64,000 nt of DNA from an uncultured Polaribacter sp. (GTDB lineage: Bacteria > Bacteroidota > Bacteroidia > Flavobacteriales > Flavobacteriaceae). Below, in pieces: positions 1 through 64,000 of the stretch (positions within the stretch are counted from its first letter, which is position 1; every line of letters begins with the position of its first letter). The notes under the pieces were generated by a model. It saw only the letters and a list, made by a program, of their open reading frames with translations. It did not search any database and was not told the DNA's origin. The stretch is taken from assembly GCA_913020555.1 (NCBI GenBank), contig CAJWAC010000001.1, forward strand, positions 1 through 64,000, given 5' to 3'. The position numbers were made by a program, and so were the translations under genes.

Positions 1-213
1 GATCATGATGATAGAGTTGTGCCTGCACATAGTTTTAAATTTGCTGCAGAATTGCAAGACAAACAAGTGGGGAATAATCCAACTTTAATAAGAATTGAAA
101 CCAATGCTGGTCATGGAGCAGGAACTCCTGTATCTAAAACAATTGAGCAATATGCAGACATTTTTGGGTTTACGTTATTTAATATGGGTTTTGATGAACT
201 ACCAAACCTTTAG
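1..213 (+). CDS. Prolyl oligopeptidase family (S9) serine peptidase, C-terminal fragment (5' end outside window)
   Basis: Frame open from base 1: [19 protein letters not shown]...[23 protein letters not shown]; catalytic Asp/His region typical of the S9 C-terminus. Confidence 0.88.
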
Positions 214-231
214 AAAGAGTCTACTATAAAA

Positions 232-267
232 CAAAAAAAAGCGTTGACATAATCAACGCTTTTTTTA
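232..267. terminator. Rho-independent bidirectional terminator between convergent genes
   Basis: Inverted repeat aaaaaaagcgttga-cataa-tcaacgcttttttt between the S9 peptidase end and the convergent minus-strand ORF end. Confidence 0.85.
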
Positions 268-285
268 GTTTGAAAAGAAAGAAAA

Positions 286-945
286 TTATTTTAATCTACT
301 TATAATTTTCTTCACGTAACTCTTTGAAGTTTTTTCAATATTATCTGGTTCTTTAATTTTAGAAGTAACAATACCTACTAACTGTTCTTCTTTACTTTTT
401 TCTAAATCGTAAACCACAGTTTCTAAAACATAATTTGCAGAAGTATATGTAGTAATTTCTTTATTAGTGCTATTGTAATTGTAAGGAATATAAGAAGATG
501 GATGATTATAATAGCCATAAAAACCTCTATAGTATCTTGGGTAATAATATGCTCCAGCATAGAAATCATTATCATTACTTACCACAGATTTGGTGAATTC
601 TTGCACCTCTTTAACTACAGTAAGTACAATAGCATCGTAGCCTTTTTCTCTAAACATTACTTTTAAAGAATCTGCTTTTTCTGGCGAAATCTTTTGTTTT
701 GGATCTAGTATAGAAAACATTTTGTAACTTGAAGAGGCCTTAAAACCCTCACTTTGTAAAGCTTCTACTAGCTCGTTTTCAAAAGTTCTTCTTGCTGCAT
801 TATCATTTGTTCTTGCAATAGCTAGTATGTTTTTACTTTTCATGTCAGACATACTTTCGCTTTTCCACGAATTCAAAATTTCTATACTAGAACAACTACT
901 AAAAAGTGCTAAAAGAGCAACTATGCATACATATTTAAATCTCAT
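286..945 (-). CDS. Hypothetical lipoprotein, Tyr-rich central segment
   Basis: 219 aa ORF with lipobox-like LALFSSCSS; YYYPRYYRGFYGYYNHPSSY segment. Confidence 0.7.
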   Translation of the reverse strand: MRFKYVCIVALLALFSSCSSIEILNSWKSESMSDMKSKNILAIARTNDNAARRTFENELVEALQSEGFKASSSYKMFSILDPKQKISPEKADSLKVMFREKGYDAIVLTVVKEVQEFTKSVVSNDNDFYAGAYYYPRYYRGFYGYYNHPSSYIPYNYNSTNKEITTYTSANYVLETVVYDLEKSKEEQLVGIVTSKIKEPDNIEKTSKSYVKKIISRLK

Positions 946-996
946 TGTATTGTATTTATTATTAAAATATAAAGTTACAATAAAATTTGGAATAGG

Positions 997-1015
997 AATA
1001 CGTGTAGTACGTATT
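997..1015. promoter_or_regulatory. Palindromic operator-like site AATACGT-gtagt-ACGTATT
   Basis: Perfect 7-bp inverted repeat with 5-bp spacer about 50-70 bp upstream of the minus-strand lipoprotein start (945). Confidence 0.4.
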
Positions 1016-1270
1016 TATGATTCATAAAATAGGCTGATAGATCTCTAAACCACAAAATCGTCTTAACGAAAAAATAGCACCATCTCCTATAATTTTAATA
1101 GAACACATTAAACCAATTATTAAAACGAATAGCATTTACATTAGTCGCTTTTTTAAGGTAAAATATAATTACAAAAAGCTTAAAAAAACATTCGTTTAGC
1201 TTCAAAAAACAACCAAAATAAAGGCGCTGATAATCAACATATTACAGTTATTGAAATTGCGTACGTACGG

Positions 1271-1324
1271 AACTTTTATCGCATACGTATCGGATGTGAC
1301 TTCGGTACGTACGCGATAAAAGTT
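1271..1324. repeat. Long imperfect inverted repeat / hairpin in intergenic DNA
   Basis: aacttttatcgcatacgtatcgga (1271-1294) pairs with ttcggtacgtacgcgataaaagtt (1301-1324): one mismatch and two G-U pairs over 24 positions. Confidence 0.8.
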
Positions 1325-1518
1325 GGGTAAGTAGCAATAAAAAATAATGTTGGTAAATCAAGAATAAGAATTCTTTATTTTATATAATGATATATAAGAT
1401 TCAAGTGTGTATAAAAAACATTTAAATCAATAAAAAAATAGAAAAGAAAATACCAAAGTGTAACAAATACTATTTTTTTTAATCAAAGGGATGTAATTAT
1501 TTAAAAAACGAAAGTATT

Positions 1519-2406
1519 ATGTCAAAAATTATTAAAATTATTCTAACATTATTTATTGCCTTTGCAACAACAAATTTTTCTTTTGCACAAAAGAAAACAA
1601 CTGTAGATAAAACACAACAACCAGAACCAATTGTAGTAGAAATGATTGGAGAGGGAAACCCTATTTTTTATCTTCCAGGTTTTACGGTTGCTGGTTCAAT
1701 ATGGAAAGAAACTACTGAGAAAACAAATCTAAATGGTAAGTCTTATTATATTTCATACGCAGGTTTTAATGGAAATAAGCCAATAGAAATGCCATGGTAC
1801 AGTAGTATTAAGAAAGCTATTATTAAATATATCAAAGAAAATAATCTTAACAAAATAACAGTAGTTGGGCATAGTATGGGCGGAAATTTAGCTGTTGATC
1901 TGGCATATGAACTCCCAAATAAAATTTCAAAAATTATAATTGTTGATGCATTACCTTGCATGCGTGAAGTTATGATGCCAAATGTACCCGCAGAAAGTTT
2001 ATTTTATGAAAGTCCATACAACAAACAAATGCTTGAAATGAATGAAACACAATTTAAAGGCATGGCCTCTATGATGGCATCAAACATGACACTAAATAAA
2101 GAGAAATTTGAAACATTAACAAATTGGATATTAGAGGCTGATCGAAAAACTTGGGTGTACGGCTATACAGATTTATTAAAACTAGATTTAAGAAGTACAT
2201 TAAATAAAATAAAGTGTAAAACTTTAATTATAGGCGCCTCTTTTCCTGATGTTAACATCGCAAAGAAACATTATGAAAACCAGTATACAACCCTTAAAAA
2301 TAAAACAATTGTTATGGCTTCAAATAGTAAACATTTTGTAATGTTTGATCAACCAGAATGGTTTTATAAAACTATAAATGATTTTTTAATCGATGAAAAA
2401 AAATAA
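1519..2406 (+). CDS. Secreted alpha/beta hydrolase
   Basis: Signal peptide; GHSMGG nucleophile elbow; alpha/beta hydrolase layout. Confidence 0.85.
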   Translation: MSKIIKIILTLFIAFATTNFSFAQKKTTVDKTQQPEPIVVEMIGEGNPIFYLPGFTVAGSIWKETTEKTNLNGKSYYISYAGFNGNKPIEMPWYSSIKKAIIKYIKENNLNKITVVGHSMGGNLAVDLAYELPNKISKIIIVDALPCMREVMMPNVPAESLFYESPYNKQMLEMNETQFKGMASMMASNMTLNKEKFETLTNWILEADRKTWVYGYTDLLKLDLRSTLNKIKCKTLIIGASFPDVNIAKKHYENQYTTLKNKTIVMASNSKHFVMFDQPEWFYKTINDFLIDEKK

Positions 2407-2902
2407 AACCGAACTTTTTGAGAACATATATCACAAGCACAAACCTATGGTTTTACAAATGTGCTTGGGTTTTGTTAAAGGAGACAAGCACATTGCTAAT
2501 GACTTATTGCAGGAAGTTTTTATTAGTGTTTGGAAAAATTTAGAGCGTTTCAGAGGTGCATCTACCTATAAAACTTGGATTTATAGAATAACTGTAAACA
2601 CTTGCTTACAGTATATCAAAAAAGAGCAAAAAGTAAAGACTTATGCCATTTCAGAAATAGAACAACAAAATTCTGAAGATACTAGCGAAAAGACAACAAA
2701 TCCAAATATTCAAAGATTGTACAAAGCGATTGGTCAACTAAAAAAAATAGACCGATTGATAATTATGATGGTTTTGGAAAATCAAGATTATGATAGTATT
2801 TCAGAAATTATGGGTATCTCTCCCATTAATGTAAGAGTAAAAATTCATAGAATTAAAAAGCGTTTAGAAACAATTTTAAAAAGTAGTAATGATGATGAAT
2901 AG
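2393..2902 (+). CDS. RNA polymerase sigma factor, ECF/sigma-70 family
   Basis: Region 2 'DLLQEVFISVWKNLERFRGASTYKTWIYRITVNTCLQYIKKE' and a region 4 HTH. Confidence 0.92.
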   Translation: MKKNKTELFENIYHKHKPMVLQMCLGFVKGDKHIANDLLQEVFISVWKNLERFRGASTYKTWIYRITVNTCLQYIKKEQKVKTYAISEIEQQNSEDTSEKTTNPNIQRLYKAIGQLKKIDRLIIMMVLENQDYDSISEIMGISPINVRVKIHRIKKRLETILKSSNDDE

Positions 2903-3488
2903 CGAATTTAATAAGCTTCAAAGCGGATGGGAAAGCAATAAAAAAGAAATGAATCTTTCTAACGATGGGTTAGATATGATGTACCTTAAAATAAGAGAAA
3001 AAGAAAAAGAGAATTATTTTTTCTATTATGGCACAATTGCAATTTTATTAACAACACTTATCGTAATTTCTTTATTTTTTTATTATTTGGCTCCAGTAAA
3101 AGAAACGTTAAGTAGAATTGGTGTGGCATTAATGATTTCAGGATTGATGTTTCGAATAATTATTGAAATGATCAGCATCTATAAAGCAAAACAAATTAAC
3201 AATATTGATAATATTTTAAAAACGACCGAAAACAGCTTCAATTTTCATGCGTTTAGAAAAACGATACATCAAATAATAGCTCCAATAATTATTGTTTTAT
3301 ATACCATTGGTTTTTATATAATTACACCTGAGTTCAGTTTATACATTAAATTTTGGAATTTAGTTTTAATGGATGTTTCGTATATAATTATCGCAATAAT
3401 TCTATTTCTTATAATACGAAAAGGAGTGCATAAAGAAATGCAAAAACTAACTGATATTTTAGACCTAAAAAAGGATATAATGGAGTAA
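2889..3488 (+). CDS. Membrane protein, probable anti-sigma partner of the upstream sigma factor
   Basis: 14-nt overlap with the sigma gene; four predicted TM segments; position typical for an anti-sigma factor. Confidence 0.6.
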   Translation: MMMNSEFNKLQSGWESNKKEMNLSNDGLDMMYLKIREKEKENYFFYYGTIAILLTTLIVISLFFYYLAPVKETLSRIGVALMISGLMFRIIIEMISIYKAKQINNIDNILKTTENSFNFHAFRKTIHQIIAPIIIVLYTIGFYIITPEFSLYIKFWNLVLMDVSYIIIAIILFLIIRKGVHKEMQKLTDILDLKKDIME

Positions 3489-3530
3489 AAACTGCTACCA
3501 GGCACTAAACCATAAAGTGTTTAAGTAAAG

Positions 3531-6500
3531 TTATTCTAAAATTATTTTTTTGTTTAGTTCACCTGCTTCTGTATTTAACTGTACAATGTAAATTCCAGTA
3601 TATAAATTTGGTAAATGAATATCTGAAACTCCTTTTGAAGCGAAAGATTTTTCTAATACTTTTTTACCCAAAACACTAAAAATTTTAACAGAAGCATTGG
3701 CGCTATTTATCCCTAAAACTCTTAAAGTATTTTTATTAGGAGTAAAAATACGAACTCCAGTTAATACAATATCATCTATGCTTAATGCAGAATTACTCGT
3801 GTGTAAATAAAAACGTCCTGTGCCATTTAAAGTACCGTTTAAAGTTACTTTATAGTTCGTATTCGGCTCATCTAATCTTGTCATAATTCCATTTTGTCTA
3901 TCTTCTAAAAAGACCTTTAAATCTGCAGGTAAATTCATCGCTTCTGCGGTAAATGTAATTTCTTTATCAGTTTCTATAATAATACCTACTGGAATTACCA
4001 TACTTTCATAATCTTTATTTGGTAAGGATTGTACTTGGTAATTTTTACCTTCATTATTAGAAAGTAGGTGAGTGTATACACAAAACTTATTCGGAATACC
4101 TCCAAACGCTTCTCCATCGTAGCCATTGTCAAAACCTGTTGTCGCATTGTTTACATAATAAATTTTTGCAAATCTATTATTGATTCCATCCGATACTTGT
4201 AATTTCAGTTCCGTTTTTGTTGATTTTTGAAAAGTATCTGTACTATTTAATTGATTTGCATGTGAAAAATTTAAATCAGTATCACTATTTACTCTAGTAA
4301 AAAATCCTTGACCTGGGGAAACTTTAAAATCATCAATAGTTACTTTAGCATCATAATTATTTGACGATGAGTTCCATAACCAAATCGTTTCTGAGACCAA
4401 AAAATTTGTGTTGTCGGTTAAAAAAGAACTGCTATTTACGTATGCTGGGTATGGATTTCCTATAAGATTATATCCATTGTTAATAGAAATTACCGCAGCA
4501 GATATATCTGTTGTATTTATAGATCCAGTAAACATAACACTTCCGGAAGTAGTACCTCTTTTTATAGCATAACCAATCCCTGAAGTAAAAGGACTTGAAT
4601 CTGTTCCTGCTTGATAATAAATCCAATCATCTATTTGGGTATCATAGGTTGCAATGCCTCTATTACTCGCAGTCCCTGAAACAATATCATTTGCTTCAAT
4701 CCATGCATCATCATAGGTTTCTCCTGCAGTAGGTGAAGCAACCAAGTACCAACCTCTAGAATCGTCAGCTACGTATGTGATTGTTCTGTTGTATGAGATA
4801 TTTCCTATTGAAGTTCCGTTTACAATTAAAGATCCTCCATGATTAATGGATAAAGCGGCAGCAGCTTCTACAGTTAAATTATTAACAACAGCTGCTGTTG
4901 TTTCGCTAATAACTGGATAATTATTTGAGCTTGAAGGAATAAATACATGTGACGTATTTATAGGAATACCCGAATCCCAATTGCTATTCGTCTCCCAATT
5001 TGTATCTGTTGCTCCTAACCATGTAGTTTTAGTGTCTTCAATAATTGTTTCAAAATCATCAAAAAAGTAGGTTCCTTCAAATTCGCCAACTAATGCTTGA
5101 AGCTGTATTGATGAAGTTTGGTTAGAAACAAAATATTCAAATTCAAAAGGGGTTTCAGTATAGGTGTTTGTTAAATTAAATGCAGGTGAGGGAACAAAAG
5201 AGTCAACACCATTTACAACCGCTTTTACCCTCAACTTAAATGCTTGTCCATTTGCATTTAATGATTTTGCATACACTTTAAAAGTTATTTTTTTGTTTGT
5301 GAGGTCTTGTGTGTATGTTGTATTGCTCAAGATAACCTTGTTATAGACATCTGCCGAGGAGACCACGATTTTTGCTCCTGACTCTCCAGTTTTTGAATTT
5401 GTAGTAGCATCACTAAAAGTTGCCACAGCATTTCCCAAAACTCTAAAACTCCAATTGGTATCGTATGTCCCACAATCAAAACTAGAATTTAAAACAACAC
5501 TATTTGTTGGTCCATAACAAGTTGGCCATGTTCCAGATTCTAATAAGGCATCTTTTACGTCCTCCACCCAAGTAGAAGTATCAATGAGCGTACTTATGTT
5601 TGTGTTTTTTGGATTATAAGTATTTACTGAAAAATTAGCAATCGCATAATTCACAGTAGAAAGGTTGTCTAATCTCATATGTATCGTTTTATTCGATTTA
5701 GGACCTGAATCCCAAGCAGCAAAAGAAAACCCTCTGTTAATTGCTTGTTCTGCGACATATCTGTGGTATTCTATGCGTGATGCATTCTCTGGACCACCAT
5801 CTGCAAAACCTGTACTATTGCCTACAATTGTATTTAGATCTCCTGAACTATAATTATAACCTCCTGTATTGTCTGCGCCAAATTCACCAACAAAAACAGG
5901 AATATTATTAGCTGTTGCCCAATTTGAAACCTCATCAAACCTTGCAGTTAAGGTGTTTTTATCTGTATTTGTACCCCAATTTTCATCATCTCTAGAATCT
6001 GCGCTTGAACTTGTAAAATTAAATGGTTGGTAATAATGAAATGTTGCAATTAAATAAGCATCATTTGTAATAATTGAAGATTCAATTTGAAGAGGCGCTT
6101 CATGTGAAGTTGCTGTTCCTCCAGTAATGATAATATTTCGAGTTGTGTTATTAAATCCTGTTGCTCTAATTATTGAAATAATATCTGAATTTAAAGTATT
6201 CATATCTTGAGCAGTCATGTGAAAATAGGGCTCATTAATAACTTCAAATAATAGATTTTCAGAATGATTTTTCAAACGTTCTGCCACTTGTGTCCAAATA
6301 GCTCTAAATTTTTCATTGTCAGCAGCTCTTTTTGCTGAAGTAGGGTGAGTATATGCTGTTTCTGCAGAATCAAAAGTATAAATGAACTCAGATTTTAAAT
6401 CTGATCCGTGAAAGTCTAGTGTTACAACCAGACCTTTTTCTATTCCCCATCCAATAACTGTTTCAATTCTATCTAGATATGTTGAACTCACCACATAATC

Positions 6501-6806
6501 AGCTGAGGTTCCAGAATAGTTCGCGGCAGTTCCTGCCGCTTTAGAATAACTAGAGGTATTACCTGTTGTTCGATACCCAAAAAAATCAATCGGAATTCTA
6601 ACGTTTGTAAATCCTGCTGCTGCTACGTCTGTAAAATATTGTTCTTGTACCTCAGGAGACCAGTTGCCTTCTACTGGGGCACTAAAAACATTTCCAAGAT
6701 TAATACCTCTACCCATTTGTTTAACCATGTCATGAGGAGATGTCTGAGAATGCAGCATAAATGATGATGTAATTAAGACAAAAAACAAAAAGATACTATG
6801 TTTCAT
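3531..6806 (-). CDS. Secreted GH5-family glycoside hydrolase with CBM-like region and T9SS type A sorting domain
   Basis: GRGINLGNVFSAP N-terminal GH5 start, EVINEPYF acid/base, VFVGEFGAD nucleophile; C-terminal T9SS domain ending GIYIVQLNTEAGELNKKIILE. Confidence 0.9.
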   Translation of the reverse strand: MKHSIFLFFVLITSSFMLHSQTSPHDMVKQMGRGINLGNVFSAPVEGNWSPEVQEQYFTDVAAAGFTNVRIPIDFFGYRTTGNTSSYSKAAGTAANYSGTSADYVVSSTYLDRIETVIGWGIEKGLVVTLDFHGSDLKSEFIYTFDSAETAYTHPTSAKRAADNEKFRAIWTQVAERLKNHSENLLFEVINEPYFHMTAQDMNTLNSDIISIIRATGFNNTTRNIIITGGTATSHEAPLQIESSIITNDAYLIATFHYYQPFNFTSSSADSRDDENWGTNTDKNTLTARFDEVSNWATANNIPVFVGEFGADNTGGYNYSSGDLNTIVGNSTGFADGGPENASRIEYHRYVAEQAINRGFSFAAWDSGPKSNKTIHMRLDNLSTVNYAIANFSVNTYNPKNTNISTLIDTSTWVEDVKDALLESGTWPTCYGPTNSVVLNSSFDCGTYDTNWSFRVLGNAVATFSDATTNSKTGESGAKIVVSSADVYNKVILSNTTYTQDLTNKKITFKVYAKSLNANGQAFKLRVKAVVNGVDSFVPSPAFNLTNTYTETPFEFEYFVSNQTSSIQLQALVGEFEGTYFFDDFETIIEDTKTTWLGATDTNWETNSNWDSGIPINTSHVFIPSSSNNYPVISETTAAVVNNLTVEAAAALSINHGGSLIVNGTSIGNISYNRTITYVADDSRGWYLVASPTAGETYDDAWIEANDIVSGTASNRGIATYDTQIDDWIYYQAGTDSSPFTSGIGYAIKRGTTSGSVMFTGSINTTDISAAVISINNGYNLIGNPYPAYVNSSSFLTDNTNFLVSETIWLWNSSSNNYDAKVTIDDFKVSPGQGFFTRVNSDTDLNFSHANQLNSTDTFQKSTKTELKLQVSDGINNRFAKIYYVNNATTGFDNGYDGEAFGGIPNKFCVYTHLLSNNEGKNYQVQSLPNKDYESMVIPVGIIIETDKEITFTAEAMNLPADLKVFLEDRQNGIMTRLDEPNTNYKVTLNGTLNGTGRFYLHTSNSALSIDDIVLTGVRIFTPNKNTLRVLGINSANASVKIFSVLGKKVLEKSFASKGVSDIHLPNLYTGIYIVQLNTEAGELNKKIILE

Positions 6807-7223
6807 GATTCTGGATATTTAGATAACGTAAAATTAGTAGTACATGTTTTATTTAAAAAAAAGCACTCAATTTTTAAACGAGTACTTTTTAAGTTGTATG
6901 AAAATCTCTAAAGTTTTAAAAGAATCCTTTACCAAGGTTAGTGGGTCTTAATTGCTCGCAATTTAAGGAGATTTAAATTTTATTAAGTTTATCTCTTTAG
7001 ATTATATATTTACTTTATTAACCTTTGTTTGAAGCACATCTTTATGGAATGTGTTTTAGACGTTTCGCCCTGAATTTAAATGAACATCCTTTTTAAAAAC
7101 TATGATTTTTTGAATACTATGCTGCGTTATTTATGAGATAATTTATAATAAAATAGTACCTGTTTGGTTTTTAAAAGACAGCTTTATAATTTTGTTATGG
7201 AACAATCTATTTTATACTCTATA

Positions 7224-7406
7224 TTAAAACCCAGACCCAGGATCAGATGGCACAGAGCTAGCTTGTGCTTTTTGAGGGTTTAGAATCATATATGTACCCA
7301 ATGCCGTTAAGGCTGTGTATTTACCAAAATTACCAATTTTTTTTAGAGCATCTTTACGAGAAATATCTTGTGTGCTACCTTGCGTATTTTTTGACTGTTT
7401 TTTCAT
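7224..7406 (-). CDS. 60-aa peptide with Tat-like/hydrophobic leader, between T9SS cargo genes
   Basis: MKKQSKNTQGSTQDISRKDALKKIGNFGKYTALTALGTYMILNPQKAQASSVPSDPGSGF: charged N-region, hydrophobic core, AQA cleavage-like site. Confidence 0.65.
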   Translation of the reverse strand: MKKQSKNTQGSTQDISRKDALKKIGNFGKYTALTALGTYMILNPQKAQASSVPSDPGSGF

Positions 7407-7432
7407 GATATTCTATTATAGGTTCTAATTAA

Positions 7433-9919
7433 TTATTCTAAAATTATTTTTTTATTTAATTTACCTGCTTCTGTGTTGAGTTGTATAATGTAAACTCCCG
7501 TATTTAAGTTTGGTAAATTAATATCTGAGACTCCTTTTGAAGAAAAAGATTTTTCCAATACTTTTTTACCCAAAATACTAAAAATTTTAACAGACGCATT
7601 AGCGCTATTTATACCTGAAACTCTTAATGTACTTTTATTAGGAGCAAAAACACGAACTCCAGTTAATGCAATATCTTCTGCGCTTAATGCAGAATTACTT
7701 GTGTGTAAATAAAAACGCCCTGTACCATTTAAGTCCTCACTTAAAGCTACTTTATAGTTGTTATTTTGCTCATCTAATCTTGTGATAACTCCATTTTCTC
7801 TGTCTTCTAAAAAGACTTTTAAATCTGCAGGTAAATTCATAGCTTCTGCTGTAAAAGTAAGTTCTTTGTCAGCTGCTGCAATAACACCTACAGGTATTAC
7901 CATAGTTTCATAATCTTTATTTGGTAAGGATTGCACTTGGTAATTTTTACCTTGGTTGTCTTCTAACAAATGTGTAAAAACTGATAACGAATTTGGAATT
8001 CCTCCAAATGTTTCTCCTTCAAAACCATAGTCAAAACCTTTAGATGCATTATCTCTATAATAAATTTTGAAAAAACGATAATTTGTGCCATCATTCATCA
8101 ATAATTTTAAATCTGTTTTAGATGTTTTTTGAAAAGTACTGCCTGTATTTAGTTGATTAGATTCTGCGAAAGTAACTGTACCATCTGATATAGCTTTTAC
8201 GAAAAAACCTTGACCAGGAGGTAAGATCCAAGGTTCTGCTCCTGCCGCCGTCTTTACCTCGTACATACCAGAACCACCATTAGAACCTTGATTCCATAAC
8301 CAAATTTGCGTTTGATCTAAATTGCTACTAGTAGCTGCTCCCAAAAAAGTAGCACTGTTGATATATGAAGTGAATGGATTTCCAATTAAATTAAACCCTG
8401 TAGTTAAAGAAGGGGTTTCAACATCAGTAGTATTTAACGTTCCTGTAAAAGAAATATCTCCTGTAGAAGCTAACTTAGTTGAATACCCTGTTCCACTCAC
8501 CAAAACATCAGATGAAGATGAAGTGAAATAACTCCAAGAATCACTTTCGTATTTAGCAAAACCTATTCTACTACTACCTCCAGTACCATTCGCAAAAGAA
8601 TTATTTGTTCTCATATCAGTCATGTCTTCACCAGCAACAGGACATGAAACTAAATACCAATTTGCAGTACCTAAGTTTCTGTTATATGTTACACTTCCAG
8701 AACCTGAATAATCTCCATTTACAATTAAAGAGCTACCGCTATTTAATGTTAGGCTTGCGTTTGCCGCAATATGTAAATTTCTGATAGATATGTTTTCAGT
8801 ATCTAGAATAGTTGGATAATTTGACTTGTCGTTGTATAGATTGATGTCAACATCACCAGAAGGTAATGTAGAATTACTCCAGTTACCTAAATCGGTCCAA
8901 TTTGTACTAGAATTACCGGTCCAATTTGTAGAAATTGTAGCTACAATGTTATCTATATAAATTTCTTCACCATCATCCAAATTATTGAATGCAAAACCCA
9001 ATTGAATTGATTTGTAATTGGTACCTGCTGTTTGAATAATACTTGATTTTGACAAGTTACTAAATGTACCTGAAATAGCATTTGTTCCCGTAAATTTTGT
9101 AGTTGTGACATTACTCTCATCAACAACTTTCCATCTTGGAGCAATATTTTCATCATCCCCATCTGTGCAGCCTACGCACTTAGCATCATATGTTAAACTA
9201 ACTTGAATACCACCAGGCAAAAAATCTCTAGCTGTATATATAAAATTCGTAAAAAGAACTTTCTGGGCTGATGTTCCAGAATATGCAACCTTTATTGATT
9301 TTGTCCCCTCGGTAACATGACTAGCATCTGTATTTGATGTTATTGAAACACCAGTAGTATTATTTAAATACCAAGAGTCTAATTCATTAAAATGTTCAAA
9401 ACTCGGATCAACAACAAAACCACTAATAGATGATTTTATAGATATTGAATCAAAAACTAGTGTTTGTCCATCAGGAGGGTTTGTACTATCATTTAATCTA
9501 ATTCCAATTCTAGTAATTTTTTGATTTGAATTTGGACTCACAGGTATTAATACTTTATAAGTGTCTGTTCCGATTGAGGCAGTAAAATTGGTTTTACCTG
9601 CAGTACTTCCAACTGTCTCTGTTCCCAAGTAGGTAAGTAATTGAAAAGAAGTAATTGAAGAATTGTTTGTCATAGTAAATTCAACGTAATGAAATTCAGT
9701 TCTATTTATCGATAAAACAGGAGAAACTATACCTCCATATGCGTTTACATTAGACCCTAATACTAGCTCGCCAGAGCTAACAGAGACATCTGTACCCTCT
9801 CCGGAAGCAATGTTATCCCATCCCTCAACATCTGAATCAAAAGAATAACTTATAGTTTGAGCTAAATGGGGGTTTAAAAAAAACAACAAAGAAATTACTA
9901 AAAAGTAAATTTTTTTCAT
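7433..9919 (-). CDS. Secreted multidomain T9SS type A protein with carbohydrate-binding-like domains
   Basis: Signal peptide; two jelly-roll/CBM-like segments (FDSDVEGWDN..., VDPSFEHFNELDSWYLNN...); C-terminus highly similar to the GH5 protein's. Confidence 0.8.
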   Translation of the reverse strand: MKKIYFLVISLLFFLNPHLAQTISYSFDSDVEGWDNIASGEGTDVSVSSGELVLGSNVNAYGGIVSPVLSINRTEFHYVEFTMTNNSSITSFQLLTYLGTETVGSTAGKTNFTASIGTDTYKVLIPVSPNSNQKITRIGIRLNDSTNPPDGQTLVFDSISIKSSISGFVVDPSFEHFNELDSWYLNNTTGVSITSNTDASHVTEGTKSIKVAYSGTSAQKVLFTNFIYTARDFLPGGIQVSLTYDAKCVGCTDGDDENIAPRWKVVDESNVTTTKFTGTNAISGTFSNLSKSSIIQTAGTNYKSIQLGFAFNNLDDGEEIYIDNIVATISTNWTGNSSTNWTDLGNWSNSTLPSGDVDINLYNDKSNYPTILDTENISIRNLHIAANASLTLNSGSSLIVNGDYSGSGSVTYNRNLGTANWYLVSCPVAGEDMTDMRTNNSFANGTGGSSRIGFAKYESDSWSYFTSSSSDVLVSGTGYSTKLASTGDISFTGTLNTTDVETPSLTTGFNLIGNPFTSYINSATFLGAATSSNLDQTQIWLWNQGSNGGSGMYEVKTAAGAEPWILPPGQGFFVKAISDGTVTFAESNQLNTGSTFQKTSKTDLKLLMNDGTNYRFFKIYYRDNASKGFDYGFEGETFGGIPNSLSVFTHLLEDNQGKNYQVQSLPNKDYETMVIPVGVIAAADKELTFTAEAMNLPADLKVFLEDRENGVITRLDEQNNNYKVALSEDLNGTGRFYLHTSNSALSAEDIALTGVRVFAPNKSTLRVSGINSANASVKIFSILGKKVLEKSFSSKGVSDINLPNLNTGVYIIQLNTEAGKLNKKIILE

Positions 9920-10158
9920 AATAATTAGATTTTAAAATAAATATCAAAAGTTTTATTCAATATAAGCTGAATAAGTTCAAATTTACAACTCAACATATCG
10001 TTGGGATATAATATATCGACAAAAACCTATAAAAAATTGGTCAAACCATATTAATTCGTCGTTTAAAATACTTTTAATTTAAATATAATGACTTTTTAAT
10101 GAAAAAAATATAATCTATAATTCGATTTAATTAATTGCTCCTTTTCCAGTATAAATCT

Positions 10159-11049
10159 CTAGTAATTGTATTGTTTTTTTATGGTAGGTGTACCTGTTAA
10201 AAAATCTAATAGACTCAAAAACAAATCTATTTCATAAGTAGTTTCTATAAAATACTTTTTAGGAGGTTTTGCAAAAAATGCATGCCCAACATCTGGGTAT
10301 AATTTTAAATCGCAATTACTGCCAACAGCCTCCATTTTAGATTTATAGTTTTCTACCGTGCTTACAGGTATTAGTTTATCTTTTGTACCTATTAGAATAA
10401 TGGTTGGTGGTGCTCCTTTTGTAATATTGTCTATGGGGGATATCTCTTTATATCTTTCTTTAAATCTGTTATAACCAAAAGAACCAGGACCATTATCTAT
10501 AACCGGGTTTAGCAGAGCTAATGCATTAGGAATACTGCTTATTTCTAAATTTTCGTCTGGATTATCTAACCCAATAATATTACCACAAGCAGCTGCCAAG
10601 TGGCCTCCTGCAGAACCACCTCCTGCAGCAATTTTATTTGGATTGATGTTTAATTTAATTGCATTTTCTCTTACATATCGTATGGCAGATTTTGCATCTT
10701 CTACTGCTTCAAAAGGGGTGGTATTGTGTTTGTTTTTAATTCTATATTCCGCAGAAATTGCTATTAAACCTCTAGAAGCAAAATACATGGCTTGTCTTTT
10801 AAACATGTCAGGGTTTCCTTTATTCCATCCTCCTCCATGAAAAAAAACGATACAATTGTATATTTTTTTTGTGCTAAAATTTAATGGCTTGTATAGGTAT
10901 AATTTTAATTCTGTCGTGTCAATTATTTTATAAACTATCTTTTCAGGAGAAATTAAAATCCTTTTATTTTGACTAAAACCCCTATTTGTAAAAAGTAAGC
11001 ATAAAATAATTAGTTTAAATAAAAGTTGCTTTAAGAATTGGACTGTCAT
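10159..11049 (-). CDS. Alpha/beta hydrolase, BD-FAE/acetyl-xylan-esterase-like carbohydrate esterase
   Basis: FFHGGGWNKGN oxyanion motif, GGGSAGGHLAAA nucleophile, DVGHAFF catalytic His. Confidence 0.82.
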   Translation of the reverse strand: MTVQFLKQLLFKLIILCLLFTNRGFSQNKRILISPEKIVYKIIDTTELKLYLYKPLNFSTKKIYNCIVFFHGGGWNKGNPDMFKRQAMYFASRGLIAISAEYRIKNKHNTTPFEAVEDAKSAIRYVRENAIKLNINPNKIAAGGGSAGGHLAAACGNIIGLDNPDENLEISSIPNALALLNPVIDNGPGSFGYNRFKERYKEISPIDNITKGAPPTIILIGTKDKLIPVSTVENYKSKMEAVGSNCDLKLYPDVGHAFFAKPPKKYFIETTYEIDLFLSLLDFLTGTPTIKKQYNY

Positions 11050-12677
11050 TATTCTTGTTTTTTACTTAGAATTTGCTGTACAGATTCTTCATCTTTAATA
11101 TTGTCTACAATTCTCCCAAAATCAGTATCTGTAATTTTTCTAAAATCTGCCAAACTTTTATCATTTTCGTATGTAACCATCAACTGTTTTAATTGTGATT
11201 TTAAATCTATAATTATAGGTTGATAAGACGCATCATTTATAATATTATGCATTTGTTGTGGATCTTTTTCTAAATCATACAATTCCCAAACATCTATATT
11301 ATAATAAAAATGAGCAAGTGTAAATTTTTGTGTTCTTATCCCATAATGAGGCTGTACGTGATGCCAAAAAGGAAATTCGTAGTAATGGTAATACATAGCT
11401 TCTTGCCAATCTTTTGGAGTATTGCCTTCTAAAATTTTCACAAAACTATTGCCTTGCATTTTTTGATTTGTTTTTATGCCTGCAAGCTCTAATAATGTTG
11501 GTGCAAAATCAATATTAGTTATAATATCTTCATTTACACTTCCAGGCTTAATTTTCTTAGGATATTTTACCATAAATGGCATTCTTAAGGATTCTTCGTA
11601 AATAAATCTTTTATCAAAAAAACCATGATCTCCTAAATAAAAACCTTGATCTGAAGTAATTACAATAACCGTATTTTCTTCTAAATTATTTTCTTTTAAA
11701 TATTTTAAAACTCTACCAATATTATCATCAACAGATTTTACACAAGCCAAATAATCTTTGATATAATTTTGATATCTCCATTTTTTGCCTTCTTCATCAC
11801 TCATATTTTCTGGCTGTACAATTTCTCCTTCTTTAGCACCATAAAAGTCCCACTTAATGGTTTCTCTGCCCTTTTTAATACTTTTAGGTCTTTCCAGCTT
11901 CATATCTCTTCTGCTAAAATATTCCATTGTCATTTCTGTATCTCCAGCAGTTTTTTCTCTTCCTTTGTAATTGTCATTAAAAGTTGATGGATAAGGCATT
12001 TCTATATCTTCCCAGAGCGTTTCATATTTCTGATCTGGTTGCCAAGGTCTATGAGGAGCTTTGTATTGTAAGACTAACATAAAAGGAGATTTAGTCTCTT
12101 TTGCCGTATCTAGCCAAGACAATGCGAAATTGGTACTTAGGTTGGTAGCGTAACCTGTTTCTTTTACATCATTCCCATTATCATTGTATACAGGATTCCA
12201 GTAATGCCCCTGTTGCCCAGCTGAATTGTGATATTTAAAGCTATCAAAACCAACAGGTTCTGTTCCTAAATGCCATTTACCAAACAAACCTGTTTTGTAT
12301 CCATTTTTTTGAAATTCTTGTGGGAATGTCCATTGTGAAGCATCAAATTTACCTCCGCTTTCATTTTTATAATAACCATTTATATTGCTGTAGTTACCAG
12401 TTAAAATAGCAGCTCTGCTTGGACCACAAATGGAGTTTGTTACCAAAACATCTTGAAACAACATGCCTTCTTTGGCAACTTTATCAATATTAGGTGTAGG
12501 CGCTAAATCCTTGTAAATTCCTCCATAAGCACTAATTGCTTGCGTGGTTAAATCATCTGCCATAATATATATGATATTAGGCTTCTCTAATACTTCTTTC
12601 TGTTTCTCTGTTTTGCAAGATGATAGACAAAGTATAGAAAGTATACTTGTGCATGCTATTTTTGTAAGTGTCCTCAT
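11049..12677 (-). CDS. Sulfatase, S1 (arylsulfatase-like) family lipoprotein
   Basis: NIIYIMADDLTTQ metal motif; SICGPSRAAILTG formylglycine motif; C-terminal YDLEKDPQQMHN. Confidence 0.93.
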   Translation of the reverse strand: MRTLTKIACTSILSILCLSSCKTEKQKEVLEKPNIIYIMADDLTTQAISAYGGIYKDLAPTPNIDKVAKEGMLFQDVLVTNSICGPSRAAILTGNYSNINGYYKNESGGKFDASQWTFPQEFQKNGYKTGLFGKWHLGTEPVGFDSFKYHNSAGQQGHYWNPVYNDNGNDVKETGYATNLSTNFALSWLDTAKETKSPFMLVLQYKAPHRPWQPDQKYETLWEDIEMPYPSTFNDNYKGREKTAGDTEMTMEYFSRRDMKLERPKSIKKGRETIKWDFYGAKEGEIVQPENMSDEEGKKWRYQNYIKDYLACVKSVDDNIGRVLKYLKENNLEENTVIVITSDQGFYLGDHGFFDKRFIYEESLRMPFMVKYPKKIKPGSVNEDIITNIDFAPTLLELAGIKTNQKMQGNSFVKILEGNTPKDWQEAMYYHYYEFPFWHHVQPHYGIRTQKFTLAHFYYNIDVWELYDLEKDPQQMHNIINDASYQPIIIDLKSQLKQLMVTYENDKSLADFRKITDTDFGRIVDNIKDEESVQQILSKKQE

Positions 12678-12682
12678 AATAA

Positions 12683-14086
12683 TTACTTATTATTAATTTT
12701 TTGGTTTAAAAGTATACTCAAACTATCTACAGTTTTTTTGTAGGCTGCTTTTTCCGCTAAATTGTTGTTCTCATTAGGGTCTAAATGATGATCATACAAC
12801 ATTCTGGCAAGTGTTTTAGATTTCTTTTGCCATTCTGTGTATGCATATTTTTCGGTAATTAAAGTTTCTCCTTTTTGATATCTAGCAAAAGCATTATTTT
12901 TAAAAGATTTTGAAGGATTGTTTAAAGCATTCACTAAAGAGTTTCCTTCTAAATGTGAAGGTTTGCTGATGTTTGTTAAATCACAAATTGTAGGATACAA
13001 ATCAACTAGCTCTGCAATTGAATTGGTTTTTTTATTAATTTTATTATTTGGAGCACTTATAATTAAAGGTACATTAAGTGCAACATTAAAATTACTATGT
13101 TTTGCCCATAAACTGTGTTCCATTAAACTCCAACCATGGTCACCCACTAAAATAACGACGGTGTTATTTTTAAGTTTTAAATCTTCTAAGCTTTTTAATA
13201 ATTTGCCTATTTGAGCGTCTACGTAACTCACAGAGGCATAATAACCATGAATTAGTGTTTTTGCCATTTCATGGGAAACCTGTCCTTTTTTAGGAATATC
13301 TTTGTAATAACGTAACTCCCCCCAATTGTGTTTTGCCCAATTCGGAGCAGATTCTGGGAATGTATTATTTTCAGGAAGCTTAATATCTTCTCTATTGTAT
13401 AAATCCCAATATTTTTTTGGCGCATTAAAAGGCAAGTGTGGTTTTACAAAACCCACAGCAAGAAAAAATGGCTTGCCATTTTCTTTTAACTTTTTTAAAT
13501 CTTCAATTGATTTTTTTGCAGTTTTACCATCATTATATGCGTCATCAGCTACATCAATATTTTCATAAGCATAGCCATGTACTCCATTTTTTTCTAATGA
13601 GATATTTTCTTCAGACAGATAGTTTCTCCATCCTTTTTTATATGGATACCATTCTTCATCCCACTCCTCAATATCATATTTTAAATGGGTTATTTTATTA
13701 TTACTTATAGTAGTGTAACCGTTATTTTTTAAATGCTCAACAAGTGTTAAGGTTTCAGGGGTTTCTTTTTTAATGCTAGCATTGTATCTTAAAAATTGAT
13801 TTTTAGTAGGTCTTAAACCAGTTAATAAACTCGCTCTAGAAGCTCCGCAAACAGGAACATTGCAATATGCTTTGTTAAAAACAACACCTGATTTTGCCAA
13901 CATCTCAATATTAGGATTTACAATCTGTTGTTGCCCATAAATACTTAGTTGTGGCCGTAAATCATCCACCATTATAAAAAGAACATTCTTTTTTATTGAT
14001 GGATTTAACATCACTTTTTCTTTGGTTGATTTACAACCGATTAAGAACATCATAAATCCAGAAAACAAGAGCTTGTAATAATTCAT
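12683..14086 (-). CDS. Sulfatase, iduronate-2-sulfatase-like
   Basis: VLFIMVDDLRPQL; VCGASRASLLTG formylglycine motif; AVGFVKPHLPFNAPKKYWDLY. Confidence 0.92.
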   Translation of the reverse strand: MNYYKLLFSGFMMFLIGCKSTKEKVMLNPSIKKNVLFIMVDDLRPQLSIYGQQQIVNPNIEMLAKSGVVFNKAYCNVPVCGASRASLLTGLRPTKNQFLRYNASIKKETPETLTLVEHLKNNGYTTISNNKITHLKYDIEEWDEEWYPYKKGWRNYLSEENISLEKNGVHGYAYENIDVADDAYNDGKTAKKSIEDLKKLKENGKPFFLAVGFVKPHLPFNAPKKYWDLYNREDIKLPENNTFPESAPNWAKHNWGELRYYKDIPKKGQVSHEMAKTLIHGYYASVSYVDAQIGKLLKSLEDLKLKNNTVVILVGDHGWSLMEHSLWAKHSNFNVALNVPLIISAPNNKINKKTNSIAELVDLYPTICDLTNISKPSHLEGNSLVNALNNPSKSFKNNAFARYQKGETLITEKYAYTEWQKKSKTLARMLYDHHLDPNENNNLAEKAAYKKTVDSLSILLNQKINNK

Positions 14087-16411
14087 TTAAAGATCAATTC
14101 TATTTTTAACGGTTAATATTTTGGTTTGCAAATCTTTATTTGCTGAAGAACTTCCTGTCATGATTATAAATTCTCCAGGTTCTACACAATAGTTCATTTG
14201 TATATCATAAAAAGCCAAGCTTTTACTATCTATAGAAAAATCAATAGTTTTAGTTTCACCAACTTTTAAAAGAACTCTTTTGTATCCTTTTAGCTCTTTT
14301 ACGGGTCTTGTTGCAGAGCTTACCTTATCTCTTATATATAGCTGTACAACCTCTTCTCCATCTAATTTACCAACATTGGTAACATCTACAGAAACCTTTA
14401 TTGTATTGTTTGTTACTAATGTATCTTTTGATAACTTAGGTTCTCCATATTTGAATTTTGTATAACTTAATCCATAACCAAATGGATATAAAGGCTTATT
14501 TTTTTCATCTAAATATCTATGGAAATTTATAGAAGGTTTGTGATTATAAATCATTCTTAATTGCCCCACACTTCTTGCCACCGTTAATGGTAATTTTCCA
14601 CTTGGATTTACATCACCAAATAAAATTTGAGCTAGAGCTGTGCCACCTAAATTACCGGGTTCCCATGTTTCTAAAATTGCTGCAACATTTTCTTGTAACC
14701 AAGGTTCTGAAATTGGTTTTCCGTTAACCAAAACCACAATTACTGGTGTACCCGTATTGTGAATAGCTTTAACAAGTTGTAATTGTTTACCTGCTAGATT
14801 AAGATTTGCACGCCCTTTGTTTTCTCCTGCGGTTTTATCTTTCCATTTGTAACGCATAGAATTATCTCCAACAACAACAACAGCATAATCAGCAATTTTT
14901 GCTTTTTGAGCAGCTTTTTGAATAGCTGAATCTTTTATATTTCTTATATTTTCTCCAGAATCAAAGAAATCTACTTCATATCCTTTTGTTTCTGATAAGT
15001 CTCTAATTCCTTCAAAAATTGTGTTTACATTTTCTTCGGGTTGTTTGGCGTGCCAATCTCCCAAAGTTGTTTGGTTATTTGCATTAGGGCCCGTTATAAA
15101 TAGCTTCTTTTTTGATGGATTAGTTTTTAGGGGTAAAATTCCATTATTTTTAAGTAAAACGATTCCTTTTTGAGCCGTTTCTAATGCTGTTTTTTGGTGT
15201 TCTTTTGTATTAATCTTTTCATTTATTTTTTCTAAATCAACAAAACGATTTTCAAATAATCCTAATTTAAATTTTGCAGTTAATATTTTTCTACACGATT
15301 GATCAATACGTTTTTCAGAAATTTTTCCATCGTTAACCGCCTTAATAATAGCCTGTACAAATTTTGGCCCATGCATATGCATATCCATACCAGCATCCAC
15401 AGATAAAAAAGAAGCTTCATTCATATCTTTTGCAACATGATGCAATGTTTCAATACGCTCTATATCAAGCCAATCACTTACATAAAAACCATTAAAACTC
15501 ATTTCATTTCTTAAAACATCAGTCATTAACCATTTGTTCATATGACATGGAATTCCGTTTAGTTCATTATGTGCTGCCATAATTGAAAAAACTCCAGCTT
15601 CTATTGCTTTTTGGTATGGAGGCAGATGAACTTCTCTTAACGTTCTTTGAGAAATATCAGCAGGCGCAGCATTTAATCCATTTATAGATTCACCACCAGC
15701 AATCATATGTTTAGCGCAAGCAATTACTTTTTCAGTTCCTGTAAAATCATTTTGTTGAAAACCTTCAATCATCGCTTTTCCTAAATTGCCTACTAAAAAA
15801 GGATCTTCTCCAAAAGTTTCACCAACTCTTCCCCATCTTGGATCTCTTAAAACATCAATATTTGGTGTGAAAGTCCAGTGAGATCCTGTTGCCCTCATTT
15901 CTTTTGCTGTTTGTTTAGCAACATCATATAAGAAACTATTTTGCCAGGTTGAGGCTAAACTTATTGGAGATGGATATACAGTTGTTCCTGAAACTAATGC
16001 ATTACCATGTATGGCGTCTATACCAATTAATAGGGGTATTTTTAGCGGAGATTGCAATGCTAATTCTTGCAAATAATTAGCTTCTTTTGCGGTTAAAACA
16101 TGCAGAAATGAACCTATTTTTCCTTCAATAGTTAATTTTGTTACATCATTAATGGATAAATCCTTGTAAAACCCTTGGGCGTCATTATTGGCTTTATCAT
16201 CATTTGGATTACCAGCTCGCATATGATCTAAACCTACAAACTGATTCATTTGAGAAACTTTCTCCTCTAATGACATCCTATTCATTAAATCTTTGATTCT
16301 TTTTTCAATAGGTTCTTTGGCGTCTAAATAAATTAAACTGTCCTTTTTTTCACTACAAGATGAAATGAGAATTAATAAAGCGAAAATGATTTTTGAAATT
16401 TTGGTGTTCAT
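14087..16411 (-). CDS. Glycoside hydrolase family 3 (beta-glucosidase/beta-xylosidase)
   Basis: RIKDLMNRMSLEEKVSQM, FTPNIDVLRDPRWGRVGETFGEDP, nucleophile GFYVSDWLDI, C-terminal Fn3-like domain. Confidence 0.94.
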   Translation of the reverse strand: MNTKISKIIFALLILISSCSEKKDSLIYLDAKEPIEKRIKDLMNRMSLEEKVSQMNQFVGLDHMRAGNPNDDKANNDAQGFYKDLSINDVTKLTIEGKIGSFLHVLTAKEANYLQELALQSPLKIPLLIGIDAIHGNALVSGTTVYPSPISLASTWQNSFLYDVAKQTAKEMRATGSHWTFTPNIDVLRDPRWGRVGETFGEDPFLVGNLGKAMIEGFQQNDFTGTEKVIACAKHMIAGGESINGLNAAPADISQRTLREVHLPPYQKAIEAGVFSIMAAHNELNGIPCHMNKWLMTDVLRNEMSFNGFYVSDWLDIERIETLHHVAKDMNEASFLSVDAGMDMHMHGPKFVQAIIKAVNDGKISEKRIDQSCRKILTAKFKLGLFENRFVDLEKINEKINTKEHQKTALETAQKGIVLLKNNGILPLKTNPSKKKLFITGPNANNQTTLGDWHAKQPEENVNTIFEGIRDLSETKGYEVDFFDSGENIRNIKDSAIQKAAQKAKIADYAVVVVGDNSMRYKWKDKTAGENKGRANLNLAGKQLQLVKAIHNTGTPVIVVLVNGKPISEPWLQENVAAILETWEPGNLGGTALAQILFGDVNPSGKLPLTVARSVGQLRMIYNHKPSINFHRYLDEKNKPLYPFGYGLSYTKFKYGEPKLSKDTLVTNNTIKVSVDVTNVGKLDGEEVVQLYIRDKVSSATRPVKELKGYKRVLLKVGETKTIDFSIDSKSLAFYDIQMNYCVEPGEFIIMTGSSSANKDLQTKILTVKNRIDL

Positions 16412-16419
16412 TTATAATT

Positions 16420-17511
16420 CTATTTTTTTAGAGCACTATAAATTACTTTATAAGCTGGATTTGGTTTGAAATCTTTATCATAAATTGAGTGGAATGCACC
16501 TAATTTGCCCCTTTTACTTCTTACTGATAAATCCCATAAATTTAGAGTAACCACTCCTGATTTTGACTTTTCCTCTAAAACATCAATAATTTTTTGATAG
16601 ACTTCTGCTTGTTTTTTAGAAGCTTCATTTAGTTTGCTCTCATCTTCAATAAAATAATCTAGCTCTGTGATATGGAATTCGAGTTCATTTTCATGAGCCC
16701 AATCAATTAATTTTGCTAATTTCTTAATTTGATTTTTGGTGTCGGTTACAAATGCTTCGGTTGTTTTACTGAGAAGAATATGTGCTTGCCACCCAATAGC
16801 GTCAACTCTTAAACCTTTAGAGCGAATATAAAGTATGGTTTTTTTAAGCTTATCCCACATTTTATCTTGCATTCCTCCATTTTGATTGTATACAAGTTTT
16901 ATATTAGGAGCATGTTTATTTGCAATTTCAAAAGCTTTAAGAATGTATTTAGGATAATCATTTTCATCTAAACCAATTTTTAACCAAGGGTTTTCCCATT
17001 TATCAGTTCCTGGTTTAGGGCCAAACCATTTCCCGTAAGGTAAAATAGTTTCATTAACAACATCCATCCATTTTACACTTTTTACGTTATTGATTTTTTT
17101 TGCAAAAGCAGTCGTAAATTCCACCATATTTTCAAGTAATTCTTCAGGTTTTCTGAAATCCTCTTTTGCCCACTTTGAAGCTTGCGGACTAATTGGACCA
17201 TGCAAACGAAGGATTAAATTATGTTTATTTGCAAAATTTATAAAGTCGTTTATTTGATTCCATTTCCAAACATTAGGTTTAGGGTGAATTCGACTTTGTT
17301 TCGCAGCATTTGCTGGGGTTAAATACTTAAAATCTTTTAAAAATAATTCTTCTTTTATTGTACCCAACTCGCGATAATTTAAAGTAGCACCAATAATCAA
17401 TTTTTTATCATCAACTACTTCGCTTTTGTTTTGAGCCATTATTAAAAATTGACTTGTTAAAAGAACAATTATCAAAGAACTTTTTAAAACTTTTCCCTTT
17501 ATTGATAGCAT
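16420..17511 (-). CDS. Glycoside hydrolase family 10 endo-1,4-beta-xylanase
   Basis: LRLHGPISPQASKWAK, DVVNETI acid/base, HITELDYF nucleophile. Confidence 0.9.
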   Translation of the reverse strand: MLSIKGKVLKSSLIIVLLTSQFLIMAQNKSEVVDDKKLIIGATLNYRELGTIKEELFLKDFKYLTPANAAKQSRIHPKPNVWKWNQINDFINFANKHNLILRLHGPISPQASKWAKEDFRKPEELLENMVEFTTAFAKKINNVKSVKWMDVVNETILPYGKWFGPKPGTDKWENPWLKIGLDENDYPKYILKAFEIANKHAPNIKLVYNQNGGMQDKMWDKLKKTILYIRSKGLRVDAIGWQAHILLSKTTEAFVTDTKNQIKKLAKLIDWAHENELEFHITELDYFIEDESKLNEASKKQAEVYQKIIDVLEEKSKSGVVTLNLWDLSVRSKRGKLGAFHSIYDKDFKPNPAYKVIYSALKK

Positions 17512-17521
17512 TTCTAATTCT

Positions 17522-19399
17522 CTATTTTTGGTTTAGTTCTCTCTGTTTGGTTCTTTCCAATTTACTAATTTCTGTAACCTGTATATTTGTAAATTCTTCT
17601 AGAAGCTTTTTTCTTGTAGCTGAAAATGTTGCTTTATAAATAACTTTCTTTTCATCTTGAGTTAGATTTTTACCTCTTGTCTTTTTTGCGTTAGAAGCAT
17701 ATTTTTGATATAACGTTTTATTTAAAAAAATAACTTTTTGTTCAGGAAATGTCATTTGAGATGCTATAAATTCTGTAATTGTATTTGCTCTTTTTTGAGC
17801 ATACTTATTTTTTGGTTCAGAATTCTCAACCACTTCTTTTTTAATGATTTTCTTTTGATTAATTTGAGATTTAAAATAACGTGCAGCTAATGTTTGAAAT
17901 GTTGCTTTTGTTTTTTGATATTCCTTGTAATCTATTTTATTTTCGGTTTCATAAGGATCATTTTTATAATCATACAATTCTTCACCAAAAATATCCTCTT
18001 TATATATAGGCTCTGTACTTTTTTTATTGTTAATCCATACCGTATAACGTAACTGATTTGTTCTAAAACTATAACCCATCCTTTTTCCTCTAGGATATTG
18101 ACTTACAGCAAATATTTTGGAAGTATTTGCCTCTCCTTTTAAATGCGATTTTAAACTGATGCCATCTAAATTTTCAGGAACTTTGATTTCAGTCAAATCG
18201 CATAATGTTGGAAATAAGTCAACAAATTCAGTTGGGGAAGAAACTTTATTCTTTTCATTTATTCTAGGATCTGAAATAATTAAAGGAGATCGCGTAGCTT
18301 GTTCAAAGTTTGAATGTTTATTCCATAAACTATGATCTCCAAGGTGCCAACCATGATCTCCCCAAAGCACAATAATTGTATTTTTATCTAATCCTTTATT
18401 CTTTAATTTTTCAATAATTTTCCCAATTTGTGCATCTATATAACTTGTTGCTGCATAATAACCATGAATAAGCTTTTTTTGTAGGTTTTTATCTAAATCT
18501 AATAAGCCCGAACTGTTTAATTTATAATTGATACTGGGATCTTTATAACTTTGCATTTCACCCGCTTTATGATAGGCAATGTCTACAGGGTTTTTAGATT
18601 TTTTTTGGTAGGGAGCCAATTCAATTTTATTTTCATCATATAAATCCCAATATTTTTTTGGGGCTACAAATGGTAAATGAGGGCGTTTAAACCCCACTGC
18701 TAAAAAGAAAGGTTTTGAATTATCTATGTTTTCTATAATTTCAATACTTCTGTTTGCAATTGCACCATCTACGTAAGCACCATCTGGTACATCTACATTT
18801 TCGTAAGGAGGTTTATATTGATCTCTAATATATTTATTTAGGTTTTTAACACCTTTTTTTTGTCCTTTTTTTCTTAATTCATAAATTTTATTTTTTATTT
18901 CTTCACTTTGATAAAAACCTAAGGCTGGTTGTGAAAACCCTTCAGGATACGAAAAGCTACTTTCTTTTATGAAAGGAACACTCCAAGAAGGTTGGTCTTT
19001 TTGGTTATCTACACATCGTGGATCAAAAATTTTACCCAAACCAATCGTAGTATATCCTTCATTTTTAAAATGTTGAGGAATTGTAAGTATATCAGGATTC
19101 ACATCTCTCATTTTTGTTTTTAAATCCCATACTTGCGTGTAATCAGGTCTTTTCCCAGTTAAAACACTTGCGCGAGAAGGTCCACAAATGGCTTGCTGTA
19201 CATGGTTGTTTAAAAATGTAGTGCCTTTATCTGCAATAGCATCAATATTCGGTGTGTTTGCAAAATTGTCATTATAAGCACCAAGAGTTGGTTTTAAATC
19301 GTCTACAGCAATAAATAATATATTTGGTTTTTGATTTTCTTGAGCACTTAAATTCACAAAATATAAAAGTAAAAAGGGCAAGAGTATTAATTTCTTCAT
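17522..19399 (-). CDS. Sulfatase (iduronate-2-sulfatase-like) with extra C-terminal helical domain
   Basis: ILFIAVDDLKPTL, AICGPSRASVLTG; about 100-residue charged helical extension after the sulfatase fold. Confidence 0.92.
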   Translation of the reverse strand: MKKLILLPFLLLYFVNLSAQENQKPNILFIAVDDLKPTLGAYNDNFANTPNIDAIADKGTTFLNNHVQQAICGPSRASVLTGKRPDYTQVWDLKTKMRDVNPDILTIPQHFKNEGYTTIGLGKIFDPRCVDNQKDQPSWSVPFIKESSFSYPEGFSQPALGFYQSEEIKNKIYELRKKGQKKGVKNLNKYIRDQYKPPYENVDVPDGAYVDGAIANRSIEIIENIDNSKPFFLAVGFKRPHLPFVAPKKYWDLYDENKIELAPYQKKSKNPVDIAYHKAGEMQSYKDPSINYKLNSSGLLDLDKNLQKKLIHGYYAATSYIDAQIGKIIEKLKNKGLDKNTIIVLWGDHGWHLGDHSLWNKHSNFEQATRSPLIISDPRINEKNKVSSPTEFVDLFPTLCDLTEIKVPENLDGISLKSHLKGEANTSKIFAVSQYPRGKRMGYSFRTNQLRYTVWINNKKSTEPIYKEDIFGEELYDYKNDPYETENKIDYKEYQKTKATFQTLAARYFKSQINQKKIIKKEVVENSEPKNKYAQKRANTITEFIASQMTFPEQKVIFLNKTLYQKYASNAKKTRGKNLTQDEKKVIYKATFSATRKKLLEEFTNIQVTEISKLERTKQRELNQK

Positions 19400-19642
19400 T
19401 GATTTATTATTTAATTTAATCCTTCTAAATAATCAGTGGACGCTTTTTTTTGAAAATTAGCATTTAATAATAGCGGTCATTTTTTTATTAGTATTGTGAT
19501 GAGTCGCAGTTAAAAATCATCGTAATTAAAGCCTCAAACAATTATTATGCATTTATTTAATTAGAAATTGTCTGCACAAATAAAAAAATTTATATGTTTA
19601 AACTATTTAACAAAGTTATCTTTCAGAAAATAGTTTTTTTAA

Positions 19643-19680
19643 AATTTTTGAGGATAAACCTATAAATTTTGAGGATACCT
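19643..19680. promoter_or_regulatory. Tandem direct repeat aaTTTTGAGGATAnnCCT, candidate operator in the divergent promoter region
   Basis: TGAGGATA at 19649-19656 and 19670-19677, spaced 21 bp, between divergent sulfatase and DUF1800 genes. Confidence 0.5.
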
Positions 19681-19796
19681 GTTTTTTAATCTCAACTTTA
19701 AATTCAATAAAGTTATATTTAATTATTAAATTTCTTAGGACGCAAAAATTAAACCTTTAAAAGAAAATATAGTCCAAAAACAAAGTATTAATTAAA

Positions 19797-21188
19797 ATGA
19801 AAATAAGGCATATTCAACATTTATATTGGCGAGCAGGATTTGGCATTAGTTCGCATGAACTAGATGATATAAAATCTAATTCAAAATCTAAGATTGTTTC
19901 GAACTTATTTACTAACTCGGAAAAAATAAACCCTATACAATTAGATCTGTCAGAATTTTTAGAAATTAAAAACAAAACACCTAAACTTCTTAAAAAAGAA
20001 ATGGGTGAAGCTGCTTTTCAAAAATTAAGACAAAAAAGTCAACAAAAAGTAAGATATTTAAATCATACTTGGATAGATAGGTTAACTGAATCAGAAAGTG
20101 TTTTAAGAGAAAAAATGACGCTATTTTGGGCGAATGTATTTGTATGCAGAGATAATAATATATTTCACATTCAACAATACAATAATACTTTACGGAAAAA
20201 TGCTTTAGGTAATTTTAGAGCTTTTGTTAAAGCAATTGCCCGAGAAGCATCTATGAGTAAGTATTTAAATAACAATCAGAATCGCAAAAAAAGTCCTAAC
20301 GAAAATTTTGCAAGAGAAATTATGGAACTTTTTACGTTAGGTATTGGAAATTACACAGAAAATGATATCAAAGAATCCGCTAGAGCCTTTACAGGCTGGG
20401 CCTTTAAAAATGATGGAAGTTATTTTTTAAGAAAAAAGCAACACGATTATAATGAGAAAACTTTCTTTGGAAAAACCGGTAATTTTAATGGAGATGATAT
20501 TATAGATATCATTTTAGAACAAAGACAATGTGCAAAATTTATTTGTACAAAAATTTATAAATATTTTGTGAATCCTGTTGTAGATGATAAAAGGGTAGAA
20601 GAACTTACAACACAATTTTATAAAAATTACGATATTAAAAATTTAATGACAACTATTTTTAGCTCTAAATGGTTTTATAATGAAGAGAATATAGGAGTAA
20701 AAATTAAGTCACCTATTGAGTTGCTCGTTGGCATTCAAAAAATTGTTCCTGTAACTTTTGATAAAAAAAATCAACTAAACTATTTACAGAAAATGATGGG
20801 GCAAGTATTGCTTTATCCTGAAAATGTTTCAGGCTGGAAAGGTAATAAAAACTGGATAGACTCAAATACCTTGATGTTTAGATTAAAATTAGCCTCATTA
20901 ATTTTAAACAACGCAGTGATTAATTTAGAGGAAAAAGGAGCGTTTGAAGATTCTTTTGAAAAGTATTATAAGAATACAAAAAAGAAAAATAGCTATATAA
21001 AAACCACCAAAAATTGGGAAGCATTTGCCAAACAATATGGCGATTTAGATCCACAAAAACTAAAAGAATTACTCATAGTGTCCAAATTAGATGAGGATAC
21101 AGAAATAATGTTAAACCAATTGAAAATTAAGTCGAATAGAGATTATTGCATCCAATTAATGTCTATTCCTGAATATCAACTTTGTTAA
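19797..21188 (+). CDS. DUF1800 family protein
   Basis: HLYWRAGFGISSHE; NENFAREIMELFTLGIGNYTENDIKESARAFTGW; WKGNKNWIDSNT. Confidence 0.92.
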   Translation: MKIRHIQHLYWRAGFGISSHELDDIKSNSKSKIVSNLFTNSEKINPIQLDLSEFLEIKNKTPKLLKKEMGEAAFQKLRQKSQQKVRYLNHTWIDRLTESESVLREKMTLFWANVFVCRDNNIFHIQQYNNTLRKNALGNFRAFVKAIAREASMSKYLNNNQNRKKSPNENFAREIMELFTLGIGNYTENDIKESARAFTGWAFKNDGSYFLRKKQHDYNEKTFFGKTGNFNGDDIIDIILEQRQCAKFICTKIYKYFVNPVVDDKRVEELTTQFYKNYDIKNLMTTIFSSKWFYNEENIGVKIKSPIELLVGIQKIVPVTFDKKNQLNYLQKMMGQVLLYPENVSGWKGNKNWIDSNTLMFRLKLASLILNNAVINLEEKGAFEDSFEKYYKNTKKKNSYIKTTKNWEAFAKQYGDLDPQKLKELLIVSKLDEDTEIMLNQLKIKSNRDYCIQLMSIPEYQLC

Positions 21189-21198
21189 ATTTAATACA

Positions 21199-22392
21199 AT
21201 GAAAAGGAGAGATTTTTTAAAACAAAGTACATTAGCGAGTAGCTTATTTTTTGTTCCAAATTTTGTGAAAGCATTCGAAAATATTGCTAAGAACTCACTT
21301 GGATATAAAAGATTAGTAATTGTTCAATTATCTGGTGGTAATGACGGTTTAAACAGTATTATTCCGTACACCAATGATATCTATTATCAAAAAAGACCGA
21401 ATCTTTCTATCAAAAAAAATAATTTGATAAAGGCTACAGATGAACTTGGCTTTCATTCCAGTTTAAAACCATTAAAAAACTTATATGATCAAGGATATTT
21501 ATCAATCATAAATAATGTAGGCTATCCAAACCCCAATAGATCTCATTTTAGATCAACAGATATTTGGCAAACGGCAAGTAATGCTTCAGAATACCTAAAT
21601 ACAGGATGGCTAGGAAGATATATAGAAAAACATTGTAAAATGCCTTATTCCGGAATTGAATTAGATGATAGTTTATCTTTAATAATGAAAGGAAAAACTA
21701 TGAACGGAATTGCAACAAAAAATCCAAGAATTTTATTTGGCAATGCACAAACCCCGTATTTTAAAAAAGTTTTAAACCATCAAAGTGATGCTCATTTAAG
21801 TGAACACAATTTAGGGTATTTATACAAAACTATGATTGATGCAAAATCGTCTGCAAAGTATATTTATGAAACTTCAAAAACTTTTAAAAGCAAGCTTAAT
21901 TATCCTAAAAACCCTTTTGGTAAGCAGTTAAAAACAACCGCAGAATTTATAAATTCAAATTTAAAAAGTAAAGTTTATTACGTTTCTATGGGAGGTTATG
22001 ATACACATGCAAACCAAAAAAACAGACAAAGTACTTTATTAAAAACCTATAGCAAATCTATAGAAGTTTTTGTAGATGATTTAAAACAAAATAACACGTT
22101 TAAAGATACATTAATTGTTACTTTTTCTGAATTTGGAAGACGCGTTCAACAAAATGCAGCTGGAGGTACTGATCATGGTGCAGCCAATAATGTTTTTATT
22201 ATTGGCGAAAATTTAAAAACTCAAGGTTTTTATAACGAAGCTCCAAATCTTTTAAAATTAGACCAAAATAGAGACTTAGTTCACTCTGTAGATTTTAGAT
22301 CAATTTACGCTACAATTTTAGACAAATGGCTACATGTAGATGATGTATCAATCTTAAATAAATCATTCAGTAAGTTAGATTTCATATCTTAA
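21199..22392 (+). CDS. DUF1501 family protein with Tat-like signal
   Basis: MKRRDFLKQSTLASS; QLSGGNDGLNSIIPY; TFSEFGRRVQQNAAGGTDHGAAN. Confidence 0.93.
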   Translation: MKRRDFLKQSTLASSLFFVPNFVKAFENIAKNSLGYKRLVIVQLSGGNDGLNSIIPYTNDIYYQKRPNLSIKKNNLIKATDELGFHSSLKPLKNLYDQGYLSIINNVGYPNPNRSHFRSTDIWQTASNASEYLNTGWLGRYIEKHCKMPYSGIELDDSLSLIMKGKTMNGIATKNPRILFGNAQTPYFKKVLNHQSDAHLSEHNLGYLYKTMIDAKSSAKYIYETSKTFKSKLNYPKNPFGKQLKTTAEFINSNLKSKVYYVSMGGYDTHANQKNRQSTLLKTYSKSIEVFVDDLKQNNTFKDTLIVTFSEFGRRVQQNAAGGTDHGAANNVFIIGENLKTQGFYNEAPNLLKLDQNRDLVHSVDFRSIYATILDKWLHVDDVSILNKSFSKLDFIS

Positions 22393-22433
22393 ATGATGCT
22401 TCAAGTTTACTATTAATTGACTCATTTTTAATA

Positions 22434-22462
22434 TTGTTTTTTTAGATTTTAAAATACATTTG
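22434..22462 (+). promoter_or_regulatory. Bacteroidetes-type promoter for xylB
   Basis: TTG (22434-22436) - 18 nt - TACATTTG (22455-22462), matching TTG...TAnnTTTG. Confidence 0.55.
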
Positions 22463-22492
22463 ATTGTACTTAAAATTCAAACTAAACAATAA

Positions 22493-23983
22493 ATGAATTA
22501 TTACTTAGGATTAGATATTGGTAGCTCTTCAATTAAAGCAGCTTTAGTAGAAATTTCTACAGGTAAAAGTTTAGGTGTAGTACAAGAACCAAAACAAGAG
22601 ATGTGTATGTTTGCTCAAAAAAATGGCTGGGCAGAACAAAAACCAAATGATTGGTGGTTGTATAGTTGCAATGCTATAAAGCGCTTAAAAAAACAATACA
22701 ACATAAGCAGAACTCAAATTAAAGGAATAGGAATTTCTTATCAAATGCATGGTTTAGTTTTGGTTGATAAAAAAGGAAATCCGTTAAGAAAAAGTATAAT
22801 TTGGTGCGATAGTAGAGCTGTAGAAATTGGTAACAAAGCTTTCACTAATATTGGTGAGGAAAAATGTACTTCGCAAATTTTAAACTCGCCAGCAAATTTT
22901 ACTGCTTCAAAACTAAAATGGGTAAAAGAAAATGAACCTGACATTTACAATCAAGCATACAAGTTTATGTTGCCTGGAGATTATATTGCTTACAGGTTTT
23001 CAAACAAAATAAACACCACTATTTCTGGTTTATCAGAAGGAATTTTTTGGGATTTTAAAAAGGATACAATTGCAGATTTTTTACTTGAAAATTACGATAT
23101 AGACAAAACACTTATCCCTGAAATTGTTGACACTTTTGGCATACAATCTTTAGTTGATGAAAAAGGAGAAAAAGAAAGTGAAATTGCTGCTGGAACTCCA
23201 ATTTATTATAGAGCAGGAGATCAACCAAACAATGCTTTATCTCTTAATGTTTTTAACCCTGGAGAAGTAGCGGCAACTGGTGGTACTTCTGGTGTTTTTT
23301 ATGCTGTTACAGATAATTTGTCTACTAAAGAAAGTTCAAGAGTAAACAATTTTGCTCATGTTAATTATAAAATAGGAGCGGCTAAAAGAATAGGTAAATT
23401 GTTATGTATTAATGGAGCTGGAATTCAATATCGATGGTTATTACATAATTTAGCAGTAAGCTCTTATGAAGAAATGAACAAATTAGCTTCTCAAATTCCA
23501 ATTGGTTCAGATGGAGTTTGCTTAATCCCTTTTGGCAATGGTGCAGAACGCATGCTTAATAATAAAGAAATTGGTACCCGAATTGTAAATATGAACCTCA
23601 ATAATCATCATAAAGGGCATATGTGCAGAGCATCTCTAGAGGGCATTGCTTTTTCTTTTGTTTATGGAATGGAAATTTTAAAATCTGATGGCATAAAAGC
23701 CAAAGTTATAAGAGCTGGGAATGATAATTTATTTCGTTCAGAAATTTTTGCAAATACTGTAGCTACATTAATTCAGCAAGAAATAGAGATCTATAATACT
23801 ACAGGAGCAATTGGTGCTGCAAGAGCGGCAAATCTTCATACTGGAAATTTTGAATCTTTTGGCAAAGCCATCATGGACAATGATCATGTAATGACTTTTA
23901 TGCCTTTTAAAGACCAAAAACCATATCAAGATGCTTACAATAACTGGAAAAAAGAACTTGAATTAATTTTAAATAGTAAATAA
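22493..23983 (+). CDS. xylB: Xylulokinase
   Basis: FGGY kinase: YLGLDIGSSSIKAALVE, GISYQMHGLVLVD, GTSGVFYAVTDN; adjacent to xylA. Confidence 0.93.
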   Translation: MNYYLGLDIGSSSIKAALVEISTGKSLGVVQEPKQEMCMFAQKNGWAEQKPNDWWLYSCNAIKRLKKQYNISRTQIKGIGISYQMHGLVLVDKKGNPLRKSIIWCDSRAVEIGNKAFTNIGEEKCTSQILNSPANFTASKLKWVKENEPDIYNQAYKFMLPGDYIAYRFSNKINTTISGLSEGIFWDFKKDTIADFLLENYDIDKTLIPEIVDTFGIQSLVDEKGEKESEIAAGTPIYYRAGDQPNNALSLNVFNPGEVAATGGTSGVFYAVTDNLSTKESSRVNNFAHVNYKIGAAKRIGKLLCINGAGIQYRWLLHNLAVSSYEEMNKLASQIPIGSDGVCLIPFGNGAERMLNNKEIGTRIVNMNLNNHHKGHMCRASLEGIAFSFVYGMEILKSDGIKAKVIRAGNDNLFRSEIFANTVATLIQQEIEIYNTTGAIGAARAANLHTGNFESFGKAIMDNDHVMTFMPFKDQKPYQDAYNNWKKELELILNSK

Positions 23984-23989
23984 TGTTTG

Positions 23990-24074
23990 GGCGTTACCTA
24001 AAAAGGTCGGGCTTTACGTTTTAATCTTTTTTTTCGTTCCTCACAAAAAGGATTTCCACTGCAATCCCTAACGC
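23990..24074 (+). repeat. Structured intergenic element (copy A), three-way-junction fold
   Basis: Outer stem GCGTT(A)/(T)AACGC 23991-23996 with 24069-24074; hairpin ACCT-aaaa-AGGT 23996-24007; hairpin AATCtTTTTT...AAAAAGGATT 24023-24054. Confidence 0.65.
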
Positions 24075-24125
24075 AAAAGCAGTACTAAAAACAATTACAC
24101 TGTTAAACAATTAAACATTACTAAA

Positions 24126-25442
24126 ATGGCAAATAAAGAATATTTTAAAGGAATTAATAAAATTCAATTTGAAGGAAAGGAGTCCAACAATCCACTAGCC
24201 TTTAAATACTATAATCCAGAACAAATTGTTGCTGGAAAAACAATGAAAGAATGGTTTAAATTTTCTATTGCCTATTGGCATACATTCTGCGGGCAAGGAT
24301 CAGATCCTTTTGGTCCAGGAACTCAAAATTTTGAGTGGGATAAAGCTTCAGATCCAATTCAAGCTGCTAAAGATAAAGCAGATGCAGCTTTTGAATTTAT
24401 TAATAAAATGGGCTTTGATTATTTCTGTTTTCATGATTTTGATTTAATTCAAGAAGCACCAACTTTTGCAGAATCTGAAACAAGATTAAACACAATTACA
24501 GATTATATTAAAGGAAAACAAGCAGAAAATAATGTAAAGTTATTATGGGGAACAGCAAACTGTTTTTCTAACCCTCGTTACATGAATGGCGCTTCTACAA
24601 ATCCTGATTTTAATGTTGTTGCAAGAGCAGGTGCACAAGTAAAATTAGCTTTAGATGCAACTATTAAGTTAGATGGTGAAAACTACGTTTTTTGGGGAGG
24701 TAGAGAAGGCTACATGTCTTTATTAAATACAGATATGGGACGTGAATTAGATCATATGGCACAATTTTTAACAATGGCAAGAGATTATGCAAGATCTCAG
24801 GGTTTTAAAGGAACTTTCTTCATTGAGCCAAAACCTATGGAACCAATGAAACATCAATATGATTTTGATTCTGCTACGGCTATTGGTTTCTTAAAAACCT
24901 ATGGTTTAGAGAAAGATTTTAAAATGAATATTGAAGTAAATCATGCAACTCTTGCACAACACACCATGCAACACGAATTAGCAGTTGCAGCAAAAGCAGG
25001 AATGCTAGGAAGCATTGATGCCAATAGAGGAGATTACCAAAATGGCTGGGATACAGATCAATTTCCAAACAACATTCAAGAAACTACAGAAGCAATGTTA
25101 GTGTTTTTAGCAGCTGGAGGTTTACAAGGTGGTGGTGTTAATTTTGACGCAAAAATTAGAAGAAACTCAACAGATATGGAAGATGTTTTTCATGCGCACA
25201 TTGGCGGTGCAGATACTTTTGCAAGAGCATTAATTACAGCTGATAAAATAATGACATCTTCTGCTTACAATTCTTTAAGAGAAAAAAGATATAGTTCTTT
25301 TGATACAGGAAAAGGAAAAGATTTTGAAATAGGGAAATTAGAACTGACAGACTTATATAATATTGCGCAAGAAAATGGAGAGCTAAAACTTCAGAGTGGT
25401 AAACAAGAGTTATTTGAAAATATTATAAATCAATACATATAA
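24126..25442 (+). CDS. xylA: Xylose isomerase
   Basis: [70 protein letters not shown]-like VNHATLA. Confidence 0.97.
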
Positions 25443-25517
25443 TAAGCTTTCAATTGAGTAAATTTTACAAAAGCCTCGCTTAGAGGAGGAAAAAAAGTAT
25501 CCAATTATTGGAATATT

Positions 25518-25623
25518 GCAAAATTAGGTTCTGATGTTATGACTGGACCATTGTCTTAAAAAATACCCTTTAACTGACGGTGGTTTAGCTAAGTTTTTAG
25601 AAGATGACCAAAGAGGAAATTAA
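25518..25623 (+). pseudogene. Transaldolase / fructose-6-phosphate aldolase C-terminal remnant
   Basis: AKLGSDVMTGPLS* (25518-25559) then, in the +1 frame, KYPLTDGGLAKFLEDDQRGN* (25561-25623); matches the TalC/FSA C-terminus layout (GADVMTGPLS...KHPLTDxGLAKFLEDxxKGN). Confidence 0.75.
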
Positions 25624-25636
25624 AATGAAATAAAAG

Positions 25637-26503
25637 ATGATTCATTTAAAAGGTTTTATAAAAATTTTTTTAACCGTATTTTTTGTTTTTGCTTGTAACA
25701 AAGAAGAAGCTGCGGAAGAAATAATAGAAACAGAAACTTCAATACCTTTAGCAACCAAAAACATTACTATTTCTCAGGTAATTGAGGGCGTTGAGCAATT
25801 GCGTTCAGTAATTATTCAAACTCCAAATACAGTGGATGTAAACAAAGATTATCCTGTTGTTTTTGCGTTTCATGGAAGGGGAGGAACCAACAGTAGCTGG
25901 GTAAACAAATTAAGTAAATTTACAAACAGCGGAGAATTTATTGGTATTTATCCTCAAGGCTTTTTAAAATCATGGAATTTAGGTACGGAACCCTCTAAAG
26001 CCGATGACGTTGCTTTTGTGAATTTAATTGTAGAAGAATTAAAAAAATACAGCAATTTAAATTTTGATCAAATGTATGCAATTGGCACATCAAATGGTTC
26101 TGGAATGGTAAATACACTCGCTATAAAAACCAATTATTTTAAAGCCATTGCCCCAATTGTATCTCAATTAATGGAAAGCACTCCATTATTATCCAGTACA
26201 AATCCAATATCCATTTATCAAGTAAATGGTGCATCCGATACAACTATTCCTATTGAAGGAGGCCCAAAATTAGGGCATGTATTTTTAGATGCTCTAGAAA
26301 GCGCAAAATTATGGGCAAATAAATTTAATTGTAATCAACCTCCAGAAATAGAAATGTTGGGAGATGACACAATGTATATTTATAAAGATTGTAATAATAA
26401 CAAAGAAGTTAGATATTTAAGAGTAGAAGAAGGAGAACACAATTTACATTGGGGAAATCCAAATTTATTTGATGATATATGGGCTTTCTTTATGCGTTTT
26501 TAA
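25637..26503 (+). CDS. Lipoprotein esterase, feruloyl/acetyl-xylan esterase (CE1/PHB depolymerase)-like
   Basis: Lipobox FACNK; FAFHGRGGTNSSW; GTSNGSGM nucleophile; GEHNLHWG catalytic His. Confidence 0.8.
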   Translation: MIHLKGFIKIFLTVFFVFACNKEEAAEEIIETETSIPLATKNITISQVIEGVEQLRSVIIQTPNTVDVNKDYPVVFAFHGRGGTNSSWVNKLSKFTNSGEFIGIYPQGFLKSWNLGTEPSKADDVAFVNLIVEELKKYSNLNFDQMYAIGTSNGSGMVNTLAIKTNYFKAIAPIVSQLMESTPLLSSTNPISIYQVNGASDTTIPIEGGPKLGHVFLDALESAKLWANKFNCNQPPEIEMLGDDTMYIYKDCNNNKEVRYLRVEEGEHNLHWGNPNLFDDIWAFFMRF

Positions 26504-26512
26504 ATTGTATTC

Positions 26513-27544
26513 ATGAATATTAAAACGGAGGTTTTTGGATTTTTTGCTAATCAAGAAGTAAACAAGTATATTTTAACAAATACAAATGGTATTGAAGTGG
26601 AAATACTTAATTATGGTGGAACCATAACTTCAATAAAAGCTCCTAATAAAAATAATTGTTTAGAAAATATTGTATTAGGGCATCAATATTTTAATAAATA
26701 CTTAAGTGATAATTCATATTTAGGCGCCATAATTGGTCGTTTTGGAAATAGAATTGCAAATGGGAAATTTAATTTAGATGGGCAAGAATACAACTTAGCA
26801 AAAAATAATGCCCCGAATAATTTACATGGTGGAAATAAAGGTTTTGATAAAGTAATTTGGAAAGCATCTACAGAGATTCATGAAACCTCTATTTCTTTAA
26901 AATTAGAATATGACAGTAAAGATATGGAAGAAGGTTTTCCAGGAAACTTAAAAACAATTGTAACATACAATTTAACTTCAGATAATTTATTAACTATTTT
27001 TTACAAAGCCAAAACAGATAAAAAAACTGTTGTAAACTTAACAAATCATGCCTATTTTAATTTATCAGGTAATTTTAGCAAGGATATTTTAAATCATGAG
27101 TTGCAAATAAATGCTAAACAATTTTTACCTGTGAATATCAATCAAATTCCTACAAGCGAGTACAGAAATGTAAATGGTTCTCCATTTGACTTTACATCAT
27201 TTAAAGTTATTGGGAAGGATATTAATGTTAATCATAAACAATTAAAATATGGTTCTGGCTATGATCATTGTTGGGTTCTAGATACTAAAAAAGCAAAAAC
27301 ATTAATAGCTACTGTACAACATAAGGAAAGCGGAAGAATACTGGAAGTTTTTTCGAATGAGCCTGGAGTTCAGTTTTATTCTGGCAATTCTCTTAATGGC
27401 GATTTCAAAGAAAGAACTGGTTTTTGTTTAGAAACACAACATTTTCCTGATTCGCCAAATCAACCAAATTTCCCATCTGTAATTTTACATCCAAATGAAA
27501 CCTACACATCAGAAACATCTTATAAATTTTCAGTAAAAAATTAA
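26513..27544 (+). CDS. galM: Aldose 1-epimerase
   Basis: NLHGGNKGFDKVIWKA; NLTNHAYFNLSG; GVQFYSGN; LETQHFPDSPNQPNFPS. Confidence 0.95.
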   Translation: MNIKTEVFGFFANQEVNKYILTNTNGIEVEILNYGGTITSIKAPNKNNCLENIVLGHQYFNKYLSDNSYLGAIIGRFGNRIANGKFNLDGQEYNLAKNNAPNNLHGGNKGFDKVIWKASTEIHETSISLKLEYDSKDMEEGFPGNLKTIVTYNLTSDNLLTIFYKAKTDKKTVVNLTNHAYFNLSGNFSKDILNHELQINAKQFLPVNINQIPTSEYRNVNGSPFDFTSFKVIGKDINVNHKQLKYGSGYDHCWVLDTKKAKTLIATVQHKESGRILEVFSNEPGVQFYSGNSLNGDFKERTGFCLETQHFPDSPNQPNFPSVILHPNETYTSETSYKFSVKN

Positions 27545-27549
27545 AAAGC

Positions 27550-28746
27550 GTGAAAAAAATAATTTATACATATGTCATTTTATGTTTTAGCCTTTCGTTT
27601 TACGGTCAAGGTTATAATACAAAAAAAGCTTTGAAAGATTATGGTGGCACCACAATTATTACCACTCAAGTAAGAGCTGAGAGAAATAAAGGGATTTTAA
27701 GAGGAACAGAAGCACCAAAAAACAAAGCTTTTGTATTAGCAAATTACAATGGAATACAACCTTCTGTTTACCCAGCGTTTGGTGGTGGGTTTTGGCCAAA
27801 AAAACAACCAAGAAACATCAATAAAATTAACTTTAATACAAAACATTTAAATGAAATTGTTAATTGGGGTAAAGAGAATAATTTTCATATTATTCATCAT
27901 TGTTTATTCTTTCCAAACAAATATTTTCCAAAATGGTTCTGGAATACTCATTACACAAAAAAAGAGCTAAATACTCTTCTCATAAAATTTACAAGTGATG
28001 TTCTGAACTCAAATGATAATAAAAATAAAATTGCCGTTTTTAATGTGATTAATGAAATTTTTGCGATGGATAAATCTGGATATTATCGTTCAGATGGAGA
28101 AAATAAAGAAGATTGTAAATGGATGAAAATGGGTTTTGAAGAAGATAAATCTGATTTAAAAGGTAAATCAAAAGTAAATACGAAACATCCAATTTTTGTT
28201 AAAAAGGTATTTGAAACCGCAGCTGCTTTAACTAATGCAAAACTAGAAATTAGAGATTTTAATATTGCCTTTGGAGGTAAAAAAGCAGATGCTTTATTTC
28301 AACTAGTAAAGCATTTAAAAAACTCTGGTGTTAAAATTGACGCAGTAGGCTTTCAATGTCATTTAAACGCATTCAAAAAATACAATTATAAAGACTTACA
28401 AAACAATATTAAAAGATTTATTGATGCTGAAGTAGAGGTTTATATAACCGAGTTAGATGTTGGCTTAAATCTTTGGGTAAAAGGTGGTAAAATGAAAGAT
28501 GTAACTGATATTTTAAAAACTCAAGCAGATTGGGACAATTTCTTTCTGAAACAAAATGAAGTGTATTACAATCTTGTTAAAAATGCCAAAGAGGCAGGTG
28601 TTTCTTTAATCAGCGATTGGGGTTTTAGAGATGATATTCCTTATGGAAATTGGAGAAAAAATCAAAAAGCATGGATGCTTAACAAAGACTACTCAAAAAA
28701 AGGTGCATATTATGCTTTTTTGAAAGGACTTTATGATGCTAATTAA
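27550..28746 (+). CDS. Divergent GH10 endo-beta-1,4-xylanase
   Basis: VFNVINEIF acid/base, IDAVGFQCHL, VYITELDVGL nucleophile; GTG start. Confidence 0.85.
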   Translation: MKKIIYTYVILCFSLSFYGQGYNTKKALKDYGGTTIITTQVRAERNKGILRGTEAPKNKAFVLANYNGIQPSVYPAFGGGFWPKKQPRNINKINFNTKHLNEIVNWGKENNFHIIHHCLFFPNKYFPKWFWNTHYTKKELNTLLIKFTSDVLNSNDNKNKIAVFNVINEIFAMDKSGYYRSDGENKEDCKWMKMGFEEDKSDLKGKSKVNTKHPIFVKKVFETAAALTNAKLEIRDFNIAFGGKKADALFQLVKHLKNSGVKIDAVGFQCHLNAFKKYNYKDLQNNIKRFIDAEVEVYITELDVGLNLWVKGGKMKDVTDILKTQADWDNFFLKQNEVYYNLVKNAKEAGVSLISDWGFRDDIPYGNWRKNQKAWMLNKDYSKKGAYYAFLKGLYDAN

Positions 28747-28841
28747 GCATAACTTTTATTTGTTTGAAAATAACTTCAATAATTTCAAGGTTGTTAGGGT
28801 ATATTAATTAATTGGCAGTAAGTTAATTAGCTAGAAAGTTC

Positions 28842-29447
28842 TTATGTTTCTTCTTTTGGGAATGCCTGTTTGCTATAAATAAATAACAAAACAACACCTA
28901 CAGTAATAAAAGCATCTGCAGGATTAAAGATATACTGAAAAAAAGTAAACGGCTCACCACCAACAAAAGGCAGCCACTCTGGTAGATCTCCTTTCCAAAT
29001 TGGAAAGTAAAACATATCTACAACTTTACCGTAAAATAATTTACCATCTGTAGTTTCTGGAAACAGTTGAGCCACAGTATGAGTTGGATGGTCAAAAATA
29101 ACACCATAAAAAATAGAGTCGATAATATTACCAACTGCGCCTGAAAAAATTAACGAGATACCAACAATTACAGCATTATGTACTTTTCTTTTTATTGTGC
29201 CAGAAAGCCAATAAATAATGGCTCCAACCGCAACAATTCTAAATAGTGTTAAAAAAAGTTTTCCTGCTTTTCCTCCAAATTCAATGCCCATTGCCATTCC
29301 ATTATTTTCTGTAAAATGGAGAATAAACCAATCAAAAACCTTCACCTCTTCACCTAAAACAAAATTGGTTTTCACGTAGATTTTTATAACTTGATCTAAA
29401 ATAATTGCGATAAGTATAGTAAGTATTGCTAGCGTCTTTTTAGACAT
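28842..29447 (-). CDS. lspA: Lipoprotein signal peptidase (SPase II)
   Basis: ILDQVIKIYVK; FTENNGMAMG; GAVGNIIDSI; FNPADAFITVG. Confidence 0.97.
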   Translation of the reverse strand: MSKKTLAILTILIAIILDQVIKIYVKTNFVLGEEVKVFDWFILHFTENNGMAMGIEFGGKAGKLFLTLFRIVAVGAIIYWLSGTIKRKVHNAVIVGISLIFSGAVGNIIDSIFYGVIFDHPTHTVAQLFPETTDGKLFYGKVVDMFYFPIWKGDLPEWLPFVGGEPFTFFQYIFNPADAFITVGVVLLFIYSKQAFPKEET

Positions 29448-29601
29448 ATTTTTTATTTTGAAGCCACAAAAATAAGAAAACTAAAAGGAATATAAACTAT
29501 GATTTGTTGAAGCCTAATTATTGAACTATTTATTGCTATTCATTGAATTACTATTAAAAGCTCCGCTTAAAAATTACTTCAATTTCATGTTAACAATTAT
29601 T

Positions 29602-30243
29602 CTATTTAGAAGTTAAAAACACGTTTGCTTTTACAGTAGTAATTGTTACTTCAACATCAGAAATTTTGGGTGTTTTTTGATATGTTTTTTCCTTTAAAAT
29701 GCCATTTACTTCAATTTTTCCATGACCATTTTTTACATTAACTATTGCATTCTTGGTATTTGCAAACACATTTCCTGAATAGAGTTTCAAAATTATATTT
29801 GCTTTAATTGTATTCAATTTTACAATTCCGTTTTCTATGTAAATTGCTAAATTATTTTTAAAATCTTTAGATTCAATATCTACATTTTCCCCAAAAACAT
29901 ATACTTCTTTATTTTTTGGAACTTTTACAATAACATGTGCTCTTTGCAACCTTTTAGTAATAAATTTTCTAAAAACCACCTCTCTACTTTGCGTTCCTTT
30001 AAACTCAAAATTAATATTTACAGATGTGTTTTTGTGATTAATTTTAATTAATTGTTCGTCGTAATCTTCTGCATACAAATAGACCTCAACAAATCCTGAT
30101 TCAGAGTTCTCTATAGTAATATTGTCTAGTCCTGCAGTATAAATATTAATTTCATTAGTATCGGTTTCAAACTGTTTGCTAATTTTCTTTTGTGAAAAAA
30201 ATGTTGTGGAAACCATTAAAAAAATTACAATATAGCTTTTCAT
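29602..30243 (-). CDS. Secreted hypothetical protein, DUF4097/adhesin-like repeated beta-strands
   Basis: Signal peptide; beta-helix-like segment IYIENGIVKLNTIKANIILKLYSGNVFANTKNAIVNVKNGHGKIEV. Confidence 0.55.
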   Translation of the reverse strand: MKSYIVIFLMVSTTFFSQKKISKQFETDTNEINIYTAGLDNITIENSESGFVEVYLYAEDYDEQLIKINHKNTSVNINFEFKGTQSREVVFRKFITKRLQRAHVIVKVPKNKEVYVFGENVDIESKDFKNNLAIYIENGIVKLNTIKANIILKLYSGNVFANTKNAIVNVKNGHGKIEVNGILKEKTYQKTPKISDVEVTITTVKANVFLTSK

Positions 30244-33200
30244 TAATCGATTATAATTTTCTTTTTTAATATTCCATTTTCGGTTTCTAAATGAAAAATG
30301 TAAGGAGCCTTTGCTAGGTTCTTTAATGAAATAACATGATTGCTATTTAAATTATCATTCAAAACTAACTTACCTAAAATGTTGTATATTTTGATTGAAT
30401 TATGATCTGAAGAAAGGTTAAAAAATTGAATTTTAGCATCATTCACAACATATTTTATATTAGACAAATCAATACTGTGAGTTAATAATGCTTCTGATGA
30501 TGTATGAATATAAAACCTTCCAGAACCATTTAAATCCTCTTTGCTTGTAAAATTATAAATACTATTATTATTCATCAAAGTAAAAACACCTGTTTCTTTA
30601 TCCTCTAAATAAACAGTTTTTTCTATATTTTTAGCAGCAACACTAATTTGTATTTCCTCATTTTTAGATGCCATAATTCCTACAGGAATTACAATAGAGA
30701 AATCTTTAGGTATAGATTGTATAGATAAGCTTATGTCTTGTTCTTGGTTTACCAGATTTGTAAAAATTTCAAAACTACTAGACGTTCCTGCAAATAGCGA
30801 ACTATCATAACCATTATCAAAACCTTTTGTTTTTGTGTCTATATAAAAAATGTCTGTATATTTTTCTTCTTTGCCTTTGGTTGCAAATAACCTCAACTCT
30901 GGTCTTACTTCTTGTTTTAAAAAAGATGTTGTTTGATGTGTTTGCAGAGCTTCTGTAAAATTAACTGTACCTCCTTCTGGTTTAGAGGTTACAAAAAAAG
31001 CTTGCCCGGGAGCCAAATAAAAGGCAGACGTTGCTTGATTCTTAGGTACAAATGAAGCTCCATCCCAAATATAGGCGGTCATTTCTCTTAAAACTGCCGA
31101 ATTTAGTGTTAAAAAATTATTATTTGAATCAATCGATTCGTTTAACGATAAATGAGATAAAAATGGATTACCAATTAAATTATATGAATTATATGAACCT
31201 TTGCGTATTGGGGTAGTTGTATTTTCTGTTAAAATAGAACCCAAAAAAGAGATATTTCCAGATGAACTTCTAAGAATGGAATATCCTATACCCTCATCAA
31301 ATGTTTTTGATTGGCCTGCCAAAAAATATTGCCACGCATCATTATCATTGTTATAAGTAGCAATTCCTCTTAAATTAGGATTCTCTTCTCCAGATGCAAT
31401 TGCATTTTCTGAAACCCAAGTATCATTATAATCTTGACCCAATACTGGTGGACTTACTAGGTGCCAATTATTAGACACATATCTATTGTAAATTATATTT
31501 CCTGTAGATGTTCTTTTTACAATTAAACTCCCAGAATTAGCTAATGTAGAGTTTATAGTAAAATTACCTGAATTGGTAATATTTTCTTCAATTGTTAAAG
31601 CTGCCGCTGCATTTAAAGTTAAAGTAGCATTTTCTTGAATAACAATATTTGCCACTGAAACAGTTGAATTTATGAAAGGATTATTTAAGGTTTCTGGTAT
31701 ATTAACATCTACATTGTTCGTTGGTACACCATTGTTCCAATTGTTTGAATTTGTCCAATCTGAGTCTATATTTCCAGTCCAAGTTGTTAATGCATTTCCT
31801 TTAAATTTACCTGTATACAACCCTCTGCCATAAGTGCTTGCTAATATCGTATTATCTGCCGTTCTTAGGCTGAAAGATGTAACAACCACGTTAGACATTC
31901 CATTGTAAGACTGATTCCATATTGGAGAAGTATCTCTAAAGTTAGAAGTATTCCAAACGCCAAGTTCTGTTCCAATAATTACTTCATCATTATTTAGTGG
32001 ATTCATTAAAATACATCTCACATTTATATCTGGGAAATTTCCTTCTTTATTTTCCCAAATTGCACCACCGTCATCGGTAAACCAAACGCTTTCTACTCCA
32101 AAATTGTAAAAAGTTACCATAATTTCATCTTCATTTATCCCAAATTCAATAGAGGAAATATTTCCTAAAAAGTCAGGTGAAGAAATATCAGTTATATTTG
32201 GTGAATCTGAATTTGCATTTTCTATTTTAATCACTTTTCCAGAAGTTGTTCCTGCAAAAACTGTTGATGATGTTTTAGTAAAAGGTGAGACTTTTAACGC
32301 GAAAATATTTTGTAATAAAGGATTCTCAATATTAGTTCTTATTGGATTATCTGAAGTAATATTTACAAATTTTGCTAAATGATTATTACCATTAGAATAT
32401 AAAATATCTAAATTATCATCTAAGTCCATTGCATTAAGAAAGAACCCCGTATTAGAATCAGAAGATATGGTATTTCTTTCTCCTGTGTAAGGTAATTCAT
32501 AACGATAAATATTATTGTACAAATTAGAAACTATCATATAATCTCCATCTTTATCTATAAAACAACGCGTACCATCTCCTCTATTTACTTTTGTGGCTGA
32601 ATTTACTCCTGTTGTAGCTTTATTAAAAAACAAATTTCCATTGTCTTGGGTACCACCAATTATATATTCAGATTCAATGCTTTGGCCAATGGCCGCATCA
32701 TAAAACTGTGTGGTATTATAATCTTTTGTTCTTTCTTCAATAGCAGTGGAACTTGAAGATGCTGTAGGTAATGAATTGGCATAAAAAACACCTCCATCGT
32801 TTCCAATGATTGCTTTATCTGAGTTAGCTGGGTGAAAAGCCCAACTGTGCTGATCTGCATGTGCATATGGAACTGTTATACCTGATAAATTATTTGTAGG
32901 AGAGTTTTTGGAGATTTGACTCCAAGTATTACCACTATCTATAGTTCTAAATAAATTTATGCCTCCTGCATAAATAGTTGCGTCATTAGTTGGGTCTACT
33001 TCAATTACTAAATTATACCATGCCTGGCTTCTTGTAAAATCATCAGCAGAAATACTACTTGTTGCATCATTAGGAAGTGAAAGTGTTGATGGTGCTGTCT
33101 CAAAAGCATCTGTTGTTTTTAAAATAGAAATAAAAGGTGCTACTTCTTGTTCGTTTGCATTCTCTGTATATACCTCTGCCAAAATATATACTGTATTTGC

Positions 33201-34280
33201 ATTTATTTTTGAAACTGCAATTTCTGTCCTTCTTCCATTTGGTATTGTATGTTTTAATGTAAATGATGTTCCATCAGTACTCTTATATATTCTGCCACCC
33301 CCTTTTTGATAAGCATTTCTTGTTGTAGACATCCAAAGAGTATTGTTTACTCCAATTTCAAAATCATTTGAAGCAATTGGCTTACCATCAACCTCTAATG
33401 TAATTTGTGACCAGCTATCACCTTCGTCAGTAGATTTAAAAATTCCATAATCATTTAATCCAATAAAAGAGCTTACAGGGTTCGAACTATAGAAGCTTCC
33501 ACCAATTGAGGCAAACACCTCAGAATCATCTTTAGTTTCAGGATTCCCATCTTTATCTCTAACAATAATATCTGTCATAAAATAGGTTCCAGGAACATTT
33601 ATGATTGAAGACGTAGCAGTTGTTCCTCTAATTTGATAAACATTTGCCCAAGTTACTCCGCCATCTATAGATTTCCATATTCCATTACCCAAAGCTTGTT
33701 GCGGGTTATACAATTCTCCTGTACCTAAATACATAGTTTGTGAATTATTAGGATCTACAGCCATGCATGTTACCGCCAAATTATCTGAAATACCTACTTG
33801 AGTCCAAGAAGAATTTTCATCTGTAATATCATCATTTACCCAAAGGCCTCCACTAACTCCACCTGCAAAAACACGTTTGTGATTGATATCATTAGGATCA
33901 TACATAACCATTCTTGTTCTACCCCCAACATTGTTTGGTCCACGTTCTTGCCATTGATTATCTACAGCGTCTCCTGGACTTCTTTGTTGCAATAATCGTT
34001 TCTGTTTTAAGTCTTGCTGAACTTTATAAATATTTTCTGGATAAGTTCTACCTGTTTTGGGGTTAATTTTTAATAAATATAATTCTTCGAGATATTTATT
34101 TGGCGGTAAACCTCTTTCTATTCTTTCCTTCTTTGATAATTTGAGCGTCTCTTGAAATGGATGCTTAGAAATATCCTTTATATATTTAGCTTGTAAATTA
34201 CTTGAGCTTTCTAATAAATTGGTTGTTAAAAAAACACCAAGAGTTAGAAAATATAATAACAATAATAATCTCTTTTTCAT
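30243..34280 (-). CDS. Giant secreted VPS10/sortilin (BNR)-like beta-propeller protein with T9SS sorting domain
   Basis: Repeated GIWKSIDGGVTW / GIFKSTDEGDSW / NLFRTIDSGNTW sortilin motifs; C-terminus shares module with the GH5 and 828-aa proteins. Confidence 0.88.
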   Translation of the reverse strand: MKKRLLLLLYFLTLGVFLTTNLLESSSNLQAKYIKDISKHPFQETLKLSKKERIERGLPPNKYLEELYLLKINPKTGRTYPENIYKVQQDLKQKRLLQQRSPGDAVDNQWQERGPNNVGGRTRMVMYDPNDINHKRVFAGGVSGGLWVNDDITDENSSWTQVGISDNLAVTCMAVDPNNSQTMYLGTGELYNPQQALGNGIWKSIDGGVTWANVYQIRGTTATSSIINVPGTYFMTDIIVRDKDGNPETKDDSEVFASIGGSFYSSNPVSSFIGLNDYGIFKSTDEGDSWSQITLEVDGKPIASNDFEIGVNNTLWMSTTRNAYQKGGGRIYKSTDGTSFTLKHTIPNGRRTEIAVSKINANTVYILAEVYTENANEQEVAPFISILKTTDAFETAPSTLSLPNDATSSISADDFTRSQAWYNLVIEVDPTNDATIYAGGINLFRTIDSGNTWSQISKNSPTNNLSGITVPYAHADQHSWAFHPANSDKAIIGNDGGVFYANSLPTASSSSTAIEERTKDYNTTQFYDAAIGQSIESEYIIGGTQDNGNLFFNKATTGVNSATKVNRGDGTRCFIDKDGDYMIVSNLYNNIYRYELPYTGERNTISSDSNTGFFLNAMDLDDNLDILYSNGNNHLAKFVNITSDNPIRTNIENPLLQNIFALKVSPFTKTSSTVFAGTTSGKVIKIENANSDSPNITDISSPDFLGNISSIEFGINEDEIMVTFYNFGVESVWFTDDGGAIWENKEGNFPDINVRCILMNPLNNDEVIIGTELGVWNTSNFRDTSPIWNQSYNGMSNVVVTSFSLRTADNTILASTYGRGLYTGKFKGNALTTWTGNIDSDWTNSNNWNNGVPTNNVDVNIPETLNNPFINSTVSVANIVIQENATLTLNAAAALTIEENITNSGNFTINSTLANSGSLIVKRTSTGNIIYNRYVSNNWHLVSPPVLGQDYNDTWVSENAIASGEENPNLRGIATYNNDNDAWQYFLAGQSKTFDEGIGYSILRSSSGNISFLGSILTENTTTPIRKGSYNSYNLIGNPFLSHLSLNESIDSNNNFLTLNSAVLREMTAYIWDGASFVPKNQATSAFYLAPGQAFFVTSKPEGGTVNFTEALQTHQTTSFLKQEVRPELRLFATKGKEEKYTDIFYIDTKTKGFDNGYDSSLFAGTSSSFEIFTNLVNQEQDISLSIQSIPKDFSIVIPVGIMASKNEEIQISVAAKNIEKTVYLEDKETGVFTLMNNNSIYNFTSKEDLNGSGRFYIHTSSEALLTHSIDLSNIKYVVNDAKIQFFNLSSDHNSIKIYNILGKLVLNDNLNSNHVISLKNLAKAPYIFHLETENGILKKKIIID

Positions 34281-34336
34281 ATAACAAAAATAATAAAATT
34301 TAGCTTTTTTAAAAATTAGAGAGTATTTTAAAAATA

Positions 34337-34374
34337 AAAACCTTGTTTTTTAACGTATTAAAAAACAAGGTTTT
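34337..34374 (-). terminator. Rho-independent terminator of the ileS-DksA-like operon
   Basis: Perfect inverted repeat AAAACCTTGTTTTTTAA-cgta-TTAAAAAACAAGGTTTT just downstream of the DksA-like stop. Confidence 0.9.
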
Positions 34375-34395
34375 AGATTTAAATTTATAATTATA

Positions 34396-34773
34396 TTATT
34401 GCTTTCGCTTTGCCTCAATACTTAAAGTGGCATGAGGTACTAATCTCAATCTTTCCTTTTGAATTAACTTACCTGTTACCCTACAAACACCATAAGTGCC
34501 ATTTTCTATACGCAAAAGAGCGTTGTTTAAATCTCGGATAAATTTTTCCTGACGAATAGCTAACTGAACATTTTTCTCTTTATTCATTACTTCTGAACCT
34601 TCGTCAAAAGATTTAAATGAAGATAAAGTATCATCTGTACCGTTATTTGCATCATTTTTATAAGCTGCTCTTAATAAGGCTAAATCTTCTTCTGCTCTTT
34701 TTATTTTAGTATCAATGATTTCTTTAAACTCCTGTAAATCTTTTTCTGAGAACTTTGCTTTTATATCTGGCAT
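34396..34773 (-). CDS. DksA/TraR-family protein with degenerate zinc finger
   Basis: Coiled-coil N-terminus; ALLRIENGTYGVCRVTGKLIQKERLRLVPHATLSIEAK. Confidence 0.92.
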   Translation of the reverse strand: MPDIKAKFSEKDLQEFKEIIDTKIKRAEEDLALLRAAYKNDANNGTDDTLSSFKSFDEGSEVMNKEKNVQLAIRQEKFIRDLNNALLRIENGTYGVCRVTGKLIQKERLRLVPHATLSIEAKRKQ

Positions 34774-34777
34774 ATTC

Positions 34778-37700
34778 CTAAATTTTTTCTATTAATATTT
34801 TACTTTTGATGGCATCAAATTCGATGTCTGTTCCATCATTTAACTCATCAACAAAAACCATTTCACTTGTTAATGTTTCACTCATAATATATTCTTTGTT
34901 ATCAGTGATAGCTTGCTGCAAGTTATTAAACTTTAAAACTGTTAATTTAATTTTATCTGTTACTTCTAGACCGCTGTCTTTACGGGTATTTTGAACTCTG
35001 TTTATCAATTCTCTTGCAACTCCTTCTTTACGTAAATCATCAGTTAAAGTAACATCTAAAGCCACTGTTAATCCACCTTCATTTGCAACCAACCAACCTT
35101 CGATATCTTTTGATGATATTTCTACATCTTCTGCGCCTAAAATAATATTTTTCCCATTAATTTCAAATGAAATGTTTCCAGTTTTTTCAATTTTGTTGAT
35201 ATCTTCTTGCGTAAATTTACCTACTTCTGATGCAATAAAACGCATATCCTTTCCAAACTTAGGTCCCAAAGCTTTAAAGTTAGGTTTAATTTGTTTGATT
35301 AAAATATCTGAAGCATCATCTAAAATTTGAATTTGTTTGATATTTACCTCGTGTTTTATCAAATTAGATACTGCTAAAATTTCTTCCTTTTGTTGATTAC
35401 TGTCCACAGGAATCATAATTTTTTGCAGTGGCTGACGTACTTTAATTTTTTCTTTAGCTCTTAATGATAACACCAATGAAGAAATTGTCTGTGCACTTTC
35501 CATTTTACGTTCTAAAGACTTATCTACAAAACTTTCATCATAAACTGGAAAATCAGATAAATGAATACTTTCTGATGTTTCCTTCTTAGAAACTGAGTTT
35601 AAATCTTGGTACAATCTATCCATAAAAAATGGTGCAATTGGCGATGCTAATTTTGCAATAGTTGTCATACATGTATATAACGTTTGGTATGCAGAAATTT
35701 TATCTGTTTCATAGGTACCTTTCCAAAAACGTCTTCTACTTAAGCGCACATACCAGTTACTCAAATAATCTTGTGTAAAATCTGATATTGCTCTTGCAGC
35801 TCTTGTTGGCTCATAATCAGCATAAAACTTATCAACTTTATGAATTAAAGTATGTAATTCTGATAAAATCCATCTGTCTAATTCTGGTCTTTCATTTAAA
35901 GGTACATCAGCTTCTTTATAAGCAAAACCATCAATATTTGTGTATAAAGAAAAGAATGAATATGTGTTGTATAAAGTTCCAAAAAACTTACGTCTAACCT
36001 CTTCAATTCCCTCTAAATCAAACTTCAAATTATCCCATGGATTTGCGTTAGAAATCATATACCATCTTGTAGCATCTGCGCCATATTTTCCTAAAGTTTC
36101 AAAAGGATCTGCTGCATTTCCTAAACGTTTAGACATTTTATGTCCGTTTTTGTCTAAAACCAATCCGTTTGAAACTACATTTTTATAGGCAACGGAATCA
36201 AAAACCATTGTACCAATTGCATGCAATGTGTAAAACCAACCTCTTGTTTGGTCTACACCTTCTGCAATGAAATCTGCCGGAAATGATTTATTTTCGTCTA
36301 TTTTCTGTTTATTCTCAAAAGGATAATGCCACTGAGCATAAGGCATTGAACCAGAATCAAACCAAACATCAATTAAATCTGACTCACGTTTCATTGGTTG
36401 TCCAGAATCTGAAACTAAAACAATTTCATCAACAATATTTTTGTGAAGATCAATTTTTGCATAGTTTTCATCAGAATTATTTCCTACTTCAAAATCAGCA
36501 AAAATATCTGCTTTTAAGACTCCAGCATTAACAGCTTTTGCCATTTCGTTTTTCAATTCTTCAATAGAACCAATACAAATTTGCTCATTACCGTCTTCTG
36601 TTCTCCAAATTGGTAATGGAATTCCCCAATAGCGAGATCGTGATAAATTCCAATCATTTGCATTTGCCAACCAATTTCCAAAACGACCTTCTCCAGTTGA
36701 TTTTGGTTTCCAATTAATGGTTTTATTTAACTCATGCATTCTGTCTTTTACATCAGTTACTTTTATAAACCAAGAGTCTAATGGATAATATAAAATTGGT
36801 TTATCGGTTCTCCAACAATTAGGATAACTGTGCTTATATTTTTCAACCTTAAAGGCTTTATTTTCGTTCTTTAATTTTAGTCCTAATCTTTCGTCAACAG
36901 ATAAATATTGTTGCTGATTTTTTAAAACTGCCGTTAATTTTTGTTGCTGATTTTTAAGTTCTTCTTCGAATTCTTTTTCTGATAAATATTCTGATTTTAC
37001 ATACTCTCCTGCAAATCCATAAATTGGATCATTTACTTCTGCTCTAAATTTACCTTGTAAATCTACTAAAGGAACTAAATTATCATTTTTGTCTTTAACT
37101 AATAGGGGTGGAATTTCTGGTGTTGCTTGTTTAGCTACCAATGCATCGTCTGCTCCAAAAGTAGGTGCTGTATGCACAATTCCTGTTCCGTCTTCTGTAG
37201 TTACAAAATCTCCAGAAATTACTCTAAATGCATCTTGTGGATTATCATTTGGCAATGCATAATCCATTAATTGTTCATATTTTATGCCAACTAAATCAGT
37301 TCCTTTACATTCATCACAAATTAAAAATGGAATTTTTTTATCGCTTTTATTATAAGACTTTAAAACCTTTGCATCATCTGTTTTTGCATACTTTCCTGAG
37401 AATTGTTTACCTACTAAATTCTTTGCTAAAATAACATGAAAAGGCTCAAAAGTATATTGGTTGTAGGAGGCAACAACTACATAATCTATTTTTGGACCAA
37501 CAGTAAGGGCTGTATTGCTTGGCAGCGTCCAAGGTGTTGTTGTCCAAGCTATGAAATTAAGATTATTATATTTTTTTAAGAAATCAGGCAAAGAATCCTC
37601 AATAGCTTTAAACTGGGCAACAACTGTTGTGTCTGTTACATCTTGGTAAGTTCCGGGTTGATTTAATTCGTGAGAACTTAATCCTGTACCCGCTTTAGGA

Positions 37701-38251
37701 GAATATGGCTGAATTGTATAACCTTTATAAATTAATTGCTTGTCATAAATCTGTTTTAGTAGCCACCAAACAGACTCCATATATTTTGATTCGTAGGTAA
37801 TATATGGATCATCCATATCTACCCAATATCCCATTTTTTCGGTTAAATCATTCCAAATATCTGTATAACGCATTACTGCTTTCCTGCAAGCGGCGTTATA
37901 TTCTTCTACAGAAATTTTCTTACCAATATCTTCTTTGGTTATTCCTAATTCTTTTTCAACACCTAATTCTATTGGCAGTCCGTGTGTATCCCAACCTGCT
38001 TTTCTTTTTACTTGATATCCTTTCATTGTTTTATAACGAGGAAAAATATCTTTAATAGCTCTTGCCAAAACGTGATGTACACCTGGCAAACCATTTGCAG
38101 AAGGTGGGCCTTCAAAAAACACAAAAGGTTTTGCATTTTCTCTTGAAGTTACACTCTTTTCAAAGATGTTGTTTTCTTGCCAATAATTTAGAATTTCTTC
38201 CGCTACTTTTGGCAAGTCAAGTCCTTTATATTCAGGAAATTTCGCTTTCAT
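34778..38251 (-). CDS. ileS: Isoleucyl-tRNA synthetase
   Basis: HIGH-like GLPGVHHVLARAIKD, KMSKR motif, DTHGLPIE, 1157 aa. Confidence 0.98.
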   Translation of the reverse strand: MKAKFPEYKGLDLPKVAEEILNYWQENNIFEKSVTSRENAKPFVFFEGPPSANGLPGVHHVLARAIKDIFPRYKTMKGYQVKRKAGWDTHGLPIELGVEKELGITKEDIGKKISVEEYNAACRKAVMRYTDIWNDLTEKMGYWVDMDDPYITYESKYMESVWWLLKQIYDKQLIYKGYTIQPYSPKAGTGLSSHELNQPGTYQDVTDTTVVAQFKAIEDSLPDFLKKYNNLNFIAWTTTPWTLPSNTALTVGPKIDYVVVASYNQYTFEPFHVILAKNLVGKQFSGKYAKTDDAKVLKSYNKSDKKIPFLICDECKGTDLVGIKYEQLMDYALPNDNPQDAFRVISGDFVTTEDGTGIVHTAPTFGADDALVAKQATPEIPPLLVKDKNDNLVPLVDLQGKFRAEVNDPIYGFAGEYVKSEYLSEKEFEEELKNQQQKLTAVLKNQQQYLSVDERLGLKLKNENKAFKVEKYKHSYPNCWRTDKPILYYPLDSWFIKVTDVKDRMHELNKTINWKPKSTGEGRFGNWLANANDWNLSRSRYWGIPLPIWRTEDGNEQICIGSIEELKNEMAKAVNAGVLKADIFADFEVGNNSDENYAKIDLHKNIVDEIVLVSDSGQPMKRESDLIDVWFDSGSMPYAQWHYPFENKQKIDENKSFPADFIAEGVDQTRGWFYTLHAIGTMVFDSVAYKNVVSNGLVLDKNGHKMSKRLGNAADPFETLGKYGADATRWYMISNANPWDNLKFDLEGIEEVRRKFFGTLYNTYSFFSLYTNIDGFAYKEADVPLNERPELDRWILSELHTLIHKVDKFYADYEPTRAARAISDFTQDYLSNWYVRLSRRRFWKGTYETDKISAYQTLYTCMTTIAKLASPIAPFFMDRLYQDLNSVSKKETSESIHLSDFPVYDESFVDKSLERKMESAQTISSLVLSLRAKEKIKVRQPLQKIMIPVDSNQQKEEILAVSNLIKHEVNIKQIQILDDASDILIKQIKPNFKALGPKFGKDMRFIASEVGKFTQEDINKIEKTGNISFEINGKNIILGAEDVEISSKDIEGWLVANEGGLTVALDVTLTDDLRKEGVARELINRVQNTRKDSGLEVTDKIKLTVLKFNNLQQAITDNKEYIMSETLTSEMVFVDELNDGTDIEFDAIKSKILIEKI

Positions 38252-38348
38252 TTTATATCTTTTCTGATAAGATTGCGAAAATACATATTTTCCTGAAATT
38301 TCAAATACTAAAAACTTTTAAATCAGAAATGATAATAAAGTTTGTTTT

Positions 38349-39566
38349 TTAAAATTTTTGTTTTTTAAAAAGAAACTGCACCTTTAAAAACGTGTATTGA
38401 AAAAGTCTCGTAAAGGGTTTGTTATATTTAAAATTAAAAAGACTATCTATAATATCATTAATTGTAAAGTTTTTGTTTAAAAAATTCACTCTATTTTCAA
38501 CTTGATTATCTGTGTATCTGCTATACATTCTCCTTGCAGAATACTCACTTAGTTTCCATTTAATGAGTTTTTTATTTCTCCAATTTTTTCGATATTTATC
38601 AAAATTATTCACCCCTGTTTTTAGATATTCTTCAATATATTTTGAAGCCAATTCTCCAGTTTGCATTGCATATCTAATACCTTCACCTCCTCTTGGGTTA
38701 ATTGCCGAAACCGCATCACCAACACCAACAACTTTATTGTGATAAAATTTATCTTTTAAACCAATGCTATATCTTAAAATACCTCCATGTTTATCAATAA
38801 TTTTATACTCTTTGGTTTTTATGTATTCGGATATAATTTTTTCAGTTATTATTCTTGTTGTTTTGTTCGTGTTTTCTTGATCTACAGATTGTATATGTGT
38901 TTTTCCTGCTCCCACTTTTAAAATTCTATTTTGCATTGGAAAAATCCAAGAATATCCTTTTATCGCCCATTTGTGTCCTAGAAAAAATAGAAGTTTATTC
39001 TTAAATTTATCGTATACTTCTTGTTCTACTTCAATTTCATATTCAGTTCCGCTTCCTAAAACCATTTCTGGTTGCAATTCATCCTTATCATACATCACTT
39101 TTCTAAGTGGCCCTGTTGCATCAACTAATAATTTTGCTTTAATTTCTATTCTTTTAGAACTTATTGTATCTAATATTGTAACTAATACATGATTATTTAA
39201 AATACTTTTACTTTCATACTTGCAGCCCATCATAACTTTGCTGCCATATTTTTTGGTTTCCTGAGCTAAAAATTCACGTAATTTTTTAAAATCTAATACT
39301 ACTCCTTTTTTAGAATTGGAAGACCAAGCATAACTTTTTTTTGTACACTGAATAACAATGTCATTCCAATAAGCAGCAACAACACTTTCAGGGATATTAA
39401 ACTCCTTTAGGGGTTCAAGAGTCATTCCTGCACTTGAAAAATTATTTAGAGAAAAATCTTTGTATTTTTCAACCAAAAGTACTTTTACTCCCTTTTTAGC
39501 CAAACTCCTTGCTGTTTGACCACCAGCAGGTCCTGCTCCAATAACTACAACATCAAATTCTTGCAT
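38349..39566 (-). CDS. Geranylgeranyl reductase family FAD-dependent oxidoreductase
   Basis: DVVVIGAGPAGGQTARSLAKKGVKVLLVEK; VVGVGDAVSAINPRGGEGIRYAMQTG. Confidence 0.9.
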   Translation of the reverse strand: MQEFDVVVIGAGPAGGQTARSLAKKGVKVLLVEKYKDFSLNNFSSAGMTLEPLKEFNIPESVVAAYWNDIVIQCTKKSYAWSSNSKKGVVLDFKKLREFLAQETKKYGSKVMMGCKYESKSILNNHVLVTILDTISSKRIEIKAKLLVDATGPLRKVMYDKDELQPEMVLGSGTEYEIEVEQEVYDKFKNKLLFFLGHKWAIKGYSWIFPMQNRILKVGAGKTHIQSVDQENTNKTTRIITEKIISEYIKTKEYKIIDKHGGILRYSIGLKDKFYHNKVVGVGDAVSAINPRGGEGIRYAMQTGELASKYIEEYLKTGVNNFDKYRKNWRNKKLIKWKLSEYSARRMYSRYTDNQVENRVNFLNKNFTINDIIDSLFNFKYNKPFTRLFQYTFLKVQFLFKKQKF

Positions 39567-39653
39567 TTTAGAAGTATCTTTATTTTTTTAAGAATGTGAA
39601 ATTAAGAAAATTCTTAATTTTGGTCCTTAAAAAAATTCAAAAAACAAAATGTT

Positions 39654-41669
39654 TTAATTTTTAGCAGCAGATTTTATTTCATCTAAATTTGTTATTACAA
39701 AAGCAGTTCTTCTATTGGCTTGATGCTCTTTTTCTGAACAATAAACTCTGTTTGTATGCCAATCGTTATCTACACATTTATTAGTTAAGCGTGATTCTCC
39801 ATAGCCTTTTCCTGTAATTCTATCTGGCCTAATTCCTCTATAAATAATATAATCTACAGTTGCGTCTGCTCTTTTTTGTGATAGAGATTCATTATAAAAA
39901 TCAGTACCTCTAGCATCTGTGTGCGATGTTGATGTAATTTTCATTAATGGATATTTATTCATCACTTTAATAATATGGTCTAACTCTCTAGCAGCATCTG
40001 GCCTAATATCCCATTGATCGTAGTCAAAATATATATCATTTATTTTTATAATAATTTCTTTAGCATTATTAAAAACAAAATCATCAATAATATCTAAATC
40101 TAAATCTATAGTTAATGACTTGTCCGTTTTAAAAGTTTTAGTTTCTGGTATATAATATTCTTTAGACGCTGTAATCACATAGGTTTGATTGCAAGGAAAC
40201 TGAAAAGAATACCTTCCAAATTCATCTGCAGTTGTTTCCTTAATAATTTTATTGTTTACACCTTTCACAACCAATTTTGAATATGGTAAATATTTTTGAA
40301 ACTTTAAATTTCTTACAGTACCAGAAACGACTTGATTACACACTTCTGGTTCTTCAAACTCTTTTTTAAAGCGATAAATATCGTCATCTCCTTTGCCCCC
40401 TTTTCTGTTAGATGACAAGTAACCCATATTCTTTTTAGCGTTAATAGAAAATGCAAAATCATCTGATTCAGAATTGAATGGTGCCTTTAATTTAATTGGC
40501 AATTGAAATTGTTGGTTAATCATTTTACTCTCAAAAATATCCAAATTACCCATTCCTGTATGACCATCGGAAGAAAAATAAAGTGTATTATCATCTGCAA
40601 TAAAAGGAAACATTTCTCTTCCTTTTGTATTTACTGTATTTCCAAGATTTCTAGGAGTTCCAAAAGTACCATCAAACTTAATATCTACAACAAAAAGATC
40701 TGTTGCACCAAAGCTTCCTGGCATATCTGAAACAAAATACAAAAGCTTACCATCTTTGCTCAAAGTTGGATGTCCAACAGAATAATTGTCACTACAAAAC
40801 GGTAATTCCGTTATGTTTTGCCAACTACCATTTATATAATCTGCTTTGTAAATTTTAAGATTTATATATCCTTTTCCATCAACTTTATAATCTCCATAAT
40901 TGAAATTATTTCTGGTAAAATACATTACATCAGCATTTGGAGAAAAAGAAATAGAAGATTCATGAAACTTTGCGTTAACCTTTTTAGAAAATTGTCTTTT
41001 TCTGTCTTTTAAATCTACCTCTTCCTTGTTTACCTGATAAATATCAAGATAATTCCCTCCATTGCCTTCATTAACCTCTGTGGAAATTTCTCTTAATTTT
41101 CTTGGTGATGAAAATAAAATTGTACTCTGATATTCTGTAACTCCAAAATCTGAAAACGGTGTGTTTAATTGATATAAATTTTCTAAAATGAACTTTTCTT
41201 TTAACGTTTCATTAAAATTATTTTCTTTTTGCTCCTGGTTATATCTGGGTTTTTCTTTACGAGTTGAAACAAGCTCATTAGTAGGAAAATTATTTACCTC
41301 AGTATTCGGTTTTTCTAACTTTTGATATTTTTCCATCCAATATAATGCTTCTTCAAACCTACCGATACTTTTTAAAGATTGAGCATATTTAAAAATATAG
41401 TCTTCCTCTTTTAAATTATAAATTGTAAAAAGTTTAGCATAAGTTACTGCTGCCTCTTTCATTCTTAAGCTAGCATAATATGAATCTCCCAATCTTTTTA
41501 AAACATATGAGGTAGGGTCTATATCTGCTAACATTTTATACTCTTTTATAGCCTTTACATATGACAAGTTTTCATAATAAGTGTCTGCCAATTTTGTTGC
41601 TGGAGTTTGCCCAAAATTTTGAAAAAAAATAGTGAGTAAAAAAAGGGATATATAAAGTGTTTTTTTCAT
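39654..41669 (-). CDS. OmpA-family protein with TPR and PD40/WD40-like domains (T9SS-associated)
   Basis: KLLYFVSDMPGSFGATDLF PD40 motifs; NDIYFDYDQWDIRPDAARELDHIIKVMNKYP OmpA domain. Confidence 0.93.
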   Translation of the reverse strand: MKKTLYISLFLLTIFFQNFGQTPATKLADTYYENLSYVKAIKEYKMLADIDPTSYVLKRLGDSYYASLRMKEAAVTYAKLFTIYNLKEEDYIFKYAQSLKSIGRFEEALYWMEKYQKLEKPNTEVNNFPTNELVSTRKEKPRYNQEQKENNFNETLKEKFILENLYQLNTPFSDFGVTEYQSTILFSSPRKLREISTEVNEGNGGNYLDIYQVNKEEVDLKDRKRQFSKKVNAKFHESSISFSPNADVMYFTRNNFNYGDYKVDGKGYINLKIYKADYINGSWQNITELPFCSDNYSVGHPTLSKDGKLLYFVSDMPGSFGATDLFVVDIKFDGTFGTPRNLGNTVNTKGREMFPFIADDNTLYFSSDGHTGMGNLDIFESKMINQQFQLPIKLKAPFNSESDDFAFSINAKKNMGYLSSNRKGGKGDDDIYRFKKEFEEPEVCNQVVSGTVRNLKFQKYLPYSKLVVKGVNNKIIKETTADEFGRYSFQFPCNQTYVITASKEYYIPETKTFKTDKSLTIDLDLDIIDDFVFNNAKEIIIKINDIYFDYDQWDIRPDAARELDHIIKVMNKYPLMKITSTSHTDARGTDFYNESLSQKRADATVDYIIYRGIRPDRITGKGYGESRLTNKCVDNDWHTNRVYCSEKEHQANRRTAFVITNLDEIKSAAKN

Positions 41670-41686
41670 AATAGTAGGTTATTTAA

Positions 41687-42604
41687 CTAGAAAAACCTAG
41701 GTGATCGTATTTTATTTATTTCAGACTCAAAGTTAAATAATAAGAAAATTTCGTGGCTACCAGAATTAAAATCCCCTAAATTTGTTAGTGTGTAATCATA
41801 GGCGTAGCCTATTCTAAAATTCTTTTTAACTCGCAAATTAATTAATGCAGAAATAGATTCGGTTAGTCTGTAAGACAAGCCAAACTCCAATTTCTCATAA
41901 ACTAAAATATTCCCAGAAAAATCAATTGATAAAGGCGCTCCCTGAGTTGCTTTTGCCATTATAGAAGGTTTTAGTTTTACCTCTCTAGAAAGATCAAATA
42001 CATACCCTGAATTTAAAAAGAAATGTGTTTTTTCTGAACCATTAGTGATTTGATTCTCTGTTTTTTCGAAGTGAAACGTTTCTAAAAGATTAGGCATTGC
42101 AAAGCCTAAGTAGAATTTATTAGTATAATAAAATAAACCCGCTCCAATATTGGGCAAAGTTTTATTTGCTGCCCTTTCTAAAAAATCTAATGATTCAGGA
42201 TCTACAGAGTTTAAGCATTCTAAACATAAATTAAAAGCTGTAATTCCTGCTTTTAAACCAAAAGCCAATTTTGAATCATTATTTAAATTTAAAGTGTAAG
42301 AAATATCCGCATAAATATTCTGTTCTTGAACAGGTCCAATTTTATCAACAATAACAGACAAACCCAAACCTAAATTTTTTACTATTGGTGCATGTGCTCC
42401 AAAAGTTAACGTTTTTGGGGCTCCTTCAAAACCAACCCATTGAGTTCTTGCCAAAAAATTGAGACTTAAAGCTTCTTGAGATCCTGCATATGCTGGATTT
42501 ATAATATTCATATTATACACGTATTGCGTGTATTGCGGATTTTGTTGCGATTTTACACAAATTGTAAAGAATATAAATGCAATAATTAGTATGTAATTTT
42601 TCAT
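41687..42604 (-). CDS. PorP/SprF family type IX secretion system membrane protein
   Basis: QQNPQYTQYVYNMNIINPAYAGSQEALSLNFLARTQWVGFEGAPKT. Confidence 0.96.
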   Translation of the reverse strand: MKNYILIIAFIFFTICVKSQQNPQYTQYVYNMNIINPAYAGSQEALSLNFLARTQWVGFEGAPKTLTFGAHAPIVKNLGLGLSVIVDKIGPVQEQNIYADISYTLNLNNDSKLAFGLKAGITAFNLCLECLNSVDPESLDFLERAANKTLPNIGAGLFYYTNKFYLGFAMPNLLETFHFEKTENQITNGSEKTHFFLNSGYVFDLSREVKLKPSIMAKATQGAPLSIDFSGNILVYEKLEFGLSYRLTESISALINLRVKKNFRIGYAYDYTLTNLGDFNSGSHEIFLLFNFESEINKIRSPRFF

Positions 42605-42621
42605 TTGTATTGCCTTAGTAA

Positions 42622-44157
42622 TTACCTATTTAAATATACCCAACCCTTTTTGGGAGCTGTTAATCCGTCGTTAAAATCAATCACATAAAAATATGTTGCA
42701 ATTGGCAAAGGTTTATTATTATTAAAGGTAAGTCTTCCATCAGAATAACCATCCCACCAATCTGGACTTACATTGCCATTATTACTATATTCATAAACCT
42801 TATTACCCCATCTGTTATATATTTCTAACTTAAATTCGAGGTATTGTAAGAGTGCCGGAATTTCAAATGTGTCATTAATACCATCTCCATTGGGGGTAAA
42901 GGTATTTGGAATAACATCTGAAAAAGGATTAGGATTAATAATTATATCACACGCAGAACTATCTTGATAGTTAGGTACATTATTTGAATCACAATCAGGA
43001 CTTCCAGAACAATCTTCACCTTCAATATCTGAAATCAAATCTATAGGAATTACCCCAAAAACCTCTGAATCTGCAGGATCAAATGTGGCTTTTACACCTT
43101 CTGAATTTACTTCAATTTCTAAAGTTATGTTATCGATTAAAATCTCTCTTGGTTCAGAACCTGAAACAGGAATTTTATATTCTATTTGAATCCAATTTCC
43201 TGCATCTAACTTTGTTGTTTGTTCAACTGTTAGCAACTGATCTACAGAGAAAGCACCTGAAGAAACTGTGCCAATTGTAGCCTTAATTGGTAAATTATAA
43301 TCACCTGAAAAATCTCTTCTGTTATCAAATAAGTAAGCTTTAAATGTAATAAATTTATGAACATTTAAAACGTAAGGATCCGTGATATCTAAAACCATTT
43401 TTGCTTGACCTCCAATAGGGTCAAAACCTGTTAAAAACATTAAATTGTCTGGAGCAGGATCACCACCAATTAAAGAAACATAATTTATAATCGTAGAGTA
43501 CACCAAATTTACATCTGTGTCGCCAGAAGTATCAATTATACCATCTGCAAAATAAATTTTTTGATACGTGTTTTTGATGTTTGCTGTGCACCCTTCATTG
43601 ATATCAAGAATCCCATCGTTATCATCATCATCATCACAATTATCAGGAATTCCATCTAAATCATTGTCTAAATTATCATCAAAATTAGCACATAAATCTA
43701 CGGAGTCTAAAATTCCGTCTCCATCACTATCTGCATCAACCTTTATAATTACTGAAGCACTCGCACAGTTTGTACTTGCACCTCTTTCACAAATTTGATA
43801 AATTACTGTAAATATTCTTGAAGGTGTGCCAGCAGGAACATTGATATTTCCGTTTTGGGAGATTGTAACTCCTGCTAAAGTACCATCTGAAAGAATAGAG
43901 GGTACTACCGTGGCGTTAGTTGCGGTTGCCCCATCTGAAGTATCGTTTATAAAAACATTTCCTGCAACACCACCGACAATACCATTTACTGATGTTGAAG
44001 AAAAGTCATCATTATTAGCTACTAAAGTTGCAAACATTCTAGAAGAGCTTTTATTATCAATTGTTACGGCTTTCCCATTTGCTAGTATCAAATGGAAATA
44101 CCCTAAGATTAAAAAAGTGAGTGCTATCTTTTTAAATTGTTTACGATTTAAGTACAT
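42622..44157 (-). CDS. T9SS type B sorting domain (gliding-motility C-terminal) secreted protein with Ca-binding Asp-rich repeats
   Basis: [68 protein letters not shown]...[16 protein letters not shown]. Confidence 0.94.
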
Positions 44158-44488
44158 ATTTTTCTATTTTAGAAAGTTTGTTACAATCGAATCATAATAA
44201 ACTTTTGTCAAAACTATAAAACAAATAATAAGACAGGTCTTGAAATAAAGTGAAGCAGATAAAAAATCTATTTGTACTTTCTTCAGTTTTTATTTTTTAC
44301 AAAATGATAAGTGGGGAATTTTTTTTGTGGAGTAAATTTTAAAAAAATTAGATTTTGTAAGAATCTTTAAGGAGTAAAACGAAAACTAGTTTCGAATTAT
44401 GATTTGTATCGGGGGCCGTCATAATTTATTATATTTTTAATAAATATAGAATAACTTTTAGAAAAAATAAAATTTAACTGGGTTTTTT

Positions 44489-45253
44489 TTAAAAATCTCT
44501 TTCATTTTTAATTTTTTCATAAGCATCTTGTATGCTCTGGAATTTTTCTTTTGCTCCTTTTAAATGCTCTTCACCCAAATCTCTTAGTTTATCAGGATGA
44601 TACTTTTTAACTAATTTTCTGTAAGCCGTTTTTACCTCTTCATTAGAAGCAGACTTCTCTATTTCTAGAATTTTAAAAGCATTACCTGAAGCATCGTAAA
44701 ACATTGCCTTTATAGATTCATAATCATTATTATTGATATATAAATAACCAGCAATTTTTTTAATTTCTTCAATTTCAGTCTTTGACACAAACTCATCTGC
44801 TTTGGCAATACCGAATAAAAAATGGATTAACTGTAAACGAGATGCATGAGACATGTGTTCTCTAACCTGAATACAAACTTGGCGTGCAGAAACATCCTTT
44901 TTTACAATACCTTTAAATAATTTAAAAGCATTGTTTGCTCGCTCTTTGCCATACATGCTTAAAAATTGAGACCTCACAAAATTCAATTCACGCTGATCTA
45001 TTTTTCCATCTGCTTTTATAACAATTGATGCCAAAACCAATAAACTCATTTCAAAATCTCCAGATTGTGTATTGGCTTTTGTTCTATTAGAACTTCTTGG
45101 CCTTTCTCTATTGTAGTCTATTTGTTCTTGTTTAAAATCATCAATTTCAAACTTGTCTACAAAACTACCAATTGCAAAACCAATTGCCGCTCCTATTGGA
45201 CCTCCTAATGTAAATCCTAAACCAGCTCCCAACCATTTTGTGAAACTTCCCAT
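44489..45253 (-). CDS. TerB-like/DnaJ (DjlA-type) domain protein
   Basis: Gly-rich N-terminus; TerB-like middle; J domain with YRKLVKKYHPDKL. Confidence 0.92.
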   Translation of the reverse strand: MGSFTKWLGAGLGFTLGGPIGAAIGFAIGSFVDKFEIDDFKQEQIDYNRERPRSSNRTKANTQSGDFEMSLLVLASIVIKADGKIDQRELNFVRSQFLSMYGKERANNAFKLFKGIVKKDVSARQVCIQVREHMSHASRLQLIHFLFGIAKADEFVSKTEIEEIKKIAGYLYINNNDYESIKAMFYDASGNAFKILEIEKSASNEEVKTAYRKLVKKYHPDKLRDLGEEHLKGAKEKFQSIQDAYEKIKNERDF

Positions 45254-45549
45254 GATAAATGTTTTTTTAATTTCAAATATAAGAAATGATTAATGTGTGT
45301 TTATTTTTTAATTTAAAAATTTAGGCTTAGTACTTACCTCCAATAAATACAAAACCTTTTTTATAAACTGAAGAACCATTGAATCTAATTAGTGTAGAAT
45401 TATGAAAGATGTGAAAGTTTTTAATTTAGCATCTTTTACATAAGATTATTATTATTTATAGTGCTATCTAAATTGTTATTGGTTTGTTATTTTTAATTAG
45501 CTCTAATTTAATTAGATTTGCAGAGTTAAAAAACTAAATAGTTAGAATT

Positions 45550-45960
45550 ATGTATCCAGAAGAATTAGTAAAACCAATGCGTAATCAGTTAATTGATGCT
45601 GGTTTCGAAGCATTATATACAGGTGAAGATGTAGAAGCTGCAATGGCAAAGAAAGGTACAACTTTAGTAGTTGTAAATTCTGTTTGCGGTTGTGCTGCAG
45701 GTACTGCAAGACCAGGAGCAATTGCTTCTTTAGGAGCCGATAAAATTCCTGACAACTTAACTACTGTTTTTGCAGGTGTAGAAAAAGAATCTACGCAAAA
45801 AGCTCGTGAATTTATGATTCCTTTTCCTCCTTCATCTCCGGCAATGGCTTTATTTAAAGATGGTAATTTAGTACATATGTTAGAACGTCATCATATTGAA
45901 GGTAGATCTGCACAAATGATTGCACAAAATTTGGCTGCTGCTTACGATGAGCATTGTTAG
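45550..45960 (+). CDS. BrxA/BrxB (YphP/YqiW) family bacilliredoxin
   Basis: MYPEELVKPMRNQLIDAGFE; NSVCGCAAGTARPG; MIPFPPSSPAMALFKDG. Confidence 0.96.
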   Translation: MYPEELVKPMRNQLIDAGFEALYTGEDVEAAMAKKGTTLVVVNSVCGCAAGTARPGAIASLGADKIPDNLTTVFAGVEKESTQKAREFMIPFPPSSPAMALFKDGNLVHMLERHHIEGRSAQMIAQNLAAAYDEHC

Positions 45961-45994
45961 AATTTATATTTAATCCTTATTAAGGCAATCATTT

Positions 45995-46018
45995 AAAATC
46001 CACTAATTAGTGGATTTT
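45995..46018. terminator. Palindromic terminator after the bacilliredoxin gene
   Basis: AAAATCCACTAATTAGTGGATTTT followed by T-run. Confidence 0.85.
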
Positions 46019-46040
46019 TTTATAACTAATATTTTAAAAT

Positions 46041-46280
46041 ATGGCATCGCAATTTGCATCTTATACCAAAAAAGAACTTATTAAAAAGTTGAAAAAACAA
46101 AAAATTTTGGCAATTGTTCAAACTATATTGTTATTACTGATGGTTTTGTTTGCAATTTTCTCCACTTTCGAAAAAGGAATTTCTTTTCAAACATTTCTAC
46201 CTCTATTTTTTGCGCCAATGCTCTTTGTTATGATTTTTGAGATAAAAAAAATAAAAGAAGAATTACAAAGTAGAAAATAA
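46041..46280 (+). CDS. Small membrane protein
   Basis: 79 aa, two hydrophobic segments; immediately upstream of the HD hydrolase. Confidence 0.65.
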   Translation: MASQFASYTKKELIKKLKKQKILAIVQTILLLLMVLFAIFSTFEKGISFQTFLPLFFAPMLFVMIFEIKKIKEELQSRK

Positions 46281-46281
46281 A

Positions 46282-46941
46282 ATGATTGAAAGTAAAATAA
46301 TTAAAAAAACCATACATTTTGTTAAAAAGGAATTAGCGCAAGCAGAAGGAGGTCACGATTGGTTTCATGTTGAACGTGTTTTTAAAAACACATTACTTAT
46401 TGCTAAAGAAGAAAAAGTAAATCTAACTGTAGTTTCTTTGGCTGCACTTTTGCACGATATTGCTGATTCTAAATTTCATAATGGTAATGAAGAAATAGGT
46501 CCAAAAATTGCTGAGAGATTTTTAATTGATGAAAATGTACCACAAGAAATAATCACACATGTTGTAGAAATTATTAAAAATATGTCTTTTAAAAATTCGT
46601 TTGGTAAAAACGAGAATAAATTTTCATCAATAGAGTTAAAAGTGGTGCAAGATGCAGATAGATTAGATGCAATTGGTGCAATTGGAATTGCTCGGTGTTT
46701 TAATTATGGTGGATTTAAAAATAGGGCTTTATACAATCCTGAAATTTCACCAAATTTAAATCTTACAAAAGAGGAATATAAAAACTCTAAAGCACCAACA
46801 ATAAATCATTTTTATGAAAAATTGTTACTTTTAAAAGATAAAATGAACACAACCTCTGGAAAAAAGATCGCAGAAAATAGACATCAATTCATGGTTAATT
46901 ATTTAAGCCAATTTTATGATGAATGGAATGGAAAATTATAA
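46282..46941 (+). CDS. HD domain phosphohydrolase
   Basis: GGHDWFHVERVFKNTLLIA; LLHDIADSKFH; DADRLDAIGAIGIARCF. Confidence 0.93.
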   Translation: MIESKIIKKTIHFVKKELAQAEGGHDWFHVERVFKNTLLIAKEEKVNLTVVSLAALLHDIADSKFHNGNEEIGPKIAERFLIDENVPQEIITHVVEIIKNMSFKNSFGKNENKFSSIELKVVQDADRLDAIGAIGIARCFNYGGFKNRALYNPEISPNLNLTKEEYKNSKAPTINHFYEKLLLLKDKMNTTSGKKIAENRHQFMVNYLSQFYDEWNGKL

Positions 46942-46942
46942 A

Positions 46943-47128
46943 TTAACTTTCTTTTGCCACTTCTAAAGCTGTAATCTTATATTCTAAAACTGCTAATTCC
47001 TCACCAAATTCAATAATCTGCTCTATTGTTAAATCTTTACTAGAGTTCACAAAATCTCGAATTTGTCTGCTTTTAAAGCTATAATAATCTATTGCTTTAT
47101 CTACTTTTGTTTTAACCATTACACTCAT
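46943..47128 (-). CDS. Small hypothetical coiled-coil protein
   Basis: 61 aa ORF two bases downstream of the AraC regulator; good spacing. Confidence 0.5.
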   Translation of the reverse strand: MSVMVKTKVDKAIDYYSFKSRQIRDFVNSSKDLTIEQIIEFGEELAVLEYKITALEVAKES

Positions 47129-47130
47129 AA

Positions 47131-48003
47131 CTACTGTATTAGATTTTTTAATTCACTTCTGTAAACAGAAGCACTTTTACCAGAGAACTCTTTAAATAAC
47201 TTATTAAAATGAGAAAAATTGTTGAAGCCGCACTCAAAACTTATATCTGTTATACTCATGTTACTTTCGGCAAGCAATTTTGTAGCATGTACAACCCTAT
47301 ACTCATTTACTAATTTTGTAAATGTTTTTCCAGTTGATTTTTTAAAATATCGGCAAAATGCAGGAACTGTCATACTTACCAAACCTGAAGCTTCATCTAA
47401 ACTAATATGTTCTTTAAAATTTTCATTAATATGTTTATAAATCACCTCTATTTTATTACTGTCTTGATGTGTACTTTCAAAAGCAAAGCCATTAGCATTT
47501 AGCAATGTAAAGTCGTCTGTTGTGGCTAAATCATTTAAAATTTCTATAAATGAAGTAATTCTATGGACTCCATTTAATTCTGTTAAGTATTCAATTTTTG
47601 CCCCAATTCTTTGTTTTATTTCAAGATTAAAGCGAATTCCTTTTTTAGCTCGTTCAAATAATGCATCAATGGCAATCATTTCAGGTCTTTTAAAAAAATC
47701 ATTTCCTAAAAAATCGGGTAAAAATTGTATTAATGTTTCAGATCCATTTGTTGTTAATCTATCTAAATATCCAATATGTGGTAAATTAGAACCTATTAAT
47801 ACCAACTGGCTATTGTTAAAATAACTTATATGATTACCAATATGTCTTTTCCCTTTTCCTTTATTTACATATACCAATTCTATTTCTGGATGAAAATGCC
47901 AAAAGGGCTTGTTGGTTTTTAAAAACTCTACGTGCTTCTTTAATAAAAATGAGCTTCCAAAATTTGGAGTAATTTTCTCTAGAGTTGGTTTTCTCTGAAT
48001 CAT
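47131..48003 (-). CDS. AraC-family transcriptional regulator
   Basis: N-terminal cupin; MTVPAFCRYFKKSTGKTFTKLVNEYRVVHATKLLAES...ISFECGFNNFSHFNKLFKEFSGKS. Confidence 0.95.
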   Translation of the reverse strand: MIQRKPTLEKITPNFGSSFLLKKHVEFLKTNKPFWHFHPEIELVYVNKGKGKRHIGNHISYFNNSQLVLIGSNLPHIGYLDRLTTNGSETLIQFLPDFLGNDFFKRPEMIAIDALFERAKKGIRFNLEIKQRIGAKIEYLTELNGVHRITSFIEILNDLATTDDFTLLNANGFAFESTHQDSNKIEVIYKHINENFKEHISLDEASGLVSMTVPAFCRYFKKSTGKTFTKLVNEYRVVHATKLLAESNMSITDISFECGFNNFSHFNKLFKEFSGKSASVYRSELKNLIQ

Positions 48004-48133
48004 AATACAAAAATACGATATTACAAAATTCTCAACTTTATAAAATTAACATTTTTATACTCTATATTAACCAATAAGGTTTTAAAAAAAAAATATTTTG
48101 TTAATATAACACATAAATATACCAATTTTGTTG

Positions 48134-48164
48134 TTTGACAAAACACATATCAAACTTAATTTTG
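48134..48164 (+). promoter_or_regulatory. Near-perfect Bacteroidetes housekeeping promoter
   Basis: TTTG (48134-48137) - 19 nt - TAATTTTG (48157-48164). Confidence 0.75.
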
Positions 48165-48184
48165 TTCTATAAAATATTTAAATT

Positions 48185-48310
48185 ATGGTAAACAAAGAAG
48201 GAATTTTATTTACAAGTGTAATTGTTTTTTTCTCGGTTTTATACTTGGTTCAATTGATTGTAATTGGACGAATATTAATAAATGGTATCAACAATAAAAA
48301 AAGCATATAA
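48185..48310 (+). CDS. 41-aa single-TM small protein (absent from the ORF track)
   Basis: MVNKEGILFTSVIVFFSVLYLVQLIVIGRILINGINNKKSI*, just downstream of the promoter at 48134-48164. Confidence 0.5.
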   Translation: MVNKEGILFTSVIVFFSVLYLVQLIVIGRILINGINNKKSI

Positions 48311-48312
48311 AA

Positions 48313-48892
48313 ATGAAAGTATTTAAAAAAGTAATATTGATTGTCATTTTTATGTTAGCAACACTGGCAAACTATGCAAACAAAAACAATTTTTATAACG
48401 CAAAAAACAGTGATAATATAACATTTGTGTTTAAAGGAACAAAAAAAGGACATCAACTAAAGGTAAAAGATCAGAATGGAGAGGTACCTTATTCTGAAGA
48501 AATAAAAAGGAAAGGTAATATCACCAAATCATTCAATTTTAATAATCTGAAAGACGGAAATTATACTTTAGAATTAGAAAAAGATTTTGAAATTATTGTA
48601 AAATCGATAAAAGTTGAAAGGAATAAAGTTGTCATTGAAAAAGCTGAAAATATAATTTTTAAACCTGTTATTAGACTTGAATCTGATAAATTAATGATAT
48701 CAAAAAATTATATTTGATAAAAAACAATTAGAAATCGCCTTATTTTTTAAAGGTGAAATTATTTATTCAGAAACTATAAAGGGCGGTCCAATAGTAAATG
48801 GAATTTATAAATTAGATTTAAACGAAAAAGGAGATTATGAGATCGTTATCGAAAATAATGGAGGAACCTACAACGAAATATTTAAACTTTAA
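48313..48892 (+). pseudogene. Secreted hypothetical protein split by a single-nt frameshift in an A6 tract
   Basis: ORF 48313-48717 stops at ...LMISKNYI*; removing one A from 48702-48707 gives ...LMISKIIFDKKQLEIALFFKGEIIYSETIKGGPIVNGIYKLDLNEKGDYEIVIENNGGTYNEIFKL*. Confidence 0.75.
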
Positions 48893-48921
48893 GCAATATT
48901 TCTAATTTATCTGTAGCATAT

Positions 48922-48962
48922 TATTACAAAAAACGAGCTCGTTAAAGCTCGTTTTTTGTAAT
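48922..48962. terminator. Bidirectional Rho-independent terminator
   Basis: ttacaaaaaacgagct-cgttaa-agctcgttttttgtaa between convergent genes. Confidence 0.88.
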
Positions 48963-48969
48963 AATTTAT

Positions 48970-49752
48970 TTAATTGCCAGAGAAACTAGGCTTTCTTTTT
49001 TCTAAAAATGCAGTAGTGCCCTCTTTAAAATCTGCTGTACCAAAACATGCACCAAATTCCGAAATTTCTGTGTCAAAGCCATTAATACCATCTTTAAAGT
49101 TTGCATTTACTGCCTTGATAGCTCCAGAAATAGCAACAGAGGAATTTCTCATTATTTTACTCGCCAATTTTTCTGCTAAAGGCAATAATTCTTCCAATGT
49201 TGTTGTGTGATTTACTAAACCACAATTTTTAGCTTCATCAGCAGAAATCATAGCAGCCGTCATAATTAATTCCATTGCTTTTCCTTTACCAACCAATTGT
49301 GGCAAACGCTGTGTACCTCCATAACCAGGAATTACGCCTAAAGAAACTTCTGGTAACCCCATTTTTGCATTATTTGATGCGATTCTAAAATGGCAAGACA
49401 TTGCCAATTCTAATCCTCCGCCTAAAGCAAAACCGTTTATAGCAGCAATTACAGGAGTAGACAAATTTTCAACAAAATCAAACAACATTTCTTGCCCTTT
49501 TCTTGCTAAAGAGCCTCCCTCATTTACAGAAAAATGGGCAAACTCAGAAATATCTGCACCTGCAACAAATGCTTTTTCTCCAGAACCCGTTAAAATGATG
49601 ACTTTAATAACTGAATCTTCTTCTAAAACTTTAAAAGCGTGGCTTAACTCCGTAATTGTTTGTTTATTTAATGCATTTAATTTTTTTGGCCTATTAATAA
49701 TTATTTTTGCCAGCGCATTATTTTTTTCTAGTAGAATATTATTGTATTTCAT
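48970..49752 (-). CDS. Enoyl-CoA hydratase/isomerase family protein
   Basis: INRPKKLNALN; AAINGFALGGGLELAMSCHFRIAS; GLPEVSLGVIPGYGGTQRLP. Confidence 0.95.
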   Translation of the reverse strand: MKYNNILLEKNNALAKIIINRPKKLNALNKQTITELSHAFKVLEEDSVIKVIILTGSGEKAFVAGADISEFAHFSVNEGGSLARKGQEMLFDFVENLSTPVIAAINGFALGGGLELAMSCHFRIASNNAKMGLPEVSLGVIPGYGGTQRLPQLVGKGKAMELIMTAAMISADEAKNCGLVNHTTTLEELLPLAEKLASKIMRNSSVAISGAIKAVNANFKDGINGFDTEISEFGACFGTADFKEGTTAFLEKRKPSFSGN

Positions 49753-49774
49753 ATGATATAGTTAGGATTGAAAG

Positions 49775-51232
49775 TTATGATTTAGGCAAAATTACTGTAA
49801 AAATAGTTCCCACACCTTCTTGTGAAGTAAAAGAAATATTACCATCGTAAGCTTCTATAATATTTTTCACCATTGGTAAACCCAAGCCCATACCACTTGA
49901 TTTTGTAGTAAACTTAGGTTCAAAAATTAGACTTTTTAATTCCTCTGATATTCCTTTTCCATTATCAGAAACTATAATTTTTACATTATTCATTTCTGAA
50001 ACCACTTTTACTTCTATAAAAGGATTTTCCTCTTTTTCTGATGCTTGCATCGCATTCTTAATCAGATTTGTTACAATTCTAATTAATTGAGTTTTATCTA
50101 AATTGGCAAATAATTCTGTTTCTTCAGTAATATAGGTTATAAAGCCTTCATTAAAAATATCTAATGCCAATTTTACAACGCTTATCACGTTTATGCGCTC
50201 TCTTTTTTGTGTTGGCATTTTTGCAAAATCTGAAAAAGCAGAAGCAATAGAACTCATAACGTCTATCTGTTGAATTAAAGTTTTGCTATATTCAGATAGT
50301 TTTTCTCTAATATTTTCATCTTCAGGATTAAATTTTCGTTCAAAACTCTGCACAGATAAACGCATTGGCGTTAATGGATTTTTAATTTCATGAGCAACCT
50401 GTTTTGCCATTTCTCTCCAAGCCTGCTCACGCTCACTTCTTGCAAGTTTTACTGCACTTTCTTCTAATTGATCAATCATGTTATTATACGCCTCAACCAA
50501 GGTTTTAATTTCCGAGCTTGCCGAATTTAATGTGATTTTTTCATTACGCTCATTTAAACGCGTGTGCTCCATTTTATCTGAAATAGATTTTATAGATCTT
50601 GTAATATAACTTGATAAAAAGTAAGCTAGCGCGATTGCAACAACAAACATTAATACATATACCAAACTTAGCCTGCTAATAAATTCCTTTAATTCTTTCT
50701 CGATTTCTGAATTATCTTGGGTAAATTCCAACTCAATGATTCCAATTCGTTTCGATTTAGAATCATTTATGTAGCTGAAAGAAGTTTGATAACCAATACC
50801 ATCTTTTTCTAAAGGTATTAGGATTCTATGATTTGAACTTTGTACTAATTCATTTAAAATTTTGTAGGACAATGGTTCTATTTCGTTGGGTTCAAAAGCA
50901 TTGGTTTTAGAAGAAACCAAGAGGTTACCATGCAAATCAAAAATAGAAATATTCAGTTTATTAATTGAGGATATTTCGTAAATACGATTCTGAAAAATTT
51001 TTGATAAATTCTCCGTATTAACAGGATATGTAGTTTTGTTGCTAAGCTCTATTTCTATGGTTTTATTTGTTGTAGCTTCTTTTCGCTCAAAACGTTGTAT
51101 GTTATAATCTTTTGTTTGTTCATCATATTGATATACAGTTACACCTAAAATTAGAATTGAAGCCAATAGCACCAATAAAATCATAGATAAAAAAATGCGT
51201 ATTCTTAAAGAGATATTTTTAAAATTGACCAA
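49775..51232 (-). CDS. Sensor histidine kinase (HAMP, NtrY-like)
   Basis: Two TMs, HAMP, H-box MAKQVAHEIKNPLTPMRLSVQ, N-box NLIKNAMQAS, G-box SDNGKGIS/GMGLGLPMVKNI. Confidence 0.94.
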   Translation of the reverse strand: MVNFKNISLRIRIFLSMILLVLLASILILGVTVYQYDEQTKDYNIQRFERKEATTNKTIEIELSNKTTYPVNTENLSKIFQNRIYEISSINKLNISIFDLHGNLLVSSKTNAFEPNEIEPLSYKILNELVQSSNHRILIPLEKDGIGYQTSFSYINDSKSKRIGIIELEFTQDNSEIEKELKEFISRLSLVYVLMFVVAIALAYFLSSYITRSIKSISDKMEHTRLNERNEKITLNSASSEIKTLVEAYNNMIDQLEESAVKLARSEREQAWREMAKQVAHEIKNPLTPMRLSVQSFERKFNPEDENIREKLSEYSKTLIQQIDVMSSIASAFSDFAKMPTQKRERINVISVVKLALDIFNEGFITYITEETELFANLDKTQLIRIVTNLIKNAMQASEKEENPFIEVKVVSEMNNVKIIVSDNGKGISEELKSLIFEPKFTTKSSGMGLGLPMVKNIIEAYDGNISFTSQEGVGTIFTVILPKS

Positions 51233-51452
51233 TTCTATTTTATTCTTTTTAGTTATTAAAAATATTAAGACTTATCCATATAAAATTACAATAGATCAGC
51301 GTTTCTTAAGTTAATCATTCGAAATTTACACTTTTATTTTTCTACCAATAAGCATACCAAAGAATAGAATTAAAAATACGTTTTCATTTGATTATACAAA
51401 TAAATTACATTTTACAAGATAAGTAATTTACAAAGTGCTCACAAAACAGAAG

Positions 51453-52784
51453 TCAACATTTAACAAGAGGTAAAAAAGTGTTTCTAAATTTAATTATTAA
51501 TGGAATTCCTCTGGCTAAAATCCAACATGTGAAAGCAATCCAAATTGCAACCAACTTATAATCTAACCAATCAAAAAATAATAAAGTTGGCATAAAAACA
51601 AAAGCTGTAGATAATATTAAAACATTTCGTAAATATTTCATAAAACCCATACCTTTAAACATTCCATCAAAAATAAAAGTAATAGCACTTAAAGGCTGTG
51701 ACAATAATACGATCCAAAATACATGGTTAAATTGTTCTAAAACAGATGTTTCCTTGGTGAAAATCTGCCCAATATAATTGTAAAAAATAAAACCTATTAA
51801 AGCGATTACACTTCCTATTAAAACTCCGTATTTAAATAATTTATTACTCAATTCTATTAAGCTTTTATAGTTTTTTGCACCTAATAATTTCCCTGACAAA
51901 ATATTTCCTGCACTTGAATATCCATCAATCATAAATGCTCCTAGTAACCAAATATTTATGCCAATTGTATAGGCTGCAATGTAAGATGCACCGTAATTTG
52001 TGGCAAATGAAGTGGCAAAATATAAGGCAGTATTTAAAGCAATAGTTCTAATAAATAAATTGCCAATCATTCCCAATAATTTTGGAATTTCTGGATGAAA
52101 AGGCAGTTGAATTTTTAATGAAATATTTGTTTTTTTTATCAATAAAATAAAAGCAATTATTGCCATTGTAACTTGCGCAATTACACTAGCATAAGCCGCT
52201 CCTTCAATATACATTGCAGGTATAATATCTTTAATTCCGTAAACTAAGATAAAATCTAACACAATATTTAATAGCGCTCCAATTATAGCAATTATCATTG
52301 GATAAAACGTATTTTGTAAACCTCTAAAAACTCCAAAAACAGCAAAAACGAACAAGGAAAAAGGAAACCCAAAAATTCTGATTTTAAAGTAGGTAATGCA
52401 ATAAGATAAAACCTCTCCTGAAGCGTTATAAAACTCAAAAATTTGTTTTGCAAAAGGGTATGATATTGCAACAACAAATAAACTTCCTAATATTACAATA
52501 GCCATCGCTTGCGCAGGTAAAGCACCTATTTCGTCACGTTTATTGGCACCAACATATTGAGAAATTATAGATGAAATTGCACTTCTTATTTGCCCAAAAA
52601 CCCAAATTAACATAGAAATGTAAGCACCCACAATACCCACTGCTGCCAAACATTCTGTGGCATCAACATTTATATTCCCAATAATAGCGGTATCAGTTAT
52701 AGACAATAAAGGCTCAGCAATACCTGCAATTAAAGCAGGAATAGCTAATTTATTTATATGTTTAAAACTTATATCGGTTTTCAA
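51453..52784 (-). CDS. MATE family efflux transporter
   Basis: 12-TM protein; SITDTAIIG, ISQYVGANKRDE. Confidence 0.92.
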   Translation of the reverse strand: MKTDISFKHINKLAIPALIAGIAEPLLSITDTAIIGNINVDATECLAAVGIVGAYISMLIWVFGQIRSAISSIISQYVGANKRDEIGALPAQAMAIVILGSLFVVAISYPFAKQIFEFYNASGEVLSYCITYFKIRIFGFPFSLFVFAVFGVFRGLQNTFYPMIIAIIGALLNIVLDFILVYGIKDIIPAMYIEGAAYASVIAQVTMAIIAFILLIKKTNISLKIQLPFHPEIPKLLGMIGNLFIRTIALNTALYFATSFATNYGASYIAAYTIGINIWLLGAFMIDGYSSAGNILSGKLLGAKNYKSLIELSNKLFKYGVLIGSVIALIGFIFYNYIGQIFTKETSVLEQFNHVFWIVLLSQPLSAITFIFDGMFKGMGFMKYLRNVLILSTAFVFMPTLLFFDWLDYKLVAIWIAFTCWILARGIPLIIKFRNTFLPLVKC

Positions 52785-52825
52785 TATGTTCTTTTTTTAC
52801 AAAGGTACGCCTCTTAAAAAAAAGA

Positions 52826-52859
52826 TTGGCTTTTACTTTCTCAAAAATGAGTAACTTTG
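52826..52859 (+). promoter_or_regulatory. Bacteroidetes-type promoter for the universal stress protein
   Basis: TTG (52826-52828) - 23 nt - TAACTTTG (52852-52859), 20 bp before ATG. Confidence 0.5.
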
Positions 52860-52878
52860 TAGTCTAAAAACAGTAGTT

Positions 52879-53670
52879 ATGCAGCACATTTTAGTACCTA
52901 TAGGATTTACCGAAGACGCAGAAAATACATTGCAATATGCAATTGATTTTGCATCAGATATTAATGCTAAAGTTTTTGTATTTAGAGCTTATAGCGTGCA
53001 ATCAAAAGCTGGTACTATTATTAACATTGACAGCATTATTGAACGTGAAACTAATTTATATTTACGTACAATGGTAAAAGGTGTAGATACCAAAAATGTT
53101 GATGTAAAATTAATTTCTGCCAAAGGTTCTACTTTAGATAGTGTTGCCGCTATTGATGATGAATTAGGTATTGATTTAATTATTGTAGGTGCAAAAAGTA
53201 ACTCTATAAAAGAAGAACTTTTTTTAGGTAGAACAGCAGGAAACTTGGTAAAACACGCTGAATTGACAGTTTTAGCTGTTCCAAATGGCTATAAATATGC
53301 TCCTATAAAAAGTGTTTTAATGGCTTTTAAATCTGGAGTTGTAAAAAGTAAAACAGCCTTAAAACCGCTACAGTTTATGGCAAACAAATTCGGTTTTGAC
53401 GTGAATTTACTTTTAGTTAAAACTCCGAATTATAAACAAGAAGATTTAAATATAAATATTGATTTAGAGGCATTACAAACCACCTTAACTACAACAGAAA
53501 ATGGGACAACTTTTCAAGGTGTTTTAGAGCATTTAAATACATTTAATCCAGATATGCTTTGTGTTTTTAGACGTAAAAGAGGTTTCTTTCAAAAACTTTG
53601 GGAAAAGAATACTATTTTAAAAGAAGAATTTTACACTACAAAACCCTTATTGATTTTAAGAGGTAAGTAA
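52879..53670 (+). CDS. Universal stress protein
   Basis: ILVPIGFTEDAENTLQYAIDFA; GAKSNSIKEELFLGRTAGNLVKHAELTVLAVP. Confidence 0.92.
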   Translation: MQHILVPIGFTEDAENTLQYAIDFASDINAKVFVFRAYSVQSKAGTIINIDSIIERETNLYLRTMVKGVDTKNVDVKLISAKGSTLDSVAAIDDELGIDLIIVGAKSNSIKEELFLGRTAGNLVKHAELTVLAVPNGYKYAPIKSVLMAFKSGVVKSKTALKPLQFMANKFGFDVNLLLVKTPNYKQEDLNINIDLEALQTTLTTTENGTTFQGVLEHLNTFNPDMLCVFRRKRGFFQKLWEKNTILKEEFYTTKPLLILRGK

Positions 53671-53821
53671 ATCAGAAATCTTGTTACAATATCCATTAAT
53701 GTTATTTTTTAATAGCACTATTTTCTTTTAAAACTAGTTCATGTACTGCTGTTTAAAGTCTTTTTTTCAAGCAGTAAGTTATACTGATTTACTCACCTTT
53801 AATCATCACCCAAGAATTAAT

Positions 53822-56560
53822 CTAATATTTTAAATCGGCAGGCTCAATAAAATCAGCCTCCAAATCATAGATTTCAGTGATATAAGTTTTGATCTCGTTG
53901 ATAAAATCTTCTAGCCTTTCTGATGTAATTTCTAAATCTAGTTTTTTGTAATTTGATGAGAAATTTACTGGTAAAAACCCACTATTCAGATTTTTAAAAG
54001 AATATATACCTGCTTCTATAGGTTGTTCAAAATTATGGTTTTTACTTTTTGTATATAAATATGCATACAACAAAACTTGAATAGCTTTGTGATGTTTTTC
54101 ATCTCGCAAACTCTCAAAATTTGGAACTTTCAAATTAGAATTGCTAACCATACCTGTTTTGTAATCAATAATTCTTAAAACCCCATTCAACTCATCAACT
54201 CTATCTACTTGACCGTGAATTTTTATAGAAAAATCTAAACCATCAATCTTAATTTCTGTGGCTAAATTTTCTTCTGTGGCTAAAATTTTTAGACGATTGG
54301 ATGTATCTTGTAATAATTTTTTTTCTTGATTTAAGAAATTTATTACAAATCGATTCGCAACCTCAAAAATTAAACGGTTTCTACCTTTAGAAATATCTCC
54401 ATTTTTAAATTCATCTTTAAAATATTTTAGGACCAGATCTTTAGATTGGTTTTTCATTTTATCAATAATAGCGACTGATAAAAAATGATTTACAAAAGGC
54501 GTGTATAATTCATCTAAAGTATTATGAACCACAGTTCCTAAAGTATTATATGCAACAGTTTCTTCGACATTATCAAATTCCTTTATTTTAAGTACTTTCT
54601 GTTTGTAAAACGATATGGGATTGTATAAATAATTGGTTAATGCGGATGGTGAAATACCTTTTTGTGCCAATAGTTTTAGTTGCTTTAAAGTTGTTGCTTC
54701 TTTTTTAATTTTTTTCAACGCTACATTTTGAGAAACTACTCTTGGCGACACAATTTTATGAATAATATCAGATCTCATCATTTCTAGTTGTGTCACAAAT
54801 CGGCTTTTTTCTCCACTCCCAAAAACATCATGTTCTGTATTATAAATTATAAATACATTTTTAGCTCTTTGTAATAATCTAAAAAAATGATACGAAAAAA
54901 TTGCATCTTTTTCTCTGTAAGTGGGTAAACCAAAGGCCAATTTCACATCAAAAGGAATAAAAGAATTTTGCTGTGCGTTAGCTGGTAAAACACCTTCATT
55001 TGTGGATATTAAAATTACGTTTTCAAAATCTAAAACACGTGTTTCTAACATTCCCATAAGTTGTAAACCTCTTAAGGGCTCTCCTTGAAAAGATAAACTT
55101 TCTGACGAAATTAGTTGTTTGAAGAATTGTGATAAGGTTTTTAAATCAGAAAAATATTCATATTCACTTTGCAAGGTTTTTAATTGTTGAAAAGCGGTAT
55201 AAAACCTAAATAAATATTCTTTTTCTAACTCACTAACATCCTCTTTTAAAAAGTCAATTAGGCCTAAAACTCTGTTTATAAATTCATTTACCGAAACAAA
55301 AGGATCAAAAATTGAAAGGATTACACCTTGTAAAAAATCGTCTAAACCTGTTAAAAATGAAGCTACATATTCTTTACGGATAAAAGTTTGATTTTGTTTG
55401 GCTATTTCTATGAAAAGTAGATCAATATTTGGTAGTATTTTATAAATATATTGGTGCTTCAAAAATCGATTTACATCTTTATAATAGAACTCATTTACAA
55501 TTGTTTTTTGCAATTTTTCTTGTGATATAAAAAGTTGAAATATGGCAAAAATTAAACTGGTAGTGGGCACATCTTTTAAAGGGTAGCCCATTGTAATATT
55601 AATAGCATTTATGTTTTTAGGTAAAGAACTTAATGTAATTGGCAATAAAGTTTCATCGGCTAAAACTAAAGCAGTATTCTTAAAATCACTAAAATTTTCT
55701 AAAATTTCTCCTGCATACTTTACTTGCGTTGTGTTTTTAGGAGCACCAATTACTTCAATTTTCTTAGGTTGTAAAAAGCTATTTCCTAATATTTTTAAAT
55801 CGTTATTTTCATAATATTTCCATTCCGACTGGTATTTTCTGATGAATTTGCCTGCTTGGTGATTTCCGTTATAAAAAGCGGTATCAATATCCCAATAAAT
55901 ATCAGAATTTCCTGCTTGTAATACTTTTTGAAAAAGGATTTCCTCAGCTTTATTTAAAGCGTTAAAACCGATAAAAAAGAACTTTTTATGGCTGTTTTCA
56001 GCTACATATTTATCAATTTTTTGACAGGATTCTTTATAGATTAATCCTTGATATCCTATATTTTTATCTTTTAAAAAATTATAAAATGGTGTGTAGAAAT
56101 TGTTTAATTTTTCTAGAAAAGAGTAATGATCTTTCATTAATTCTGTTTCCTTAAACTCGCCTTTAACAGACCATTTTTTTAACCTTTGAATATCTCTTAA
56201 ATAAATAAAAATATCTTTAGTATCAACCAAGTGTTGGTCTATTTCATTAAAATCTTGCAAAACCGTTATTGCCCAAGATGTAAATACATCAAAATTAACG
56301 GGATCTTTTTCTATACTTTTATAAATGGTATAAAAGTGAAATAATAGTTGAATATTATCTGCTTTTTCAATTCCAGAAACTCGATTTATAAACTGTTCTA
56401 TATTTAAAATTTCTGGTAGAAACCCCACAGAAATTTTATCTTTAATGGCTTGTTTTACAAATACTTTTGCTCTTTGTGATGGCAGTATTAAAATAACCTC
56501 TTCAAAAGAATTTGTTGTTTTTAAAATATCGTCTAAAGTTTCTGAGATAAAAGATTGCAT
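53822..56560 (-). CDS. PD-(D/E)XK nuclease / AddB-like helicase-nuclease subunit
   Basis: SPSALTNYLYNPISFY; GTVVHNTLDELY; LRIIDYKTGMV RecB-type nuclease motif. Confidence 0.92.
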   Translation of the reverse strand: MQSFISETLDDILKTTNSFEEVILILPSQRAKVFVKQAIKDKISVGFLPEILNIEQFINRVSGIEKADNIQLLFHFYTIYKSIEKDPVNFDVFTSWAITVLQDFNEIDQHLVDTKDIFIYLRDIQRLKKWSVKGEFKETELMKDHYSFLEKLNNFYTPFYNFLKDKNIGYQGLIYKESCQKIDKYVAENSHKKFFFIGFNALNKAEEILFQKVLQAGNSDIYWDIDTAFYNGNHQAGKFIRKYQSEWKYYENNDLKILGNSFLQPKKIEVIGAPKNTTQVKYAGEILENFSDFKNTALVLADETLLPITLSSLPKNINAINITMGYPLKDVPTTSLIFAIFQLFISQEKLQKTIVNEFYYKDVNRFLKHQYIYKILPNIDLLFIEIAKQNQTFIRKEYVASFLTGLDDFLQGVILSIFDPFVSVNEFINRVLGLIDFLKEDVSELEKEYLFRFYTAFQQLKTLQSEYEYFSDLKTLSQFFKQLISSESLSFQGEPLRGLQLMGMLETRVLDFENVILISTNEGVLPANAQQNSFIPFDVKLAFGLPTYREKDAIFSYHFFRLLQRAKNVFIIYNTEHDVFGSGEKSRFVTQLEMMRSDIIHKIVSPRVVSQNVALKKIKKEATTLKQLKLLAQKGISPSALTNYLYNPISFYKQKVLKIKEFDNVEETVAYNTLGTVVHNTLDELYTPFVNHFLSVAIIDKMKNQSKDLVLKYFKDEFKNGDISKGRNRLIFEVANRFVINFLNQEKKLLQDTSNRLKILATEENLATEIKIDGLDFSIKIHGQVDRVDELNGVLRIIDYKTGMVSNSNLKVPNFESLRDEKHHKAIQVLLYAYLYTKSKNHNFEQPIEAGIYSFKNLNSGFLPVNFSSNYKKLDLEITSERLEDFINEIKTYITEIYDLEADFIEPADLKY

Positions 56561-56629
56561 TGCATTTTTTTGGTTTTCTAAATTACAAAAACTTACTTTT
56601 ATACTTGTTTAATCTTTAATATATTTTTA

Positions 56630-57412
56630 ATGCATAATGAGTTGAATGTTGTTGGTATTCAAGCCGATTTAATCTGGGAAAATCCACAGGAAAATCTGAT
56701 GTTTTTTGAAAATAAAATTAAAAAATTATCTCCTGAAACAGATCTTGTTATTTTACCTGAAATGTTTACAACTGGTTTTACCATGACACCAGAAAAAGTT
56801 GCTGAAACCATGAATGGAAAATCTATTCTATGGATGCAAAAAATGGCGAATAAACATCAATTAGCAATCACTGGTAGTATTGTTATAAAGGAAAATAATA
56901 CCTATTACAATCGGCTTGTTTTTGTGCATCCTTCAGGAAAAATAGAAACTTATGATAAAAGACATTTATTTACTTTGGCAGGAGAAGACCAAGTGTATGC
57001 TTATGGTTCAGAAAAACAAATTGTACATTATAAAAATTGGAGAATTTGTCCTCTAATTTGTTATGATTTACGTTTTCCTGCATGGGCTAGAAATACGGAA
57101 AATTATGATCTTTTAATTTATGTAGCTAATTGGCCTATAAAGAGAATAAAAGCTTGGGAAATGCTTTTAAAAGCGCGTTCTATAGAAAATATGTGTTACA
57201 CAATTGGTGTAAATAGAGTTGGAAAAGATGCTAATGCATATGAATATTCTGGAAACTCTTTAATTGTAGATTATTTAGGAGAAATTATTTCTGATTTGCC
57301 TAAAAGCGAGATTGGCATCATAAAGACAACTTTACTAAAAAACAATCAAGAAAAAGTTAGAAAGAAATTAGGGTTTTTAAATGATAAAGATACTTTTCAT
57401 ATTGATTTTTAA
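56630..57412 (+). CDS. Nitrilase-superfamily amidohydrolase (omega-amidase-like)
   Basis: LVILPEMFTTGF (E), YDKRHLFT (K), PLICYDLRFPAWARN (C). Confidence 0.95.
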   Translation: MHNELNVVGIQADLIWENPQENLMFFENKIKKLSPETDLVILPEMFTTGFTMTPEKVAETMNGKSILWMQKMANKHQLAITGSIVIKENNTYYNRLVFVHPSGKIETYDKRHLFTLAGEDQVYAYGSEKQIVHYKNWRICPLICYDLRFPAWARNTENYDLLIYVANWPIKRIKAWEMLLKARSIENMCYTIGVNRVGKDANAYEYSGNSLIVDYLGEIISDLPKSEIGIIKTTLLKNNQEKVRKKLGFLNDKDTFHIDF

Positions 57413-57423
57413 GACAATAAAAT

Positions 57424-57942
57424 ATGGATATTGAAAATATTATTTATTCGGATATTAATGAAGTATTTAGACTTTATAAAATAGCATCTAATTATCAAAA
57501 AGCCAAAAAAACGGTTGTTGTTTGGCCAGATTTTAAAAGGAGTTTAATTGAAACAGAAATTAAGGAAAACAGGCAATTTAAAATGCTAATTGATGGAGAG
57601 ATTGTTTGTATTTGGGCCATTACTTTTAGTGATGCTCAAATTTGGGAAAAAAGAAACAAAGACAGCGCCATTTATATTCACAGAATTGCCATAAATCCTA
57701 ATTACAGAGGTAATAATTTTGTCTTAGAAATTGTAAAATGGGCTAAAGAATATGCAATTCAAAAAAATATTCAATTTATTAGATTAGATACTTTAGGCGA
57801 AAATATTAGATTAATTGAGTATTATAAAAATGCTGGTTTTGATTTTTTAGGTTTATTTGATATGCAAAATACAAGCGGTTTACCAGATCATTATCATGGT
57901 AACCCTGTTTGTTTATTTGAAATAGATTTGCACGGAACGTAA
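57424..57942 (+). CDS. GNAT family N-acetyltransferase
   Basis: IYIHRIAINPNYRGNNFVLEIVKWAKEYA; YYKNAGFDFLG. Confidence 0.92.
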   Translation: MDIENIIYSDINEVFRLYKIASNYQKAKKTVVVWPDFKRSLIETEIKENRQFKMLIDGEIVCIWAITFSDAQIWEKRNKDSAIYIHRIAINPNYRGNNFVLEIVKWAKEYAIQKNIQFIRLDTLGENIRLIEYYKNAGFDFLGLFDMQNTSGLPDHYHGNPVCLFEIDLHGT

Positions 57943-57952
57943 CTGCTTAACA

Positions 57953-57989
57953 AAAAAACCTTCAGGCTATAAAGTCTTGAAGGTTTTTA
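57953..57989 (+). terminator. Rho-independent terminator
   Basis: aaaaaccttcaggct-ataaa-gtcttgaaggttttt after the GNAT gene. Confidence 0.85.
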
Positions 57990-58034
57990 TGTTTTATACT
58001 TCATAAAAACGGAAGTTTACGAAAAACTGGCAAA

Positions 58035-58137
58035 CTAGTTTAGCCCAGATTGAAGCATTTGTTTGAGCTCTTTTTTACCTTTTTCAGGTAAAAAAAGCGA
58101 GTGCTGAAAGCTGGAAATAGCTTCTAACACTAACTAG
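58035..58137 (-). repeat. Structured intergenic element (copy B, opposite orientation), three-way-junction fold
   Basis: Outer stem CTAGTT 58035-58040 / AACTAG 58132-58137; hairpin CTTTTTTACCT-ttttc-AGGTAAAAAAAG 58070-58097; hairpin AAGCT-ggaaat-AGCTT 58108-58123. Confidence 0.6.
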
Positions 58138-59113
58138 GTTGTAACATCCACTTAAAATTGAATTCTGTATCTGGTACTTTAATTCTTTCGGTTATTCTGT
58201 ACATTCTTTGTGGAAGCTTCATTAAATAATCTCTAGCTTTTTCGGCTTCGGGTGTTAAGTTGGTAATTTTATCAATTTCCCACATGTTATTTAATTTCTG
58301 TAAAATATCTACATAATCAAAACCTGTGTAAACTCCTATTCTTTGTGCTACTGTAGAGAAATCATCAAACAAGCTTCCTTTTTCTTGAAAAGATTCTCTT
58401 AAATGCATTGCTGGCATTACAATTTTATGTTTCATCATGTGTTGAAAAGCCAACATCATTTCACTAGCATCTATCTTAAAAATTTCTTTTACAAAATGAG
58501 CGTATGCTTGGTGATGACGCATTTCATCTCCCGCTATAATTTTAGACATTTTAGCCAACGCTTTGTGCCCTTTTTTACGTGCTATTTTGGCAACATTATT
58601 GTGCGAAATATAAGTTGCTAATTCTTGAAAAGTAGTATAAATAAAGTTTTTATATGGATCTGTAGAGGTTCCGATATCAAAACCATCTGCGATTAAATGT
58701 TGGGTAGAAATTTCTACCTCACGCATATTTACACGCCCAGATAAATACAAGTATTTATTTAAAACATCTCCATGTCTGTTTTCTTCGGCTGTCCAAGTTC
58801 TTACCCATTTTGCCCAACCATTATCTGGCTCTTGAGTAACGCCGTCTAAATCTAATAACCAAGATTCGTAAGTGGGCAAAGCTTCTTCTGTAATGGTATC
58901 TCCAACTAAAACTACCCAAAAATCATCGTGTAGTTCTTTAGAAATCTCTCTAATTTCTTCTACTTCTGAAATAAAAGAATCTTTTTGAGAGTTAGGCAAA
59001 AAATCTGTTGGTTGCCATATTTTTTCTGCTGGAATTAAATAGGTATCCATAAAGCTTTGCATCTTCTTTTCTAAAGTTAGCATTACTTCTTTTCTAATGT
59101 TTTTTATAGACAT
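58130..59113 (-). CDS. Acyl-ACP desaturase (fatty acid desaturase type 2)
   Basis: WTAEENRHGDVLNKYLYLSG; GDEMRHHQAYAHFV diiron motifs. Confidence 0.96.
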   Translation of the reverse strand: MSIKNIRKEVMLTLEKKMQSFMDTYLIPAEKIWQPTDFLPNSQKDSFISEVEEIREISKELHDDFWVVLVGDTITEEALPTYESWLLDLDGVTQEPDNGWAKWVRTWTAEENRHGDVLNKYLYLSGRVNMREVEISTQHLIADGFDIGTSTDPYKNFIYTTFQELATYISHNNVAKIARKKGHKALAKMSKIIAGDEMRHHQAYAHFVKEIFKIDASEMMLAFQHMMKHKIVMPAMHLRESFQEKGSLFDDFSTVAQRIGVYTGFDYVDILQKLNNMWEIDKITNLTPEAEKARDYLMKLPQRMYRITERIKVPDTEFNFKWMLQPS

Positions 59114-59117
59114 AATT

Positions 59118-59846
59118 TTATATAATGTGTTCTTTAATAACTGACTCTGTCTTTTCTATTAATTCATCAAAAGACATTGAATCTATTTTTATAGGTTTGT
59201 GTGTGGTAATGGTAATTGGGCTTCCAACTCCTAATGGAAATTTTCCGTATCTGAAAATCTTCCAGGAATTATTGATTGTTAATGGAACGATATAGCCATC
59301 TTTATTAAATTTTGTAATTACTTTTAAACCACTTGTGGCAAACCTTTTAGGTTTACCATTTCTACTTCTGGTGCCTTCTGGAAAAATTACTGCTCCCCAT
59401 TTATTTTTATTAATTCGTTTTGAAAAATTAATGAGTTCACTTATGGACTGTTTTGGATCTTTTCTATTGATGAGCGCGGCTCCTCCTTTTCTTAGGTTAT
59501 AAGATACACTTGGAAATCCTTTTGCCAATTCTATTTTAGCAACAAACTTTGGATGGTGTTTTCTAAAAAACCAGCCAATTGGCGGGATATCAAAAGTACT
59601 TTGGTGATTTGATACAAATATTAACGGAACGTTATTAGGAAGTTCTTGTTCATTCTTAACATAAATAGGAACACCTAAAATTAACATTGATTTTACCAGG
59701 AAAAAATTTAAAAGTGCAACTACTTTTTCATGTGATTTACTACCAAATAAATTAAAACTGAGCCATTGAAAAGGATGAAAAACAACTAACAACAGTATAA
59801 ACGTTATTGCAAAAATTGGTGACAATATATAACTTAAAATTTTCAT
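59118..59846 (-). CDS. plsC: 1-acyl-sn-glycerol-3-phosphate acyltransferase
   Basis: VSNHQSTFDIPP (HX4D), FPEGTRSRNGKPKRF. Confidence 0.92.
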   Translation of the reverse strand: MKILSYILSPIFAITFILLLVVFHPFQWLSFNLFGSKSHEKVVALLNFFLVKSMLILGVPIYVKNEQELPNNVPLIFVSNHQSTFDIPPIGWFFRKHHPKFVAKIELAKGFPSVSYNLRKGGAALINRKDPKQSISELINFSKRINKNKWGAVIFPEGTRSRNGKPKRFATSGLKVITKFNKDGYIVPLTINNSWKIFRYGKFPLGVGSPITITTHKPIKIDSMSFDELIEKTESVIKEHII

Positions 59847-59969
59847 GAATTAACTCGAGCATTAAAAGGGGTTCTAAAAGAAGTAAATACTAAATTAAAC
59901 GAGTATAAATGAATGTTTTTCATTATTCTGCTAAAAAATTAAGATGCGAAGTTACAATTTTATACACAA

Positions 59970-59997
59970 AAAAACCACCTCTGTTGAGGTGGTTTTT
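59970..59997. terminator. Rho-independent terminator
   Basis: AAAAACCACCTC-tgtt-GAGGTGGTTTTT. Confidence 0.9.
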
Positions 59998-60019
59998 AAT
60001 ATATTACAATAACTAGAAT

Positions 60020-61648
60020 CTAATCCTCGTCAGTTTGAAGTCTGTAAGAATCTCCTTCTAAAATGACATTCATCACAAATACATCGTCTCCTGGTTTCCA
60101 AACGTTGTAAGAAACCGAATATTTTTGAAGTTGTTTTGCCCCAGGGAAGTTGTTTGTTAAAATCGTATTAATTTTTGCCAAACGTGCTTCAATAGTTTCT
60201 TCATCTCTACCATCTCTTACATCAAAATTACCAAATCTACCATTTCCAACCAATTCATAATCTGCTGCAGTTAGCGTATATTTTATGGTATTGTCAAACT
60301 TCCAAGTTGTTCCATTATGAGAAAACTGAGCTGTTGTTTCAAAAATTTCTTGAACCGCATTCCAATTAGAGCCATCAAAAATAAAATTGATGTTTACTTT
60401 ACCTTGTCTAAAAATGTCTAACTCGACAGGTAAAAACATTTCTGGCGTTGCATATGGATATAATGTTTTCAAATAAATAGCTGTATTATACTCAGCTGTT
60501 TCCCTGTCACTAAAGTTAGGGAAACGTTGACCCATTGCTGTATAATCTTCCGCAGTAAACGTTTGCGGCGCGTCCCATTCATCATTAAATGCAAATCTTG
60601 AAGTAGCGTCCTCTAAAGTAAAAGTATAAAACTCATAAGTTAAAGCGCTATAAATATCATAACCTGCTCCATTTTTAATTAATAACATTGTTCTTACTTC
60701 GTCACCAGGAACCCATACGGCATATGTTACATTATAAAGATCACCATCTACTGCTGCTGGAAAGTTATTTAGTAAAATAGTTTCTATTTTAACTCTTCTT
60801 GCCTCTATAGTTTCTTCTGCTCTTCCTGGTCTGATATCAAAATTATTGAACTGACCGTTACCAACAAGGGCAAAATCATCTTCTGTTAATGTATAATCTA
60901 TAATACTATTTGGGTCTGGGGCGTTATCAGTTAAAACAACCTCCATATCTAAGTTTTCAGTACCTGAACCGTTAAACCATTCATAAAAAACCTTGTATTT
61001 GTCACCTATTTCTGAATCTGGGAAATTATTTAATAAAATCGTTTGAATTTTTAATCTTCTGTCTTCCTCTGTTTCATTAGTATTAAAGTTATCAAAACGA
61101 CCATTACCAACTGAATCATAATCGTCATCAGTAAGTGTGTAATCCGTAATTTCTGGATCAGTTTTATAAGTTAACTCCACAATTGTGCCTGCAGCAGATC
61201 CTGGAAATTTTGCAGCTAACATTTTATTATAGTCTTCTTTAGTATTTAAACTAGTTAAGCCAATTTCATCATAATCTGCTTCTGTAGCTGTGTATATTTC
61301 TATTTCTATTGAATCTTTTAGATTATAAGTTATAACGGCTAAAGATTTGGTGTCAATAGAACCATCAGCGTTGTATTTTACCCCTAAAGCTGGAAATTTG
61401 TCAGAAATAAAAGCTGGCATTTTAGACTCTACATCATCAATAGATTTAAAATACTCATTGCTAAAACCAAAGAAACCGCCATCATCAATGTCTTCTGTAT
61501 AATCATCAGGTATCATTGTATATGTTACATCCCCAACGATATCATCTCTTTTTGTAGCTTCTTCTAATGCATTGTCTATGTCCTCTAATGGATCACAAGA
61601 TGTAAATACTATACATAAAGAAACAAATAGATAAATTAATTTTTTCAT
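60020..61648 (-). CDS. Lipoprotein with internal repeats, partner of the TonB-dependent receptor
   Basis: Lipobox FTSCDPLED; repeats DYTLTDDDYDSVGNGRFDNFN / DYTLTEDDFALVGNGQFNNFD / KYTLTAADYELVGNGRFGNFD. Confidence 0.85.
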   Translation of the reverse strand: MKKLIYLFVSLCIVFTSCDPLEDIDNALEEATKRDDIVGDVTYTMIPDDYTEDIDDGGFFGFSNEYFKSIDDVESKMPAFISDKFPALGVKYNADGSIDTKSLAVITYNLKDSIEIEIYTATEADYDEIGLTSLNTKEDYNKMLAAKFPGSAAGTIVELTYKTDPEITDYTLTDDDYDSVGNGRFDNFNTNETEEDRRLKIQTILLNNFPDSEIGDKYKVFYEWFNGSGTENLDMEVVLTDNAPDPNSIIDYTLTEDDFALVGNGQFNNFDIRPGRAEETIEARRVKIETILLNNFPAAVDGDLYNVTYAVWVPGDEVRTMLLIKNGAGYDIYSALTYEFYTFTLEDATSRFAFNDEWDAPQTFTAEDYTAMGQRFPNFSDRETAEYNTAIYLKTLYPYATPEMFLPVELDIFRQGKVNINFIFDGSNWNAVQEIFETTAQFSHNGTTWKFDNTIKYTLTAADYELVGNGRFGNFDVRDGRDEETIEARLAKINTILTNNFPGAKQLQKYSVSYNVWKPGDDVFVMNVILEGDSYRLQTDED

Positions 61649-61671
61649 TTTATTGTTTTTTATATTGTTAA

Positions 61672-64000
61672 TTAAAATAAAATTTTCATCCCCAAGTTAT
61701 AGGTTCTGCCAAAACCAAACCAAACTAAAGGATCATCAGCATCTAATGCATCTGCAATATATTCTGTATCAAAAATATTGTTTACTCTTACAGTAACTGT
61801 TGTATCAAAATCACCAATTTTAAAACCATGACGTAAACTTGCGTCAAAAGTGTGGTAATTTGGGGCTTTCCAAGTATCTCCTTTACTTTCTGTAGGTGGC
61901 GCATTTGGATCTGGATCGTCTCCTTTAAATACAGCTCTATCTAATACATCAAATTGAGCATAAATATCTGCAAAATAATTATAATCTACTGTTATAGATG
62001 TTTTATCCCAAAATTTATAAAGCATTCCTAAAGCTGCAGTAGTTTGAGCAGCGTCAGATACTTTTAAACCTTTAATTGGTAAATCTACAACTTCTACTAA
62101 GTTTTGATCTTGGTCAAAAATACGAACATCAACTAAATTATTTGCATATTCCCAATTTCCTAAAGATAACATTCCTGTAAAGTTTAGTTTATCTGTTGGT
62201 CTATAAGTAAAATCAAATTCTACCCCTTGATGCGTTGCATTTACACCTAAAATATTTGCTGTAAAATCGTCTTGCCCAGGATTTCTATTTTGAATTCTTC
62301 TTGTAAAAGTTCTGTCGTTCCATTCTGTGTAATAAGCATTTACATTGGCTGCAAATTTCTCACTTCTTAAGCCATAACCTAATTCAACACTGAAAATCTT
62401 TTGATTTTCCGCATCTGGATTCACATCTACATTATTAAAATTTTCGAATACAGCATCAAAATTAGCTGGCCTTTCAAAATATCCAATATTTGCAAAAATA
62501 TTGTGAACATCATCTAACCTATAATTAGCTCCACCTTTAATGCTGTAACCGTTAAAGCCAAATTTATCTGATTCTCTATCTGCGCTATCCTGCGTATAAT
62601 TAAAGTAATCAACTCGCTGATAAGTAGTTCTTTGAGCTGAAGTAGATAAGAAAGCAGTTAAACTTTCCCTTGTATATTCTACCTGAGCAAAAGCACCTAA
62701 CCAACCTACTTTACCATCATCATGATAAGAAAATTTATCTCCTACTTGAAGTGCAGCATTAGGATTGTTTACATCGTTATCATCTAAATAGTACTCACCG
62801 CCTAATAAATCTGTAATTTCTCTGTAATGCGAACCTACATATGACCTCCAATCTAAACCAGCAACAAAATCTAGTCCTTCTGCTAATTCAGTTTTAAAAG
62901 TAGATAAAACACCATACCATTTGTGATTATTCCTAGAAGCTCTTAAAATAGCTTCTGCACCTAAAGCACCATTAGCCGAATTTACTTCTACAATATTGTC
63001 TAAATCTACTGGCTGATCATCTCCACCAATTCTATTTCTAAATAAATCTGTATTAGTTCCAGCAGTACCGCCACCACCACCGTTTCCAAAAGAAACGTAA
63101 AGGGCAGTTGATAAACTTGTTTCATCGTTAATTGTCCAATAGTGGTTTAAAGATGATTGTGATTTGTGATAAAAGTTGTCTTCTATATTAACAACTTGTC
63201 CGTTTTTATAACCCCAATCTGGGTTAAAACGAATTCCAGATTGTGCGTTTCTAATTGTAGAAATTGTACTTCTATTTTGTCTTTGCCCATGTCTTTGAGG
63301 TGCTCCAAAAGTTGTAAAAGATAATTTATGATTATCGTTAAATTCTTTTGTTAAGTTTACAAAGTAATTGTAGCCATCAAACTGAGTACCATCTACATAA
63401 CCTTCTCCAGAAACTTTTGCAAAAGACACTGTAGCCGCAAATCCATTATCCATTAAACCAGTAGATAAAGTGAAACCGTATTTTTGGTATCCGTCATTTC
63501 CTGTGGATGCGATAATATTTCCGCCTTTTTTTACGTCAGAAGTTTTAGATAATATATTAATAGTACCACCAATAGAAGGTACAGCTACTTTAGCTGCTCC
63601 TAAACCTCTTTGCACTTGCATTGCAGATGTAACATCGGATAATCCAGCCCAATTAGACCAATATACACGACCATTTTCCATGTCATTAACGGGAACTCCA
63701 TTAATCATCACAGCAACGTTTTCAGAGTTAAATCCACGCAGATTGATACGACCATCTCCAAAACCACCACCTGACTTCGTAGCATACACACCTGGTGTTG
63801 ATTTTAAAACTTCTGGAAATTCTTGAGAACCTAATTTTCTCTCGATGTCAGCAGCTTTAATAGTAGACACTGCAACAGGAGTTTTCCTATCTATAGCAAA
63901 AGATGTTGCTGTCACTATAATTTCATCTAAAACAGCGTCTTCTTCTAAAAGAATATTACCCAAATTAGATTTTTCAGCAGAAAAGCTTACTTGTTTTGTT
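61672..64000 (-). CDS. TonB-dependent receptor (5' end beyond window)
   Basis: Plug VAVSTIKAADIERKLGSQEFPEVLKSTPGVYATKSGGGFGDGRINLRGFNSENVAVMINGVPVNDMENGRVYWSNW; frame open to base 64000 (TKQVSFSAEKSNLGN). Confidence 0.95.
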   Translation of the reverse strand, partial: TKQVSFSAEKSNLGNILLEEDAVLDEIIVTATSFAIDRKTPVAVSTIKAADIERKLGSQEFPEVLKSTPGVYATKSGGGFGDGRINLRGFNSENVAVMINGVPVNDMENGRVYWSNWAGLSDVTSAMQVQRGLGAAKVAVPSIGGTINILSKTSDVKKGGNIIASTGNDGYQKYGFTLSTGLMDNGFAATVSFAKVSGEGYVDGTQFDGYNYFVNLTKEFNDNHKLSFTTFGAPQRHGQRQNRSTISTIRNAQSGIRFNPDWGYKNGQVVNIEDNFYHKSQSSLNHYWTINDETSLSTALYVSFGNGGGGGTAGTNTDLFRNRIGGDDQPVDLDNIVEVNSANGALGAEAILRASRNNHKWYGVLSTFKTELAEGLDFVAGLDWRSYVGSHYREITDLLGGEYYLDDNDVNNPNAALQVGDKFSYHDDGKVGWLGAFAQVEYTRESLTAFLSTSAQRTTYQRVDYFNYTQDSADRESDKFGFNGYSIKGGANYRLDDVHNIFANIGYFERPANFDAVFENFNNVDVNPDAENQKIFSVELGYGLRSEKFAANVNAYYTEWNDRTFTRRIQNRNPGQDDFTANILGVNATHQGVEFDFTYRPTDKLNFTGMLSLGNWEYANNLVDVRIFDQDQNLVEVVDLPIKGLKVSDAAQTTAALGMLYKFWDKTSITVDYNYFADIYAQFDVLDRAVFKGDDPDPNAPPTESKGDTWKAPNYHTFDASLRHGFKIGDFDTTVTVRVNNIFDTEYIADALDADDPLVWFGFGRTYNLGMKILF

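Follow-up and report, generated by a model that had tools for sequence, protein, structure and literature searches.

The window, a stretch of 64,000 nucleotides from an uncultured Polaribacter sp., carries xylB and xylA on its plus strand, and the gap between the two genes holds a structured element (Table 1). The element begins 7 nt after the xylB stop codon (23983) and ends 51 nt before the xylA start codon (24126). Read directly, the plus strand of this gap is GGCGTTACCT-AAAA-AGGTCGGGCTTT...CAATCCCTAACGC. The central hairpin stands on a foot in which GGG (24009-24011) pairs with CCC (24066-24068), and its inner part is interrupted by symmetrical internal loops and closed by an A/T tip. All the pairings given by the original prediction (GCGTT/AACGC ends, side hairpin and long hairpin) are present in the sequence, and the three-way junction that it described is confirmed.

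A search with the covariance model of the Rfam family RF01705 (Flavo-1) matches positions 24001-24079 on the minus strand (57 bits, E 9.5e-10). Both copies in the window are above the gathering cut-off of 42 bits, and the segment in the xylB-xylA gap is a clear member of the family. The original prediction, whose interpretation is partly supported overall, missed this identity as well as the core exchange and the gene-end placement described below. Its statement that the element is locally GC-rich holds relative to the surroundings and fails in absolute terms, the matched stretch having 38% GC. Rfam files Flavo-1, an RNA predicted computationally, as 'Gene; sRNA'.

Table 1. Genes, Flavo-1 copies and parts of the xylB-xylA element in the window.
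Feature	Position	Strand	Basis or remark
xylB, xylulokinase, 496 aa	22493..23983	+	ORF; family named by sequence and position
Flavo-1 element forming a three-way junction (type-2 ends, core type B)	23991..24074	-	RF01705 (57 bits), sequence, orthologous copies
Outer stem, one arm (GCGTT on +)	23991..23995	-	pairs with 24070-24074; covaries in relatives
Outer stem, other arm (AACGC on +)	24070..24074	-	pairs with 23991-23995; covaries in relatives
Side hairpin ACCT-loop-AGGT (loop aaaa on +)	23996..24007	-	length variable or hairpin missing in relatives
Central hairpin: conserved foot (GGG/CCC, TT/AA) and exchangeable core	24009..24068	-	pairs in the covariation alignment
Core cassette, here type B, including R-Y pairs 24058-24059 / 24018-24019 and tip	24018..24062	-	orthologues carry A, B or C at this site
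xylA, xylose isomerase, 438 aa	24126..25442	+	ORF; orthologues in 43/168 genomes of the genus
Second Flavo-1 copy, type-1 ends, core type C	58038..58121	+	RF01705 (46.5 bits)

Modules, pairing and the constrained strand

Among named sequences, xylA is best matched by that of an uncultured Polaribacter (93%), which points to Polaribacter as the probable genus. In the source genome, 76.5% complete, RF01705 has 17 matches at E <= 1, and seven of these exceed the cut-off. Within one genus, copies per relative genome range from 0 to more than 60 (these numbers are lower bounds), complete congeners such as G002, G003, G025 and G035 having no Flavo-1 at all, and the family is present in at least 41 of the 153 genera sampled in the class. 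The claim that copies lie between the genes of many flavobacterial genomes is confirmed.

Flavo-1 copies combine two types of ends with three cores. Type-1 ends read CAAACAAGTTTAGCC...GGAAATAGCTTC. Type-2 ends, found in the xylB-xylA copy of the window, read GCGTTAGGG...GCCCGACCT-loop-AGGTAACGCCC. The cores are CATCC/GATATA (A), AAATCC/GATTGTA (B) and TTTGTTTGAGCTC/GCGAGTA (C). The length of the hairpin tips lies between a few bases and about 100, and some tips hold other dispersed flavobacterial repeats; parts of such repeats (GATTGC...GCAATGACA; CAGTTCGAGTGA...TATCGAGAACAG) were seen in the tips of six copies (L109, L110, L130, L131, L135 and L168). A third, longer type of ends, CTAAACCCGATTG...GCGGGAAGAC...GTCTTTTCAAA, surrounds most Flavo-1 cores in a genome from another family of the class (G321, L212-L219).

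Single-sequence folding of the window element is uninformative, with z about -1 (-18.0 kcal/mol, z -0.97 for the minus strand; -14.0 kcal/mol, z -0.71 for the plus strand), and the evidence beyond chance is comparative. Among 29 distinct type-2 arms, partly picked by the pairing of their outer and foot stems, 98.3% of the pair cells are standard vs 88.4% after shuffling, and 18-53% when the columns are slid by 1-3. Ten of the 12 pairs have changed on both sides, and the covariation anticipated by the original prediction is confirmed for all stems; neither of the outcomes that would have counted against the prediction, a lack of further copies or of covariation, was encountered. This includes the outer stem, in which GCGTT/AACGC becomes GCATG/CATGC, GGGTT/GAACC or CCACC/GGTGG in relatives.

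Because the type-2 rows were partly selected by pairing, a test free of this bias was carried out on type-1 copies of four complete genomes, the 5' and 3' halves being located separately by pattern and then joined by position. Of 66 copies, 62 have Watson-Crick pairs at the two positions of the R-Y step in the core, vs a mean of 21 and a maximum of 36 in shuffles. When three pairs are scored in this set, the non-Watson-Crick exceptions are 3 G-T, 0 A-C and 2 other; in the curated set, 10 of 375 are G-T, none A-C and 3 neither. Retrieval by a covariance model favours G-U over A-C, a bias from which only the orthologous xylB-xylA loci and the separately located halves are free. Had the opposite strand been the folding one, A-C would be expected to be the commoner exception. 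Since nearly all the exceptions read G-T on the Flavo-1 strand and none A-C, this strand is the constrained one, either as RNA or as single-stranded DNA, and in the window it is antisense to the xyl operon.

Gene-end placement and replacement of the core

In four genomes of the host genus, the surroundings of 56 copies were examined, using simple ORF rules for the calling of neighbouring genes; the 3' neighbour was antisense to the element in 47 of them. In the same set, the 5' neighbour was sense in 23 cases and antisense in 30. Of 46 type-1 copies, 28 lie 3-15 nt from the stop codon of the 3' gene (mode 12); two copies have spacings of 21 or 31 nt, and 16 have spacings of 59-103 nt. A terminator-like hairpin and a T-run lie within the spacer of 12 of these 16 long-spaced copies, with 5-11 nt between the end of the stem and the element. 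Thus, type-1, the commoner end type in the host genus, is antisense to the gene and lies about 12 nt past the stop codon or directly past the terminator. On the strand of the gene, the order is stop codon or terminator, T-rich stretch, element. The Flavo-1 strand has an A-rich 3' end facing the T-runs of the gene end, its 3' border being sharp and its 5' border variable. The second copy in the window has an antisense gene on its 3' side, whose end is 8 nt away. Type-1 elements were also considered as intrinsic terminators; their sense strand has its T-rich stretch before the hairpin, not after it. In other genera, the elements occupy short intergenic gaps too, in both orientations, and the gene-end rule is weaker.

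The xylB-xylA site was followed across relatives. xylA was found in 43 of 168 genomes of the host genus, and the gap is readable in 29 loci. An element with type-2 ends occupies 21 of them, a decayed one (L138) included; of the others, one holds a remnant (L159), three a different repeat and four neither. These three gaps (L134, L136 and L139), among them the sister locus of the window itself (L134), contain a hairpin repeat of the GCTTTTGGC...GCCAAAAGC type. At the 21 occupied sites, core A is found 4 times, core B 9 times and core C 8 times. Placed on the flanking-gene tree, these rows require no fewer than 10 changes of core, and sister pairs with support of 97-100 carry unlike cores (B/A, C/A and B/C). 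The flanks adjoining the ends are alike whatever the core; CTGCTTTTGCGTTAGGG, for instance, accompanies A, B and C. This similarity shows replacement within a standing element and not repeated insertion. A requirement of the element for xyl operons was considered and rejected: among 80 further xylA loci, mostly of other genera, a strict pattern found an upstream copy only in Nonlabens ulvanivorans. That copy (L267) is a type-2, core-B Flavo-1 whose flank resembles that of the window genus, which suggests a transfer of the xyl region together with its element.

Replacement was also examined in two complete genomes, G001 and G021, whose flanks are about 97% identical at many sites and whose orthologous type-1 sites were paired by position and flank search. 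Five orthologous sites have core A in G001 vs core C in G021. At L251/L252, the flanks are 99.3% (left) and 98.4% (right) identical, and the ends match except for two substitutions behind the core. The same difference is found at L237/L258, L241/L259, L112/L254 and L249/L256, the flanks of the last two pairs being more diverged than those of the other A/C sites. In seven other orthologous copies, the type of core is unchanged, and L127/L242 shows replacement of the tip. The limits of the exchange fall within the conserved ends. Cores are therefore replaced wholesale between unchanged ends; ends and stop-codon spacing are strongly conserved between orthologous copies. The core C of L252 recurs at another site of G021 (L235), a possible donor judging from this match. 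For any single A/C case, the other core may have been imported at the same site from a third strain; such import does not account for the occurrence of several cores at a single site.

Interpretation and comparison with known systems

With moderate confidence, we propose that Flavo-1 is a dispersed, REP-like DNA element of gene ends, whose hairpin core is exchanged between copies, rather than a stand-alone sRNA gene. The fixed scaffold would consist of the conserved, mutually pairing ends, with the inner hairpin core as a separate part. Scaffolds would be anchored at gene ends, past the stop codon or the terminator, and inherited at the same site between species, and the core would be overwritten repeatedly, as a unit, by that of another copy. 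We infer that the Flavo-1 strand folds when single-stranded and then stalls or is cut, and that repair, by template switching or gene conversion, copies another family member via the roughly 15-25 nt of shared ends. Such copying would maintain intact, pairing copies without selection at each site, and would probably not require a dedicated enzyme. Family membership, covariation, strand, placement, core replacement and the matching core elsewhere in the genome are direct observations that support a gene-end DNA element. Such an element with core exchange accounts for the patchy distribution, the few decayed copies, the co-travelling matched pairs and the swaps at fixed sites. Against it counts that no enzyme or donor event was observed. 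Moreover, the conserved ends and stop-codon spacing could alternatively reflect selection for a host function, and the scarcity of decayed copies is compatible with fast overwriting and also with purifying selection. The host function may be, for example, a block to antisense transcripts or the shielding of mRNA ends.

Of the three identities considered in the original prediction, a REP-like mobile element is the best supported, with the reservation that the REP transposase family is absent from complete high-copy genomes. Two findings weaken a processing site in the xylB-xylA mRNA: the strand under constraint runs antisense to the xyl operon, and other xyl operons of the genus have no element at this site. 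A structured RNA agrees with the Rfam classification and has the same antisense strand against it. Because of this orientation at gene ends, a functional structured RNA, whether a cis element or an sRNA, would have to act in transcripts running antisense into the gene, for instance by stopping their entry. An RNA would give the observed covariation on one strand, with G-U but no A-C exceptions. Conserved ends and spacing at orthologous sites also speak for it, the antisense placement suits a block of antisense transcription, and Flavo-1 was graded 'probably' RNA (Weinberg et al., 2010; PMC2864571). However, we find this rather unlikely: no same-strand upstream gene is consistently present, cores change wholesale and complete relatives lack the family. 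In F. psychrophilum, moreover, Flavo-1 hits are sense or antisense to transcribed regions indifferently, and many fall outside them (PMC9723704). A stand-alone sRNA gene, in particular, fits poorly because upstream neighbours and published transcript orientation are inconsistent (PMC9723704) and some congeners lack the family.

A dedicated system can also be envisaged: like integron integrases on attC sites, a site-specific recombinase would recognise the single strand in its folded form and move non-coding hairpin cassettes from one docking site to another. Flavobacteria would then possess a cassette-exchange system with tens of gene-end sites per genome, whose cores are swapped by an enzyme that may be a tyrosine recombinase related to IntI. 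Exchange is indeed frequent, with limits in the conserved ends, and as in attC there is one constrained strand, tips are variable and sites lie past stop codons (PMC2727003). IntI-related tyrosine recombinases of about 370-390 aa, below the family threshold, occur in all six high-copy genomes tested (L343-L349; e.g. L345:1255-2412 +). Yet these genomes contain no integron integrase above the family cut-off, none of the candidates adjoins a Flavo-1 copy, and the GTT/AAC end motifs are in the order opposite to that of attC; the dedicated system is improbable, whether stated in general or with such an enzyme. One genome, G013, gives 49 hits with the integron integrase model, a large part of them clustered near 2.09-2.28 Mb.

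That Flavo-1 is the REP of a RAYT (Y1 HUH) transposase is largely refuted and very improbable. Its dispersed hairpins near stop codons resemble E. coli REPs, many of which lie within 15 nt of a stop codon (PMC12306157), and the structures of the Bacteroidetes RAYT subclass 2.6 are 'atypical' (PMC6006769); however, neither Y1 transposase (PF01797) nor RAYT-like protein was found in the complete high-copy genomes G001, G021 and G029, whereas Flavo-1-free G002 and G035 have six Y1_Tnp matches each, and the RAYT gene nearest a Flavo-1 copy has its own, different palindrome. This gene (189 aa; L068, G018:C33:47845-51180, at 1250-1960) is flanked on both sides by AGACCTCACAGGTTTTTAAAACCTGTGAGGTCTG, likely its cognate REP and unrelated to Flavo-1. 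A SINE-like spread as RNA, with reverse transcription primed at T-runs, is hardly credible and largely refuted: the A-rich end facing T-runs and the sharp 3' and variable 5' borders would suit it, but no reverse transcriptase (RVT_1) was found in complete high-copy G021 and G029 and no target-site duplications were seen by eye. An autonomous version, its loop carrying a gene, was also sought; 5' halves with no 3' half nearby, and vice versa, proved to be variant or mosaic arms without a long insert. The type-1 consensus had no match in plasmids or phages.

Flavo-1 has been listed as one of the most abundant families of bacterial 'small RNA' (PMC9029176). Should it mainly be a DNA element of gene ends with an exchanged core, sRNA counts in Bacteroidota are inflated, and its cores would offer a case of fast concerted evolution of short repeats, open to study at single sites, of which we found no description in the literature searched. 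The paired genomes and the xylB-xylA site provide a ready assay for core exchange.

The window element shares with RF01705 (Weinberg et al., 2010) the family assignment by covariance model, the strand and the central hairpin. The model describes this hairpin alone; the type-2 outer stem and side hairpin lie outside it, and the A, B and C core modules, gene-end placement and core exchange are not part of it. Integron attC sites, with the likenesses given above, differ in that Flavo-1 has neither cassette genes nor an integrase above cut-off and is dispersed, not arrayed; the attC order RYYYAAC...GTTRRRY is replaced by GTT first and AAC last, on either strand. Group IIC introns sit behind terminators. 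Flavo-1 shares this placement, but its orientation is opposite to the gene and two complete high-copy genomes have no intron-encoded reverse transcriptase. With REP/BIME, Flavo-1 shares short dispersed hairpins or palindromes between genes; it differs from them by having no RAYT partner in high-copy genomes and no recognised GTAG-type foot, and by the swapping of whole cores between fixed ends.

What the first reader, a model, noticed from the sequence alone, without database searches (positions are those of the whole stretch)
58035..58137. Second element with the same architecture in opposite orientation, overlapping the desaturase stop
The reverse complement reads CTAGTTagtgttagAAGCTatttccAGCTTtcagcactCGCTTTTTTTACCTgaaaaAGGTAAAAAAGAGctcaaacaaatgcttcaatctgggctaAACTAG. 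The order is the same as element A: outer 5' arm, small hairpin, linker, A/T-rich long hairpin, then a linker containing CTKCAATC...CTAA and the outer 3' arm. Primary sequence is only partly shared (GCTTT, CTTTTTT, CAATC, CTAA), so the conserved property appears to be structure. Its outer arm runs into the acyl-ACP desaturase stop codon (58130-58132).
Basis: partly seen in the sequence, partly recalled or inferred. Interest (0 to 1): 0.7.

Follow-up and report, generated by a model that had tools for sequence, protein, structure and literature searches.

The report
Mobile-looking Flavo-1 repeat after desaturase gene
The finding is one copy of Flavo-1, a known but unexplained repeated hairpin sequence of Bacteroidota bacteria that databases file as a small RNA; the evidence here suggests it is instead a small piece of mobile or self-copying DNA that settles behind stop codons at runs of T.

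Summary
The element is real. It is a member of Rfam family RF01705 (Flavo-1): 46.5 bits against a cut-off of 42, on the + strand at 58038-58121. Two of B's described parts do not hold. The outer arms CTAGTT/AACTAG pair in none of 10 orthologous copies, and the small hairpin competes with a long-range helix (CCAG/CTGG) that covaries cleanly. B ends a few bases short of the desaturase stop rather than overlapping it. Flavo-1 is filed as an sRNA of unknown function. Several results favour a DNA-level mobile repeat: 0-63 copies within one genus, near-identical dispersed copies, patchy presence at orthologous sites, exchange of the inner hairpin at fixed addresses, and a 3' junction at A-runs whatever the direction of nearby genes. 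Compensatory changes and G-T versus A-C counts (17:2) show that the structured strand is Rfam's, which is antisense to the abutting gene in most type I copies. Separate terminators lie beyond B and at empty sites, so it is not the terminator. No mobilising enzyme was found: Y1 transposase and reverse transcriptase are each missing from some Flavo-1-rich genomes.

The parts
58030..58127 (+). Element B: Flavo-1 copy, end type I, inner type in1; approximate limits of the conserved unit (Rfam model match 58038-58121)
   Evidence: Rfam 46.5 bits; BLAST relatives in the same genome cover about 58016-58133; identity between near-identical copies ends 8-10 nt beyond the Rfam limits
58045..58048 (+). 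5' side (CCAG) of the long-range covarying helix
   Evidence: coherent CCAG/CTGG to CCTG/CAGG switches in 11 orthologues; variable pair 89/90 Watson-Crick in type I
58111..58114 (+). 3' side (CTGG) of the long-range covarying helix
58055..58056 (+). 5' side (GC) of the inner covarying pairs, partner 58103-58104
   Evidence: pairs in1 and in2; position checked
58071..58095 (+). Long A/T hairpin TTTTTTACC / GGTAAAAAA with variable loop
   Evidence: fold
58130..59113 (-).
   Evidence: ORF; orthologues in 51 of 60 congeners
57958..57992 (-). Separate terminator-like hairpin beyond the element (AAACCTTCAAG..CTGAAGGTTTTTTT in the desaturase sense)
   Evidence: found by script in the orthologue comparison; the simple consensus scan, which allows loops of 8 at most, did not list it
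23991..24079 (-). Element A: Flavo-1 copy, end type II, between the genes at 22493-23983 and 24126-25442; outer arms 23991-23996 / 24069-24074
   Evidence: Rfam 57 bits at 24001-24079; arms checked

Best explanation
B is a copy of Flavo-1, best explained as a short (about 95 bp) non-autonomous mobile DNA repeat of Bacteroidota rather than an RNA gene or a 3'UTR device. Shown: the Rfam strand carries a covarying structure; copies are dispersed and vary from 0 to 63 between congeners; the 3' end of the Rfam strand abuts an A-run (a T-run in the sense of the type I host gene); occupancy and inner-hairpin type differ at orthologous sites. Inferred: an enzyme not yet identified recognises the hairpin structure of one strand and joins its 3' end to A-tracts. 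Such tracts lie, as T-runs, just behind stop codons and, as A-runs, just ahead of start codons. Insertions survive there because they break no gene, and copies are later overwritten by one another or decay. For the desaturase itself B is probably a neutral passenger in the 3'UTR.
For: Copy number 0-63 in one genus. Two pairs of copies at unlinked sites in closed genome G001 with 0 and 1 mismatch over 72-76 nt, identity ending 8-10 nt outside the core. Presence, decay and absence scattered over 29 orthologous desaturase loci. At an rlmL-like gene the element sits behind the stop codon and T-run in G001, G009 and G014, while G005 and G016 have the T-run without it and G013, the closest match, has no intact copy there. 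Inner type differs between species at the same address. A-run of 4 or more at the 3' junction in 60/72 type I and 63/108 type II copies in every gene arrangement, 7-22% on the 5' side. Structured strand antisense to the abutting gene in 56/72 type I copies, so the host mRNA does not carry the conserved structure. A published transcriptome found Flavo-1 hits indistinctly sense or antisense to transcripts, many in none (PMC9723704).
Against: No mobilising enzyme found and no autonomous type I copy. No clean empty/filled site pair was obtained. Several copies are inherited vertically at the same site, and gene conversion between old copies could explain the exchange of inner types. No target duplication was seen. 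A selected structure of one strand also fits an RNA.
Confidence: 0.58

Rival explanations
1. Flavo-1 is a family of small RNA genes, as Rfam files it: the Rfam strand is transcribed, runs antisense into the 3' end of the neighbouring gene and acts on it or in trans.
For: Compensatory changes and G-T over A-C on the Rfam strand, 17 to 2; conserved internal loops; antisense position behind stop codons in 56/72 type I copies.
Against: G-T pairs are rare (17 of 1855 cells). Type II copies have no fixed orientation. Many copies decay or are missing in close relatives. The consensus scan gave no promoter reading into B from a fitting place except one weak sigma-70-type match (Bacteroidota promoters differ, so this says little). 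Published transcriptome found no consistent transcription.
Confidence: 0.15
2. Flavo-1 is an old, vertically inherited intergenic element that is kept alike by gene conversion and has little present mobility; it may protect or process mRNA 3' ends.
For: Same addresses in several species; inner type exchanged at fixed addresses; position between stop codon and terminator at the desaturase.
Confidence: 0.17
3. Flavo-1 is a retroposed RNA, a bacterial counterpart of SINEs, primed on T-tracts by its A-rich 3' end.
For: A-run at the 3' end of the structured strand in all gene arrangements; structured strand is the would-be RNA.
Against: No reverse transcriptase domain (RVT_1) detected in G009, G013 and G004, all rich in copies. 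No 5'-truncated type I copies in G001: 13 left halves and 13 right halves, all paired.
Confidence: 0.05
4. The element is an intrinsic or bidirectional terminator.
For: Hairpin between convergent genes, just behind a stop codon.
Against: Hairpin followed by A's on both strands; separate terminators beyond it in 10 of 11 occupied and present in 10 of 13 empty loci.
Confidence: 0.03

Closest known systems
Flavo-1 RNA, Rfam RF01705 (Weinberg et al. 2010, PMC2864571)
   Same: Same sequence and structure family by covariance model score; Bacteroidota only in the scans made here
   Different: Filed as an sRNA gene; the evidence here fits a mobile or converting DNA repeat better. B's inner variant (in1) is poorly caught by the model: several relatives in this genome score 25-38 bits, below the cut-off of 42
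REP elements with REP-associated Y1 transposases (RAYT/TnpA-REP), including the Bacteroidetes subclass 2.6 (PMC6006769)
   Same: Short, structured, single-strand-specific, dispersed between genes in tens of copies; subclass 2.6 genes are flanked by atypical structures with copies elsewhere in the genome
   Different: No GT[AG]G foot, about 95 bp rather than 20-40; no Y1_Tnp in copy-rich G001 and G008; only 1 of 20 scanned Y1 loci has a Flavo-1 nearby
MITEs and palindrome-associated (PATE) derivatives of IS200/IS605
   Same: Small, non-coding, defined ends, junction next to a short preferred sequence without visible duplication, as known for IS200/IS605
   Different: No parent element with the same ends was found
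Intrinsic transcription terminators
   Same: Hairpin behind a stop codon
   Different: Followed by A's rather than T's on both strands; separate terminators coexist

Membership tests
Flavo-1 (RF01705) | Covariance model score at or above the curated cut-off | tested here: met
   46.5 bits against 42 for B, 57 for A
Flavo-1 (RF01705) | Conserved paired structure with compensatory changes | tested here: met
Flavo-1 (RF01705) | Found in Bacteroidota | tested here: met
   All listed matches of a core-pattern scan of 84,980 genomes carry Bacteroidota names; copies in congeners and other families of the order
Flavo-1 (RF01705) | Expressed as a small RNA | not testable with these tools
   Published transcriptome inconclusive (PMC9723704)
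REP/RAYT system | Y1 transposase gene in genomes with many copies | tested here: not met
   No PF01797 match at E<=0.001 in G001 (63 copies) and G008 (59); divergent members score near that limit, so this is not absolute
REP/RAYT system | Repeats flank the transposase gene | tested here: not met
   1 of 20 Y1 loci has a Flavo-1 match within about 1.5 kb
REP/RAYT system | GT[AG]G tetranucleotide at the foot of the hairpin | tested here: not met
   Foot reads TTTAGCC (type I) or GCGTTA (type II)
MITE | Related autonomous element with the same ends | tested here: inconclusive
   None for type I ends in G001, G008, G009, G013 and G000 among pattern matches; type II ends not searched
MITE | Target site duplication | tested here: inconclusive
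   A-run on the 3' side only, 7-22% on the 5' side; no exact empty site available
Retroposon | Reverse transcriptase in genomes with many copies | tested here: not met
   No RVT_1 match in G009, G013, G004
Intrinsic terminator | G+C hairpin followed by a T-tract | tested here: not met
   Sequence

The most novel reading that the evidence does not exclude
Flavo-1, catalogued since 2010 as an RNA family and listed among the most abundant sRNA families (PMC9029176), is a new kind of mobile repeat: a modular element with interchangeable ends and inner hairpins, joined at its 3' end to A/T-tracts next to stop and start codons by an enzyme that is neither a Y1 transposase nor a reverse transcriptase.
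Probability: 0.2. Interest if true: 0.75.

Novelty: new member of a known kind. Interest (0 to 1): 0.42.

Why it matters
Flavo-1 is annotated as an sRNA across Bacteroidota with no known role. If it is mobile DNA, those annotations are misleading, a mobilising enzyme is still to be found, and the T-tract behind stop codons is a natural safe landing site. The tests are simple: compare strains for gain and loss, and look for transcripts from the Rfam strand.

Tried and rejected
Terminator role: rejected. RAYT/Y1 mobilisation: not supported, with a caveat on sensitivity. Reverse transcriptase: not supported. Autonomous type I copy with an ORF in the loop: none in G001. Integron attC: arms are GTTA..TAAC, the reverse of attC (by inspection, attC consensus from memory). 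Phage or plasmid carriage: a core-pattern scan of viral contigs gave 25 hits, of which only three (L192, L201, L203) look like Flavo-1; no BLAST match in phage records and one weak partial match in plasmids. Clean empty site: not obtained; the L093 locus differs by a whole gene, L098 element 1 is kept or decayed in the relatives, L098 elements 2 and 3 carry another inner type in G013. A first pair-counting script mis-registered the right half of type I and gave misleading A-C counts; corrected. A model build without an alignment failed.

Full report
What is there. Rfam places the element in RF01705, Flavo-1, on the + strand at 58038-58121 with 46.5 bits (cut-off 42); the only other hit in the window at Rfam's cut-offs is element A at 24001-24079 on the minus strand with 57 bits. 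The same genome holds 17 hits at E<=1, and BLAST with B finds about 15 convincing relatives. Several of these score only 25-38 bits with Rfam because B belongs to an inner-hairpin variant ('in1', TTTGAGCTC...GCGAG) that the model fits poorly; the commoner variant ('in2') reads CATCC...GATATA.

Architecture. Copies come in two end types. Type I (B): TTTAGCCC[T/A]G ATTGAA ... GAAAG C[A/T]GGAAATAGCTTC. Type II (A): GCGTTA xGG ATTG ... AAAG CCx' GACC..GG TAACGCCC. Both end types occur with both inner types. Over 226 distinct copies, 97.5% of scored cells are Watson-Crick with many compensatory changes; with partners shuffled among copies the figure is 36-65% at seven of eight variable pairs (95% at one nearly invariant pair), and slid partners give 1-71%. 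These copies are related, and the detector required two of four pairs, so the percentages lean towards the structure. The coherent switch of CCAG/CTGG to CCTG/CAGG in all 11 orthologues at B's own locus does not depend on that.

Which strand. G-T pairs outnumber A-C mismatches 17 to 2 on the Rfam strand (cells are not all independent), so the constrained single strand appears to be Rfam's. For type I that strand is antisense to the gene whose stop it abuts in 56 of 72 copies. A 3'UTR structure of the host mRNA is therefore probably not what is conserved, although B itself folds somewhat better in the mRNA sense.

Not a terminator. The long hairpin has T's on its 5' side and A's on its 3' side on both strands. 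In 10 of 11 occupied desaturase loci a separate terminator lies beyond the element, and 10 of 13 empty loci have one too. In some other copies a terminator-like hairpin lies between stop and element (seen in the sequences).

Mobility. Congeners carry from 0 to 63 copies by Rfam (an underestimate where in1 copies prevail). In the closed genome G001 two pairs of copies at unlinked loci differ at 0 and 1 of 72-76 positions, and identity falls to background 8-10 nt beyond the core. At the desaturase stop (29 loci read) the element is intact in 11 species, decayed, diverged or a possible remnant in 5, and absent in 13, scattered over the gene tree. At an rlmL-like gene (name from reading the protein) it sits directly behind the stop and its T-run in G001 (in2), G009 and G014 (in1-like); G005 and G016 keep the T-run without the element, and G013, the closest match to G001, has no intact copy there. 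The inner type differs between species at the same address at the desaturase, the rlmL-like gene and two L098 sites. The 3' junction carries an A-run of 4 or more in 60/72 type I and 63/108 type II copies in every gene arrangement, against 7-22% on the 5' side. Type II copies lie behind stop codons or, often, 13-25 nt ahead of start codons, which is where such tracts occur. This junction is the simplest account of the orientation bias.

Limits. Retention with gene conversion explains the shared addresses about as well as re-insertion does. L106/L142 and the L098 copies in G033 show plain vertical descent. No enzyme was found: Y1_Tnp was not detected in G001 and G008, RVT_1 not in G009, G013 and G004, and no split type I copy with an ORF was seen in G001. 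TnpA-REP subclass 2.6, found mostly in Bacteroidetes and flanked by atypical structures (PMC6006769), remains the best lead, but only 1 of 20 Y1 loci scanned has a Flavo-1 neighbour.

Literature. Weinberg et al. 2010 list Flavo-1 as a likely RNA, not cis-regulatory (PMC2864571). The F. psychrophilum transcriptome found hits indistinctly sense or antisense to transcribed regions and many outside them, and drew no function (PMC9723704). Five held papers carry the name or accession; of these, four were opened and none gave a mechanism. Most subscription papers are not held, so an unheld explanation cannot be excluded.

Noticed in passing
L098:1597-1700; copies in G048, G033 and G013: A second dispersed palindromic repeat (TGTCATTTCGA...TCGAAATGACA) with dozens of copies; in G048 it is repeated together with a Flavo-1 half, and a related stretch sits inside a Flavo-1 loop in G013 and G048.
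   Followed up: partly
L201:331-351 and L192:1883-1903 (viral contigs): Two of three Flavo-1-like copies in viral contigs lie near phage-like genes: L201 is a 9.5 kb contig that looks like a filamentous phage, L192 has a tyrosine recombinase about 2.4 kb away (gene names by eye).
   Followed up: partly
L070:1429-2991 (G005): A Y1/RAYT-like domain runs in one open frame into what reads like coproporphyrinogen oxidase (520 aa); a Flavo-1 copy lies about 1.3 kb upstream.
   Followed up: partly
L090, L091 (G001, G009): The 2-oxoglutarate dehydrogenase E2-like gene (named by reading the protein) has a type II copy ahead of it and a type I copy behind it in two species.
   Followed up: partly
window 24001-24079: Element A lies between a xylulokinase-like and a xylose isomerase-like gene, 46 nt ahead of the second start codon (names by eye).
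   Followed up: no
own genome, e.g. C56:7041, C30:7942, C13:23217, C13:12877: The B subfamily (in1) is under-detected by the Rfam model, so counts based on RF01705 understate Flavo-1 in this genus.
   Followed up: partly
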